Below, piece after piece: positions 1 through 64,000 of a stretch of 64,000 bases of DNA. A model generated the notes under the pieces. That model saw nothing but the letters and a program-made list of their open reading frames with translations. It did no database searches and was not told the origin of the DNA. Made by a program: the position numbers and the translations under genes. Source of the DNA: Paramyrothecium sp. XJ0827 (taxonomy: Eukaryota; Ascomycota; Sordariomycetes; Hypocreales; Stachybotryaceae); assembly GCA_020881915.1 (NCBI GenBank), contig JAJFPB010000013.1, positions 682,001-746,000 of the forward strand. The letters are read 5' to 3'. The stretch's first letter is position 1. Each line of letters opens with the position of its first letter.

Positions 1-24
1 CTGATGACTTCCCTAGAAAACTGA

Positions 25-534
25 ACTGATGAACCTGTCGTCCCCGAGGTGGCTACGGTTCCGGTACAACTGATTGTTGGCTGTATTGATACTCGTAAAC
101 CACTCATTGCTGAGCCCTTATACCAAACCGTATTCAGAAGCATCTTCGCATTTTACGCGAGTCACGTCCAGTGCATATTGACCAAGCATGCTGCATTCCA
201 CATGTACTACAAGCTAGCGGTACAGAACATTGCATATGCATGGCACGTACCCAGAAGCATTCGAAAAAGAGCAGAGGATGCGGTCAAGAAATACAAGTTG
301 CGTGGATTTGCATTCAGGACTGCCCCGGAAGCGACGGAATGGACCCTACGCTCTGCGCAAGATGAAGACTCATGTTTAATCGAGCTGTGCGCCGATGGTC
401 AGTATTACCCCACTCGGTCACAAATACGGGACTTGAGATGGCAGCATAAAGGCGAATCTATCCAAATCATTCGTCAATCTTCTACAATTGAAGCACGGAA
501 AGAACTGCTTAAATTCGGTATAGTCAGTAGATAA
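25..534 (+). CDS. 3' exon of an unrecognised fungal protein (partial)
   Basis: An open frame runs from just after an in-frame TGA at 22-24 to a TAA at 532-534. There is no ATG near its left end, only a GTG at 49, so this is best read as the last exon of a gene whose earlier exons lie left of the window. The roughly 165 residues are of mixed composition with a basic helix around the middle (SIRKRAEDAVKKYK). I recognise no domain. It could also be decayed sequence. Confidence 0.35.
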   Translation, partial: TDEPVVPEVATVPVQLIVGCIDTRKPLIAEPLYQTVFRSIFAFYASHVQCILTKHAAFHMYYKLAVQNIAYAWHVPRSIRKRAEDAVKKYKLRGFAFRTAPEATEWTLRSAQDEDSCLIELCADGQYYPTRSQIRDLRWQHKGESIQIIRQSSTIEARKELLKFGIVSR

Positions 535-767
535 AAAGAAAATCATATCACTCCCATCTATTCGGTTATTCAATCTCAAAGCCAAAACTTCCTGTCCAAC
601 GTCGCCCTATTTCATGCTACCCTATACCCCCGCCGAAAGACAAAAGATCTTGAGGCAAGCCTTCTGTATCCATCGAATAGAGACATTCTGCACTCAATCC
701 CAACGAAATAGCTGGCCTGAATTCAGGAAAATGTGAGGAAATTTCTCCAATCTCTCAATTCCGGTTA
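535..767. other. Short intergenic stretch between convergent genes
   Basis: This is the space between the end of the plus-strand exon and the end of the minus-strand chromodomain gene. It presumably holds both 3' untranslated regions. No other feature is seen. Confidence 0.4.
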
Positions 768-1868
768 TTACTCGAGGACAGTATCGAACCTGCGTTCTTT
801 CACATCCTGCAGTCGGTTCGGACTCAGCAGTCTCCCACTGACCCAGCCATTATACGTTGGCATCTGGCCATGCCAATGAACCAAGTACTGAGGCTTGCCT
901 GCTTTCATTCTTGATTTCAATACGTCGATTCCGGTGCCAAATCCGTCATATTTGGCCTCGAACTCGGCAACCATTACTTCGTCGATGTTCTTCCTAGGTT
1001 CCCATCCAGTCGTACCGTCTGCCCACTCCAAGAAAAACCGTCCCCTCCAGCGAGCATGAATGCGATTCACTTTGAATACACCAGACTCATTGTCTGCGAG
1101 CATCCGCTCAGATGTGGATTCAACATTCTCATTGCTGCGCTCAGCCTCTTCGACAATATTTTCGCAATCTGCTCTCCAGCCCGCAGTTGAGTCTGAAACT
1201 TCATGGCCGTTCTTACGTCGCTTCGCCCCTGGCATTGCTTTCGTCTCATGAGAGCTAGGCTTCGTTCCTTCTCCCCGAGTTCTTTTTGTAGGCTGTTGAA
1301 CATATTGCATGGTATCTGAATTTCGATCCATTTGCTGTGATTCTGTGGATTCATCATGAGACAGTATTGTGCCTCTTGTTGATACCGCACAGATTCCCGA
1401 TTCATGCTGACTGTTTTGTGTATCTGGATTTGCCTTTGTGAGAATAGCCGTAGAGGGTGATGGCCGTGAGGTATCGACAACTTTGGATTTAGTTGGAGTG
1501 ATGAAACCGTTTGTTACTTCGCTGACCATGGCGAAGATTTTGCCTATACCCGGCAGCTTACTTCTTTCTGGATAAAAAGATGAACCAAGAATGATGGAGG
1601 AAGATGAGGCGCTGCCTAAAGTCTTGGGACCAGCCGCATCTGCCTTCCATTTCTCTAGCAGCTCTTCCACGGTTGGAAACTCTTCATCTGACGATATCGA
1701 GCCACTCCTCGACTTATTGCAAGCTTTCTGATTGTACTCGCGTGTCTCTCCATTTTGATTCGAATCCAAATTCGGCGAGATCGAAGTTTCATCGCCATCC
1801 ATGATGTAAGCCGCTCTTGCGAATGGAAGATCCTGGACTGTATGGTTTTGTGGACTTTGGCACTCCAT
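768..1868 (-). CDS. Tandem chromodomain-like nuclear protein
   Basis: A single-exon frame of 366 aa. Residues 1-250 are low-complexity, rich in Ser, Thr and charged residues, with a basic patch (PGAKRRKNGHE) that may be a nuclear localisation signal. Two chromo-like units follow. The first, at about 264-305, has the pattern FKVNRI, then FFLEWADGTTGWEPRKNI, close to the chromodomain core with its aromatic residues and the W-E-P-x-x-N-I signature. The second, at about 309-360, reads YLVHWHG with a later GWV and is more divergent. Chromodomains usually bind methylated histone tails, so a chromatin reader role is likely by family, but the target cannot be read from sequence. The ATG at 1868 is the first in frame; an upstream exon is possible. 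It lies 8 kb from the H3-tail-like gene. Confidence 0.7.
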   Translation of the reverse strand: MECQSPQNHTVQDLPFARAAYIMDGDETSISPNLDSNQNGETREYNQKACNKSRSGSISSDEEFPTVEELLEKWKADAAGPKTLGSASSSSIILGSSFYPERSKLPGIGKIFAMVSEVTNGFITPTKSKVVDTSRPSPSTAILTKANPDTQNSQHESGICAVSTRGTILSHDESTESQQMDRNSDTMQYVQQPTKRTRGEGTKPSSHETKAMPGAKRRKNGHEVSDSTAGWRADCENIVEEAERSNENVESTSERMLADNESGVFKVNRIHARWRGRFFLEWADGTTGWEPRKNIDEVMVAEFEAKYDGFGTGIDVLKSRMKAGKPQYLVHWHGQMPTYNGWVSGRLLSPNRLQDVKERRFDTVLE

Positions 1869-2622
1869 GATAAACGTTGCAAGCGTCTTCTATACGGTAA
1901 AACTAGGTTGAATGATCTTGATGATGAAGTCCGTTGGGTGATGCTCCTGCTGAAAGAATAAGGTCGTGGTCGTGGAGGGAGGTTCAGTTTAAGTATTTGA
2001 TAATGTGTTTGACTGAGTGAGGAGAAGAAATCAGGGGCAGCGTGCTTAAATGCCCTCCTGAACTCGCGTCCCACGGACCGAGATCTATGATCTCCGCCAC
2101 GGCACCTAAGACGGCATCCCCGAAGCTATCTACTAACAAGGTATACAAGATAGTGGGATCAGCATACAAGCCACGGGCAACGTACGCGCTTAGAACCTTC
2201 TTGGAAGGTGAGCCATCAATGCGACTCGAGAAAGGAACCTAGTTCTCGGGTTTCTGGAGCCTGTCACGTCGTCGAGGCTGATTGTCTACTATTATTAGGT
2301 CACCAAGCACTTCGTTTGTCGCTCCTTCAAACCAGCTTCTCCACACAGGAAGAGGCAGTGTGGAACTTCATGGGGGCAGTGTTCGGTTTTGCCACCTGCC
2401 TCCACGCTCAGGAGGCCATCAAGGGCCTGGGTACTACAGATGATAGCAGCTGGCGATGGCAAAAGACCTGTAGCGCAAGGCAGATAAGACGACTGACTGT
2501 TCAGCCGGGTTGTCATAGCATCACAAGCAGGGACATCATTCGTCCCCCTTAATTGCCGAATCGATGACAACGCTAGGCGAAAAGAGTGCAAGGGAAGGAA
2601 AGCTGGGGGTGAGTCCAGGGAT
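1869..2622. other. Intergenic region, nothing recognised
   Basis: Probable promoter of the chromodomain gene at the left edge. The remaining open frames are short, overlap each other on both strands and show no known domain. Confidence 0.3.
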
Positions 2623-2823
2623 TCAGATAGTGACGAAGAGTGAAGGTTCAGGTTCGGAAAGAGGAGGTGCTGATTGGAGTCTAAGAGTGTTCAGAGCCGC
2701 TCCCATTGTTTCGATACTATCGATACGCCCAATTTCCACAATGATGACGACTCCTTTCTTATTCGGTCTGTCCAACTGGTCGATTATCCTAGTCATGGCG
2801 TCTTGGTCATGGTTTAGGTCACT
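2623..2823 (-). CDS. Possible isolated 3' exon
   Basis: On the minus strand a frame with protein-like composition opens after an in-frame TGA and runs to a TGA at 2623-2625, about 66 codons. It contains a run of hydrophobic strand-like sequence (KKGVVIIVEIGRIDSIETMG) followed by a Pro/Ser tail, which reads like the end of a globular protein. It has no good ATG, so it would need an upstream exon, perhaps from the gene at 3376-4350. The evidence is composition only. Confidence 0.2.
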   Translation of the reverse strand, partial: SDLNHDQDAMTRIIDQLDRPNKKGVVIIVEIGRIDSIETMGAALNTLRLQSAPPLSEPEPSLFVTI

Positions 2824-3375
2824 TCAGCGAGACGCCGAAGCAGGGTGGCATGGCTTAATAAGTATTCAGAGGCTATGGCGCGGCAGCATGCCATCGGACT
2901 GACCATTATGCACACTCTCAGGGGCAGCGGGCAGTGGCGCGCTGAGGGTCAACCGGGGGACTGCGGTGATACATTTGGTCATGGAGTAGTTTGAGGCTGA
3001 TGATGCCGAAGGCTAAGCCGCCTCAGGCGCTTCCTTCATGTCACGCGGCTCAGTAATTGGCACAACTGGCTGGCACAAGAGAGGGCATGTGAAATGACAC
3101 AGCCCGCTTCAAAACAGCCAACCACAAGTCCAATCCCTCCACACGCGCCAGATGAGGATGTCTTGAAAGGGGGCGGCCATGGTATGCTCAGCTACGCCCC
3201 TAGCACCTTCTCATCCTCCGAAGCCGGATTGTTCTCTCAGCTCCTATTGGTCTCGGCGTTGGTGGCACCTCTATGACAAGAGAAGCTAGGGCAAGATATG
3301 ACAGTGAAGTTTTCGATAAAACTGGTCTTTGGGTGGGTTGCGTAACGTAACGGTTTCTACTCAATTGAGTGTATC

Positions 3376-4350
3376 TCAAGGTGTGAAAGAGGATGGTTGT
3401 TGGCTTATCCAGTTCCCAAAATTGTCCCCGAACTTGACGTCTGCCTCCTCCTGTGTTAGAAAGAATATTGACGACGAGGTAGCGGCACGAGGTACATTCG
3501 CAAGAGACGTTGGAGAGGTTACTGGACTCAGCCGTCTCCGTACCACATTAACCATATGAGCAGATGATGGGGCCATCTCAATGTCCTTTCCATTGCGCCG
3601 GCCTGAGGGCACAGAAAATACTCTTTCGTCTACATTGTCCGAATCGCTGGTAAGGTCTATGACAATTGGTGGGCTCTCGGTGCCACATTGCTCGGCGTAT
3701 CAGTCGACGAGGGAGCTAGAGATGCTCTGCTTGTTTGAGATATTGCCTGAACACAATATGTCAGAGCGGCCGAGGATAAGGACGTTGATGTTAGGTTTAT
3801 CTCTTACCAGACGACCACTGATTGCACGAGCTTTGGATATGCGCAGAATAGCTTGACCATCCACAGGCATCGAGAGATCATCCCCAATACAGAATGACTT
3901 CGAGACGCTTTGGAACGGGTCGTGCTTCCATATTCTTCCAGGCTTGATTTTAGTTTGTTTGGCGCTCAACATTGCACTGATCTTATTGCGGCTCGTTATC
4001 CACAACACTTGCTCCAGGATATCGACTCTTTGTTTCCTCTCGTCCTCAGTGATTGGTTCAATGTTGTTCTCGCGAGGCCAAAACCAGGTTTTCCACTTGT
4101 CGTGGAACGCCGACGCCACCTCATAACGACGGAAAAGGGCATCTCGGTTGTCTCGCCTCCGAGACTCGGATAGGGCTGATAGGGCCTTCTCGGCTTCATC
4201 CGCACTAAAGGGTTCAGTGATTTTGTTGATCATTTGATCCCTGGCGGCATAGAGTTCCAGCATGAATTTTGTGTATCGCATGGAACTACTGTTCGTTAAA
4301 TGGAGCCGTCGAAGTAGTGTTTTAATTGGTGGAACTTGTTGCTTTGGCAT
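3376..4350 (-). CDS. Unrecognised protein with a SUMO-interacting-type motif; in-frame stop or small intron
   Basis: The first part, 216 codons from ATG at 4350, is Lys/Arg-rich and helical, with a WKTWFWP segment near residue 87. It ends at a TGA near 3704, but the same frame continues without another stop to 3376. The continuation carries IVIDLTSDSD, a classic hydrophobic core followed by acidic/serine residues, as in SUMO-interacting motifs. The TGA is either removed by a small intron whose length is a multiple of three (a GTGTTC donor lies at about 3754) or it truncates the gene. The C-terminal part is Ser/Thr-rich. SIMs tether proteins to sumoylated partners, often in chromatin or ubiquitin ligases; that role here is inference. 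Confidence 0.45.
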
Positions 4351-4596
4351 TGTGTTCGTTGTTGTAGAACATTAGCCATTCCAGGCGCAAGGTGCCTCCG
4401 CAGACGTTTTAAGTTGACAACGGCCTGTTACTGCGTCCAGGGGCTGCCCAGTAACTATTAATCACGAAAAGCAGACATAATTCTGGCCCGCACAAAGCTG
4501 CAGGTTCATCTCCGGGCCCCTTTTGCCGACCAGGATGGACAGCAGCAGAGGGCTTGGCAGGGAACAAACGGGCTCAAATGGGGTCAGCCGAGAAAC

Positions 4597-4650
4597 GACG
4601 ATCTACTCATAAGTTACCAAGATAGTCCCAACGACGGAGGCACCGGGATG
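4597..4650 (+). repeat. Imperfect direct repeat, copy 1 of 2
   Basis: This stretch contains atctactc..aagtt, then gacggaggcaccg and atgaa. It matches 5247-5300 over about 50 bp at roughly three quarters identity, in the same orientation. It is probably a remnant of an old dispersed element. Confidence 0.4.
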
Positions 4651-5246
4651 AATGCGAGGACCAGGCTTGGATGCAAGGTCCCGATTTACCTGAAGGTTGC
4701 CATGTCAGCCTTCGTAGGTTCCAGAGAGGGTCTAGATGGAGTCCCTGACTTCCCATGAACTGCATGGGATGGGTGGCTGTGCTCGAGCGGGCTTTTGGCA
4801 CCCTCGTGCACATGATGGTTGTCCACACCTGCTGAGCCTGTCTTTGGTTCAGCCGTGGGAGGCCAGGAGATAGACCAAATTACCGTCGCGTGGAGGCGAT
4901 GTTTAAGATCTGCTTAAAGCCTTCTAAGCTGACCAACAAGGTTAGGGCAATCTCAGCCAACTATGCTGGGGGCGATGACGCCGCGAATAAGGATAGACGA
5001 CCCAACCTTATCGTAGGAAAACGCCTCGTTACGAGCTTACAAGAGCTTACGTGGAATCAGCGGACACGCCGAGACTAATGCGGGTTCTTGGCTCCATAGA
5101 GCCTCCTGAGACGCTCGTAATGCAGAGGGTAATGGCGGTAGCGGCGGCAAGAGAGATCAATGCCTGTACATGCCAGCGTGGAGTCGAGGCGGAGCAGATG
5201 ATCCCTTCGGTTCTCAGGAGGCACCCTCAGGGGTTGAGACAATTAT

Positions 5247-5300
5247 CTACTCCAAAGTTGCCTAGGATAGTCTCGGCGACGGAGGCACCGACATGAACGG
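5247..5300 (+). repeat. Imperfect direct repeat, copy 2 of 2
   Basis: Second copy of the unit at 4597-4650, sharing the exact core gcgacggaggcaccg and flanking matches. Differences include several C/T and A/G transitions, as expected of an old or RIP-affected repeat. Confidence 0.4.
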
Positions 5301-6218
5301 GAACTCACAGGTACTTGGGACCTTCCTATTGACAGCCCCAAAGATACGGGGTGATACAAGGGGTTCTTCTGTGCCACACGGGCCGCGTGTACAGCCCATC
5401 AGGCTTTCCTCTGCCCGGCAACTCCAATGAGAGAAGTCCTTCACGCCTTTGCTGGTAACAAGACGCTGCCGTCTATACACACCCCCTCTGACTTTCGACC
5501 CCTGAGATAGGCTGGCAATCCCTCACCTTCCTCTTTATCACCAAACAATACCTATTAATTTTCCTTCAAAGTTATACTCTCGCCCAGATGGCAGAATTCG
5601 TTTTGGAAACTATTGGTATGTATCCTTGTTGAGTGGTGAATCTGGCTGATCATTAGGTAGCCGATGAGGGCACAGAGGAGGGCACTGTACTCCATGATAA
5701 TGGATACAGCATTGTATTTCATCCAGTATGCCTTACCTTTCATCGAAACGTGAAGATACAAGCTTATTTAATGTTAGGAAATAGCTGTGATTCTACCTCC
5801 AAGTTTCGGTGTCACGCTCAACAAAGTAGGCACAGTCTGTCGACCTGGAACTGAAATGTTACTAACGTTGGATGCAAGGTCTTCATTATGGTGCGAAGCG
5901 AGAACGATAATACGGAACGTGTTGTGGTCATGAATAACAAAGAAATTAAGAGCTGGAGGAAGAACTACACCTTGGCTTTTGCTTGGGAAAAATCCGCCGA
6001 GCAGGGGGAATGTTGAGATCAGTTCAGTATTCATGGGATATCTTGAGGAACATTATGAAATTGGGTCATTTTCGAGCAAAGGTTCTGAGGCACACCTTGA
6101 TACCGTTTGCGAGCTCTATCTCTTGGATGGGCCTGTCTCACATCATTCGTAAGCAGGGCAAGGTGGACAAATAACAATTATTTCGTCCTGGTGCTCAGGG
6201 CTCCCACCAGGATGAGAA

Positions 6219-6294
6219 TATAAAGGCTTCATCCCTTTCCTCTTCTCGTTTCTTCTTTCTCTTCTTCTTCTTTTTTTTTCTTTTCTTCAGGCGA
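6219..6294 (+). promoter_or_regulatory. Core promoter of the RBR ligase gene (TATA plus CT tract)
   Basis: TATAAA at 6219-6224 is followed by a 60-base pyrimidine tract (6229-6290), an arrangement common in filamentous fungal promoters. The likely translation start is the ATG at 6447, giving a 5' leader of up to about 150 nt. Confidence 0.5.
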
Positions 6295-6446
6295 GCTATT
6301 ACGTGCCGTTATTTGTGGTTTTCACATGTGACTCGCAACGACGGCTTCTTTCCTTCCTTTTCTTTTCTTTATTTCAGTCCAACGCGTCCATCCCACTTAC
6401 CTTCTCATCCGTGCTGGTTGCGACTAGGCCCTGCCCGGATCCGACG

Positions 6447-8791
6447 ATGCCCGCGCACACGAATGTTCCTATCGAAGCCTTGAAATACGTGAAGAATGAA
6501 TTACCTATCGTCGGTCATGGGATTGGATCCGAGACAGGCCTGGACCAGAAATGGCTGGGCGACCAGTTACTAGAGTTGAGAAGTCTGAACCAACCAGATC
6601 ACTCTAAGGCGAGAAAGCGGCCAAGAAATGGCGACGATGACGACGACGAAAACGAAGGCGACGACGGAGGTATCCAGGATGGGAAAGAGGGAAAGGGGGG
6701 GGCACCTAAAACAAAACAGCGCAAAGGGAGAAAAAAAAGCAAACTTGGAATGAAGCCGGCCGATACCATAATCTTCGACGAGTGTCAAGGAGAGGATACC
6801 GTCGATGAGGACCGTAAAGGGATCGAATACTATCTATGGAAGAAAGCCCCTGAACGCACGCGATGCGCGAGAAAGAATGTGTTCGTTTCTCCCCGTTGCT
6901 ATTCAATTACGAGACACAAGACTGACGATAGCGTTCGTAGTTTGAAGCAATTTAAGGTGCTAGTCCCGGGCTAACTGCCGTGACGGCCGGCAAGACCCTT
7001 ATCAACAACACGGTATTTCACGCATACATTCAGCTGCACAACTGGAAAACCAGAAAATTCAACATGGCGCTGGAAGACGATGATGCGACCAAAGCCATAC
7101 AGCGCGATGACTCGGTGGCGGATGAGGTTCGCGCCGCGAAAAGATACCTCCGCAGAATGGACAAGACCCTCATCAAAGAAAGTGTGTGATGATACGCAGG
7201 AGGCGAAAGAAGATACATTCCTGAGTTTTTTTTCGGCTGACTGGCGTGACCATTTTAGGAGAAAAGGACACCTTCGCCGCTATGCCCGCTCCTAGCGCTC
7301 CTCCCATGGAGAATGTGGATTTGAATGGCGACAATAATGTGCAGATGGTCGGCGAGCCGGCTGGGGCCCAGCCGGATGACGCGCCTGACCAGCCAGATAA
7401 TGAAGAGGCACCGAAAATTATGTGGTACGTCCTCAGCTTCCGGATACCCGAGCCTGGTCGCGGTCCACAACCGCGAGAGACAAAGCGTGCGTGCTAATGA
7501 AACATTTACAGTCTGGTTTGCCGGGACGACACCCCAAAGGCTGATGTCGTGCGGTGTAGGAGAGACGAAGAAGACGAGAAAACTGGCACGAGAATTATGA
7601 ACACAGCCATACATGCGATATGCCGCCCGTGTCTCCCGGAACTAGCCCAAAACGCTATGACAACACCGGCAAAACGAGCCAGATGCCCAGGCGAGAAGTG
7701 TCCGGCGTTCTTCCCGGTGGAACAGTTCCAATTTCTCATCGAGCCGAAGTCCAACCTCTACGACTTCGATCTGTATAGCAACCTGTTGCGAAAGGAACTA
7801 GTGGACGATGTCCTGGGAGCGAACCCATACAACGAGGCTTGCCCCTTCTGCGACTACATCGAGAATTTCGAGGGTCTTTCCAAGAACGAGTACCCACGCC
7901 TCGAGTGCCAGAACAGCGACTGTGGCAAGCTCAGCTGCAGGTTGTGCCTAAGCTGGACTAATGATGGCAAGACGTGCGGAGAGGCCAAGATGCCAGACCT
8001 GGCAGAGGATGCAGAAGAGCAGACGCGACAGCTGACCCAGCTGCTGGACAACGCAAAGTCAGAAGCCCGGGTGCGCAGTTGCGCCCGCTGTAAGGCCGGC
8101 TTCGAGCTCGAGACCGGGTGCAACAAGATCCGATGCAAGTGTTATCACTATCAATGGTATGTATAGGCCCTGACCGCATTGCACTCCACCATCTTTGTAT
8201 GCTATAGATTTCATTTACTGATGAATCGTGTGCCCCAGTTACTACTGCAGGGAGTCGCTAGTCGCGATCGAGGATGAGGACGAGATTAGGGCGCTGCAAA
8301 AGGAGAAGGAGGAGGCGAAAGATGCACTCAGGAAATTGTGCGTTCACCCCGAACGTCTCAACGTCAGCGACCACGAAGAGCAGTGTCGGCTCTTGGAAGC
8401 GGAAATCGGAAGGCTGAGGGGGGAACTCGCGTTGAAGAAACAGTTGGCAGGGGACAGGGCCTACATGCACTTCGATCGCGGCGCTCATTCGATTTACAAG
8501 AAGGACAAGAGATGCCCTTTGTATTCCAACGTTCACCAGCTTCATACCCTGAACCAGGTACAAAGCATCCTGGAAATGAAAGATTGGATCCTGGAGCACC
8601 ACCCGGAACGCGCCAACAAGATTGTCTTGGATCGCCTAACGGAGAATCTGATGAGCGAGCAACACGACAGCTGGGTCGAGCTGATCTGCAAGGCTAAGCT
8701 GGACCTCGCAAAACATCCCTTTCCGGGGCCAGTACCGGCACAGGCACAGGCACAAGCGGCACAGCCGCCACAGCTACGAGGTGGAGTATGA
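6447..8791 (+). CDS. RBR-type E3 ubiquitin ligase, RNF216/TRIAD3-like
   Basis: Predicted CDS join(6447..6956, 6995..7181, 7259..7424, 7512..8156, 8239..8791), 686 aa; all phases agree. The 38-nt first intron is the least certain. The N-terminus has an acidic DDDDDENEGDDG stretch and a basic KQRKGRKKSK patch. RING1 only appears after splicing: CLVC at 7423-7524, then CRPC and CPGEKC. The IBR follows with CPFCDYIENFEG, CQNSDC and CRLCLSW. RING2 has CARC, TGCNKIRCKC and CYYCRES, the last formed across intron 4. The Cys in TGCN sits where RBR ligases carry the catalytic thioester cysteine. The CPFCD start of the IBR and the RING2 pattern resemble RNF216 rather than parkin. A coiled coil (about 500-570) and an AQAQAQAAQ tail end the protein. 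RBR ligases take ubiquitin from an E2 and transfer it to substrate; the substrate is unknown. Confidence 0.85.
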
Positions 8792-9105
8792 CACCAGGAG
8801 CGGCTCCAGGCAATGTTGATGACGGCAGCAGCAGGCACCGTCGAGCAGGGGGAGGGGCGGCGATGCGGGTTCCGCCGTAAAACAACCACGCCACGCACGG
8901 GGAATCAGGAATGCAGGGCCAGCCGGCGGCGAACCAGGCAATTATACGCTAGCCCCCTCTCTCCCCTTGAACCGCGCGATTGCCAAACCCGTTGTGCACA
9001 TGGAATTAATGGGCGCCGACGGCGCAAAGGCGGCCGCCCAACTTAACCAATGAGACGAGACGATCGGAGGCCGAGGCTTACCTTTACTCCCTATCAGTAC
9101 TCAAG
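8792..9105. other. Intergenic, 3' region of the RBR gene
   Basis: GC-rich sequence with short open frames on both strands. No domain or repeat recognised. Confidence 0.3.
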
Positions 9106-9240
9106 GCTGTAGGCATGATGCCCTTATCCGGAGCCCGATGGAAACTCCGGCTACGGTGCTCAAAGGTAATGAGCTCTTAGTATTTGTTCCGCTTGTGTTA
9201 CTCATGAGACTGGGTCGACTCAGTACCGGAAGTCGAACCA
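9106..9240 (+). repeat. Diverged direct repeat flanking the H3-tail gene, copy A
   Basis: The sequence gcat-a-gc, then gagcccgatgg and actccgg, ending gactcagta, aligns with 10680-10813 in the same orientation over about 130 bp, with many transitions and small indels. The two copies bracket the H3-tail-like gene. Confidence 0.45.
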
Positions 9241-9615
9241 TGGAGGCATATCCGAATGTAGTCCCAGGGACTGAGGCGCAGCGCACCGTCATCTGATCAG
9301 TCAGATGCGCCGGGGAGGCCGAAATCAGGGACGCGCGGAAGCAGGATGACATGTCTGGATGCCGCGGAGGGCCGTGTCAGGTCTAATGGAGGCAACTAAC
9401 CATGTTACTAATGGCGACAACGAGCGAATCACCTAGGAGGTATCAACGGCAGGATAGGCGGGCATGCCTCTCGCACGCATCAACTTCGTGTCTTCGTACA
9501 AGTTGGGGGCGCAATGATAACGATAGCCTCATAAGTACGGATCAATTACTGGCTCCTCTCCTACTGAGTTGGTGATATAATGAGCTAGTGGGTATAGATG
9601 CCATAGATAACCAAT
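9241..9615. other. Intergenic, nothing recognised
   Basis: Short region downstream of the H3-tail-like gene. It probably contains that gene's 3' untranslated region (minus strand). No further feature is visible. Confidence 0.3.
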
Positions 9616-10233
9616 TTATCGCCTCCTGCCAAACTTGAACAACTCTTCGTCACTGTCATCATCCTCTGTGTTACCTCCATCTTCGCCCTTCCGACCCGCC
9701 CTTGCCATTTCAAATGTTCGCTTCTGGCCTCGGGTATTATACCGACAGACACTATTCGTTCTTGGAATACGACTTTCGTCTGTGATTTGCTGTTCCGATA
9801 CCTTGGCTGGTTCAGAGCGCGTTCCTGGATCGATTTGCGTTTCCTTCTCAGTGGTGACTTGTCTATATATGTTGCGAATCTCAGGCACGGAGATGAAGGA
9901 GATATTCACATCATATCGTTCCTTGTCGATTCCCTTCATTGCAACAGCGAGTTCTTCCTGGACAGACTTTGATGGTTTGCTTAGGTCTTTGAGGATATCA
10001 CTGAGAGCTCGCAGTGATTTTTGGTCAAGGCTTTCGAGCAAATCCCTGAATGAGGATTCGGCAGCGATAACCTGTATGCGGTTTTACTCATTAGAGGAAG
10101 AAACCGATTAGCGGGTTCGACTTACTTTGAGGTCTCGCGGGGCGGCTTTACCTCCAGTTGATTGCATGTTGTCCCGCTTAGGACTTTCCACGCCGCCTCT
10201 TGATGCCCGAGGTGTCTGTTTGGTTCGCGCCAT
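9616..10233 (-). CDS. Histone H3 tail mimic fused to a non-histone protein
   Basis: Predicted CDS complement(join(9616..10071, 10126..10233)), 187 aa. The 54-nt intron has a perfect GTAAGT donor and a CATACAG acceptor, and the phase is 0. Exon 1 (36 codons) begins MARTKQTPRAS, identical to the first seven residues of histone H3 including Met, with Lys at the H3K4 position. It ends QSTGGKAAPRDLK, matching the H3 K9-L20 segment (KSTGGKAPRKQL) with an insertion of about 14 residues between the blocks. Exon 2 is unrelated to the histone fold: a helical region (LLESLDQKSLRALSDILKDL), a middle part, RYNTRGQKR, and an acidic then basic tail (EDDDSDEELFKFGRRR). It could be a decoy or scaffold for H3-tail readers or modifiers; that is inference. 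An in-frame ATG 12 codons upstream (10269) has a weaker context; use of it would bury the tail. Confidence 0.75.
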
Positions 10234-10679
10234 TACATCGAGAAAGGTGAATCGGGAGAAGTTGAGCATCTGGTACAGGAGGGCTAGTCATGGTCTTTTG
10301 TAGGAACCGACATCAAGACTGACCCAAACCTAAATAGAAACGTTGCAGCCTGCCCATTAGCCAAAGCCCTGAACCCGCAAGAATCCTGAATGAAAAGGAT
10401 CGTCTGCTCCACCCGCTATGCAACCCCCAATCCCCTTGTTATCATTCATGCCAACTCGCCTGAGAACCCATGTAAAGCCATCCCCTATAGGTCCAACACA
10501 ATCACACGATCATCATCTATTGGATCTTACGCGGCCTGTCCGACTGGCATATCGGCCTTGTCATGGGAACAGGCCGACCTAGTCCAAACTAGGGTGACAT
10601 GTCCGAGTGTAATCAGTCCCGCCTGTGGCTGGTTCTGAAACTCCATTAGTTGGTTGGCGCCAGTCAACTCCAGGTCCCC
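10234..10679. other. Upstream region of the H3-tail gene
   Basis: This 450-bp stretch presumably holds the promoter. No TATA box or CT tract is obvious. The last 150 bp resemble old repeat DNA. Confidence 0.3.
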
Positions 10680-10813
10680 TTGTGTAAGCATCAGGCTCCT
10701 ATCGGAGGCCCGACGGCTACTCCGGTTGTGTTGCTGGCGTGGGAGTTCGTATTGTCCAAGTGAAGTGAGCTGTTGTCTGACTCATTAGATTAGGCCGACT
10801 CAGTAAGGGGTTC
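10680..10813 (+). repeat. Diverged direct repeat, copy B, cut by hAT element 1
   Basis: This aligns with 9106-9240 and ends exactly where hAT element 1 begins at 10814, so the transposon sits inside this repeat copy. The repeat does not resume to the right of the element. Confidence 0.45.
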
Positions 10814-13800
10814 CAGTGAAGTAAATAGTGTGGCCGTAAATAAGACAATATCATATTCAATATCGTATTGCCTGCACGGTATAAAAATACCGTGCAGTGC
10901 AAGCAACACCGGAAACCGTGCAATACAGTGCATGGTCGTTCAAATATCGTATAAATATGATATCAAATATAGTGCAAGTACTATGTAATACGAGTAGTAC
11001 GAGGATTCTCCCCATATATGAAGCATTATGAAGATCCCAATTTACAGGACTTTTTACTAACGAAGTGTAACCTGGTTGATCTGCACTCGGTTGATTGCCG
11101 ATAGTAATAACGCCACCAAATAAAGGCCTCGTCACAAACTCCTGAGTGTTTGAGTGAGTATGTAACAAGCTCGCCAGCTCTCCGAGAGCTTTCAGTTCTT
11201 CTTTTCTTCAATGCAATCAATTTGTTGGTTTCCAAGCATGCTTCTGGACGAATAAGGCCTATGCCCCTGACATGAAGCGTGTCAGCTCCTGAACTTTTCC
11301 CTACTTCCTCAACAAGTCTTATCCTACGAAATAATGGCTTCTCAGCGCTCAGGCATTAGCGCTTCCTTCACGGCTACATCATCCCAGACTTCCCTAGCCC
11401 CTGGTTCGTCGGTTATCAGCGACAACGGAGATTCTGATGTCGGAGAGACATCTATTTCGCCGTTGTTAACCTCTCAATTTAAGAAGAAGAAGCGTACGTC
11501 GAAGATATGGGATCATACGCCCTTCGGAAGGAATCAGATCGTCCGTAATACGGAAGGTCAGATTATATGGCGTTGCAAGTACTGTAAAGGGAAGCCTGCC
11601 GAATATCTCGAAAATGGAGGCACGGCACACATCTACAAGCACCTTAAATCTCACACTACTCTCGATATATTAACGCCTAATGAAGAAAGGGCTGCTAAAA
11701 CAAGGAATCACCTTGAGGAAGCCTTCTCACGGATGTCTCAGAACACGAATCCCCTCAAACGCCGTCGACACGATGACGAAACGACAGATCTTGACGCTGA
11801 TAAGTTTGAGCAACTGTATGTAGAGTGGATTGCAGACTGCGGGATTGCACTTCGTATAGCAACAAGAGAAAGCTTTCGAGCGTAAGTGCTCTAATACACT
11901 TAAGATTAATGGTTCATATACTAATCTTATGCCCTTTTAGCTTGCTCAAATTCCTCAATCCTGGAGTCCTCTCGATTTTACCTACATCACATCAAACGAT
12001 TCGCGAGTGGGTGATGCGAACGTTTGAGACGCAAAAGCGACGTATACGACAAGTTCTCCAATCAGCTATCTCGAGAATACACTTCACCGTCGATATATGG
12101 TCCTCTCCAAATAAGCTTGGTATCCTTGGTATTGTTGCACACTTCATTGATAGCAACGGCGAGCTGGTTTCATATTGTGTCGCTTTACGAGAGGTACACG
12201 GCAAGCATTCAGGAGAGAATCAGGCCCATATCGTGATGAATGTCGTCGAGGACTACGGAATTGTCACCCAGATTGGATACTTTGTTTCAGACAATGCAGA
12301 CTCGAATGATACGTTGATGAATTCTCTACAGAAATGCACGCCTCTATCAATTTATTGAGAGAACAATACTAATGATTAATAGTGTTGAACGAGAGGCACA
12401 ATATCATATACGACGCGAAACATCACCGCCTTCGTTGTAACGGTCATACCATCAATCTAGCGGCTCATGCGTTTATGTTCCCAAAAACCGCACCCGACGA
12501 AGCCCCTACGAAAAACCAGGTTAAAAAGGACACTACGAGCGAATATATCAAGCCTTCAGACGCTGATATATTGAAGTGGAGGAAGGCTGGTCCTCTTGGC
12601 AAGCTCCACAACATCGTTGTCTTTATCCGATGTAGTCCACAACGGATACAGAGGTTTAAGGAGATCAGTGAGAAAAAGGGTCTTCTTCGTGACAACGATA
12701 CAAGATGGAACTCAAAGTACTACATGATTGAGAGAGCCATTGAGCTTGCAGATCAAATTGATTACTATTGCTCAAAGGAGAAGGACCTTAAGCTTGATTC
12801 GCGTATGCTATATATCCAATTGAGAGGACAACACTAATAGTTTCTAGTTTCCGAACAAGACTGGGCTGAGCTGAAAAAAATTTGCAACTTCCTCAAGTCA
12901 TTCACCGATGCCACCAAGGCTGCAGAAGGTCACGCGCATACAATCGATCACGCTACCCATAATGGACTTCCTGCTTAGCAAATTTGAGGCTGCACGAATC
13001 GAGTACGCAGATGACGCTTTTATGACGCCTTGTATTGATGCTGGATGGGCGAAACTCGACGCATATTACACTCTTACAGAGCGGTCACCTGCTTATGTTG
13101 CAGCTATTGTCCTCAGCCCTCATCGAAAGTGGCACTACTTTGACACCGCCTGGGAGGAACATCCTGAGTGGATTGAGAGCAATAAGACTGCCGTAGAAGA
13201 TCTCTGGAAGTCTCGTTACGCACCAGTCGCCAAGTCAGCGGAATCGTCGGCCCAGTCCTTGGTTGAAAAGCCACTAGTGAAGAACTCGTTTCTTGCATGG
13301 GAAGACGAACATGAGGACCCCGAGCTTCCTACCCTATTTGACGAGTATCAGAACTATATATCAGCCCCAAGAATCAAAGTCAAGGATGTACGAAGGTGGT
13401 GGCTTGAGGATACACAACAAACGCTCTATCCAAACCTTTCCAAAATGGCGCTCGATCTTTTGTCAATTCCTGCGATGTCTGCTGAGCCAGAACGTCTCTT
13501 CTCTGATACAAAAATCACCCTCCAAGATCGCAGGAACAGGTTAGGGATTGATATAATTGAGGCAATTGAGTGCATAAAGTCCTGGTCGAAGTCTCACAAA
13601 TTGGCTTGGGTTGACGACGTTAAGCTTGTCTTGGATACAGCTATCATTGGAGAAGAGGAACAGCAGGGGTCTTCTAACATTATACCTGATATTACGAGCA
13701 ATAGATAGTATGCAAACAATTCAAACTCATAATGCTCGAATCTGTGGAGTTTTCTTTTGACCCCTAGATCTACCTACTTCATTCTCACGCTTAAGCAATA

Positions 13801-14172
13801 GGAGTGACGTTAAATTAGTCAATTATGTAGCTTAAGTAAACCCTTAACATACGCGAGCGAGGTCTAGGAAAACGTTTTCCTGAGCGTTCTCGTTATCTGG
13901 CAATAGTATAATCTTATATGTTGACTGTGAATGGCTTCATCTTGTTAGGGTCCGTGAGACTATCTTGAGCCTCAACCTTACTCAATGTGGTTAGTTTTAT
14001 GCTTAGGCCATGCGGCTCTTCGCACGCCGTGCGATATGATATTACGATACGATATTGCTTAAATATAGTGGAATACCGTATGCCGTGCAGTGCACCGAAT
14101 TCCTAAACAATCCAGTGCAGTGTGGCGTTGAAAAAATATCGTATACCGTATTTTGCACTATTTACTTCACTG
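10814..14172 (+). mobile_element. hAT element 1, 3359 bp, with transposase
   Basis: The ends are perfect inverted repeats CAGTGAAGTAAATAGTG and CACTATTTACTTCACTG. Subterminal regions are AT-rich with palindromes such as tgcacggtataaaaataccgtgca split around 10871-10895, typical of hAT transposase-binding arms. The flanking 8-mers (aggggttc left, ctgacgac right) do not match, so no target duplication survives. A deleted copy at 35001-35861 has the same ends and a perfect 8-bp duplication, which confirms the borders and the superfamily. Confidence 0.9.
11334..13708 (+). pseudogene. hAT transposase of element 1, probably frameshifted
   Basis: Exons 11334..11881, 11941..12335, 12383..12802 and 12848..13708. 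An N-terminal BED-type zinc finger (IIWRCKYCKG with a later HIYKHLKSH) is followed by the RNase H-like core (FTVDIWSS, then FVSDNADSNDT, then RCNGHTINLA) and the C-terminal hAT dimerisation region (LLSIPAMSAEPERLFSDT at about 13470-13520). Intron 2 would use a GC donor (GCACGC). In the last exon the frame changes once near 12940-12950: the upstream part reads GHAHTIDHA and the continuing part LPIMDFLLSKFE, so one indel, or a very small unrecognised intron, breaks the protein. Everything else is open. It could have supplied transposase to the deleted copy before the lesion. Confidence 0.8.
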
Positions 14173-14247
14173 CTGACGACGAATACGAGTCGATTAGTTT
14201 CGATCCGCGATGACGATCGTTAGTCCAGGGGATGTGATCCACAGAAA
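14173..14247. other. 75-bp spacer between two hAT elements
   Basis: Contains gagtcgatt and tttcgatccg, similar in style to the arms of element 2, but no repeat of the left flank of element 1. It is too short to interpret. Confidence 0.3.
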
Positions 14248-14570
14248 CAGGGATGGACATCGAACGAACGGGAATCGAATCGATAGATTCATTCGATGCC
14301 AAGTCTTACAAATGTCGAATCGAATTTCTTGGCATTCGATTCGATGTCGAATCTGCGGCGCGCCCATTTGATTCGCATCGAATCGAATGTGACATGTCCT
14401 GTTCGATGTTCGAATGCATCGATTCGAATGTGGGGCATCCCATTCGACATTCGAACCGTACAGGTCACCATATGATTCGACATCGAATCGATCGCCCCCA
14501 CCCGTTCGATCGAAAATCGATCGATTCGGTCGAACAGAGAGACGCGATGTGCGAATCATGACCAAGGGGT
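14248..14570 (+). repeat. Left TCGAAT array of hAT element 2
   Basis: Dozens of overlapping TCGAAT, ATCGAA and TCGATTCGA words, many palindromic, occur in about 320 bp. It is the counterpart of the right arm at 19215-19530. Subterminal repeats of this type are usual transposase-binding regions in hAT elements, but the density here is extreme. Confidence 0.6.
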
Positions 14571-16310
14571 GGATTCAGCGCGATTCGCAGACGCGTTAAG
14601 AGAGAGGCCCCTGGCACTCTCCTCGACGCGACAAGTGCAACGCGATCAACGCTGACAACAATTCAACTTAATGCTAAGATGTGTTAACAAGTACATAACA
14701 TGACCCTAAAAGCCCATAGCATGCTAGGTACCCTGCAACTACAGCAATCATCCCTGTCTTACCGCCCCCCCAGCCCGGAACGGATTAACGCGCCGGCCAC
14801 CGCGAATTACCAACAGGTTTACCAGTTGGGAATGACTCCTGTCAGATATTGTGGCGAATTGTATGTTCATCTTGTTCTGTGTCGTGCTTGCTACTTGAGG
14901 TTTCGGAGCAAGCTCTATGCTTTTTCTGTGCTATGTGGAATCAACTGGAAGCTGCTTGCTAAGCCTGTGGCAATAGGTGGCAACTGTCATCTTTGGTGAC
15001 AATATCAGCCTTTCAAGCTACTTCCATGAGCTTCCTTTGCCACTATTCAACAACTCCCATGGTCACAATCCCGACAAATAACCCACCAGCAGGTGCTTTA
15101 CAGGAATGTAACGGATAACCCAATTTTAATCTTGTAATAAAACACTGAGTCGGTTTCTATGAGGAATATATATTTGTCGCGTGGGGTGGTTGAAGTATGA
15201 GTTATTGTTGCTGTAAAAATACAACCTCCCAAGTTAGGAGGTACCAAGGTCGTCATATAAAAGTAGGTGGGGCTTACAGTAGTTTTTAACGCAGGAGTAT
15301 AGGGTACGTCCGTCCCAGTAACAGGCCGCTATACAGAGAGGGGATCACTAAAAACACGCCGCTTTTTCTGCAGAATATTAGGAAGGAAGCAAAGAAGAAG
15401 AAAAAAGGAAAAAAAAAAAAAAACTATCTCCGTATTTTCTCTCTAAAAAGTTTTTACTGATGCTAGCTTCGGCATGATCGGATGAATATGTCCGGCTCGA
15501 AGTTTTCACGCATTGGCGAGTATGGGATTCATGATCTTCCTGCCCCTCTCTTTAACTTTTTGGTTGTCTCGGGGACCTGCACCTAAAGCCAGCTTTGCCT
15601 GTGAACCGATGTACCAGCGACTTCACAGGTGCATCCACTTAGAGCCTCAACTTCAAGTCCCCACCGTTCCGCCCCCTCACGTGAACCGTTTACAAAAACT
15701 CAAGAATCCATTCTGAGTTGACGCCAGATTGGAATGAGCACAAATGCAAAGCCGGGTATGGGGACTCGGCTGAGGTACGGGATGGCTTTTTTCAAGGTTG
15801 GCCCGTAGTGATGCGTCTGTGCTTTGGCATGAGCCAATAGGAGCCTCTGACGCGAGTGGAACAGGGAATATATGGAATCTTACCCCACCGTCTGTGGACC
15901 TAATCAACGAGACCCCGATTTGGCTGGTTGCCAAGTACTGAGAGCTTGGTGGAGCGGCACTTGGGAGAATCTCCGTACACCAATGGTCGGAACAAAGTTT
16001 GGGCTTTTCTTACATACAATGGCGGCTTCACGCGCGACTCCCTCGCCTTGGGCGCGCCAGGTCGTCGTTCGCGCTGCTCGCGAATGCTTCATTCATCGCA
16101 CAAGATTTTGCATGTTTAACGGCAGTGGAGATGTCGCGAATTTTGCGTTGACGACAAAATGGGCGTGATATACGCGTGTTATTGGCCCTCAATGCCTGTC
16201 TTGTCAGTGATGGATGGATGGATTTAAGTTGAGCCTCAGTGCAGTCTCAATGGCTTCCAACAACCTCGACCCACGCGACCCTCTGTCCGACTAGCTAAAC
16301 TAACCGCATC

Positions 16311-19024
16311 ATGATGTCCTCCGAACCATTCTCTTTGAGCCCTTCGTCCTGGAATCAACCAGGCGTGATGGAGCGCGATGAATTCTCTTCTTCGCCAGCC
16401 GCCCCGTCTCCAGGAACCTCATTACCAACGACGCCATTGCCCCGTCCTCGCGGGACTGCCGCCGATTTTATTCAGGTCGATTGGACACTCTGGGGCCGCC
16501 AAGAGTGGGCCAAATGGCCCGGATTCGAGCGTTATACTGGCGGCCAAGACACGAGAGCATGGTGGCAACAATATGGGTATCGCGTTAAGGACCGTTCCAC
16601 GTCGCGGCAGGGAAATAAGCTGAAGTGGATCTGCGCTGACTGCTTTGCCCGAGGTTTTAAGAAGAAGTCAGACTTCTGTTTCGTCTGCTCGACAGGAGTC
16701 GCCATCAGGAAACACCTACTCAAAGCCCACGGGATTCTTGTAAGTGTGTGCCTCTCCTCTACGGTTTGATAACGTGCTGATTTGGCAGGCCCCGAACAAA
16801 GTTGTCAGCCCCGTGGGGGCTCATTTCGAGATGACAGGACCATCACCGACTTCATCGATGCCGACTTCAATAATCCCCACGACCAGTTTCTTCTCAGCAA
16901 GCTGCGTGGAAGATTCAGCAGCAAAGGCCTCCGAGTACTCCTCCTCGACTGGATTACCTACCATAACCTGCCGTTCAACATTGTCAATACCGAGCGGTTC
17001 CAGCGGATCCTTCTCTACGGCAATCCCCTCCTTGATGTGACCCACATTCCCTCTGCGAAGACGCTGCTTCGCATGCTCGAATCCGAGTATAGGGGTGCCG
17101 TTGGGCCGGTAACCGAAGTATTGCGCAGCGCTCGATCCCAGATTCATTTCTCCTTCGACGGTTGGACATCCAAGTCGTACACTTCGTTTCTTGGGATCAA
17201 CGCTCAATTCATTGATAACCACTTTGTCCAACACCGAATCCTCCTTGGGCTGCGACCTCTCTCGGGCAGACACAACGGTGCTTCACTTGCCGATGAGGTC
17301 GCTGATACGCTCGCATTCTGGCAAATCAACGACCCGGACAAGGTTGGCTACTTCACGCTGGACAATGCTGCCAACAATGACACCTGCATGGACGATCTTG
17401 CCTTTTAACACGGCTTCTCAGCTGAAGAGCGACGGATCCGCTGCGCTGCGCATATCTTCAACCTTTGCGTGCGGGCAATGCTATACGGTTCGAAGCGAGA
17501 GAACTTCGCGGCAATCATCGCTGCCGATGGTGACGATCAAGATGACGATGAGGAGCTAGTTGATCAAGCTATCGACGAGGCCCTGGATGTAGAGATGGAA
17601 GACGGCACGGATGAAGACTTTGAAGCGAGCACTGCCGTTGGTATCCCAGAAGAGGACTTCCTATCATCCCACCCAGCCCCGGAGGAGATCAATGGAGCCA
17701 CTTTCAGGGAGTACAGCCAGAACGGCGCCGCAGGAATGCTTCACAACATCGGGATTCAGCTGCGAGCGACTACACAGCTGTACGAGCAGTTTCTTCAGTC
17801 TCAGCGCAAGGAATCCGGCCATGAATCAACACTTCACTGGGTCTTCAACAATGCCACCAGATGGAACTCGGACATGCGGATGATGGAGAGGGCCCTTCGT
17901 CTCCGCCCGGCTCTCAATACATTCTTCAATGACGTTCAGAACCGTTGGGAAACTGAGGGTCTTTGTGACAAACCGAAACCGGCAGTTCTGCAATACCGCT
18001 TAAGTGCGTACGACTGGAAGGTTATCGAGGTGCTTGTCAAGCTTCTGAAGCCTTTTGAAATCGCCACCAAGCAACTTCAGGGCGACGGTATTCCCGACGC
18101 GAGGTCGACTTGTGGTAGTTTCGATGAATACTTCCCTGTCTTCGAGATCCTACTTGACCACCTCGAAGGAGCTATCGAAGGCACATCTTTGAAGAAGTTG
18201 AGGATCCAGTGAGCAAGGAGAAGAAGGACGTCGAAGTCGCCATCTACGACGGGCTCGATAGCAGAACCCGTAGATTGCTCCAGGTCTTTATCAAGCTCGG
18301 ATGGAAGAAGCTGCACAAGTACTACAACCGTCTGACTAGCGCAGCTTATGTCGGCGCTGTTGTCTTCAACCCGGCGAAGAAGTGGCGCCTTCTCGATCAA
18401 CTGTGGTCTCGAGTGCCTTCCCGTAAGGCCAAGGGTTGGCGATTAGAGTACGAATCCAAGCTCTTGGAGATCTGGGAGAGTTACAGGGAACGCGACGTTG
18501 ACTACGAAGTCTTTGCTACATCTGACGAGGCCTCAATGGATTACAATGAGCGGAGACTTGCCAGGAGTGTAGATGGGTCGCTATGCGCCCAGGGTTCGTC
18601 CTTGGCAGCGTCCAGTGCCCGCAAGAGCACCCGAAAGACGAAACACACAAAAGCGGGAGCGACTGCTGATGACGAATATGCTCGGTACTGTGCTGAGGAT
18701 GTTGTCAGCAGTCACCACTACAGAAGCAGGCCGATTGACTGGTGGAAAATCAACAGGAATCGGTACCCGCGACTGTCTCTGATGGCGGTTGATATGCTCA
18801 CCATCCCATCGTCGTCTGCGGAGAGCGAGAGGACATTTAGCAGTGCAGGACGTATGACGGCACCGTTGAGAAGCCGGCTGAGGAGGGAGATAGTGGCGAT
18901 GGCTCAGTGCATTCGATTGTGGAGTAAAACTGGGATCTACGCGACTTCACTGCCGCTGGTTAGCTTCAGTGATGATCAATGGGTTGACGCACTTGCGTCG
19001 CTGAAGGGGACGAGTGACATTTAA
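16311..19024 (+). pseudogene. hAT transposase of element 2, broken by a stop and a frameshift
   Basis: Exon 1 16311..16743 (Pro/Ser-rich N-terminus, then a BED-like finger ICADCFARG with RKHLLKAH) is joined by a 45-nt intron to 16789 onward. The core reads IHFSFDGWTSK, then FTLDNAANNDTC, then RCAAHIFNLC, and the C-terminal dimerisation motif is MLTIPSSSAESERTFSSAGR near 18800-18850. Two lesions are visible: an in-frame TAA at 17406-17408 between DDLAF and HGFSAEERR, and a one-base frame change near 18180-18186, where IEG should run on to IFEEVEDPVSKE. The TAA could be a C-to-T change in CAA followed by C, as RIP would make, or another change. The protein cannot be made intact. Confidence 0.85.
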
Positions 19025-19214
19025 TCTGCCTAGTACTTGCCTTTGCACAATTGACGATGTTCTGCGATGTCTTATCCGAAGCCGTGATACCTTCTAAACC
19101 CGCTCTGCACCTCTCACCACTCTTCTGTCGGGATATGACGGCATGACGGCCTGGTGATGATGACAACGGTCCATTTGGTTCTAGGTCCTATTGGTGTTTC
19201 GGTCTCCGCCGGGA

Positions 19215-19530
19215 TTAGTTCTACGTTCGATCGAGTTCGAATCGAATTCGATCGAATCTTGGCATTCGATAGATATCGAATCTACGGAAGACATGTTCGA
19301 TTCGAGTCGAATCTACGGCACAAGAATTGTGGCGCGTTCGATTCGATACGAATCTGCGGGAGATGTTTTCGATTCGAGTCGAATCTACAGGACAAGAATT
19401 GTGGCACGTTCGATTCGATACCAATCTGTGGGAGATGCGTCCGATTCGAATCGAATCTACGGGGTCACATTCGATTCGAACGCCAAGGCTTGGCGTTCGA
19501 TTCGATAGATTCGTAAGATGTCCACGCCTG
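19215..19530 (+). repeat. Right TCGAAT array of hAT element 2 with a 71-bp tandem unit
   Basis: Within the array a unit of about 71 bp is repeated roughly 2.5 times between 19290 and 19470: ttcgattcgagtcgaatcta, then acaagaattgtgg, then gttcgattcgata and a ggagatg tail. A short inverted repeat (gccaaggcttggc) lies near 19485-19497. Confidence 0.65.
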
Positions 19531-19546
19531 AATACTCATGTAAAAG

Positions 19547-20527
19547 CTAGTGTATACAAACCCCAAATGCAAGTTTTAGAGACCGGGAGAGCCCTATGAG
19601 TAGAGTATCATTTGAAGTGGCGTTATCTCCAGTGTGATAGCCGAGTTTCGTTGTTACCCCGAAGGATTTGAGGGTGCGGAGGATGATAGCCGCCTGGATC
19701 TCTCCAGAGTGGCTAAAGAGCACCTGTGGGAGTGCTAGCATGCCGTGTTTGAACTGGTAATCCTGGGAGATCCACCTAACACAGATGCAGAGGTATGCCT
19801 TTCGAGCTGGAGATGTCCACATATCTGTTGATATATGGATATCCCCAATAGCTTCCTGGACGTTGTTCTGGAGTATTTGACGATATCTCTCGTAGTTGAG
19901 AACCAGGGCACGAGTGAATGTTCTTCTGCTAAACTGTGCAAGATCCGAGATCTCTGGATTAGCAGAGAGGAGGAGATCATGGAGTTCTGGCCACTCAATA
20001 GCATTGAGAGGAAGCCTCCTTCTAGCACAGAGTGCTAGCAACGCCTGAAGATGCCGCGGCCGATTATAAGCCTCTCGGAGGACCAGTCCTCTCGAAGCCT
20101 CATCCTTTTGAAGCAAAAACGAATTCATGACCTGCTGGCCAGGCATTAATTTAGGCTTGGAAGAGGTTTGCCGCTCTTCCATATCCAGCCATCTCTTCCA
20201 CAGAGATGGGTGATTGAGACGAAGATGATCACGGGCTCCTGATGTGTATATTGTACTCCAACTCTTCTTCTTATCCCAACAGCCGATACAGTAATGTAGG
20301 CGTTTATTTGAGGACTTCCCACTTCGATCAGATCTCTCCTTTGGCCTGAATTCGGGCTCCGAACCTCTGGAATATCGAAAGAAGGTCCAGATTGAAAGTT
20401 TCTCGGTGGGAATCGAGGTAATACTCGGAGGAGCACTGGAAGCAACACTGGGCGCCGGCAAAGAGAGGTTCGGCGTGGAGGGCGTTGTAGGGACGGTAAG
20501 GGATAAGGAATCCTGTGAGAAGGACAT
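19547..20527 (-). pseudogene. N-terminal half of a third hAT transposase
   Basis: From ATG at 20527 the frame gives 326 residues: a Ser/Pro/Thr-rich start, a BED-like finger (YCIGCWDKKKSWSTIYTSGARDH split over residues 78-100, then LRLNH), and the first catalytic segments IHISTDMWTSP and YHTGDNATSNDT. Normal hAT transposases continue for another 350-450 residues with the third catalytic residue and dimerisation domain. Here the frame ends after LAFGVCIH, about 17 bp from the edge of element 2. It is therefore truncated and inactive. Confidence 0.8.
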
Positions 20528-20869
20528 GGTTAGAGATCCATATAATAAAGATTAAATATAAAACAATATATTAGTGTAGATGCTGGTAGTAACTGGCAAG
20601 GAAGGAGATGAGAACTAAGTTGATTCCTTGCAAAGGGTTCTTGCTACATATATATACTGTCGCATTCAGTAGCAGGTTGCAAAAGAAAGTCATAGGAAAG
20701 CTCTTGATTTCTATCTTGGGACTGAATAGGGTCGGTCTTTCAATAGGGCCTCCAGGGCCTGTGTGTTACAGAACTTGCTTTTTGGGAGACATAGTTGGTA
20801 CCAACCTCTGACTGGAAGTTCGGACCTCCGGGCAGCCGGTCTGATCAATCGTATGACCCTCGTGACATA

Positions 20870-21209
20870 TGCAAATGAGTGAATTATTCAACGTAGGGCC
20901 AAGTATGCTACAGGTAGGCAGTAGCCGAGCTAGTGCAGGCAGTAGCAGGCAGCATGTTCAGTAGCATCTGAACTCACGTGAGAGGTCACCACAATATATA
21001 TTGAGAAGTATCAATAAAATTAGACTACTCCTCAAGTACTTCAGCATCCACAATCTTACAATCTTATCAAATTATAAGATCTAATTGACCAATCAGGAGT
21101 GGGTAGAGTGGGTAGCTCTACCCACTTCTACTCTACTCTACCTGGATAGAGTAGAGAAGATACCTCCTCTACCCTACCGGGTAGAGTGGGTAGAGCTCCC
21201 TCTACAATG
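20870..21209 (-). repeat. Terminal/subterminal repeats of hAT element 3
   Basis: Between 21105 and 21209 the words gggtagag, ctctaccc and gtagagtggg occur about ten times in both orientations, and 20920-20970 has several gcaggcagtagc words. They match no gene and are best explained as the transposon arm. Confidence 0.5.
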
Positions 21210-21486
21210 CCCAAGTATGGTGATGCCGGTACCATTGGGAAGACAGGGGGCCATAGCTTGACTAATTAAGTGACAAACAAACGTTCGCCCTTCTCCACCT
21301 CAACGGGGGCCAAAGGGTAATGTAGTCGGCTAGTGATGTGAAGGAGCGTTGTGAACCTGCTGTCGTTAAAAAGGTGGAAGCTCGCCAACGAGGCCTAATG
21401 GTGGGGCAAACGGAGAAAACGGATGGACTGCACGACAAGATCGTCTCAGTATAGCATTACAACACTCTATACCACCGAAGATCGTC
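21210..21486. other. Intergenic, nothing recognised
   Basis: Region between the hAT remnant and the P450 fragment. No supported feature. Confidence 0.3.
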
Positions 21487-21800
21487 ATGATGTTATTCCA
21501 CTTCCTAGCCATGGGCTCTGCCCTAGGTGTTGTCCTCATTACAATCTTCTTCCGGCTTGTTCTGTCCCCCATTGCTCATGTCCCGGGCCCCAAGCTTGCT
21601 GCGATGACAAGCATGTATGAGATGTACTGGGAGTTTTTCAAAGACGGCGGTGGACAATACTGCTTCCAGATCCAAAAGTTGCATAGAATATACGGTCCCA
21701 TCGTGCGGATCAGCCCCGCGGAAGTTCATGTTGATGATCGAGAGCCTTGCGAGGATTTTCATCGTCCAATCGGAACTACTGGCTGTTCAGTCCTCCAAGG
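21487..21800 (+). pseudogene. N-terminal fragment of a cytochrome P450
   Basis: Starts with a Met-Met, a membrane anchor (FLAMGSALGVVLITIFFRLV), the proline-rich hinge HVPGPKLAAMT, and then LHRIYGPIVRISPAEVHVDD, which is the normal start of a fungal class II P450. After about 100 residues the P450-like sequence fades (GTTGCSVLQGATLG), and there is no I-helix, EXXR or heme-binding region before the next gene starts at 22140. It is therefore a 5' remnant. The full frame runs to 21975, but its tail is not P450-like. Confidence 0.7.
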
Positions 21801-22139
21801 TGCTACACTCGGCCTGCGATTGCACATCAGCTCAAAGGCCAGAGAATCGTTACATCGGATGGTGGACAGCCCTTGGAACAGACTAAACAGGCGGGTCGAG
21901 TTGGTAGCTTTGTTAACGTACTCCACTCTGGGACGAGGAACCCGCCCGCCTAGCGCAGGTGAAGCTGAAAGGTGAAATGGACATCAAGTGAATCAGCAGT
22001 CGGCAAGTTCCATTCCGCGAGGCAACGGGCAATATTTCAAGGCAACCGACGCAAGCAATGCACACGCTCTCCGTACCGCAGATATCCTCTAAACAATTCA
22101 ACTTTCCCTACGCCACGCTCGCGGATCATTTATCGTACG

Positions 22140-23663
22140 ATGATGGAAAGGATACTGCTTCCCGAAATCCAGCTAATGATTGCGCAGTCATGCGACAACA
22201 GCACGGTCGCCAACCTCATCCTTTCCTGCAAGCAACTCCACTCCTTGCTAAACCCCTTTCTCTACGGACGGAATGTCAAAGAAGATGGTGCTTCATGCAT
22301 CATCATGGCCATGGAGAGGTACGAGAATGAGGACTACATCATTGCTGTTATCGAAGCAGCAGTTCGGGCAAGCGCTCGCCTTGACCAGGAGTTCCATCCG
22401 ACCTTCAAAGAATTCGTCCATGTTGGAGAGCTCAAGTTCCGAGCAACACTCCTCTACACAGCCGCTGTGATGGGACACGCTACAGTTGTCAAACATCTCC
22501 TAGCCAAGGGGTTAAACCTGTACGTCCACACGACAGTGGAAGTTCCCTTCGCAAAGTCGGAGAAGAAGTACCTAGCGAGGCATAGCACCCTTTTCGGCGC
22601 CCTGTGGGCCAAGCGATCAGCGATAGCAACCATCTTGTACCAAGTGTCCCTTGCCAACGTTCGGCGGGTAAGCGAAACGTCAATGATTTCGGATGCAGAG
22701 CTTCTAGCGCTGGATCATCATGGTCTGGATCAGCTTCACAGCTCGCACCCGTCCGTGGCTCAAACTTTGCGGGACCACCGGTCGCTGATCGAGGACCTGA
22801 GCATGACGTGCTGGCCAGACAATGGCATACACCTCGCCGCTGCGGCCAACGCATACAATATCCTCTGCCTCATGGACCACCGTCAAGTGGATGCATCATG
22901 CGCATTCACCCACGCAATCAATGCCAGCTCCGCGGAAAATTCAATTGTCCATGATCTTATCGACGGCGGCTTTGATTTGGAGATGAAACGTTCGCCTTGG
23001 GTTGCTAGCGGACTTGTCAAACGACCATTGGCCCAGGCGTGCAGTAATGGCCAGTTCGACATAGCCTTCAAATTAGTCCGGGCTGGCGCCCAGATCTACG
23101 GTGACTTTCCTGACATTCTGCAGGGCATGTCTAGGTTCATCATCAGCGATCGCCTTCCGTGGCAAGGGCGAGATGATGTAGCTCTGGCTTTAGTAAGAGA
23201 GTTGTGCACCGTATCACGAGCCACGGCCGCATGGGAGCAACTAGCGGAACGCAGAATGGTACACTACCCGGTGCATAATTCCACCCTCGAGTGCTTTCTC
23301 GAAGGTGTCATGTCGCCGCGACACGGCTATCCCGCCGTGGCCTTCTTACTAATTGTTTCGGGTCTCGCGATGACGCCTCGATTACTTGGCCCGATCCTTG
23401 ACATATGGAACGAGGTGAAGAATGAGCCTAAAGACGAGGTGTTGAAAACCTATCCGAAAATCTACCAGATCATCTACGTATTGGACGTGGCTCTCAAGGC
23501 AACGCCCTCAACCGGATGGCGCGGCTCTCCAGATGTCATCTTCGATGTCCTGACAAGTCTTTTGACGGATGGCGAAGAGGCACCTGCCGGAGCATCGGGG
23601 ACCATAATGCCAGCATCCTACATAGGCCATATGCCTCTTCTTCTTGGTTCTGTGGGGGCGTGA
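22140..23663 (+). CDS. F-box-like/ankyrin-type protein
   Basis: The frame is open further upstream, but the MMERILLPEIQLMIAQ start at 22140 is the natural one. It gives 507 aa with an F-box-like N-terminal helix set (LLPEIQLMIAQ, then LILSCKQLHSLLNPFLYGRNV). Degenerate ankyrin-like units follow: TLLYTAAVMGHATVVKHLLAKGL, GIHLAAAANAYNILCL, and RPLAQACSNGQFDIAFKLVRAGA split along the middle of the protein. The C-terminal 150 residues have no repeats. Such proteins are abundant in filamentous fungi; the F-box would link to SCF ubiquitin ligases and the ankyrins would bind partners. No partner can be inferred. The protein appears intact and intronless. Confidence 0.65.
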   Translation: MMERILLPEIQLMIAQSCDNSTVANLILSCKQLHSLLNPFLYGRNVKEDGASCIIMAMERYENEDYIIAVIEAAVRASARLDQEFHPTFKEFVHVGELKFRATLLYTAAVMGHATVVKHLLAKGLNLYVHTTVEVPFAKSEKKYLARHSTLFGALWAKRSAIATILYQVSLANVRRVSETSMISDAELLALDHHGLDQLHSSHPSVAQTLRDHRSLIEDLSMTCWPDNGIHLAAAANAYNILCLMDHRQVDASCAFTHAINASSAENSIVHDLIDGGFDLEMKRSPWVASGLVKRPLAQACSNGQFDIAFKLVRAGAQIYGDFPDILQGMSRFIISDRLPWQGRDDVALALVRELCTVSRATAAWEQLAERRMVHYPVHNSTLECFLEGVMSPRHGYPAVAFLLIVSGLAMTPRLLGPILDIWNEVKNEPKDEVLKTYPKIYQIIYVLDVALKATPSTGWRGSPDVIFDVLTSLLTDGEEAPAGASGTIMPASYIGHMPLLLGSVGA

Positions 23664-24749
23664 GGAGGAGGTGTAAGTGTATGGTGCGGTGGAAACGATA
23701 AGCAGAAAAGCAGAGGCGCAAACTTCTTAGACAAAAGTTCCACTGGCCCTTTTACCGCATGTGTCGCGCGTGGTCACTAATCTTACGCCGTCAATCGACA
23801 CAGTGTCAAGGCATCAGGCAGGTGTTTCCCTTGCGCTCTGATAGAGTACCGGTACTGCACTAGATATTGATATGGTATTGGGCTGCTATCTCCTCAAGCG
23901 GAATGACATTCAGTCAGCCCTTCAAGAGAGTAACCCTCAAACGGAGGTGTATCTTCGGCACTGCACCCACAGCCGAATGGGGATGAGGCATTTTGATTAC
24001 CCCTCAAGGACGAAGGGGAAAAGGGATGAGTCGATAAGCCAGCGGTGGGGCCACAATTCCATCATTTGCCCGTAACAGAATTTTCGAGTTTTATTCTTGT
24101 TGCTCTCCATACAAGGCTGCATTAGCTCCAGTTCAATAAATGATTCTAACGTCGCGATCGTTCCCTCAAACGATGTGGGGGTGGCTGCCTACGAAGCTTG
24201 GTCCTTGGTCCCCCACCTCCACCCCTTTCAGGGGAAACAGATGACCATCCTCATATGTGGCGCCTAATCTTCACAATTTCTCCATAAGATTGGCGTTAGT
24301 GGTCAACAATCCCGGCCCACATTGACTCAGGTTACACAAACTAGACGGATTTTTTATTACGCGATACAGAATTGCAACAGGAAATGAACTAAGCAAATAT
24401 GTCACATGCGATGTGTGCAAAGAGCTATTGTGGCAAGCAAGTTTCAACAAAGATCGTGGACAGAATCGCCAAGTCTAAACTTTGCTCTTGCTCCTACCGA
24501 GGACCTCGATATTCCTTCAATTACCCTCTCCGGCTCACATGGTAAAATCGGCGAAAGATCCCTCCCAACCCATGATATACTACAGCCAAACGACAGGGCG
24601 ACACCTCAGAAAAGAACTGTCACTGCTGCCAATGTGCTCAACATTTCTCTGATGTATGTGCCGTAAATAGCGAGCTTGGGCCTACCTACCCTTGACCTGG
24701 ACTATAAGTCCATGAGGTGTACGGGCCCATTTGAGTGAACGGGATCCGC
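23664..24749. other. Intergenic, nothing recognised
   Basis: 1.1 kb with only short frames. An 86-codon plus-strand frame at 24406-24666 has no recognisable motif and is left uncalled. Confidence 0.3.
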
Positions 24750-25439
24750 TCATATCATCGTCGTTCTGTCCTTCTGCCTACCTTCCGTATCTACAGAAGC
24801 TTGTTGCTGCAGACTAATCCAGTCACAAATGCTCTTCATATGCTTGAAGCGCTCCCAGACAGCAACCCGCAAGGCCGGATACTCTGCGTAGCATGAGACA
24901 CTCCAAAGAATGCTGCCAAGAAATACTATTGCACAGAGTTTGTCAAAGATAGGCTCGCCCTTGAATCGCGATACATCGAAGAGGAAGCGTCGGCGTGTGA
25001 TGAAGAGGAAAGGCGGCTCAAAATTAAGCATCATGAGGTTGCCCACGAGGCTTTGTCCATGCCTGCAGGCTTTGACGCAGTCCGCCTGGCAGATGAATGG
25101 GCACTCTCTGAAGGCCTCGATGTCAGCCCCTGGCCAGGTAGTAGTCGGCTGCATCCACTTCAAAGGAGCCTCTCCAACTTTGATGCTGGTTCTCAGAGCT
25201 GGGCAAGAAATAACTCCCATAGACAAGACATTGTCTAGACGAGTGACGATCTCGGCAGCTATTGTATAGAACTCTACTGGCGACTGGGCCCGCGCGAGCT
25301 TTACCGGAGCTTGTACCCGCTCAAGGAAGGAATAAACACGTAAAGACCTAAGTTCGAGTATGTTGCGAGCATAACAGGGTAAGAAGAACCACTTGGTATT
25401 CTCGGGGAAATGCAGAGTAGTTGGGTCAAGTTGTGCCAT
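24750..25439 (-). CDS. Hypothetical protein with one possible membrane segment
   Basis: 229 codons from ATG at 25439, single exon. A segment near residues 166-187 (LCAIVFLGSILWSVSCYAEY) is hydrophobic enough to be a transmembrane helix. Several Cys occur in the middle (CPFICQADCVKAC). I do not recognise the family. A CT-rich stretch lies immediately upstream at 25450-25500, consistent with a fungal promoter on the minus strand. Function unknown. Confidence 0.5.
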   Translation of the reverse strand: MAQLDPTTLHFPENTKWFFLPCYARNILELRSLRVYSFLERVQAPVKLARAQSPVEFYTIAAEIVTRLDNVLSMGVISCPALRTSIKVGEAPLKWMQPTTTWPGADIEAFRECPFICQADCVKACRHGQSLVGNLMMLNFEPPFLFITRRRFLFDVSRFKGEPIFDKLCAIVFLGSILWSVSCYAEYPALRVAVWERFKHMKSICDWISLQQQASVDTEGRQKDRTTMI

Positions 25440-25803
25440 TTTCCAATTCTGTTTTTTTCCTCTTCCCTTCTAGCCTTTCTTCCCTCTCTCTTTTTAATGT
25501 TCACAGCTGTTTGAGATTGAATGAACTTAGTAGTTATTACTGGAGGCAATAGTCTTGATGGCAGAGAATTATGCTCCAGATGGTTAATTTTGATGTTGTG
25601 GTCGATCGAGTAATGCACTTGCCTTTGATGCTATTCCGAGAAGACCCTTCGTACCCTTGAGAATGATGGAAGGCGACGGGTGACGATGGTCTTATTAGCA
25701 TAATATGACTCCCTTTCGAGCCACGACATCTTTGGTGGATTTCACATCAAAATGCCGAGTTCACATGGCAATCGTCTTGGGAAAGGCTGATTACAAAACA
25801 GTG

Positions 25804-27174
25804 TCATGTGTTTTTCTTAGTTCTTGCTCGTCTATGTAAACGTTTTTTGGATTGTTTGGGGGAGCGCCTTTCTGTGGATTCTCCACTTTCGTAGGCTTGA
25901 CTTTGCCGTTGATATTGTGGTGGTAACAACTTCTCGATAGCCGGGGCCTTGGCTCGCAATCTTGTGAGCCTGTTGACCAAGGCACCAACTTTGACTCTTC
26001 TCCATACCTTATTATACAGTATGTTGATCTTCTTCCACTTGATATCCCTCAGTCTACAACAGATGATAAATCGACTTTGGAGTGGAAGTGGGAGGGCTTC
26101 CCTTAGGGCTTCCGAGTCCCTTCCAAGCTTCGACTCGTCGAAGGCTTTCTGCCCTTCCGCAAGGAAATCTTTATATAGAACCAGAACTCCCGAGGCGAGC
26201 GGAGCGGTCGAAGCGATCGAGGTAGGCGTGCTTTGCGATGAGGGGATTTCCCATTCCCGATCAGCTGTTGTTGCCTGGTTCCAGTCGACGGTGCCCGTAC
26301 TTCTTGGAGACTGGGTCGATTCTCTCGTAAGCTGAGGGAGTTCGTTGATGGATGGTGTATCAGGGGTATCGACGAAAGCGTGGATAATCTCAGACTCCGT
26401 CTCGTACGACAAATGAGCAGGAGCCAACTCTGTTTCGTCTGATCCGTTGCAGGGAAGGGAATCTGGCAAGTCAAGGCCGTCATTGCGATCTAAGTCGTAA
26501 GAAGGCAATTCTGATTCGGAAAGTGCATCATGAAGAGCAGCGTCCCACTCGTCTGGCACACCATAGAGAATCAACTCTGGCTCGCAGAAAGGGTCATTTG
26601 AAACCACCTCGGATCCAGGCGATATCCCGTAGAAGGTTATTCCCGACTCGGTTGATGCATCGGAGAGAACAACTGGCGACCCGTACGAAGCATCATGATA
26701 AATCAGACTAGGCTGGGATGAAGCATCATAGCGCGTCATCCAAGATTGGGGGGACGCTCCGCAGGAAAGCAAGCCCGACTCGCTGTACACATGGCCTGAT
26801 TGCGATTCAGGTAGAGTACAAAGTGAGCTCAAAGGATCAATGTTGTTGTAGTCCACATGTGGTCCTACAGCCGTTGGGGTATCCGGCAAAAGGTAGCACA
26901 GAGGCGAGTCGGGGCGGTTGAGAATGTAGTACAACCCGGACGTCGCGCTCATTGGTTGATAGTGTATTATCGGATCGATTCGTGGGGACGTTGTCGGGTC
27001 CCAGAAGCCGTCCAGATGACCTGGCCACGGGAACTGAGGTTGGAAAAGTGTGACAGGGTCGGATTCACCGCCGTAGGAGCAAGGACCGAATGCAGTAGCC
27101 CATGGGATCGAAGGGCGTAGTTGCCTCTGCTCGCCGTGCTCGGCGTAGACGGATGACATCCTGAGGGATGCCAA
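25804..27174 (-). CDS. Large acidic protein with basic C-terminal region, possibly nuclear
   Basis: 456 aa from ATG at 27174. Residues 1-260 are rich in Ser, Asp, Glu, Tyr and Pro and contain a degenerate repeat of about 15-17 residues with the pattern Y-D-A-S...S-x-x-x-Y-G/D, seen as YDASSQPSLIY, YHDASYGSPVV, LSDASTESGITFYG, SNDPFCEPELILYG and LHDALSESELPSYD. The C-terminal third is helical and basic (LRDIKWKKINILYNKVWRRVKV) and ends in a strongly basic KKRLHRRARTKK tail. An acidic repetitive region plus a basic helical domain suggests a transcription-related or nuclear protein, but no named domain is certain; a Myb/SANT-like fold for the WKKINILYNKVW part is only a guess. Confidence 0.55.
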   Translation of the reverse strand: MASLRMSSVYAEHGEQRQLRPSIPWATAFGPCSYGGESDPVTLFQPQFPWPGHLDGFWDPTTSPRIDPIIHYQPMSATSGLYYILNRPDSPLCYLLPDTPTAVGPHVDYNNIDPLSSLCTLPESQSGHVYSESGLLSCGASPQSWMTRYDASSQPSLIYHDASYGSPVVLSDASTESGITFYGISPGSEVVSNDPFCEPELILYGVPDEWDAALHDALSESELPSYDLDRNDGLDLPDSLPCNGSDETELAPAHLSYETESEIIHAFVDTPDTPSINELPQLTRESTQSPRSTGTVDWNQATTADREWEIPSSQSTPTSIASTAPLASGVLVLYKDFLAEGQKAFDESKLGRDSEALREALPLPLQSRFIICCRLRDIKWKKINILYNKVWRRVKVGALVNRLTRLRAKAPAIEKLLPPQYQRQSQAYESGESTERRSPKQSKKRLHRRARTKKNT

Positions 27175-28919
27175 TGTGCCAAAGAACTAACAGGCGTGAG
27201 GTAACGCTCTCGACGAGGATGTTCGTCGCCCGGGACCAGCAATCAAGATCTGGCGGTTAAACTGTTATATCCTCATTTGTGAACTCACCTTCGCCGGTAA
27301 ATCCCTCCGAACTTTGCCCCAGCCAAAACAACAGCTCAGGCATCTGAAATATCGAGCTAAGATGAGCCAAGCCACGTTGCTCCATGCCGGGGCAGCCCGC
27401 ACGCCATGCTTGAGCACGCTAGCATCAGCTCCGCGAAGGCAACTCCCGTGCTTACTAGTTCCACTAGCTCCAAGGGAAGGCTAGAGCTCGATCGTAAATT
27501 GGCCGGCAGTGGAATACGCACCCGATGGGTAGGGGATACGAGGTAGAAGTCCAGGAGCACCACTTCCTGCCGAACGTCGAGTCATGCACGACCATGTGGA
27601 GCCAGCAGTTGGCACGCTGCCAACATCACGGGCAGTGTGGCGATGAGTAACTATGAATCATGTTCAGAAGATAAAGAAAGATCACCTCCTAGCTTCAAGG
27701 TCCTGTTGTCGATAAACGGGATATCACATGATGCATGTTATATGCAACTCCCCTGTTGAAAGTGGAATCCCGAACGCACTACTGCAAGGTTGATGGGGCA
27801 CCTCCAGGTCCATGCTTTGGAGAAGGCAATTCACCGTTGGCACTAGACACCTCACCCCCGCCAAGTTGGTGGTAGGTACTACATGACGACAAATCGCTCG
27901 TCGTCGTTTTCATACATTAGCGCCTCAACCGGCGCGGTCGGCTTCCGGCGCGGGCGGCTTCCGGCGCTTACAATGATTAGTTTATTGCATCCGGCGTCCG
28001 CGGCTAGCGTCATTCTAAATTACTCGTGGCTGGGTGGAGTTTTCGTGGATCTTGATGGATGGTGCGAACTCGGCATGAGATGACATCCCGCATGCTCGCG
28101 ACCAACCAAGATGGATCGCATGAGTTGGAGGGAACGGGAGATGAGACAAATAGGGTTAGCAGTCGATTAGGCAACTTCTTCTGTCACGGCGCTTGCGGGT
28201 AAGGCAATGAAACGGTCGTGCATGCGGCCTTTCAGGACGTCCTGCCTTCAGCCTCGCTCTGTCTTTGTGGTGGAGACCAACGTGATTTCGGATTGCGAGG
28301 CGGACATACGCCCGCAACTCCACGCCGTTTCCAAGTACCCCAACGCTGCTCCGCTCTCTGGATAATAGGGTGGGCGACCGTATGCTATGCTCTGCTGTGA
28401 CGCTGAACGCATCCGTAATGAGCCTTGAAAATACGGCGAAGTTATCATTCTCTTCCTCAAACAGAGCAACGCGTTCTGATTTTAGATGTTGGCTCTAGTA
28501 TCTGGATCGTCACCGTTAGTGGGCCTTGGCCTTTTATCTCTACTAGGTACGTTATATATCCTGGGCTCCATGTTGGCGCAGCAAATTTTAAGTTGACCCA
28601 CCACTCCTTACTCAGTGAGGTAGGCACGCTGTCAACACTGCAAGAAACCTGAATCACCCCATGTCCAAGTATGCTCTATCCCATGTTATTGCGTCCAGGC
28701 TTACCGTAGACCAAGTTCTCGTCACAGTAGGTGGTGACTGTGGGACAAGCAGTATAGCCGTGCTTCCTGCCGATCAAATGTCCCACATCTCAAGGTACGT
28801 ACGTAAAGCATCCTAAGATCCACTACGGAAAAGGAGGGAGGATTTTACATAAGTGGATAGATCATGTTGGAGTACTAGTCTGGTTTCGATTACAAACAGG
28901 TGCTTAGCCGCATATACAC
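27175..28919. other. Intergenic, contains an old dispersed repeat
   Basis: Left part holds the promoter of the preceding minus-strand gene. 27355-27860 resembles 39340-39760 (listed separately). The remainder has no supported gene. Confidence 0.35.
27355..27860 (+). repeat. Dispersed diverged repeat, copy 1
   Basis: Shares with 39340-39760 the words gcaccacttcctg, ctactgcaag, ttgatggggc (ttgacggggc) and caccgttggcactaga (gaccgttggcactaga), in the same order and orientation, and with 40150-40260 the words atcacatgatg and cgctactgcaaggt. Probably an inactivated element of unknown class. Confidence 0.5.
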
Positions 28920-28921
28920 TA

Positions 28922-29215
28922 CAGAGGAGCATTTCAAAAGTTATTGCCCACCCCTAGGTCCAGGGTTACAAACAGGTTAGCTCGGTACTTACATATACAA
29001 AGCCAGGGTTAGAGAGATCACTATTACTTTAGTGAGCTTAGTACTAAGCCTCACTAAAATATAGCTCTACTAAAAAGGCTATAGAATACAATCCTTGCTA
29101 TATGTTATTATCTTTCTAGGGACCTACAAATTATTAAGGTAGCGCTAAGTACTTATCTATTACTAAGCAGAATGTGAACCTAAGGGTGGGCAACAACTTT
29201 TGAAATGCTCCTCTG
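28922..29215. mobile_element. 294-bp mariner-type MITE with TA target duplication
   Basis: The ends are long inverted repeats: CAGAGGAGCATTTCAAAAG at 28922 and its complement ending at 29215, extending through ttgcccaccc-taggt to about 38 bp with two or three mismatches. Both ends are flanked by TA (28920-28921 and 29216-29217), the target site of Tc1/mariner elements. There is no coding frame. The inner sequence is AT-rich with repeated agtgagcttagtact-type words. Confidence 0.85.
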
Positions 29216-29217
29216 TA

Positions 29218-30388
29218 AATTAGTATCCTTTCCACTATCAGGACACACCTTTGGGGAGAGAATTACACCGAAATCTACCCCCACCTGTTCGTTCTCCACT
29301 GCTTCTAATTTCCTATCACCACGGACCGACCGAGCAGATTCTAGCTCCTGTCCAACTTCCATCTATACTTTATCTGATCGGATATGAACTAGATGCTATA
29401 TCACAAGGGCGTGACTTGAGTCGTTAGCAATGCAGAGATCACCACGTGGTATAAGCCATGCAGAAAGTGATGCTCGCGGTACCGGTATCTCCTTCGTAAC
29501 CTGATCTTAGGCGTTATGTCCTTGTCTACGAGGCCTCCTGGACCATAGCCTGGTGGAAGGAGCACATGTATGATGCCTCCTCGGGGGGGGGGGGTATACT
29601 CCGGCCTCGCCAATCAAAAGCTCGCCTCGGCTGTGGGTCTCGCTTTTCGCCCTAGTCTCGTGTCGACCCGCGTTATTATGGTGGGGGCTACTTTGGCGAT
29701 AATTATGGATCTCACAACGATCGCCCGCCAGCGCAAATCATCCCGTTGACTTACAGGCCCGTAGTCCCTTGAAATCTTGATTTCAAACGACACAACGAAC
29801 AAATCACATCGCTCGAACGGAATGGAAGGGATATTTCAACCCACTGGCGACATGCCTACCTGTCTGGGCTTCCAAAAAGCGACGGCAGAACTCCGGACCT
29901 GGCTAAATATAACTACTGCTGCATCGACGTGCTTGTGTGACAATGGCGCGAAAGTGAATGGCTCAAGTTGCCTAATGGTCTTTCGAGACAAGCTAGGATT
30001 AATTGGCAGACGGCCAGAAGACCCTCGACTTGTTAGACTCGTAACGAGATCGCCTTGGAACAACATCAAAAGGGAGCGCGCTACTGCAAAGAAATCCAGG
30101 CGGAAATACCGACACCCTCTGGAGCCGTGAGTTCATGCAAGTTCTCCGTGATCTGTGTAGAGTGTGGACTCACGCTCACTTGCCAAAGGCTAGGCTGCTG
30201 CCCTGCATATCAAATCGAGACAACTTCTTTTCGATCGCACCAATCATTGATCACAGTCCTGTGTCGGGCCGTAACACTGTTAATGGTTTGTGAACTCATG
30301 CGCTACCGGTACCGGTACTGTACCGGTACCATACACTGGGGTTATTATGCTAATACGCCAGCAAAGACGGCCAGGGAGCAATCTGAAG
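29218..30388. other. Intergenic, nothing supported
   Basis: Contains an 11-base G run near 29585-29595 and, at 30300-30335, a palindromic cluster of accggtac words. Short frames on both strands lack recognisable domains. Confidence 0.3.
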
Positions 30389-30733
30389 ATGGAGTGTAAG
30401 CCCATAATCACTCAGCTCGACGACTTGCTGCGTGAACATTTCCATACGGGTCGACCGCTTGAAGACGGCCTAGACCTGCGAAAATGCAAGACATGCAACA
30501 GGGTCGTTCTGCGAACAGCCGCCAGCATACACGTACAAAAGTGTTCCAGAAAACAGGCTGCAACCGAGGACCTAGAAGCCCCAAAGATTCCAAGGGAGCC
30601 TAAGGGAGAACTTGAACTATCAAAAGAGTTTAACTATGGAGGCCACGCCAACGTGGCGAACAATTTGACTCTGAAGCAGGGGCGGAAGATATACTACCAG
30701 AACACCTGCGTTGACGTGCGTATTGGACCATAG
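30389..30733 (+). CDS. Small protein with an Sgf73/ataxin-7-type zinc finger
   Basis: The frame is open from 30290, but its first part translates the palindromic accggtac tract, so the ATG at 30389 is preferred, giving 114 aa. Near the start LLREHFHTGRPLED is followed by KCKTCNRVVLRTAASIHVQKC, a C-x2-C-x12-H-x3-C finger. Pattern and flanks resemble the N-terminal finger of fungal Sgf73, the SAGA subunit that anchors the histone H2B deubiquitinating module. The usual much longer Sgf73 C-terminus is missing. It is most likely a truncated or domesticated copy; an independent C2HC finger is possible. The finger residues are visible; the family assignment is inference. Confidence 0.4.
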   Translation: MECKPIITQLDDLLREHFHTGRPLEDGLDLRKCKTCNRVVLRTAASIHVQKCSRKQAATEDLEAPKIPREPKGELELSKEFNYGGHANVANNLTLKQGRKIYYQNTCVDVRIGP

Positions 30734-31700
30734 ATGGTAGTTGGAATTGAAAAGCAACACGATTGAGCGGTACTGACTTCTGACCAAAGGCCTTTTGGAG
30801 ATAACGGAACCTCTTGAAGTGCCTGCAGAATCACCCGTACAAGAAGCTTAAAAGTTAAACCATCACACCACTTGGCCCGATCAATATTTCCAGTCCTCCC
30901 TCCCACAACAGGCACCTGGGTGGTCACGGATTTGACAGCAAAAGGATTACAACAAAGGCCCACATGTGGGCGGAGTGGATGTCCGCATATATGGAGACTC
31001 GACCATCCACCCCTCTTCTTCACCCCCCACGTCAGCCTCGAACGTCCGTAAGGGTAGCAGCTGGTCCAGTGCATGGACGAAATGTATATAACTAAGATTA
31101 ACCGTGATTGTACATTCACCCCCAAGTAGCCGCTCGTACCCAGGCCACCATTCTCGCCAGACGTTTGTCAACTCTCTGAGACTGCTCTTTCTGGTTCTCT
31201 CCCCTTTGAAGTAGCTCTCCTCCCTTCGGCTGCAGCACCTTCCTATCTCCATTATTCGTAATGGCTCGCCATACGTCACCAGCGGCTTCCGAGACGACCG
31301 CCAGTGAAGAGACCAATACGCACCATCTTTCACATCATGTGGCCCGTGCTCACGAAAGCGCCACTGATGTGTCCCTGCAACCCTCCTTGTCCCCCACGGC
31401 TTGTCCGGGAGAAAGCCGACAGCCAACGGCCAGCAGCCTTGGAGATCCGCAACCTGCGTCATCTGAGATGTTCCTCCACTCAGCCCAGAATGAGCATGAT
31501 CATCGCCAGCTAGCTCTTGAGTTTCATGCGCAAATAGTAGGGCGGTACATGACCAACCCCGGTCGGTGGAAGCAATCACTGCCCGACGATTCGTCGAATC
31601 CCCCATCTCATTACCCAAACCTTCCGCCAACCAGCAGCAGCTGTACATGGCACGCAATTCATCGGAAAAGCCATAACAGTCACTGCAAAAGTGTATAAGA

Positions 31701-31731
<31 letters not shown>

Positions 31732-32288
31732 GGACCGCGAACCTCGACCAACCAAGTAATCTGCAGGGACTGGTCTCATTACCGCACAATAGACCTTGCT
31801 AATAAGGTGGGTTATGCAGTCTCGGGTATGTGACGGGTGCCTGATATGCGCTCGGAAAACACTAAGAAACATTCACTGGCGAAAGAGAGTGATTGCCTTT
31901 CAGTAGACGAGGTGACCCAGTGGGGTCCGATATACATTAGAAGCTTGGCCAATTCTGTACATCGAGGACATAAGAGATTGTTTGAGGGTGGAGGCATCAA
32001 CGCCACCTCATGTCACATAGCTGGATTTAGTAACAACGAATGATGTCAAGGCCAATTGTCAAGGTTCCGGGCGAAGAGTGAACCAGAGACCAAAGAAAGC
32101 CTTGAAAAATCTCACAGCCAGGTCGTGTATTTCATTTACTAATTTACTTGTGTCTGTACATACCTTCGTCAAGGAAGGTTTTTTCCATTCTCAGGTTTGA
32201 GACCGTCCCGAAACCCCCAGTTCTCTGGACGATAGCAACTATTGAGGACTTTTTCAAACTTTCCACTTTTCCATATCCGTAGTCATGA
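30734..32288. other. Intergenic with a long poly(A) tract
   Basis: 1.5 kb without a supported gene. A plus-strand frame at 31261-31698 (MARHTSPAAS start, Ser/Pro/His-rich, no domain) ends just before a 28-base A run. A larger minus-strand frame covering 30947-31789 is carried by that run as poly-Phe and is not credible. Confidence 0.3.
31704..31731 (+). repeat. A28 homopolymer
   Basis: Twenty-eight consecutive A bases follow gtgtataagaagc. It may be the 3' end of a retroposed transcript or a simple expansion. I saw no obvious flanking duplication. Confidence 0.6.
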
Positions 32289-34114
32289 TTACGCAGCCTC
32301 TGCACGTTGGGCTCTTGTGGGGACCTTGACGCGTCTCTTGAGTTGAACATTGATGTCATCAATAAACGTGAACCACCACCTGCGGACAGTCCATTGAGTA
32401 TAACCGCGATCCGGGTTAATATCCAAGCTAATCTTTTTGTTTGGTTAGGCATGCATTGGATAATCAGGCTATAAATCCAAGAACTTACTTCATAGCGGGT
32501 AAATAATGTGGTGATGATCTTGTGTATCTCAACCTCTGCCATGTAGCGGCCGACGCAAATGCGATTACCTGCCCCGAACGTCAAGTCGGCATCCTTGAAC
32601 CTTTTCATTCGCGTTAGATACTTTTCTTGCGACTCTCCGTCTTCCTGCAGCCAGCGTTCCGGGTAAAAAGTGTCCGCATCCACCCCGTAGACCTCCCTGT
32701 TCCGTGACACGACCCAGGGATTCATGCCGACTTTGGTGCCTGGGCTGATGATGCGGCCATCAGGGAGTGTTAGACCACCGGAAGGGACTACCCTTTCGAG
32801 GATACCGTTAATCACAGGATGCATGCGCATTCCCTCTTTGATGACGGCATTCAGATAGGTCAGGTGGCGTGTTTCTTCAAACTTGGGTGGGAAACTAAGA
32901 TTCGCTCCGTCTAGCTCAGCTAAAAGCTTGTTGTGTACTGGTTTGTTCGATAAGATGTACCAAATGATGGCTTTCATCTCAATGGCCGTTGTGTCTGCCC
33001 CAGCCAAGACCTTGTGGCGTCAGGTTGGCTTGAAAATGATGGGAGCGAGAAACATACATTGAGCATGAGGTAACTCACGACTGCGTTATTGTCAACGGTC
33101 TGCGGATGGGTGCTTCTTGCTTCCAGAAAGTTATCCAAGAAGTCTCCCTTCTCTTCTCTTTCTTCAGTCGTGAGACGTTCCGTAAGGCGCTGAACGCAGT
33201 AATCCGCCGCCCCCTCGAACGTTGCAAATTTGATGGGGCAATAACGATTCTTTCCAAGGAGCCGGTCGAGCCAAGGAACCTGTCCGACCTATTCAACATA
33301 AAGTATCAAGTTGAGTTTGAGGGTTCAAAAAGACGAACACAACCAAGATAGCGCATGACTCGTTCTCCTGTGTGGATCATGTCGTTGACATCCTTGCCGG
33401 ATGTAAGGAACCCCATCTCTTTGCTAAAGGTCATCTCCCAATCAAGCTTCCATGCAGCTGAACTAGGTCAGCATTTAATTGCGTGCTCTGGCTTTCTTCT
33501 CTTCTCTCTCACCAAACTCTATCCACCTGGCAATATCGACCGTTTTGCCGATTGTTCCTTCGGCGAAGAAACGAGACTCAAGCACCTCGCATAGGCTTGT
33601 TGCGACTTTGTCTGCTAGATGTTCCTTGCCGAGAATAGCTTTCAATTTGAAATGCTTCTGATACGGTGCGAGATGGCTCGCGTGTAACTTCCTGTCTCGA
33701 GTGCTGAAGATGTTTTGATGCCGCTGCCCTTGCGACATGGCGTCTGCGACCTCGTAAAAATCGCTCTAAAAGGATAGTGAGTTTATGATGATTTCCATCC
33801 TTTGGTCTTAGTCAACTGACCTTGGCAAACTCGCCTCGTGTAGAAAAAATTTGGCGAACCATGGCAGGGTCGCTTAAGCTGACCATGTTGGGACCGATTC
33901 GTACTGCGGAGCCATACTTGTTATGTAATTTCTGCTGCGATTGAGTTTGCGTACAGCGCCAGTAATCGTAAGCTCGCCACAGGTCGGTGAACCTTGCGAT
34001 CCATGGCCCTGGAAGCGACCTCAATGGCGAAGATGCGTATACATACGCCGTTTGTAAAACGAGCATCGCCAGGACAAGGGCAATCGCCTTAACAGCCAGA
34101 CTGACCTCTGCCAT
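32289..34114 (-). CDS. Cytochrome P450 monooxygenase, pisatin-demethylase-like group
   Basis: Predicted complement(join(32289..32432, 32489..33010, 33058..33288, 33339..33457, 33513..33765, 33821..34114)), 520 aa, the usual P450 length; all six exons agree in phase. Order: membrane anchor (KAIALVLAMLVLQTAYVYA), hinge SLPGPW, RIGPNMVSLSD, I-helix LAGADTTA formed across an intron, EGMR as the EXXR glutamate-arginine, PERW, and heme loop FGAGNRICVG with the axial Cys. The final exon, ending RAEAA, was found by splicing and gives a normal C-terminus. Met at 34114 is chosen over 34171 because it starts just before the anchor. It is an ER-bound haem oxygenase using NADPH-P450 reductase; substrate unknown. 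No lesion seen. Confidence 0.88.
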
Positions 34115-35000
34115 CTTATGACCGATATAGTGGAAGATTGGTAGAGAAGAGGAAGTATAAAAAGTCGTCAATTCTCATTGTTCACAGGTATCAATACAAG
34201 TTATATACAACGGCGGTACGATGATTTCGTATACATTCACATTCGTCACTTAAGTGAAGTGGGCTACGTTTGCAGTTCTCCACATTGGAGCCTGTAAGAT
34301 CCACTACGGTGCTCAAATGGCATCCACTTCTTGCGTTCGCCAATTCTGTCGGTTATTGACCCATCCCTCCTAGCCGCGCGGGAAAATCAAGCAGCTGTTG
34401 GCACCAAAGTTAACGCGAGGCAGGAGGGAACGGCTCTTGACTGAGCGTACTGATCTCTTACTAGGCAGAAAGCATACATTCCCAGCTTTTTCTCGCCCTT
34501 ATGAATAAAGTAGAAGGTTCAGTACGCAGCCCTTAGTAGGTACACAGCGACCGACAACTTCCGCAAGAGTATGCGCGAGGAGAGCGTTCTGGGAAATCAC
34601 TTTGATGGAGCTTTTCTAGCGCTGCTTTTCCAACGCCCGCACTAAGCATGGGGTACCCCATAGCGCTCCTGTCTTGATCATTTAGTCTAACTAATTACGA
34701 ACCTCCTCATCGTTCAGTGGGGAAGCATGGCCCATGCCTTGGCTTGCTTGGGCAAAGGGTGTTGCGGGTCTCTTGGCTAACTTTGGTTAGAAGTGGCTCC
34801 ATGTAACGCATAGGCAAAACCCGTGATACCCCGTTAATGAGAAGACGCTGATACTGTACACCAATCTCTAGTGTACCGAGGATTAAAAGCAATGGTTTTT
34901 ATGGAAGCGAGAATAGCGAATAGCCGATCATATTGATACAAAGTTGACGGCAGTCCTCGGCGCCGTTCGTCGCCTCGCGGATGCTCGAAATACCCACATT
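34115..35000. other. Intergenic, upstream of the P450 and left of a hAT copy
   Basis: The near part presumably contains the P450 promoter. No other feature is seen before the transposon at 35001. Confidence 0.3.
34993..35000 (+). repeat. 8-bp target site duplication, left copy (cccacatt)
   Basis: cccacatt lies immediately before the terminal CAGTGAAG and is repeated exactly at 35862-35869 after the other end. Eight bp is the hAT target duplication length. Confidence 0.95.
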
Positions 35001-35861
35001 CAGTGAAGTAAATAGTGCAAAATACGGTATACGATATTTTTTCAACGCCACACTGCACTGGATTGTTTAGGAATTCGGTGCACTGCACGGCATACGGTAT
35101 TCCACTATATTTAAGCAATATCGTATCGTAATATCATATCGCACGGCGTGCGAAGAGCCGCATGGCCTAAGCATAAAACTAACCAAATTGAGTAAGGTTG
35201 AGGCTCAAGATAGTCTCACGGACCCTAACAAGATGAAGCCATTCACAGCCAACATATAAGATTATACTATTGCCAGATAACGAGAACGCTCGGGAAAACG
35301 TTTTCCTAGACCTCGCTCGCGTATGTTAAGGGTTTACTTAAGCTACATTATTGACTAATTTAACGTCACTCCTATTGCTTAGGTGTGAGAATGAAATAGG
35401 TAGATCTAGAGGTCAAAAGAAAACTCCACAGATTCGAGCATTATGAGTTTGAATTGTTTGCATACTATCTATTGCTCGTAATATCAGGTATAATGTTAGA
35501 AGACCCCTGCTGTTCCTCTTCTCCAATGATAGCTGTATCCAAGACAAGCGCAACGTCGTCAACCCAAGCCAAGTTGTGAGTCTTCGACCAGGACTTTATG
35601 CACTCAATTGCCTCGATTATATCAATCCCTAACCTGTTCCTGCGATCTTGGAGGCATATATGGGGAGAGTCCTCGTATTACTCGTATTACATAGTACTTG
35701 CACTATATTTGATATCATATTTATACGATATTTGAACGACCATGCACTGTATTACACGGTTTCCGGTGTTGCTTGCACTGCACGGTATAAAAATACCGTG
35801 CAGGCAATACGATATTGAATATGATATTGTCTTATTTACGGCCACACTATTTACTTCACTG
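35001..35861 (-). mobile_element. Internally deleted, inverted copy of hAT element 1 (861 bp)
   Basis: Positions 35001-35654 are the reverse complement of 14172-13519, and 35655-35861 that of 11020-10814, with equal lengths (654 and 207) and only scattered substitutions. The 2498 bp between 11021 and 13518, most of the transposase, are missing. Both 17-bp termini and a perfect 8-bp target duplication are present. It is non-autonomous and must have moved, or been copied into place, with transposase supplied in trans. Confidence 0.95.
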
Positions 35862-36546
35862 CCCACATTCCATTGTGAGATACTGCGACTTCAATTCTTC
35901 CTTCTCTTAGTCGTCGTCCGCCTGGTCACCCGGGGAGTAAAGCCGACCATAATGATTGAGGGTGTCCGTGGTGGGTTGGCGTTGAGGCAGAGCGAGTCAA
36001 CGAAAAGACCTTCGGCTGGGTGGTAATTGGGTGCAGGCTGCGACTGACGTTGTACCAGTTCTTCGACAGGAGCTCCTCACCGTCTGGCGGCAATGGCGGG
36101 TCGCCCGGGTCGTGCGAGGGTGATTCAAGGGACAGAGACGGGGGTTTTCCCTCACAATAGCACCCAATAACTGCCTTGCTGTGGGGTTCTCCAGATAATT
36201 GATGCAAATTGAAGTTTAACTAGACCTCCATTACGACTTACCATTCTTTTCAAGAGCTTCCAGTGATCGGTCTGTGCAATACCCGGTACAACCTTTGGAA
36301 GGTGATAAGATAAAAGCATGGATAAGTAATGCAATACTTCACTACATAACACTAGCAGAGCGCTTGAAATATTGAACAGGAGACGTGTTGCACTACATTT
36401 GGACTCAATGTATCCTACTTGGTTCATATCTCGTGTCTTCTCCCTTGCGAATAGTCATAGCGCACAAGTTTATTCAGGGCAAAAGCTTTTTGCTACCCTC
36501 TTGTTAGAAGAGATCCAGAACGCTTCCCTTCAGTGACGAATAGATC
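35862..36546. other. Target duplication and intergenic DNA
   Basis: Begins with the right 8-bp duplication (35862-35869). No supported gene in the rest. Confidence 0.35.
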
Positions 36547-37050
36547 CTACAGGCGTGGCAGAGATGATGCTCTGGCCATTACACTGTTGGTTCCCTGGTT
36601 GGCTCCAGCATCTGTTTTGTGGTCATAGATCAGACGAAGCCAGTGAATAACTACCGCATAGCCGCTCAAACGGGGCTTATCGAATAGCTTGTGCTTCCCA
36701 ACAACTATGGCTCCTAGTGCCTCCATATACTTTTCCTCCATATCGTCCCCTTCTTCCTCAATATCGTCCCCTTCTTCCTCAATATCTTGCGGTGTTCCAA
36801 TCTCTCTTGGCTGAAAGATATTATCAAGACAATTAAGTGGCGGCATACCGCCGTCACTTATTATTACATTGTCGACTTCATAGATGTTTTTTCCACTAAA
36901 ACGATGAATAATATGCAGAAGAATCATAATCCTAAGTCTTTCGAAGTCGGGTTCCCGGTAAAGAGCCTTACGGAAGGCAAGATGTGTGCTTGAGAATTGC
37001 TTCTTCAATAAGAAGAAGTCGTCTGCCACTTTTTGGAAGTCTTGATCCAT
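36547..37050 (-). CDS. Hypothetical protein with a duplicated acidic heptapeptide
   Basis: 167 codons from ATG at 37050. Residues 89-107 read DIEEEGDDIEEEGDDMEEK, produced by a 21-bp tandem duplication at 36741-36782. The N-terminal part is helical (FRKALYREPDFERLRIMILLHIIHRF). The family is not recognised and the coding call rests on length and composition only. Confidence 0.4.
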   Translation of the reverse strand: MDQDFQKVADDFFLLKKQFSSTHLAFRKALYREPDFERLRIMILLHIIHRFSGKNIYEVDNVIISDGGMPPLNCLDNIFQPREIGTPQDIEEEGDDIEEEGDDMEEKYMEALGAIVVGKHKLFDKPRLSGYAVVIHWLRLIYDHKTDAGANQGTNSVMARASSLPRL

Positions 37051-37743
37051 CTCAGCGTGGTAGAGTAAATCAAGAATAGGAGGTCACGAACCACTGGATG
37101 GAGGTTTGCTTTAATAGACAAGCTCTCGGGGTCGCATTTTGTGCCAACTTATAAAAGCAAGCAAGATGAGTCATGCTCGCATGTCCGTGTTTTTTTATGT
37201 CCCTAGTTTCTCATTATTGAAGAAAATGATATTCCCTACTATCCCATTGTCCAGATTAGGAGTCATTTGAGCTAGTTAGGAACTGGAAATGTCAGCTTAT
37301 TGCCTCTCACCACACGCCTCTTTGCCTGGCTGTTAATAGTAATGGCCCATTGTAGGGGAGTTCCAATCTGACTTCAATTTGCTTTCGCTATCTAGATCTC
37401 GATACAGTATTACCAGGTGGATAGATTTTGATGAGAGAAAAGGGAAGAAGGCTAGAGCGAATTCATGCACGTTTTACTATACGAAGACAGTTAATGACTT
37501 CCCCGTAGCATAATTGAAGAGTCTATTGGGCCAGTAACCTTCCTCTATTCAAGATTTGGGTCCTGCTGCCGGAAGCGTCCAGGCAAATGGATGAAAAAAC
37601 CAAAAAAAAAACCCTGATTAGCAGGACGGATCTTTGTCCGAGCTTCGAATAATATGCAAGGCTGGTTTACTTGCTTTATTCTTCAAATGGTAATAGCACA
37701 TGATGCATATCAACATTATGATTCTAAATATCAGTTAAAACAA
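37051..37743. other. Intergenic, nothing recognised
   Basis: Probable promoter of the preceding minus-strand frame, then about 600 bp of non-coding sequence ending at the 3' side of the cupin gene. Confidence 0.3.
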
Positions 37744-38364
37744 TTAAAATAGGTCCTTGAGCCCTCCCATATGCTCCTCGCGACAGGTTCCGTTATACAA
37801 CAAGTCATGCTTTGGCACCCTGCCACCTGCCGTGGGAATCTGTAGGAACACTGTCTCGGCCTCTCCGCTGAATCTAGACATATGACCCTTACGGCTTAAG
37901 CTTGTCGTGTCAGCTGCAAATAAAATGCCAAAAGGACCTGCGCTAAAGTGAAACTCTTGGGCTTCCTCGGGTACCGAAAGATAAGCGCCGCCAGCCATCA
38001 CAACAACCCATCTAATGCTTCAAGTCAGCAGTGTTCCCAAAATGGACAAACACAGTCAGCGGGAATAAGGTAAGAAAACAAAGCTGACTGGTCATGGCAG
38101 AACGTACTGGGGATGTGGTGCATGGTGCCACTCGCCATTCTGGCCAGTGGAGGCAACGCCGTACGTAATGTTGGACACTTCGCCAATTTGAAGAGAGGCG
38201 CCACCTTTGAACCCCACCTGATCTGAGACGGAGAAAGGGGTGTCCAGTTGCCAACATTCGAAGATCGATACCCCATGACGAGCGTTGATAGCAGTCATGT
38301 TGAGCTTCCGAGCTGCAATAACTGCGAAGCTGGAAGCAGATAGTAAAGCTGCCAATAGGTGCAT
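37744..38364 (-). CDS. Small secreted cupin-like protein
   Basis: Predicted complement(join(37744..38017, 38108..38364)), 176 aa, with a 90-nt intron (GTACGT donor, phase agreeing). A signal peptide is evident at the start (MHLLAALLSASSFAVIAARK). The mid-protein motif GEWHHAPHP followed after splicing by a WVVVMAGGAYLSVP strand fits a cupin barrel with a His pair as in metal-binding cupins. The second half has FGILFAADTT and RVPKHDLLYNGTC. This pattern of a single-domain secreted cupin is common in ascomycetes; an enzymatic role is not established. A possible N-glycosylation site is NMT. Confidence 0.7.
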
Positions 38365-39339
38365 TGCGAGCTAGCCAAATCAAAAGGCAAGGCGCACGTT
38401 TCTAGTTTCTTAGCGCTCCAGTATGTAGGGTAGTGTGTGTCGTCTGCTGCCATCAAAAGGCTTCTGCAAATAGATTTTATAGTTGTAATCTGTAGTAGGC
38501 GCTCTGGTGTACTACCACGAAGTCCTACTCGGAAATGGACCCGTACGTATCATACTACCTCTAGACTCACAACTCTGTGCCAGGAAAGCCTTGCGATCGC
38601 GACAGCGAGCGTTGTATGCGCTGGCCAAAACGCGCGCATGGATTTACGATGAAGCGGGACCCTAGGTGGCTGAGAACTTTAGTTCATCTAAGGATGAATC
38701 CAAGCCATGGCGACCCGTCCAGCCTTCCACGAGATCACGGTGTCGACGGATCGAGCTCACGTACTGTATTGCATGCAATAACTGTGGGAGCTGCGGCAAT
38801 TCACTATTATTTGGATGACTTTTCGGTTTGGGTGATGTAGTGCTAAGTAGAATCAATGGGCATCCTAAGACGGAGGGCAAGTCGAGTCCTCAGTTTGAAT
38901 CACAGATGGCTACGTCTCAAAGTAATGGCTGAAAGGACAGGACCTAACCGCCTCCTCCGTCCACCCAGTCTGGAAATGTAACGCATCGCTGAATGGGAGT
39001 GATGCGGGGTTGTTGGTCGCAAATGTTTGCAGAGGGCTTCGGAAGACGAACGTAGATTTGCACCGTGGTGAATACCGGTACATAGTTTCTCAGGCTCGCA
39101 TGTACACAAATGGCTGTGACGTTGACTCACTGTCACTAAAACTTACAATACAGCTGCCGGTGTCGGTCTGTAGGATGGCTGCGCATGATGTTTCGAGAAG
39201 GTGTGACACTCAGCCCAGACGGATCTAGCCTAGAACTAACAGCGGACCCATAGCCAGTGTTTATCACTCGTCTTTGTTCGGGGTCCCCGGTAAATGCTTT
39301 CCATTTTTGCCCGTGCAGGCCGATGCAACAAAAGTCACA

Positions 39340-39760
39340 TTAAAATGCTAGTTATTGAACAAGCACTGTCGCTCCAATCGGAGAAGGCCATATACCGTCA
39401 AATCTCCGGAAGCAGCTGCCAGCACGGTGCCGATACGAACCGGAAGCCAGGGGCACCACTTCCTGGCGCGACATGTGGGGGAACTTAACTCGAGCTTGGA
39501 AAAGTGAATCTTTCGGGAGCCCGGCAACGTGGCAACTCAAACGAAAAGGCAGAGCGTGCTAAACATTCACGTCCTCGTTCCGAAGCCCCCAGCAAGCGGG
39601 GGCGACGAATGACGCGATCAATATACACAACACGCACTGATAGGATTGTAGGAATCCTAAAGGCGCTACTGCAAGTTTGACGGGGCGTCTTCAGGTGACT
39701 CCACTTACCCCACGGGCCGCGTTGACCGTTGGCACTAGACTACTACGTGTCCAGAGGCTC
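39340..39760 (+). repeat. Dispersed diverged repeat, copy 2
   Basis: Aligned in order with 27355-27860 through gcaccacttcctg, gctactgcaag, gacggggc and gaccgttggcactagac. Parts (ccgttgaccgttggcac) also resemble 58035-58060. Confidence 0.5.
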
Positions 39761-40149
39761 CAGAGGTGCAGATAAGCTTGCGGTAAGTAATTCAGAATCG
39801 GACAGATCCTCCGATCCACATGGTCAATGCTTAATACTTGTCTTGTCTTGGAGGTGGCAAGTGGCTCTGAGCTATGCGACTTTAGCTCGTCTTATCCGAT
39901 GTTCACGGGCAGAGCGTGATCCTAATCACGACTGATAGAGTACTGCACCCTTGGATCCACCCTTGAACATCATTGGCATCGGGTCATACGACATGAGCGC
40001 TGCTGGCAATTAAGAATTAAGACATAAGAAAATACGAGGGTCGAGTGAAGGAAAAGCGGCACGGGCAAGAAAATACAGTACCAACGGCTACAGTAGTAGG
40101 AAACTTAAGTGAGAGATGGGAAATCAAAACCTATCACTTCGATCGCCGA

Positions 40150-40270
40150 TGCTCCATTATTTTTCAACCAAGACATCACATGATGTGAATAGCATGCAAC
40201 CCCACTGCTGATCGTAGGAGTGGGATGCGGCAAGCGCTACTGCAAGGTAGGTGGAGCATCGTCGTTTTCG
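40150..40270 (+). repeat. Dispersed diverged repeat, partial copy 3
   Basis: Contains catcacatgatg, agcatgcaacccc, ctgctga and gcgctactgcaaggt in the order found at 27720-27800. Only the right part of the unit is present. Confidence 0.4.
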
Positions 40271-40438
40271 TGCCCCATAGAGAAGACCATCCCCACTGGA
40301 TATCCACCATCAAGAACTTGTGACCTCAGCTATCGTACTCTATTGATTCTGATTTCGAGCTTCTTCTTCGGTAGGCCTGTTTTAGGCTACATGGTATCGG
40401 TGGCTCAGACCATCCAACTTCTCCCACACGCTTGGAGC

Positions 40439-41429
40439 TTACACCTCACGCTCAGCAAGATCCGAACGATCGCAACGAAATGAGATGGTCCCGTCACTCG
40501 GATCTCTCATCGCTCTAGATGCCAGCAGTTCTTGATCGAGCACGTTGGATTGTGCAAGAGGAAGAGACGTGGAAGGCCAGGGGAAAAAGCCTGGTGGCGC
40601 TGGTGTAGGGGCAAAACACATGGTGTTGGGATCAGCATGGGTCATCGGGGTGATGTGATCATAGTCCGGGCCTCCTGGGTGTGAAACGAAGTCAGATTTG
40701 GTGCAAGAACAGTCAGCGATTCCACATCCTGGTCGGAAACCAAATGTGCCAGGAACCGATGATGCTAGTTGGTCGGATTGACAGTATGCCTCCCTTTCGG
40801 CATTTCCCAAAAGCAACTTATCCGCCTTCCGCTGGTCCCGCAGTTCACAATTGAGCCCGGACATGTCGGCTTCTATCTCGGGAATGAAAATGTGAGCCAG
40901 GTCGTCAAAGTCACTGGTAGGCCAGGCGCAGCCGAGCAGTTGTGCAATGTCGTGGATCACAGGTTGACCGGTGTCGTGCAACCTTGGCTCACTTAGCTCC
41001 CAGGCTTGAGCACCACGAACCATCGAGTACAATTTGTGAACAGTGCTGACAAGGGTAAACTGTGTGGCCTCCATCACATCGGCGTAGCTGATCATACGGT
41101 GAGCCGTCGTGGACAAGGTGCATGGCGGGCGATTAACCTTACCCTCTAGGCAGCGGATTACGCCTCACATTCCTTCGCACTTCTGCTATGCAGACTAGGC
41201 CATTGTCTTTACAGCTCCTACAGGGTAGCCCATCGTGGCACTAATGTCTGCATCAGTTGACAAGCTGGAGTCGGAGGTTCCAGAGGAAGAAGGCACGCAC
41301 CTTTATTTTCTTCATGCGGCAGCGCTCGCAAGCCTTCCACAACCTCCTCCGACGGACGCTCGAGCTAGAAGCATGGCTGACTGGGCCACGAGCATCTGCT
41401 GTGGTACTAGTGGCGCCTCCCCCTTGCAT
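40439..41429 (-). CDS. Zn2Cys6 (fungal binuclear cluster) transcription factor
   Basis: Predicted complement(join(40439..41087, 41143..41240, 41301..41429)), 291 aa, all phases agreeing. The DNA-binding domain is split by intron 1 and appears only after splicing: basic RRRRLWKACERCRMKK, then the six cysteines in C-x2-C-x6-C-x5-C-x2-C-x6-C spacing (CERC, KC, C, CRSC, C). A further exon reads YADVMEATQFTLVSTVHKLY and GQPVIHDIAQLLGC, a segment seen in a group of short fungal Zn2Cys6 proteins. The C-terminus is Pro-rich without the large fungal-specific TF domain. It would bind CGG-type sites; local targets such as the two P450s are inference. Confidence 0.85.
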
Positions 41430-42011
41430 TGCACAGCGATGAGGCTTGAAAGGTGTAAACCTGATGGACTTCTAGTCGAAGGACGCAATTTCGGATAAGG
41501 GGGACTTTAACACGTGTAGTCGTTTAATATCTGCGATGGCCGCCCGTAGACCATGGCGTTCATCTGGTGGAGATGGCAGTCTCAAGTGTTGATCCGAGAT
41601 GGGAAGAGGTGTGAATATCAGTGTGCGGTGGCAGGTGTACAGGACTCTTGGTCTAGGCTCGTGGTTCTTGGTGGAACGCATTGACCTGTAGCCAACATTC
41701 AGTCAACGCTGTACAGGATGTAACACCGAGGTCTTTCCACGATGGGATTGACCCACATGGCGGCCCCAACTCGGTCAGCCATGGGACGCGAAAGTGATCA
41801 CTCCGTGAAAATGAGATTCACATATCGTGATGCGTACGCGGCCACGAACAACGGGCCGTAGTCGACACGTCGAAGCCGCGGCGTTCAACCATTAAGTCCA
41901 TCTTGCCTCCCTGGTGTACAGAGTCCTTGGATGCCGCATGCTGCTCCTCTTCTCATTGTCTTTTTGCCTTGACATATCTCTTATCATGAGTTCCAAAGTG
42001 ACCTTGCGAAC
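41430..42011. other. Promoter region of the Zn2Cys6 gene and neighbour
   Basis: Divergent spacing between the minus-strand regulator and the plus-strand frame at 42012. No binding site can be named. Confidence 0.3.
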
Positions 42012-42518
42012 GTGCCACGAAAAAGAATTCTCGTTTATGTTTTTATTGTCTTCGTCCTGCTTGCCCTTCTGTTGCCTTCGCCGTTAGCGACAGCCCACTC
42101 TGGAAAGCTTGACGCTTTTGCTACGCCTACCTCTCAATGGAAAGGACCCTTCGGAGCCGTACACTCTCTGCCGGTTGACTTTGGTCAGCGCAACCGGGAC
42201 CTAATGATGTGTTACACCGACATGATTGAATCGATCACCGATCTTTACTGGATGACACCACATGTCGGGAGGACTTTGAAAATACATAGAAGCCTTCTTC
42301 ATGTGTTTTTGGCTCATGTCAATTTATCATCAGGACCTTCTCATGTGACCATAGAATTGGGGGGCCATATTTTTGACCCATACAACTCTGTCTTCCGGAA
42401 TACTACACCTCATTCTGCGTGTTCTTCGGCAGGGCTGCAGGCAATTGAGCCGCAATGGTTGCGCCACAGAGGCAAGGGTGAAGGAGAAGGGTTGAGGTTT
42501 CTTGGAGCTGAAACATGA
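42012..42518 (+). CDS. Possible secreted or membrane-anchored protein, start uncertain
   Basis: 168 codons opening with GTG; no ATG lies between the upstream in-frame TGA and this point. The first 28 residues (PRKRILVYVFIVFVLLALLLP, then SPLATAHS) look like a basic start plus hydrophobic signal sequence, which suggests a mutated start codon or an unrecognised first exon. The rest has no known motif. It may be decayed. Confidence 0.35.
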   Translation: MPRKRILVYVFIVFVLLALLLPSPLATAHSGKLDAFATPTSQWKGPFGAVHSLPVDFGQRNRDLMMCYTDMIESITDLYWMTPHVGRTLKIHRSLLHVFLAHVNLSSGPSHVTIELGGHIFDPYNSVFRNTTPHSACSSAGLQAIEPQWLRHRGKGEGEGLRFLGAET

Positions 42519-43919
42519 TGATAGGTGCCGCTGCATCTTACTGTATCGTTCCCTTTGCAACCATGGTTCACGTGGCGATGTGCGCCAAGGCTTTCTATTT
42601 CACATCCTGAAGCATGGGGCAAGATTTTGTAAGCGGGCCAAGCCACCCTATCTCCTCGACAAGGGGAAATTATGTAATTGAGATAGAAACAAATTTCCTC
42701 TTGAATAACGTATTCAAATCGCAAGACTTTACAATATCATACTTTATTCCATTAAGAATAGGGTATTTCGAGTACCGGTAGACGTTAGCTTAAGCCAGAT
42801 AATGCCCGAGTCTAAACAAGTTTCCGTGGCGCCGATTTTTCAGTCGCCCCGGCTCAGCTTATGCAGCATGCTTCACATGATGACAGGCAATGATAAGATT
42901 GTTCCGCCGTGAGTGGCTCTGCAGGCAGCAAACTTCCAGTATAGTTTTCATGCCTACGCCGATGCCAAGCTGCACTTGCGCCTGGCCCCTCTCATCAGCG
43001 CTGGCGTAAAATGACTCGCTGTTTGGAAGATTTCATTAATACCAAGGGTGCGAATCATGCCGCCTCCTACCCTATACCCGTGCGCCAACATGAGAGATTT
43101 GTTCAAGTCAATCTCGGAAGGTGGCGCTTGTCCAGACTTGTTGGTTAAGATGAGGAACCTCGAGAAGACAAGTAAGAACAGTCATTTTTGATGAGCCAAT
43201 GTACCTGTAGACGGAAAGAAGTAGGCGGACACACACTCAGATCTGGTCCAATAACTAGTCGAGCTTGCTCGTGCGGGGATCACAACTGTGAGCTTGATCT
43301 CGTTGTCGACTAACTTTAGGAGTCCAGTCCGTTTCAACAACGGCCGATTCTTATACAACTACTTCCCATTGATGACTGCAGACTTTACCATAGTGCGAGG
43401 AGCTGTACAGTGAGTGGAAAGACTATTCATGGTTTAATCACTCCCGTTCTAACATCAACGCTGAGGAGGCTCAACTTTCGCTAGCCTCCTGACGGTCGCT
43501 CAAAGGTTCATCCTGTTCGTTCTCCCGTGGCTTGACCCACCCTGTGGAAAGGTTGTGTCACACTGCCTTGGAAAGCTTGACAAAGCAGTCTCTTGGGGTA
43601 TTGACCATCTTCTCGACTACAGCCTTGATCGAAATGAGTGTCCGCTTGCTCGTTCTACAACAGATTTAAAAATGCCTATTTTTAGGATCGCCATGGCTTA
43701 TACGGTGCGGATTACACATCAGCGGCCTTTTCAGAATGTAGCGTCCAGAAGGTCTCTTTGTTCTTTCTTTCCGTGAATCCCCATAGGAAATCAATCTTGT
43801 GGCAACCCTTTACATCTGATTGAATACTTGCGGGTCACAGTCACATCACAGTACATGACCCACATAGCGCAACTGGTCTGTGCTGTGAACATCGATGTTG
43901 AACGACAAAGGGCGGACAC
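42519..43919. other. Intergenic, nothing recognised
   Basis: 1.4 kb of non-coding sequence between convergent frames. A 73-codon frame at 43555 has no motif. Confidence 0.3.
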
Positions 43920-45766
43920 TCATTTCGATTTATCCTGTACCACATTGTTGCTCAGCGTCTTGTCAAGTGTATGCAGTCTAAAGTTCCAAATCATGAGTAT
44001 GATTGTCACTCTCATTTGCATGTAAGCAAGCCTTTTCCCGAAACATTGTCGTTGCCCTGCGGAGAAGGCCAAGTTTGGCCCCGCCTGAGCGTTAAATACC
44101 ATGGTGGGTTTGCCAGTCGCAGTGCTCTGTTTGCGCTCCAACCAGCGCTCAGGCCGGTATACGCCAACGTCATCCCCCCACGCGGGCATGGCGTCTTCGG
44201 GCCCTACAGCCTGGCGCATGGGATTGGGTACGGGAACGGCGGGTTCTGTGAACGAGGGGCCCGTCAACGCGATCAAGATGTCTGTACCTTTGGGAATTGG
44301 ACTCCCTGAAATCTGAGTATCGCGGATCGCAGTGCGTGCAATGAGGTTCACAACCGCGGCGCATCGTAGCGTTTCCTCCATGACGGCGCTCAAGTAAGGT
44401 ATGGATCTACCGTCAATTTCGATCATTGTTGGCCAACGAGACTCCTTGATTGCATCTGGAAATGCGTCCCGTAACTCGCGACGCAGTTTATCTTGCACCG
44501 ACTGATGTGCAGCCATGTGTGTGACCCACCATGAAAGCTCGGCAGCCATCTTGTTGTGTCCACTGAGGATGAAGCCAAGAAGCTGCAGTTGTGTGTGAGT
44601 ATGGAGTTACCGGTTTTGCTCCTTTGGCCCTCTGTAAGAAGAGAGATCACTCACGTACCTCGTCTCTTATCGCTGCAGAGTGGGGATTGAATCTCCGATC
44701 CAGTCTTTGAGCCATTTTCATCTCACGCCTCAACATGTAATCAAGCGCGCATTCTTCATCGGTCGCTTCCTCGGCGGATCCTCTTAAACTGGTGTCGGCG
44801 AGCCTTGGCAGCCTGCTATCGACTTGCCGCCTTATGAGTGATCGCCATTTGAGCCAGGCGCAAGCATGGGTGGGATTTAGAAGGGCCAGCCATTGGGCCA
44901 ATAACGGCGTGAAGCTCTGCTGTGCTTTCGACAACATCGCCGAAATATCTAGCAAAGCTTCAATTTCCGGATCCATTGGAGGGTCGGGAAAAGCGATGGC
45001 ATCCTCGAAGTCGAACGACACGACTTCACCGAACGGTTGAATGTGATTCGCCTGCCGCTGTAAAAGATCTTTGTCTTCTGAGTCGAATGCAATGGCAAAG
45101 ATCGTGTCGAGGGCGAAAATGTAGAGATCATGGGAAGCTACAAAGGGCCGACCGCGGCCTTTCTGCAGCTTGAGTGACCAGAGGTCAACCAGCGCGGACG
45201 CTTTGCCGTACAGCCGTGGTGCCGACACCTAGCGCGATGGTCAGGTTTAGGGCGAAGAGCTTTCGTGTTTCAACGGCGCTTACCTTCCGCAAGAAGGGCT
45301 GTGTCATCAAGTCTCTTATCAGCTCTCTGTTGGTTGCGAACTGGGGGTTGCTCGACTTCATCGTGAAGTGAAAGTTGGGTGCCACCAGACCCATAACACC
45401 CTTATTCCTAGTGCTCCGATCAAAATCTTCACTCCTCCTAACACAGATATCGACAGCCTCGAGATAATCGGTTACGATGACCGCAGGACTTCGTAGCCAC
45501 GAGGGCGCTAGGAAAACTTGAGATATAACGGAGTTGTGACGACGTGGATTCCCAAGGATCCAGGTCCGACGCTGGCCGGCTTCATGCAACTCGTGCAGAT
45601 CTCCAAGTATCGAATATCTTGCCGCCTCATTGTAGGCTATACCAGGCAATGGTCTAGGGAACAACACTGAATAAAGAGACCGAAGCAAGAACAGGGTAAA
45701 GAAGAAGCAGACCGGGACCAGGAGAGCTATTGTAGCAATCCAGCTGGAAAGAGATATCGTGATCAT
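43920..45766 (-). CDS. Cytochrome P450 monooxygenase (second locus)
   Basis: Predicted complement(join(43920..44582, 44659..45228, 45284..45766)), about 571 aa; intron phases agree. Order: a very hydrophobic anchor (IATIALLVPVCFFFTLFLL), hinge FPRPLPG, a long middle region, I-helix-like FILSGHNKMAAELSW after intron 2, ETLR as EXXR, PERW, and heme loop FSAGQRQCFG with the axial Cys. GHNKMAA replaces the common AGxDTT, as in some fungal P450s with an altered oxygen-activation groove. The C-terminus stops about 20 residues after the last helix, a little short of the family norm; a further small intron is possible. Substrate unknown. Confidence 0.82.
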
Positions 45767-46578
45767 GGTGTGTGTGCAAGCGGCACGCCTAGTTTGGAAC
45801 CTGTGACAGAGCTTTTTTTTCCAGATATGCGCCGGAGGAATTCGCCATGGGGCCAGCCTTGTTTTTCGGGTGATATCGAGGGGTTCAAAGCAGAACTTAA
45901 CGCGAGAGGTGCTACGGCACCGATATCGATCGTTTTATCCGTTCGTCTACTGGAAATTCATTTCACACAACGGCAGGCTGTGAACGCCGATGTGAAACTG
46001 ATCCACTGCTAGAGGCATTAGACTCCATGACGATATGAAAAGATGGTTCAAGGGTGTTACAAGAATTGTCTAACAACATCGTGGTGCTGAGTGGAAAACC
46101 GACTGGGCCCCGCAAGGCTTGCTTGTGAACACTGTGGCTGGCAGAGGATCCCGAGCAACTCCTTCCCGATGGGTGCTATGAGTACGATAATGACGTTACA
46201 AAGACAGCGCACTCTGTGGGCTCCAGTGATCTCACTATATATTTGCTGGGAGTCTTGTGCAATTTTGAATCACACATGGACAAGAAACCCTGATAACTCA
46301 CAATCACATATCCTCAGGAACCGTTCATCTTTGCAAGTGGAACGGTCCACCTGCATTGACTCTCTCCGGGAATGCTGGATTACTCCATGACGATTGAAAG
46401 GACTCCCATGCCGCTGGGGACAGCGTGCCTCTTGATACAAAACAGCGTACCAGGAGGTTCCATTGTATTGGTTGCTCCAAGGCATATAGCGGTAAGAAGG
46501 GTCTAGAGAATCATGTCCTCCGCAGTAAGTAGGAGTTCCAATCAACGCCCTAGAGCAGACGACAAGTACTAAGCGGAA
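45767..46578. other. Intergenic, upstream of P450 2
   Basis: Contains the promoter of the second P450 on the minus strand. Other frames are short and unsupported. Confidence 0.3.
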
Positions 46579-47124
46579 ATGATAGTTATGAAAGGTCGTC
46601 CATGCAAGGGTGAACGATGCAACCCTGGTCTTCTACAACAACACTTTCAACCTCAGATATTGCAAAGGGAAGAGCAAGACCAAGCTTGGCAGCCGGTCTT
46701 CCCACGAAAGTTCTCTGCCAGTCCCACTTCATACTTACCGGTATCGTTACCGCCAATCACATCTGAATATCAGTCACCTCTACCTCCTACACAAAAGCAA
46801 AGACAAGAAGAAGATGATGGTGTGAGCATTCGCCTAGCTGGACTTCCTTCCCTAAGAGACATGATTGCCGAACTTGCCGAAAGGACTAGCCGCGTCACAG
46901 TGAACTTGTCTCGGATCGAAGAGCGAGTACACAGATTAGAGCAATCTATGCAACGCAACGTTGCCACACATTCAAGCCCTGCGACGATACCTGGGGACGG
47001 TAATTACAACGAGGATCTATCTGTGTGGGAGAGAGCAGATGAAGCCAACTGGATATACAAAGACTTGGAGGCCAACATAGATAAGTTCATGGAGGCAGCG
47101 GAGGCTTGTCCTAGTACAATATGA
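46579..47124 (+). CDS. Hypothetical protein with a short coiled coil
   Basis: 181 codons from ATG at 46579. A Pro/Gln-rich first half is followed by a heptad-like segment at about residues 92-125 (LRDMIAELAERTSRVTVNLS, then IEERVHRLEQSM), likely a coiled coil. The tail is acidic. No family recognised. Confidence 0.45.
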   Translation: MIVMKGRPCKGERCNPGLLQQHFQPQILQREEQDQAWQPVFPRKFSASPTSYLPVSLPPITSEYQSPLPPTQKQRQEEDDGVSIRLAGLPSLRDMIAELAERTSRVTVNLSRIEERVHRLEQSMQRNVATHSSPATIPGDGNYNEDLSVWERADEANWIYKDLEANIDKFMEAAEACPSTI

Positions 47125-48369
47125 AGAGAAAACGTGGCTTTGGCGAAAGGAAGAGATTGGACGTGTCTCTAAGTTTGGAACGAGCGTCACCGACACGAAC
47201 ATGATTAGGAAGTAAAGGACCTAAGCATCACTGAAGTATTGTTTCGTCGGAGCCATGAAATTAGCGGCAGTATTTCCTACATCGTACAGAAGTGATTGGG
47301 TTGAAAAGGGTTGCTGAGAGTTTTGAGGCTGTTCGTGTTAACCCATACATCACCTCGACGTTGGTACGAAGGGATTGAGGGAATACTTAACCTGCAGCAT
47401 AAGTATAACAGGAAGAGAATATCTAGCTCGTGCCCAAGATTGAACGCTTAATAGAAGAACATCGAAGAGCCCACCTAGTACCAGGCCAAGAGGTGAATCG
47501 GGGACATGTAACTTGACGCCACCCCTGTTCGTTAGAATCAAGCTCCGATCCTGTCATGCAGCCCTTCCCGACCGTCCCACTTGTCACTTGGGAAAATCGT
47601 GACAAAGATTGGGAGCACTTTATGTCGGAAAATGATGCATCAAACGGCCGAAAGACAAAGCTTCCTCTGACTAGTGGACGGAACGGCCATCCAGCCGTCA
47701 TCGCTGGGGCCTGAATATCTTCAACGATTCAAGCTCTCTGCCTCGGCCGTTGTTTTTTGATTCAACCAATTCACGGAGCTTGTGCGACTCTCAGTAAAGC
47801 TGGCGGGTTCTCTTTAGGCTTGCTATCCACATTTAAAGAGCATCAGTTTTCCCAGCTTACAACATCGATTGTAATGTATTGTATAGGAATGACTTGCATC
47901 TATCAAGTATCAAGTACACTAGAAATTCGTTGCATTCTTGGTGCGGCTATTGAATCCTAAGCGGCAGGCTGTGTTGCGGAGCCGTACCTACCCTCTATGG
48001 TTGTCGCAATGCAAGTGTCTCGCCGACACGCCCCATGTCCCGGACGGTGTTCTTGCACTGCTGAGGCGGTTGGTTTGTGAAATGACTAGCCCCAGGGACC
48101 GTGCCTTGGCAAAGGGTATCGTGAGTGTCTTCGCGCCCTGTAGGGTGGATGTTTTTAGGATCACTGGGTCGAATTCACCCCAACAGCACAACGACGGAAT
48201 AGTCTCAAAGGCCGTCCTGGTGAACCATCCGTCCAGGGGCTCATATAGAGGTACAAATGTATCAAGACCACTCACAAACTGGTACCAGTAGCTGTCATTG
48301 ATTTATCTACACAGTTTTGCCCCGATGTGAAAGCCGATGGAACGATGGGGCGCGGAGATAGAAATGCCA
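47125..48369. other. Intergenic or decayed coding sequence
   Basis: A minus-strand frame at 47988-48275 has coding-like composition (GWFTRTAFETIPSLCCWGEF) but no usable start and no domain; it may be old exon sequence beyond the Cys-rich gene. The rest is featureless. Confidence 0.3.
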
Positions 48370-49997
48370 TCAGGAGCATGTTCCATGAACATGGAAAATG
48401 GGTTGACCAATCGAGCTGGGGAGAGTGGACTTCAATGGATCAGCACGAATGCTTTTCCTTCTATATGTTCCAGAGACAGCCCCAAGCTCTTCGCCAGCTT
48501 CTTTGCCAAGATAATCATCTGTAATTCGAAGCTTGGACCCTACCCCATAAGCGTTCTTCGTACCATTGCCACACCTACAAGCCATGTTCCAACTCTTGAT
48601 CGACGAAACTCGACATCGAGCCTAGCATCGCCAGCGACACTTTACCACGCGAGTCTAGCATCAGCCATAAGGTTAGCCAAGAGACCAGGAGCTTCGGACT
48701 TCCTTGGCAGACTCACCGCTCTTGCCGAGTTCTGAGTGTTCCATGCGTCCACTTCACAGTGAGGGAAAGAATTCTGGTCTTCATCATTTGTACTCCATTT
48801 CAGGTCCCCAAGTCTGAGCTCGATGTCGTAGACCTGGTAAGCGACCCTATCTGGACCTGTGAGAGAGCCAGGTTCTATCCTGTCGCGTTTGTCAATCCAA
48901 CCATCAAGGAAATGGATGATCAAGTCGTCTTTGAAGCCAGGCAGCGTTAACAAAACTTCTTGTCCCCACTGTGAATCAAGTCAAAAGATGCATTTTCCCA
49001 CGGTGGCTTGGTGATCAGATGAGATGAAACACACCTCCACGAAGTCTTCGCTTGTATAGCTATTGATGCTTGATCGGCCGCCATCAAAAACTGTTATGTT
49101 GGAAACCATGACGTGTCGATAGTTTGCCGTCTCAAGAATATAAGTTTCGCAGTCCCCAGGAGCGTGGGGCTTCGCGGAGGAGAGGGCAGTGCCATCATTC
49201 TTATCCACGGTCGTTGCGATGGAATCCACGAAGGGGTCAATCTCAACAGGAATATATTCGGGAAGGGGACCATGATGCTTACCAGTGGCTCTTGACGTAG
49301 GTTTGTCAATTGCTGATGATGTTGTTGCAATGCTTGATGTCTTGGGCACTCTTGGTATCGAAAACATTGTCCACCAAGATCCCCATAGCCCTTGTAGTCC
49401 TTTCTCCGGTACCTGGCTGCCGGAAGGTGGTGAGCTCACTGTAAACACATCGGAATGAACGGGGGGCACGGTGGACAGAGCCGGGTTTGAAGTGAGCATG
49501 CTGCTGACGCGGTCATCTAAAGAGGAGATAGAGCTATCGATGGACGTTGCTAAGGAAACTAAAGTCGGTTGAGTGGTAGCAGTTATTTGAATCGACGACG
49601 GTGATACTGGGGGCAGCGGTATTCCTTCAAATGTACACGCTGACGTCACCCCGAGTGATGCGAAACGGGGAAGCAAGTGAACTTGATTCTCTATGGGCAC
49701 AAGCAAGTGCTCACCGGGACCTAGACACATAGAGTCTATGCAGTCGTATGATCCACTGGGGCAGCAGCCAAAACCACAGCACGTTGTATCTATGAAGAAT
49801 CAACAATGACCGTTAAATCGTTACTTGAAAGACGGACCGTGACTGCAGACGTGCTCATGTCCATCACTTGCACTACAACAGGTGTCAAGGTCAGACATAC
49901 AACGACCCTGGCACGAGTAGCCCGGGTAACAGCCTCGATCGACAACATCCGAGGCGGCGATGGCGACCGCTAACGTGAAACCTAGTAAGATGATCAT
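48370..49997 (-). CDS. Secreted Cys-rich protein, chitin-binding-like N-terminus
   Basis: Predicted complement(join(48370..48621, 48717..48968, 49035..49789, 49838..49997)). Exons 1-3 are well supported by phase and motif; the last is tentative. A signal peptide (MIILLGFTLAVAIAAS) is followed by a dense cysteine module: RGCYPGYSCQGRC, CC, C, then TTCCGFGCCPSGSYDC and C, the spacing of small secreted chitin-binding-like or CCP-type modules. A long Ser/Thr/Pro linker (residues 80-200) is probably heavily glycosylated. The C-terminal part (WGQEVLLTLPGFKDD, then DGWIDKRDRIEP) is not recognised. It is likely wall-associated or secreted; the function is not known. Confidence 0.6.
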
Positions 49998-51120
49998 GGG
50001 CGGCTAGATTCGTCAATTGAGCGAGATGCGACCTGCTTTGCAAACTTGGGCGCTTCTTATTACAGTACGGACAGCAGCTTCTAGGATTAGCGCATGCCGA
50101 TGCGCGGGGCGTCGTATTTTATAGCCACACAACGTGCTATGGTGGAGAAAAGAACCCTTACACTACATGCATGTGAAGCAGATCTATGGCAACAGTGCTA
50201 CTTGATGCCCCGACTAGATTCCTGAATCGAATCGTCTACCTCCCGAAGTAAGACTTCCAAATGATATCCGGAACAGTTCCCTCAGTACGTGTGGTTGTTT
50301 CGGGGTGGTGGGCCTTCGTGCATGGTACGATGATTATTCCGGTTCATATGTTACAAGGACTGACTCTGAGAAGTCAGAGATCGAGTTGATGACAGAGTTT
50401 GTATTTCTGGTAGAGGAAGGACGAGCGCGAGCAGCACCTAACATTCAGGATGCTGCCAATCAAGTTCCGAATCCTGGTTGACCATTTCTGTCTCCACCCA
50501 TAGGCGCCATCCTTAGCCATCTACTGACTATTTTCCCAGGCCGTCTTGCTCGTCATGGTGCTGCTTTTGTCGACGGCGTCGCCCATGATTATGGCTGCGG
50601 CCGTTTAGTATGCAATATCGATGGGGTAAAGAGAAGATGAATCTGTCCAATATCATAGAAAGTGGTTACAATACAAATTGCCCATTTTGAGGGTTTAAAC
50701 AAGCAAGCGGAGGTATGCGCATATCTCCGCTGTCATTAATAAGGTGACTCGCCGAACTAAATCAAGCCGAACTAAACCCAAACATAATTTCATTCGAGTG
50801 TACGCTGCTATGGCGGGTCCCTCGTTCGCTCCGGAACCTAAAACTAGAGAAATGCTTGAAGACACAGTACCAGTGTAAAATAGAGATCACCTTTGTTTTT
50901 CACTCTCCGTATTAATTAGAACATTGAGGTATGAGATTGAAATCTAGTTTAGATCTAATTTTCTCTCTTGGTTATATTTAATAGAATCAATATACTGATT
51001 ATATCATGCTCTCTTGACGTTCTGCCCGAACTGCTACCATATACCGTATGGGATTATATGTATATAATCCTGGTGTATTTCTTACGGCTTTTCGATCTAG
51101 TACTGTAACAAAGCCGCAGA
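49998..51120. other. Intergenic, nothing recognised
   Basis: Contains the upstream region of the Cys-rich gene and AT-rich sequence from 50880 to 51100. No gene or clear repeat. Confidence 0.3.
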
Positions 51121-52048
51121 ATGTCCGAGAGACAATTTCTACTTGACGAATGGTGGGAATTTGAATGGCCGCAATCGTCAGGCGGGCAAGTTAAAATTGG
51201 AGAGCAATGGTCAGATCGAAACAGTAAGATCGAGTACAATGATCAATTCAAGGACAAGTCTTTTGTGATTGTCGATCGCATGCGATGGAGACCGGCGTAC
51301 GAGATCAAAAGGCTTATTAGAAAGGCTGGAGGGTGGAGGGTAAGTATTAAACAAGGTCACAGAGTCCACCTTTGCCATTATCTGCGGTCAAATTCAGAAG
51401 AGGCGGAGTAAGCATAATAAACCTGCAATCGAGGCAGCAGAGAAGCTTGGAGTTCAGAAAGTTACTGATTTCTGGATATATGCTTGCTTGCTTAAAGGAA
51501 GGCTTGTTTCGCCAAGCAGGTTCGAAAGCATATATGCCCCTGACAGTCGATTCAAAGACTGGGGAGATTCGGCCGAGTGGAAAGATAATAATCGCAAGCT
51601 CCATAAATACATCAACACTGCAAAAAATAGAGCTCCAAGAACGATTTCAGAGGCTATACGCTCTTCTGGCTATCAATCAGCAGCGGTCGCAATAGCTGGT
51701 ATACACACTATATGCAAGATCAATATAGAAGACCACGAACCTTCTACATTAGCTCAAGCTATCCAGGATTGTAAAGATCACCTCAATTTAAACAGTCTTT
51801 GTTATCAAGAAAAAGTCCGTTTCGAGGACATTCTCATTCGAGTTCGTTATACAACGGGGCCACAATGTATCTTCAACCCCCCCCTTCATTGCAAAGAGAA
51901 GGGCGAGAAGGCTACCATACGTTGGTTGTACATAGGCCTTGAATACTCCGAAGTCCACCTTACTAAACGGGTCCTTAGGAGGCTGAGGAAACTAGGTGTT
52001 ACCTTGGAAGCTAAGAAATATAAGTTTGAACATGTGCCTTTGCAGTAG
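51121..52048 (+). pseudogene. Degenerate coding remnant, origin unknown
   Basis: Two plus-strand frames, 51121-51411 (MSERQFLLDEWWEFEW start) and 51488-52048, read in different frames with no credible intron between them and no shared known domain. The end of the second (LTKRVLRRLRKLGVTLEAKKYKF) vaguely resembles a Ty3/gypsy reverse-transcriptase segment, so a decayed retroelement is possible, but the match is weak. Confidence 0.3.
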
Positions 52049-52534
52049 TCAGGTGTCTTGATTCATTGGACAAAGGGGCAAAAAAATGCAGAGTTCATGG
52101 CCTTGCTACCGGTACTTTGTCTTTCTTAAGGAAAATAAATAGACCTCCTTCACGCTGTATTTTAACAACTGCTGATGCGTTTTTTGCATTAAGTTGCACC
52201 CTGAAAAAGGTCGCTGCTGTTGTGTCTACTTATTGTATTTACCTCCTTTGGCCTCCTACCCAACCAAGCGATACATGTAGAGCAATTAATGAAATAGCTT
52301 ACGTGCCGGAAGCAGTTACCTGCACTATAAAGATCTTCCTAGATGTATAGTGCTACTCCTTCACTCTAGTATTATCTACGGCCAATTCTTGTACGTGATC
52401 TATATCAGCGATTGAAGTGGTATTTGACAGTATTTACGTAAGCAGGCTCGAGTTAAAGGGGAAGGGAAATTACCCAAATCAAGGCGCGGTAACTAGCAAG
52501 AACGAGTAAATAGAAAAAGAACTTTCCTGCAGCT
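52049..52534. other. Intergenic, nothing recognised
   Basis: AT-rich region downstream of the remnant; no supported feature. Confidence 0.3.
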
Positions 52535-53566
52535 TTACACACTCGGCGACAACCCAAGTGTCCAGTCTTCAATGACACGATATGGGCTGCTCCTAGTAGC
52601 CAAACCATCCTTAATTAATTGTTGAATCTTTGTATCGAAACAGTCGTCTTGAATGTGACCACCACATATTGGCCATAAGGTCTTGTCTGACATGCGGCAG
52701 AATTGATCGTCCGCAGTGTTGAGGAAGTCCGGACCAAATGAAGAATCGCTTAGGCACAGCTCATCGGTTGCGTGCCCTGGGTTGTGATCTTTGACTAGAT
52801 GGTCCACATATTTTCCTGAATTCGCCACAACATGCCTTTCTTGAACTTGATTCATCCCAGAACCGGCCTGAACGGAGTTGCCCGACGAAGCCGATCTTTC
52901 AGGGGGGTCTGTACGTATGAGTGCGATGCCTTCCTCACAATAATGCTCTTGATCTCGGGCTGCGTCGGTGCTATTGGACTCCAAATAAAACTCGGGCCAG
53001 CTGATTTGAAGTCCGATGTGATCTATGGTGCTGCCGATCCACATACAATCAGGTCTCTCGTCACTGTCCTTGATAAACATGTTGGAGTAGTACCACGAAT
53101 TGCCGCACCGGTGGCCCCAGTTCCCACTCCAAGCGTAGCGTTCGCCTGTGGGACAGGTGATCGTTACGTAGGCTATGCAGATGGGGTCTTCCTTCCCCGT
53201 GAACAGGGTGTACGTTGACTTCTTCCCATCTATATTGACGGTCGTGACAGCCCGTATACCATCCACGACCAGTTCTGTGCCTTCAGTAAACCCCAAAAGA
53301 TTGTAGGAACTGTCAAGTATTCGAATGTCTGGCGCATTTCCACCACCCCCTACTAGACCGTCTGCGACATCAAGGCCGGGTGTTAGGACGACAGCGGCTT
53401 TACCATCATCCCGTGAACGGGCGAAGTTGGAATAGAAGAATGTAGTGCTTTGGAGCGCACCATTAAGAATGTCCAGAGTACTGATGCCTTGCGCCATGAT
53501 CGCCATCATAACGGTTCTGATGTACATCGAGGAGGCTACAAACACCTCGCGCTGACCCAACTCCAT
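52535..53566 (-). CDS. Protein of a widespread ascomycete secreted family, N-terminus uncertain
   Basis: 343 codons from ATG at 53566. Conserved-looking features: an HRCGNSWYYSNMFIKD segment with a CMWI strand, a C-terminal ELCLSDSSFGPDFLNT and then FCRMSDKTLWPIC followed by DDCFD. The Cys pattern and the x-GPDF...FC-M...PxC...CFD order recur in a family of secreted ascomycete proteins of unknown function. This start shows no signal peptide, so an upstream exon is probably missing from the model. Potential N-glycosylation at NST supports passage through the secretory pathway. Confidence 0.6.
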   Translation of the reverse strand: MELGQREVFVASSMYIRTVMMAIMAQGISTLDILNGALQSTTFFYSNFARSRDDGKAAVVLTPGLDVADGLVGGGGNAPDIRILDSSYNLLGFTEGTELVVDGIRAVTTVNIDGKKSTYTLFTGKEDPICIAYVTITCPTGERYAWSGNWGHRCGNSWYYSNMFIKDSDERPDCMWIGSTIDHIGLQISWPEFYLESNSTDAARDQEHYCEEGIALIRTDPPERSASSGNSVQAGSGMNQVQERHVVANSGKYVDHLVKDHNPGHATDELCLSDSSFGPDFLNTADDQFCRMSDKTLWPICGGHIQDDCFDTKIQQLIKDGLATRSSPYRVIEDWTLGLSPSV

Positions 53567-54111
53567 GAAGAAAGCCCTTGCATTATTTGTACCGGACCCG
53601 TCATCTTTGGCCTGATGAGGTTGCTTTTACGTGATCCCAATAGCCAATAATGCCACTGCCTCACCCCCTCCAAAGCAGCAACCCTTTGTGTCCCACACAA
53701 CCAGGCATAAACAGCCCTGCGAGAAAGGGGAGGGTGCTGGCCCATCCTTCGGATCAATTTCACATTAGAATATGCCAGCTACTGTGTCAGGTTCACGTAT
53801 CCACAGCTTGAAATGGTCGCTTCGGACTTGTGGGCTTCGGACAAAACCACCGAGCAGTAGACTTGGACCCGCTGGCGCATGGTGCACATGTCTTCCGATG
53901 CCACTGTAGACTGCGTTACGGTATGTGGACTTCGTGCAAAGCCCCGATCTAACAATTTGGCACGATACCTGGCTCGTCCTAGCTAAGCCGAGGAAGGCAC
54001 TTCAGCCCGTGTGGAAAAAAGTCCATAAGAGTATCATTTGATCTAGTGCACAGCGACACAATTTCGATTGCGACGATAGGTACCGGTGCGTAGCAAGCCA
54101 TAACATCAGCC
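53567..54111. other. Intergenic between divergent genes
   Basis: Carries the upstream regions of the minus-strand secreted-family gene and the plus-strand gene at 54112. No named motif. Confidence 0.3.
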
Positions 54112-54453
54112 ATGAGCACTGCGAGAATGCCACATCTTCCCACCGAGATGTATATCAACATAGCCGCGCATCTCAGCGTAGATGATGCCACAAGCGGCGG
54201 ACCGGCGAGCGTTCTGTTTCCAGACGAGAAAGTTTTAAACGAGCGCAGGAGTATCGAGCGATACCTTCGACGGCCACTTGGCAAATCTGGGCCTCTAATG
54301 CTCAACATGCTTTTGTTTGATATTATATTATCAGGGTCGCGCGGTGCCGGCTATTTCCATCCACAAGCTACTACCAACGCATCGAATTGGGATTTCTACT
54401 GTCTCGGATCGCTGCCTGATGCCATGGCCTTTTGCGACTTCCTTAGGACTCAG

Positions 54454-55449
54454 CAGGGTAGGGAATCAATCCACGACTTCCACGGTATTGATCAATATGT
54501 TGACTTCAATCCACGTCAACGTCAATCCACGAGACATGTTGTTATGTAATCCATCCATCCACCGATAGGGGCTCGTGGATTGAGATGTGGATTGACGTGG
54601 ACGCTAGTCAGGCGTAGGATGTCCCGATATATTTCGTTATTATATACCATATATCTCTACCCAAACACTAACACATCTAATCAGGCAATATCTCGGCCCC
54701 GTTTTGACGTCGTCTGACACGCTATAATGCCTGAACGCGAAGGTTCCCCATTTACTCGGTTCGTACAGCCATTGAACCTTCAATTTCGAGATGGCGGACT
54801 TAGACCCTAAACTACCGACCAACCACGAGCGGCATACCGAGGTCCTTCGGCCTGCTCTGGATCCGGACCCCGAAGTCCTCCAACCTTCTACTTGGGCACT
54901 CACAAGTGATGAGGAGTGGAGGATCTTCCGCGTCTGGAAGGATTCACGCTGGTCGAGCGCGACAATGATACCCTATCAAGGGTATGGGATTACAGGGTTG
55001 GGATTCCTCGACGTCATGACAGTGTCGGCGATGAGCTCAGTGCGAGAGACGGTTCTCCGCCACTGGGTTGATGATCACGCCCCTCCGAAATCGCTTAGAC
55101 GCTGGGACAATTGGACTGATCCAAACGCAGCGATCTTGGTTACGCGCCGGGATAATCGAAGATACTAATAGCATACTGCTTGACGACACAGCATTAGAGG
55201 AGGCTGTTGGACGGGCTTGTTTGTAGAAGCACCAGTAGTAAGGCAATAGAAGTTTCGGCGATAGGTTCATGAATTACCCGATTAGGAAATCCGAGCTAAT
55301 GTGACAGGGGTCTTCCACGAGTTCAATATTATGGACATCAATCCACAGATAGCCTCGTGGACATCAATCCACGAGCACTCTGCTGAGTAAGCCGTCAATT
55401 CAATCCACGAAGCCGGATATTGACGTGGATGGATTGATTCCCTACCCTG
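54454..55449 (+). mobile_element. Non-autonomous hAT element, 996 bp
   Basis: Inverted termini CAGGGTAGGGAATCAATCCA (20 bp at the left, matching the complement of the right end apart from the last bases) and an exact 8-bp duplication GGACTCAG at 54446-54453 and 55450-55457. The word caatccacg or its complement occurs about nine times in the first 150 and last 140 bp, probable transposase-binding repeats. There is no transposase. The centre carries a 125-codon frame (54791-55168). Confidence 0.92.
54791..55168 (+). CDS. Unrecognised 125-aa frame inside the hAT element
   Basis: Opens with ATG at 54791 (MADLDPKLPTNHERH) and includes SDEEWRIFRVWKDSRW and a PKSLRRWDNW stretch. It is not transposase-like and I know no family. 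It could be a captured host fragment or chance. No splice or frame problems are seen. Confidence 0.35.
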   Translation: MADLDPKLPTNHERHTEVLRPALDPDPEVLQPSTWALTSDEEWRIFRVWKDSRWSSATMIPYQGYGITGLGFLDVMTVSAMSSVRETVLRHWVDDHAPPKSLRRWDNWTDPNAAILVTRRDNRRY

Positions 55450-56564
55450 GGACTCAGGGCGTCACGCTGATATCTGAAACGGAAAACACTGATGCTTCAA
55501 GCAATCACACCCAGCGAGATATCGACCGTCTGACCGTAACGGGCACAACAGAAAGAGCGGGAAAACTCACAGAGATACGAGTCATTTGGACGGGTGTCCA
55601 TGACGCTTTGTCTATAGTATCTGACTTTGATCTCTCCATCGTCCAAGCATATGTGAGGCCTTACTGCGCGGTCCATCTGTACTACTCGACAACAGCCATG
55701 GACATCATGGTTCATACTGGCGAGCCGCGTCATCCGCTAGAGCGCCGTCGCATGGACAAATACATGGCCCGAGGTTTCAGATTGCTCGAGAATTACTGCC
55801 TTGGATGCCAGTGTGAGGCTGAGAAATGCGTTGATCATTTGCTCGACACGTCAGGCTACTCTACAATACTTGAGAGGAAACCACTCGCCCTTCACCATGG
55901 CGTTCTGACCGTGGATGCCTCGATGGAATCTCAATACCTTCGAACCCCAATTTGTCCACTCGAACTCGAAATATTATTTCCAACCCTACTTTCCGATTTA
56001 GCCCAGGCCGAGATGTACATGCAAACAGAACTCTACCATAATGGCTATCGTCGCTCGCATGACCCGGGATTTCTAGCGCTGAGATCGATTCTTAGAAAAC
56101 TGGCGGCACCTTACACCTTGGATGGCGTCTTTAAGCTTGGCAATATTAGCCTTGAGACGGTCGAAGAGCCAGGAGCCCCCGGGTTCGCCACTCGCCGGGG
56201 AGTAAATCATATCGCGGTGATCGAAAGAGCTGGCCAGGTACGCGTGGGCACATACCTTTATAGTAACGGCCGATATGACAAGATCATATGCAACTGTCGG
56301 TCAGTGCACACATGCTATACATACAGAAGATATCTCTGGGTCCGATGCAGCGACTGTAGTGTCCTTATATGCGTACAGGTGGCATGCACAAACCTTTGGT
56401 CTGAGGGCTCTCTACCCGGGATTCGACTTAGCTCGAGGATGGGAGAAGGCATTGTGCCTCGTGGCCTCCAACGACTCCTTAACGACCTCTTCTGGAGCAG
56501 GACAAGCTCCGAATTGCACCAAGCACTGCAGAAACGGGGGAGGACTGTTGCGTGCCGTTCCTAG

Positions 56565-57056
56565 ACTCAGAGTCTGTTGGCGCCAGGATCTATCGATTCT
56601 GTGTTTTTCTTTGTTACTACATCACACTGGAAACGCTGGATCAGGAAGGTAAGACTCTGAGGATGTAACTGATTAAAAATAGATTTGGGTCACGTTCTTG
56701 ACTCACGATAATCCTAATTTCAATGTCGATTTTTACAAGTCATGTAAGCTTGGTGCAAGGCAATAGATAGCCATATTCTAATTGCGCACCATGTACATGA
56801 CGAACTCGTAGCTAATCAGATCCATTGTGCAACTGCCTATTACTTTTCCAAGAGCGAAGAACCCTTCGATCTGGAGGAACTAATCTAACTCTGGCTCTTG
56901 ATCTACTATTCTGTGGGTCTTCATGATTTGGGGGCCGGTTGTGCAGCCATTAGTTCCCTTCTAGCCCCATCATTAGCCTACGGCGTTGGCACTGGAATGA
57001 GCAGAGTTTTGGGCCGGTTGTGCAGCCATTAGTTCCCTTCTAGCCCCATCATTAGC
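56565..57056. other. Intergenic with the start of a tandem duplication
   Basis: No gene. From 56933 it contains a 79-bp tandem duplication that runs into the 3' end of the following minus-strand gene. Confidence 0.35.
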
Positions 57057-57090
57057 CTACGGCGTTGGCACTGGAATGAGCAGAGTTTTG
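56933..57090 (+). repeat. 79-bp tandem duplication, two copies
   Basis: Copies 56933-57011 and 57012-57090 start ggccggttgtgcagccatta and are essentially identical, followed by a third short start (ggccggctgtgagc) at 57091. The second copy encodes the last residues of the adjacent minus-strand protein; the first is a spare 3' end. Confidence 0.9.
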
Positions 57091-57656
57091 GGCCGGCTGT
57101 GAGCAAACTCGAGCTTGACGCAGCCATCCTGCACGACTCCGCAATGCGAAGGCCGTCCTTTTTGCGTCATCTCAATGCACTCGACCATCGCTCCTAGTAG
57201 AGAGTTCTTGAGGCAACCTTGTGGCCACGAAATCATGTACTGGTAAGACAGCTTCTGTTCTGAATGATAATAGTTCCCAACGATCCTGTTAGCTTGACCA
57301 AGTACACTCCTCTGTCTCAAGGACAGGCAAAAATTGGTCAAGAAAAGCAGATGCGCTTTCTGTGAGTTTATTGCATTCAGACTGTTCATATCGCAGGGCA
57401 ACGTGTAGCTTGTCTCAATCGTCAGGTTAGAAACCCTGTCTTGTGCCCTACCTGCCACTGATGTTGCCGCTTGCTGGATTGGACTGGAGACGGGAAATGG
57501 TGTTGTGGGTGTTGCCTCAGCAGCTCGTCCGTCCCGATCTTTATATGCATCTAGAGATGGCGCGCCAGGCTCGAGAGTGGTGGGATTCTCAAAGGCCTGA
57601 GCGGCTTGTAAAGGAATGAAAGCCCAGATAAGGACTATTAGATATGCATATTCCAT
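57057..57656 (-). CDS. Putative secreted protein with Cys-rich C-terminus
   Basis: The frame is open to 57743, but Met at 57656 begins a good signal peptide (MEYAYLIVLIWAFIPLQAAQA), so about 199 aa are predicted. A Pro/Thr/Ser-rich segment (residues 30-70) leads to a domain with PQGCLKNSLLGAMVECIEM and SHCGVVQDGC. Family not recognised. The stop codon lies within the second 79-bp repeat copy, so its C-terminus (SRPKTLLIPVPTP) may have been altered by the duplication. Confidence 0.55.
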   Translation of the reverse strand: MEYAYLIVLIWAFIPLQAAQAFENPTTLEPGAPSLDAYKDRDGRAAEATPTTPFPVSSPIQQAATSVAGRAQDRVSNLTIETSYTLPCDMNSLNAINSQKAHLLFLTNFCLSLRQRSVLGQANRIVGNYYHSEQKLSYQYMISWPQGCLKNSLLGAMVECIEMTQKGRPSHCGVVQDGCVKLEFAHSRPKTLLIPVPTP

Positions 57657-58511
57657 AATTGGTACTGTAGCGGACGTGATGGCGTTAGTAGAGTTGAAGT
57701 TCGAAGGCTTTTGTGTTCTACACCCTGCTAAGTTATATATCACAAGTGAATGGGACTAGGAATTTATTCTAGCTAAAGGTCCACGAATACACACCTCACA
57801 AGTCACGACGGGACGACCCTCAATGGTATTAACAATGACGTAAAAAACCAAGACTCCTGTAACCTTGCCTAGTTTACGTGACAAACACTTGCCCCACAGG
57901 CTGTGCCATGGGGGACGTTTTGCCTGCACGACAATCGGGGCAGCTGATGGGTGTGTTCATTCTGCATCACCAAACTGGCAATCGATCGGGGCTAGTCCAC
58001 GTTTGACGAAGCATCTTTATGTAAATGCTCTTGCCCCGCAGGCCCCGTTAACCGTTAACACTACGGAGTACTTTGTAGATGCTTACAGATCAGGCTTGCC
58101 TTGACAATGGATTGGATTTTCTTGCGGAGGATGATACAACCAAGTCAGCTGCCAAAAGTCCTACTGAGACTCGCTTCGAAATCTCTACGCAATAGCTCTC
58201 TTACTTGACTTCTATGTTCAGCCAACTATCGATTATTCCAAAAATACGAAAGCGTCCTGGCATTAAGGAGTGTTTCGGTAAGCGAGGATTAGCTAAGAAG
58301 AGAGGAGCTGGACCGAGGGGATGGGCTTCAGTTTACCCAGGGCCTTTTCATTCAGGAGCTGCTGATACAAACCCGCGTCCGTTCCAGTGTGATCCATGGT
58401 GCTAATTCCAGTAGTCATATTGCCTTAGCCAGCAGTATCTGGCCAAGTTGAAGCTTTAGTCTAATGTTACCGGTAGCCCTCTGGCCTGCTATTCCAATTC
58501 GCTTCACCACA
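57657..58511. other. Intergenic, with a dispersed-repeat copy
   Basis: 57890-58075 has gcttgcc/gccccgcaggccccgttaaccgttaacacta, resembling ccccacgggccgcgttgaccgttggcacta at 39710-39740. No gene. Confidence 0.35.
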
Positions 58512-58652
58512 GAAGCACCGGCCGACCCCACGCACTCCTATACTCCATCGCCTGTGGCTGGCATAAGGACAGACTCGGACGCCCGACATCAAAGTACATT
58601 AGCTTCGCCCAGTTTAGCAAGCATCACCAATGACGAGGACGAGTATCCTGTG
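58512..58652 (+). pseudogene. Fragment of a vWA-gene paralogue, inverted relative to the intact gene
   Basis: The plus-strand translation here (APADPTHSYTPSPV, then SPSLASITNDEDEY) matches exon 2 of the minus-strand gene at 59082-60115 (APADNPPPYSPSPS, then SPSYSLASVTNDEDKY). Even the acceptor position before APAD is conserved (cacag). The vWA domain itself is absent; 58653-58930 continues as unrelated sequence. Confidence 0.7.
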
Positions 58653-59081
58653 AGAAGAAGGCGGACGGCAAAGAGGTGTCGCAGCTAGATCTAGACTCCC
58701 ACGGCAACATGGTGCGCCAGCGCCGAGGTCTCTACCAGCCGGCCATCGCATCAGGCGACACGGCATTGATCGAGTTCGAGCTACGCTGCCGCGACCTTGG
58801 CGCGTGGGACTGGACAGCGCGGAAGTGGTGCCCGCAGGAGAGAAACTGCATGGCTTGGATTGGTAGAAGCAGTATAAATCTGCCAGTGGAAAGTAAATTG
58901 AAAATCGACTCGTTTGTTGCTGTATAGAATCGCAACAGGTACTATGATAGGCTCGATAGAAAGATTTCGGGTGTTCCATCATCTCCTCCCATTTTCTCAA
59001 AAAAAAAAAACTAAGTGCATTTCATGTATTGTAACAATTCTCTATTGGAGGTGATTTCCATCGAGTGCATGTTGATCCTTG
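58653..59081. other. Spacer between inverted vWA-related sequences
   Basis: An 83-codon plus-strand frame (58676-58927) of unknown nature begins just after the paralogue fragment. An 11-base A run is near 59000. Nothing else supported. Confidence 0.3.
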
Positions 59082-60115
59082 CTACGTGAAACTCCGCCGG
59101 CCACCACCCACCTGCTTGCGATCTAACTTGCGAACAACGGCACCCAGAACAACTTTAAGGATATGATCGGCGGTCAGAGTCCTGGTGCTGACATCGTCGC
59201 CTTCGTTCCACGTAACAGTGTCGACCATATCACGGATGCCTTGCGTTGAAAGCTCATCGTCCAAGTCGCGTAGAGCCTCGCGAGCCCTAGGGTCGTTGCC
59301 TACCTGGAAGAATTGGACGCCGACCTGGTGAGGAGGAGCTTCAAGCTTATCAAGCTTGCGGGCCTGCTGGATAATTATGCTCTCCACGTCGTCGGTGGGG
59401 CGGCCGTCGGTGATGACTATGATGTTGACGGGCTTTATGGTCTCGATGGCGCGGACGCGACTGAGGCTTTCGACGTAGGGCGTGAGGATGCTATACAAGC
59501 GAGCGCCGGTAGGTGTGGCATGAGCCGGGGCGACGGTGTTGAAGATGTGCTTGACTTTGGCGGCGCCATTGATGTTGTAGTAACCGCCATCTGCCTTTCC
59601 TTTCCCGCCTTTGAAGCTTGAGCGGTGATTGAGAAAGTACAGATCGATGCCATCCGTGTCACGGGCCGTGCAGATGGGCGTGATGGCCCGGAGAGCTGCA
59701 TCTACCTCGGCCCATAAGGCGCCCGCCATGGAGCCAGAGTCATCCACAACTACGATGGTGTCGAATTGAGCCAAGAATGCATACTTGTCCTCATCATTGG
59801 TGACGCTGGCAAGACTGTAGGAGGGGGATATTTTTTGGTGCAGGGCTTTCGAGTCCGTGCTTGGGCCCGATGACGGCGAGGGAGAGTAAGGCGGCGGGTT
59901 GTCGGCCGGGGCTTTAGAGGTGAAGTGGGTTAGATTGAAGTGGCTCTAAGAAGGGACAGAGGAAGGAAAGGCATACCGTTTGAAAATGGATTTGCACCCA
60001 TCGATTCAGGAATAATGTTGACTGTCAGTGGCTGGCTCCCGGTGTGTTTGTGATCAGAAGCAACAGCGGCGTTGCCACGTGAAAAAGTGTTCCTTATTGT
60101 CCGGAGAGACACCAT
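59082..60115 (-). CDS. von Willebrand factor A (vWA) domain protein
   Basis: Predicted complement(join(59082..59911, 59977..60115)), 322 aa, 65-nt intron, phases agreeing. After a variable N-terminus (residues 1-90, Pro/Ser-rich) the vWA domain starts FDTIVVVDDSGSM, holding the D-x-S-x-S metal-ion motif. The MIDAS threonine (ATPTGARLY) and aspartate (IIVITDGRPTDD) are also present, so the site looks functional. vWA proteins mediate Mg-dependent protein binding. Fungal single-vWA proteins of this size are usually intracellular and uncharacterised. The ATG at 60115 (MVSLRTIRNTF) is preferred to the one at 60211, which lacks similarity support. Confidence 0.85.
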
Positions 60116-61374
60116 GGTGTCGAAAGCGATGGCTCGAATTGATGGGCAGAGGCAGTAAATCGTGGTGATATGATGAGAAAGACGTACAACAACGACCAAG
60201 CTTTTAAGCATCGTTTGCAGTATACAGTAGCATCGAGTGCGGCGAGGCTGTGCCTCCTTCCGGACCTACTAGTCTGTTCCAACCATGGTGCCTGACCCAC
60301 TCACGACTACGGCGTTACGAAGAGTCAGCGCTGGGTGAGGACGTAGGCTCATTCCAAGATCACTTCATCAGCCTAAACCACCGGTTCGCTACGTCGATAC
60401 ATGCCCGACCCTTGTCAAGTGTTTGGAGAGCCTACGGCTTCGCCCCAATCGAGGGCTGGGGGGACTAAAGGCAGTCCGCCCCGACCTAGCATGTCCCCTG
60501 TGGTGTGGATGCGAGCAGCACAAGTTAACTTGCTCCTTTGACCCACGAGTTAACTCGATACATACGACCCCACTCAAGCCACCTCGTGCAGAGGGAGTTT
60601 TACGCAAGTGGCACTGCCTCTTGGGTACCGCTTCCAGCATATGAAGTGGGATGTCAGTTCAGGGGGTCGGACTTGATCTTGCACTTGGTCAGATGCTGTT
60701 AGCTATGGCAAATTGGCTACTGAAGTTAGCACCATGGATTACACTGGAATGTCCGTAGGTTTGCGTCAGCAGGCCCGAGATAAGAAGGTTCCTGGGTAGA
60801 TATGAAACCCATCCCTCGCTTTAGGTGAGATATTGCGGCTCAATTATAAGCCTCGCCAAGATGATAAGCTCACATGGGTAGGAAGAACCATTTTCTGATG
60901 AGTATAAGAACCCACAACAACCGAAGACACCATGGGCATCGCCTCACTGGGCATACATCCCGCTTGGCGTGTGACTGAGGTGGAGGACTTGTCGATCATA
61001 TTGAGCCACGCACCCACACAGGGGTATCTAGAAGGTCATACACAGTAGCCAAGAAGATGATGCCTCCACCACCTGGCAAGGAGTCAATTCCGCCTCGCGT
61101 AGGCTTGTTAGCCGCTAGACTTCCTGAATTGGATGAAGACTTGAAAAGCTGTCAGGGTGAGTGATTCCTGGTGTACCGGTACAGGATAGCCTATGCAGTG
61201 CCTCGTGGCGGAGCATCTCCCAGCACTTACGCGATGATTGTGTTTGGAGGTTAATTCTTACTGCTGAACGGCATGGGCCCAAGTAGCCGCGCAATCATGC
61301 ATAGCCTGAGAGGAGGTCCGTCAGGGACAATCACGCGGCCATTTTCCGTCATGAGGGATGCTCGAGAATAGATA
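60116..61374. other. Intergenic between divergent genes
   Basis: Carries the promoter of the vWA gene on the left and that of the small gene on the right. No gene in the middle. Confidence 0.3.
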
Positions 61375-61485
61375 TAAGTTTCAAGGACCCAGCAACTGTC
61401 TTTACCGACACAAGATCATCAGCAGTTTTACTCCCAATTGTTCCCCTGTATTTCTACTGTAAATATCGATATTGAATCTACCATA
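61375..61485 (+). promoter_or_regulatory. Putative promoter/leader of the small gene
   Basis: TATAAG near 61375 lies about 110 bp before the ATG, followed by a leader containing acaagatcatcagcag, a style common in fungal 5' regions. Confidence 0.35.
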
Positions 61486-61815
61486 ATGTCTCTTCCCCTT
61501 CAGAACATTGAGCGTAAGTCTTCTTGAGGCTTTGTAGATACATACTTACAATGACCAGGCCGTCTTATCCCCGTTCAGCAGCAGCCATCAGGGACCGAGA
61601 ATATGGTGCCGCGAAACATCGTGCTAGATTCGAGCCAGCAAACGTCTAGTCAAAGTGTTTTCGAAGAAGAACATCGATTGCGTTTCCTTGGAATCTGCCT
61701 TCCATTGTTAAACCCAGTTGAGGAGTTTGAATTCCATCTGCTCTTGCTACAACATCGGGGTAGGAAAACCCAAAGGATAAACGAGCGGTTCAATCGAAGA
61801 GGGTCGAAACTATGA
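61486..61815 (+). CDS. Small two-exon protein, function unknown
   Basis: Predicted join(61486..61513, 61559..61815), 94 aa. The first exon is only 28 nt (MSLPLQNIE) and ends at a perfect GTAAGT donor; the 45-nt intron ends ACCAG. The protein has a LLNPVEEFEFHLLLLQH helix and a basic tail (RINERFNRRGSKL). No family recognised. The good splice signals and promoter-like upstream region support a real gene. Confidence 0.5.
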
Positions 61816-64000
61816 GGAGGACGTCCACCAATTTCTGATAACAACTTGTCTTTAGGGTTGTGCAGATTAGTATCAAAGCTTGATCTTATTTGTATGTATC
61901 TATTTGTTAAAGAAAAAAGTGCCCCCCACGTAAAACATGATCAACGCATGCCTATCGTACTGGGATACCGACTTAGAACGATACGACTTCACCGTGAGAG
62001 TGCCAGAGGCCATACTCAAGTAGTTTGATTGGCTCATTGGCATCGGGAAGGGAGAGATAGACGACTCGCCCAAGCTACCCTCTTACCCCTAAGCATAAAC
62101 TCCTTGGTGCCAATTGTCCACCTCGCCGAGCCAAGTTTGCTGTAGCGGTTGGCGGCCACGACAGCCCTCCAGCGCCGCTCTAGCTACCAGATGTTACCAT
62201 CGCAACCGCAGTCGAGCACGGCCTAGATTGATGTTTGGTCAGTCCCCCTTCGCAAGCTCTGCGTGGTGCCCAGTAGAAGGATCGTTAATGGCAAAAGGAA
62301 GAGGTATATGAAAAAAGCGAGTTGCTAGTTCATCCAACGCTTTGGAGAAAGCCAGACTGGACCCTTGGCCGAACTGGGCGGAAAGCACTGTTGCGTCTCC
62401 ACTACTGCACCCTCAAATAGCGTATCGAAGCCAGACAGACTGGAAACTCAGGGGAAGTCCGAGCTGAGTGACTTTGTCAGCTGGGAGGTGGGCCGCATCA
62501 ATGTCGAGAGGCTCTAGTCCCGATAGAGGAGCTTTCTCGCGTCCACCGTCATGACCCATTGGAGCCGTAGGGCAACTCCTAGACTCCCGTGCAGCAAGGA
62601 TGGAGGACGTGTGGTGGTGTATTGCCCGTCCCCTGCTCTAGTCCAGAAGTGTCTATGGAGCACTGCTTTGTCTTGGCCCTTGCTGCTGCTAAGACCTCCG
62701 TATGAGGCACAGCCGTTGCGCCCGCAGCGCCGCCCGCGGTCGTCAGGAGCGTGTTGACGCAATGTTAGATGTACCTCTTCATGCTTTGAGAGCCCTGGAA
62801 AAGTGGCGATTCATAGCGTCCGAAATCATTTCCTATATTATCTGCTATAACGGCGAATATCTTGTTCCAAAGAACGCCTTACCACTAGCCTCGTCGACAT
62901 CCACGTTTAATAAGGTGGCTTTTCATTGTCTCCTTTTTATCACCGGTCGGTGTTCGTCCCACAGCCCGCTACGCGATGACCCAATTTAGCACTTGCTCCT
63001 CTAGGGAAAGACACGGCTTCTTTCCGGCTGGAGTTCCGACAATACTACGTCCCAAGATCTAATTCATAGGCCATATGCTCGTCTGTGGTCTTTGAGCATG
63101 CACAGTATCATGCCCTCGACGCTCGACCTCGCCCAGAAGTGTGGGGAGGACACCGGTGAAGGCGGGAATTGGGGGTCGGGGGCGCGAGTGGCGGCGCTCA
63201 GTTCCGCTTATTACGCCCAGTGCAAGCTGCGGCGAGCGGCGAGCGGCGCTTTAGACTGGCTGGTTCGGCGAAACCTCTCTCCACCCCTGCAGAAGAGTCG
63301 AACGACATCTCGCAAAGCGGCTACCGGAGCCGATATGAGGGGCAACAAGCGGCACAAGTAAGCGGTGGCCGAGGCATGAAATCGTGAGCCACATGTGAGA
63401 TAACCAGCGAGGAGGAATGCTACCCGATCCTACGGTGGCGGTGCTACCGGTATCCAAGGATCAGGCAGAACGGCGGCGGAAGCGAGATGAACGTGAAAGC
63501 GAGCGGGGGCGGTGTGACTCTGCTCTGAACATCCCAAACCGGGGGCATGTCCTGCCTAGAGAACCCGTCCATACTGGACGGTGAATTTGATCGTCGGTTT
63601 GCCCCGAGATCTATCGTCTCTCGCGCCTGTATGGAGTCGGAGTGGGAACTTGTGATACTGCAAGCCTGTCTAGGGGAGGGAGATGTCGAGGTTCACGTCG
63701 TATATATGACGGCCACTTGGTGGAGTAAACGCCCGGTAGCTGATGATTGCTGCGACGAGGGTAGCCGCTCGGTAGATCGCGCGCTTTACTTTGGTGGCGT
63801 CGATGGGGTCACAGGAATGGTGATGCAGTCGTTGGAACCAGCTAACTAGCTTATGAATAGCGGATGCAGAGTGGCGAGGGAAAGTCGACTTTGGATTGCA
63901 GCAAGTGGGACGAAGAAACCCACCCAGCTCACCCACTATTTCCATTCTTCGACAAGCAAGGGGTGCCCTTCTGCCGTGCAAGCTGCTCACAAGGCCACTT
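61816..64000. other. No supported gene to the end of the window
   Basis: Short frames occur on both strands (e.g. 62702, 63092, 63547), but none has a domain, a credible start context or intron support. Composition turns GC-rich after 62700. I see no repeat family from elsewhere in the window. Confidence 0.35.

Follow-up and report, generated by a model that had tools for sequence, protein, structure and literature searches.

A two-exon gene starting with the H3 N-terminus

Why does a gene whose product shows no histone fold start with the first residues of histone H3, and could this product act as a free H3 tail? The window, which is the whole stretch of 64,000 nucleotides analysed here (G000:C4:682001-746000), lies on a contig of 1.02 Mb (C4) in a genome of 51.8 Mb in 15 contigs. 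A two-exon gene on its minus strand, at positions 9616-10233, gives a 187-aa frame starting MARTKQT. The gene model has the following parts:

10126..10233, minus strand: exon 1, 36 codons, H3-like N-terminus MARTKQTPRASRGGVESPKRDNMQSTGGKAAPRDLK, found in 3/4 copies of the gene
10072..10125, minus strand: intron of 54 nt, GTAAGT..CATACAG, phase 0, after residue 36, read from the sequence
9616..10071, minus strand: exon 2, 151 codons plus stop, without a Pfam match or a credible PDB sequence match
10267..10269, minus strand: in-frame upstream ATG, 12 codons up, its frame broken by a TGA in the copy C14c

For the splice choice, every intron of the GT..AG type with a length of 40-120 nt beyond the ATG at 10233 was enumerated, and a frame longer than 120 aa was required. 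Three candidate introns left such a frame. The 54-nt candidate has the donor GTAAGT, an internal branch-like CTAATG and the acceptor CATACAG. The splicing predicted in vivo is supported by the paralogue C14c, whose intron of 55 nt has 6/54 aligned sites changed plus one indel, and whose sole exon indel is in frame. The sequence-only reading of this DNA had proposed one clean 54-nt intron and a 187-aa MARTKQT frame; the enumeration and the paralogue bear out both.

G stands at both -3 and +4 of the MARTKQT ATG, and C at -3 of the upstream in-frame ATG. Translation from the upstream ATG, which the same reading had named as a finding that would count against it, is unlikely because a TGA interrupts the 12-codon extension in C14c (evidence from C14c, not from the window copy). 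The MARTKQT start is therefore favoured, and this objection is weakened.

H3-like blocks of exon 1

Three stretches of exon 1 resemble the H3 tail:

10213..10233, minus strand: block 1, MARTKQT, the H3 Met plus A1-T6 with K4 retained, unchanged in 3/3 copies with exon 1
10174..10203, minus strand: block 2, SRGGVESPKR, like H3 S31-R40 (STGGVKKPHR) by alignment and shuffles, with E at the K36 position (K in C14c)
10129..10164, minus strand: block 3, QSTGGKAAPRDL, like H3 K9-L20 by alignment and shuffles, with Q (L in C14c) where H3 has K9, and K14 retained; STGGKAAPRDLK is unchanged in 3/3 copies with exon 1

The exact MARTKQT start pattern has 5 occurrences in the 51.8 Mb: one in the true H3 gene, three in copies of the present family and one in another gene. 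The reversed pattern, used as a control, was found at 0 places in the same 51.8 Mb. The window gene thus carries N-terminal ARTKQT with K4, and K9 in its ARKS context is missing, the aligned position being Q (L in C14c).

Blocks 2 and 3 were compared with shuffled sequences. For QSTGGKAAPRDL against the H3 tail, an equal or better score was reached in 144/50,000 query shuffles and 54/50,000 H3 shuffles. In the ungapped comparison of SRGGVESPKR with H3 S31-R40, 210/50,000 query shuffles and 315/50,000 H3 shuffles scored as high; for the C14c version, SRGGVKSPKR, the counts were 44/50,000 and 51/50,000, respectively. Block 2 of the copy C14a is shortened by a deletion, and 890/50,000 query shuffles scored as high. 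SRGGVESPKR can also be aligned to H3 8-19 with one gap, so its source region in H3 is ambiguous. On these alignments, exon 1 reads as H3 1-6, then a 31-40-like stretch, then a 10-20-like stretch, and block 2 may instead echo H3 8-19. It had been claimed that an insertion separates MARTKQT from QSTGGKAAPR. Both blocks are present, but the supposed insertion, SRGGVESPKR, is itself H3-like. The claim that the H3-like part coincides with exon 1 holds, and MARTKQT is present in all three exon-1 copies, the window's included.

When the 36-mer of exon 1 was searched against PDB sequences, H3 was the top match, but with E=0.22. With exon 1 of C14c, the ribosomal protein eL29 came first (E=0.59) and H3 after it (E=1.8). 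With exon 1 as query of its own genome, only the three family copies were listed and the host H3 was not recovered.

The body encoded by exon 2

The Pfam search of the 187-aa protein gave 0 families at E<=10 and no histone fold was detectable, as had been read from the letters for the part outside the H3-like blocks. The PF00125 profile listed 13 places in the genome, none of them at the window gene. The PDB sequence search gave nothing credible for the window protein. No relatives were found in 5.8 billion proteins, a collection known to hold fungal proteins. Two features can be described:

9835..10068, minus strand: predicted four-helix part, exon-2 residues 2-79, from AlphaFold2 on 3 sequences
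9643..9666, minus strand: acidic EDDDSDEE close to the C-terminus, with LFKFGRRR after it, read from the sequence

In the AlphaFold2 model (3 sequences), block pLDDT was 76-92 across the first 80 exon-2 residues and low beyond. The modelled helix pattern of exon 2 is unlike the histone fold.

Relation to the host H3 gene

The host H3 (C12:2731798) shares the peptides MARTKQT and STGGKA with the window protein. The window protein differs from it in block order, at K9, in intron position and at silent sites, and the histone fold is missing. The intron of the host H3 gene is in phase 1 within codon A25, and that of the window gene is in phase 0 after residue 36. Third positions were alike in 3/14 shared codons, where random codons would give 4.2. 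The sequence-only reading had proposed exon shuffling from an H3 gene as the origin of exon 1. As a recent event with the host H3 as donor, this was rejected because silent sites are at the random level and the intron differs in position and phase. Residues that match H3, combined with third positions no more alike than chance, are what preservation of the peptide rather than of the DNA would produce. Judged from these codons, the tail would be either ancient and conserved as a peptide, or taken from a donor whose codon usage differs, or convergent.

Copies in the genome and their constraint

The family has four copies, the window copy on C4 and three loci in the last 230 kb of C14:

C14:3466518, plus strand: C14c, full length, with a 55-nt intron, a TAG acceptor and a 203-aa frame with an extended C-terminus
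C14:3297132, minus strand: C14a, whose exon 1 has lost 9 nt of the linker in frame and whose exon 2 is frameshifted by a 4-nt insertion
C14:3329711, plus strand: C14b, exon 2 plus 27 nt of the 3' end of the intron, with other DNA where exon 1 would be

A homologue that keeps the second half and has no H3-like exon had been named in advance as evidence against the gene being an H3-tail carrier. C14b is such a homologue, but it still has 27 nt of the family's intron, and its lack of the H3 exon is therefore read as a secondary loss. At the C14b locus (C14:3329693-3330862), exon 2 differs from the window copy by 5.0% (23/456), and the flank differs by 1.8% (50/2,767; Fisher P=1e-4). Gene conversion or fast evolution may have caused this excess divergence.

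Between the window copy and C14c there were 23 non-silent and 5 silent changes (dN/dS 1.39), and between the window copy and C14b exon 2 there were 19 non-silent and 4 silent changes (dN/dS 1.41). These two values are indistinguishable from 1, the probability of so few silent changes being 0.17 and 0.19, respectively. Positive selection is not claimed, since the neutral expectation is not rejected. The comparison with C14a gave 4 non-silent and 3 silent changes (dN/dS 0.40, from 7 changes only).

In exon 1, the three copies differ by 5 substitutions (one silent) in C14c and by the 9-nt deletion in C14a, all outside MARTKQT and STGGKAAPRDLK. The chance that 0/5 exon-1 substitutions fall in those 57/108 nt is 0.023, and the chance that 0/28 substitutions of the CDS fall in the same 57 nt is 0.051, with block borders picked by H3 identity in both cases. 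Q24, the K9 position, is changed in C14c.

The chief rival to a tail mimic is a drifting chimera in a repeat-rich block, in which a fragment of the H3 tail was captured long ago and the copies, weakly or not constrained, have no chromatin function. We regard this as a real possibility, though a doubtful one. It agrees with the near-neutral dN/dS of about 1.4, with one copy being frameshifted (C14a) and one being without exon 1 (C14b), with the orphan status of the window protein in protein searches, and with a hAT element adjoining the gene. Moreover, the frame survived 28 substitutions in 36% of 5,000 simulated neutral copies. However, the H3-identical blocks are unchanged in 3/3 exon-1 copies while the rest changed, the residues are the same as in the host H3 despite randomised silent sites, and C14c has kept its splice sites and the frame across its exon indel.

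A second family with the same N-terminus

The fifth exact MARTKQT start in the genome is at C8:685917-686857, in a 293-aa protein starting MARTKQTAKRYGK. This protein has a weak Pfam ABM match (E=0.0026, below the cut-off). Among 688 candidates, 63 relatives were found at E<=1, and the named ones bear fungal genus names, including Hypoxylon, Apiospora, Colletotrichum, Aspergillus, Podospora, Phlyctema and Trichoderma. For the N-terminus count, 19/63 rows without the WTRF start region were dropped, and 44 rows reached the region. MAR precedes the WTRF region in 42 of these 44 rows (in P0004 internal to a longer gene model) and is missing in P0023 and P0057. Across the 42 rows, which were selected for MAR, the matches per residue were T3 32, K4 38, Q5 26, T6 27, A7 30 and R8 24; MARTK was present in 30 rows, MARTKQT in 16 and MARTKQTAR in 10. 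The ABM-like consensus MARTKQTAR equals H3 1-8, and residues beyond R8 are mostly unlike H3.

On the tree of the 42 rows, those with at least 6/8 matches (29 rows) and those with fewer (13 rows) are interspersed, with 11 changes against a shuffled mean of 11.3. Rows with 8/8 matches stand on both sides of the midpoint root. The tail match is no more clustered than chance on this sequence tree, which can mean turnover. In the model of P0001, the N-terminal tail has pLDDT 46 over the first ten residues and is followed by alpha-beta domains; the tail is presumably disordered. Foldseek matched the P0001 model to monooxygenases, PenE among them (E=1.5e-6; TM-score 0.39 by query length).

With the C8 protein as query of its own genome, 5 matches were listed, on C8 and C13, none of them at the window gene, which has no WTRFHLP/ABM-like body. 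By these comparisons the ABM-like family is unrelated to the window gene family. Since the two families are distinct, non-histone proteins with the H3 N-terminus are present at least twice in this genome. One-mismatch MARTKQT matches on C10, C11 and C13 were considered as further mimics and rejected; two are internal to longer frames, and the frame of the third ends at its seventh codon.

The second family also bears on the view that the MARTKQT start arose by convergence, as may have happened in the ABM-like family, and serves a non-chromatin role, such as N-terminal processing or targeting. A family of monooxygenase fold, without an obvious chromatin role, carries MARTKQTAR too, and third positions are mutually unlike (3/14 alike for H3 and the window gene, 2/7 for H3 and the C8 gene, 1/6 for the window and C8 genes). 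Yet a start motif alone leaves the H3 likeness of blocks 2 and 3 unexplained, and the agreement with H3 runs six residues past Met. We consider this explanation improbable.

The surrounding block and the hAT element

The window gene lies in a duplicated block with the following features:

671..14247, no strand: block on C4 with a second copy at C14:3287143 to about 3297912, identity 96-98% in the larger aligned pieces
768..1868, minus strand: chromodomain gene in the same block (PF00385, E=3.6e-6, 27.2 bits, cut-off 25.1)
6303..8791, plus strand: neighbouring frames in the same block, a stretch of which resembles IBR (half RING; PF01485, E=0.0011, short of the curated cut-off)
10814..14172, plus strand: hAT transposon with terminal repeats AGTGAAGTAAATAGTG, 580 bp upstream of the window gene, which is outside it

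The C14 counterpart of the block lacks the hAT insert and most of 9101-9455, and the element is missing at the corresponding site in C14a and C14c. As a present vehicle of the window gene the transposon was rejected, because the gene at 9616-10233 is outside the terminal repeats of 10814-14172. The gene neither stands between terminal repeats nor holds the H3 globular domain or coding sequence.

It is very improbable that the window gene is a decayed copy of a hAT-captured H3 gene like those of Pyrenophora and Pseudocercospora: such capture by fungal hAT elements is published (in the cited parts of PMC3538342 and PMC6710886) and an element sits 580 bp away, but the gene is outside its repeats, the element is missing at the site in C14a and C14c, and the cases described in those parts hold the globular domain or H3 coding sequence, whereas the window gene has tail-like blocks only, reordered and followed by an intron. 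H3 capture by a hAT element could still be a distant source of exon 1.

Other observations were made in the window and the genome. The hAT element at 10814-14172 has terminal repeats of 16 bp, a shortened copy is present at window positions 35001-35861, and an end of the element was found at no fewer than 35 further places in the genome (40/44 candidates scored). Window positions 56932-57101 hold two overlapping direct copies of 91 nt, offset by 79 nt and 98.9% identical. Two genes for H3-like histones, each with a long frame preceding the histone fold, are present at C4:24170-24549 and C4:489751-490133, in an 8.1-kb duplication 98.6% identical. As a lead only, they were compared with the "two putative histones" on a transferred accessory chromosome of Metarhizium mentioned in the cited part of PMC10687773. 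TTAGGGx5 was found only at the start of C13. Its reversed control, (GGGATT)x5, gave 31 exact forward matches genome-wide, and a GGGATT repeat may exist elsewhere. The only 5.8S rRNA match in the assembly is at C9:2907815-2907966. Compared with the usual 5.8S sequence, this match looks C-to-T changed, in the manner of RIP, and is perhaps a relic outside the rDNA array.

Proposed role of the window protein

We tentatively favour, at somewhat less than an even chance, the reading that the window gene encodes a soluble H3-tail mimic competing for proteins that bind the H3 N-terminus. Its processing, binding and function are given here as we infer them from sequence. The initiator Met is removed when Ala follows. 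Its removal would leave a free A-R-T-K-Q-T end on the window protein. This end might be bound by writers, erasers or readers of H3K4, such as Set1/COMPASS-type complexes, LSD1- or JARID-type demethylases and PHD fingers. Because the protein has no histone fold, it would act in trans, outside nucleosomes, as a decoy or as a bridge from H3K4-binding proteins to a partner of the helical exon-2 part. A role as a K9-methylation substrate is unlikely, since the K9 position is Q or L while K4 and K14 are kept.

The mimic reading is favoured by the 187-aa frame, the intron and the three blocks, joined to a body without a Pfam match whose modelled helices are unlike the histone fold. It is also favoured by the confinement of exon-1 differences outside MARTKQT and STGGKAAPRDLK (0.023; 0.051), and by an unrelated fungal family with the same consensus N-terminus, carried in the P0001 model on a low-confidence tail. 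There is a precedent as well in the H3-tail-like SNAG N-terminus, which occupies the H3K4 enzyme LSD1 (cited part of PMC5896174). The reading is weakened by the near-neutral dN/dS (1.39/1.41), the frameshift of C14a, the loss of exon 1 in C14b and the lack of relatives in 5.8 billion proteins. It is also weakened because blocks 2 and 3 are supported by shuffles only, with PDB-wide E-values that are not significant and the host H3 not recovered, and because the ABM-like tail match is unclustered on its tree (11 changes vs 11.3).

A wider idea, which we put forward as possible but on the doubtful side, is that fungi repeatedly built H3-tail decoys, with two unrelated families in one genome both tuning H3K4 readers and writers by competing with nucleosomes. 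The window gene would then be an orphan on a duplicated, chromodomain-bearing block, its rearranged H3 tail able to take K4 but not K9 marks. A verbatim H3 N-terminus on non-histone proteins, present in several copies of one gene and separately as the consensus start of a family widespread in fungi, would offer a genetically simple route to find out whether soluble H3 tails serve cells in the regulation of H3K4 enzymes. Non-histone proteins of fungi might also be picked up by anti-H3K4 antibodies, in peptide pull-downs and in mass spectrometry aimed at the H3 N-terminus.

Comparison with known systems

Histone mimicry is known from viruses and from a few animal proteins. The SNAG domain, borne by transcription repressors, imitates the H3 tail, though not letter for letter. 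In GFI1/SNAI1 it is an N-terminal H3-tail-like peptide that occupies the substrate cleft of LSD1, as described in the cited part of PMC5896174, and to that extent it is like the window protein, which also bears an H3-tail-like peptide on a non-histone protein. Unlike SNAG, the window protein is identical to H3 over A1-T6, further H3-like blocks follow, and its binding to an H3K4 enzyme is a prediction. EZHIP (CXORF67), called an "oncohistone-mimic" in the cited part of PMC6513997, is a human non-histone protein that imitates part of the H3 tail and inhibits a chromatin enzyme. According to that part it imitates the K27M region, whereas the window protein has the H3 N-terminus.

In fungi, the cited part of PMC3538342 describes H3L genes with an H3-like globular domain in hAT elements of Pyrenophora tritici-repentis, and that of PMC6710886 describes hAT elements of Pseudocercospora fijiensis with captured H3 coding sequence containing exon-exon junctions. 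These cases are like the window gene in having extra H3-like sequence in a fungus with a hAT element nearby or enclosing. They differ, as far as those parts go, in that H3 is inside the terminal repeats, while the window gene lies outside the element and has tail-like blocks only, joined by splicing to an unrelated exon. The sequence-only reading knew of no described fungal family of this kind. None was indeed among the matches listed in the open-access PMC literature for the H3 N-terminus on non-histone proteins of fungi, but H3-carrying hAT elements are described and the ABM-like family shares the N-terminus. That family differs from the window protein in its ABM-like body, in a tail without its own exon and in having no further H3 blocks seen. 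H3 mimicry as such is already known.
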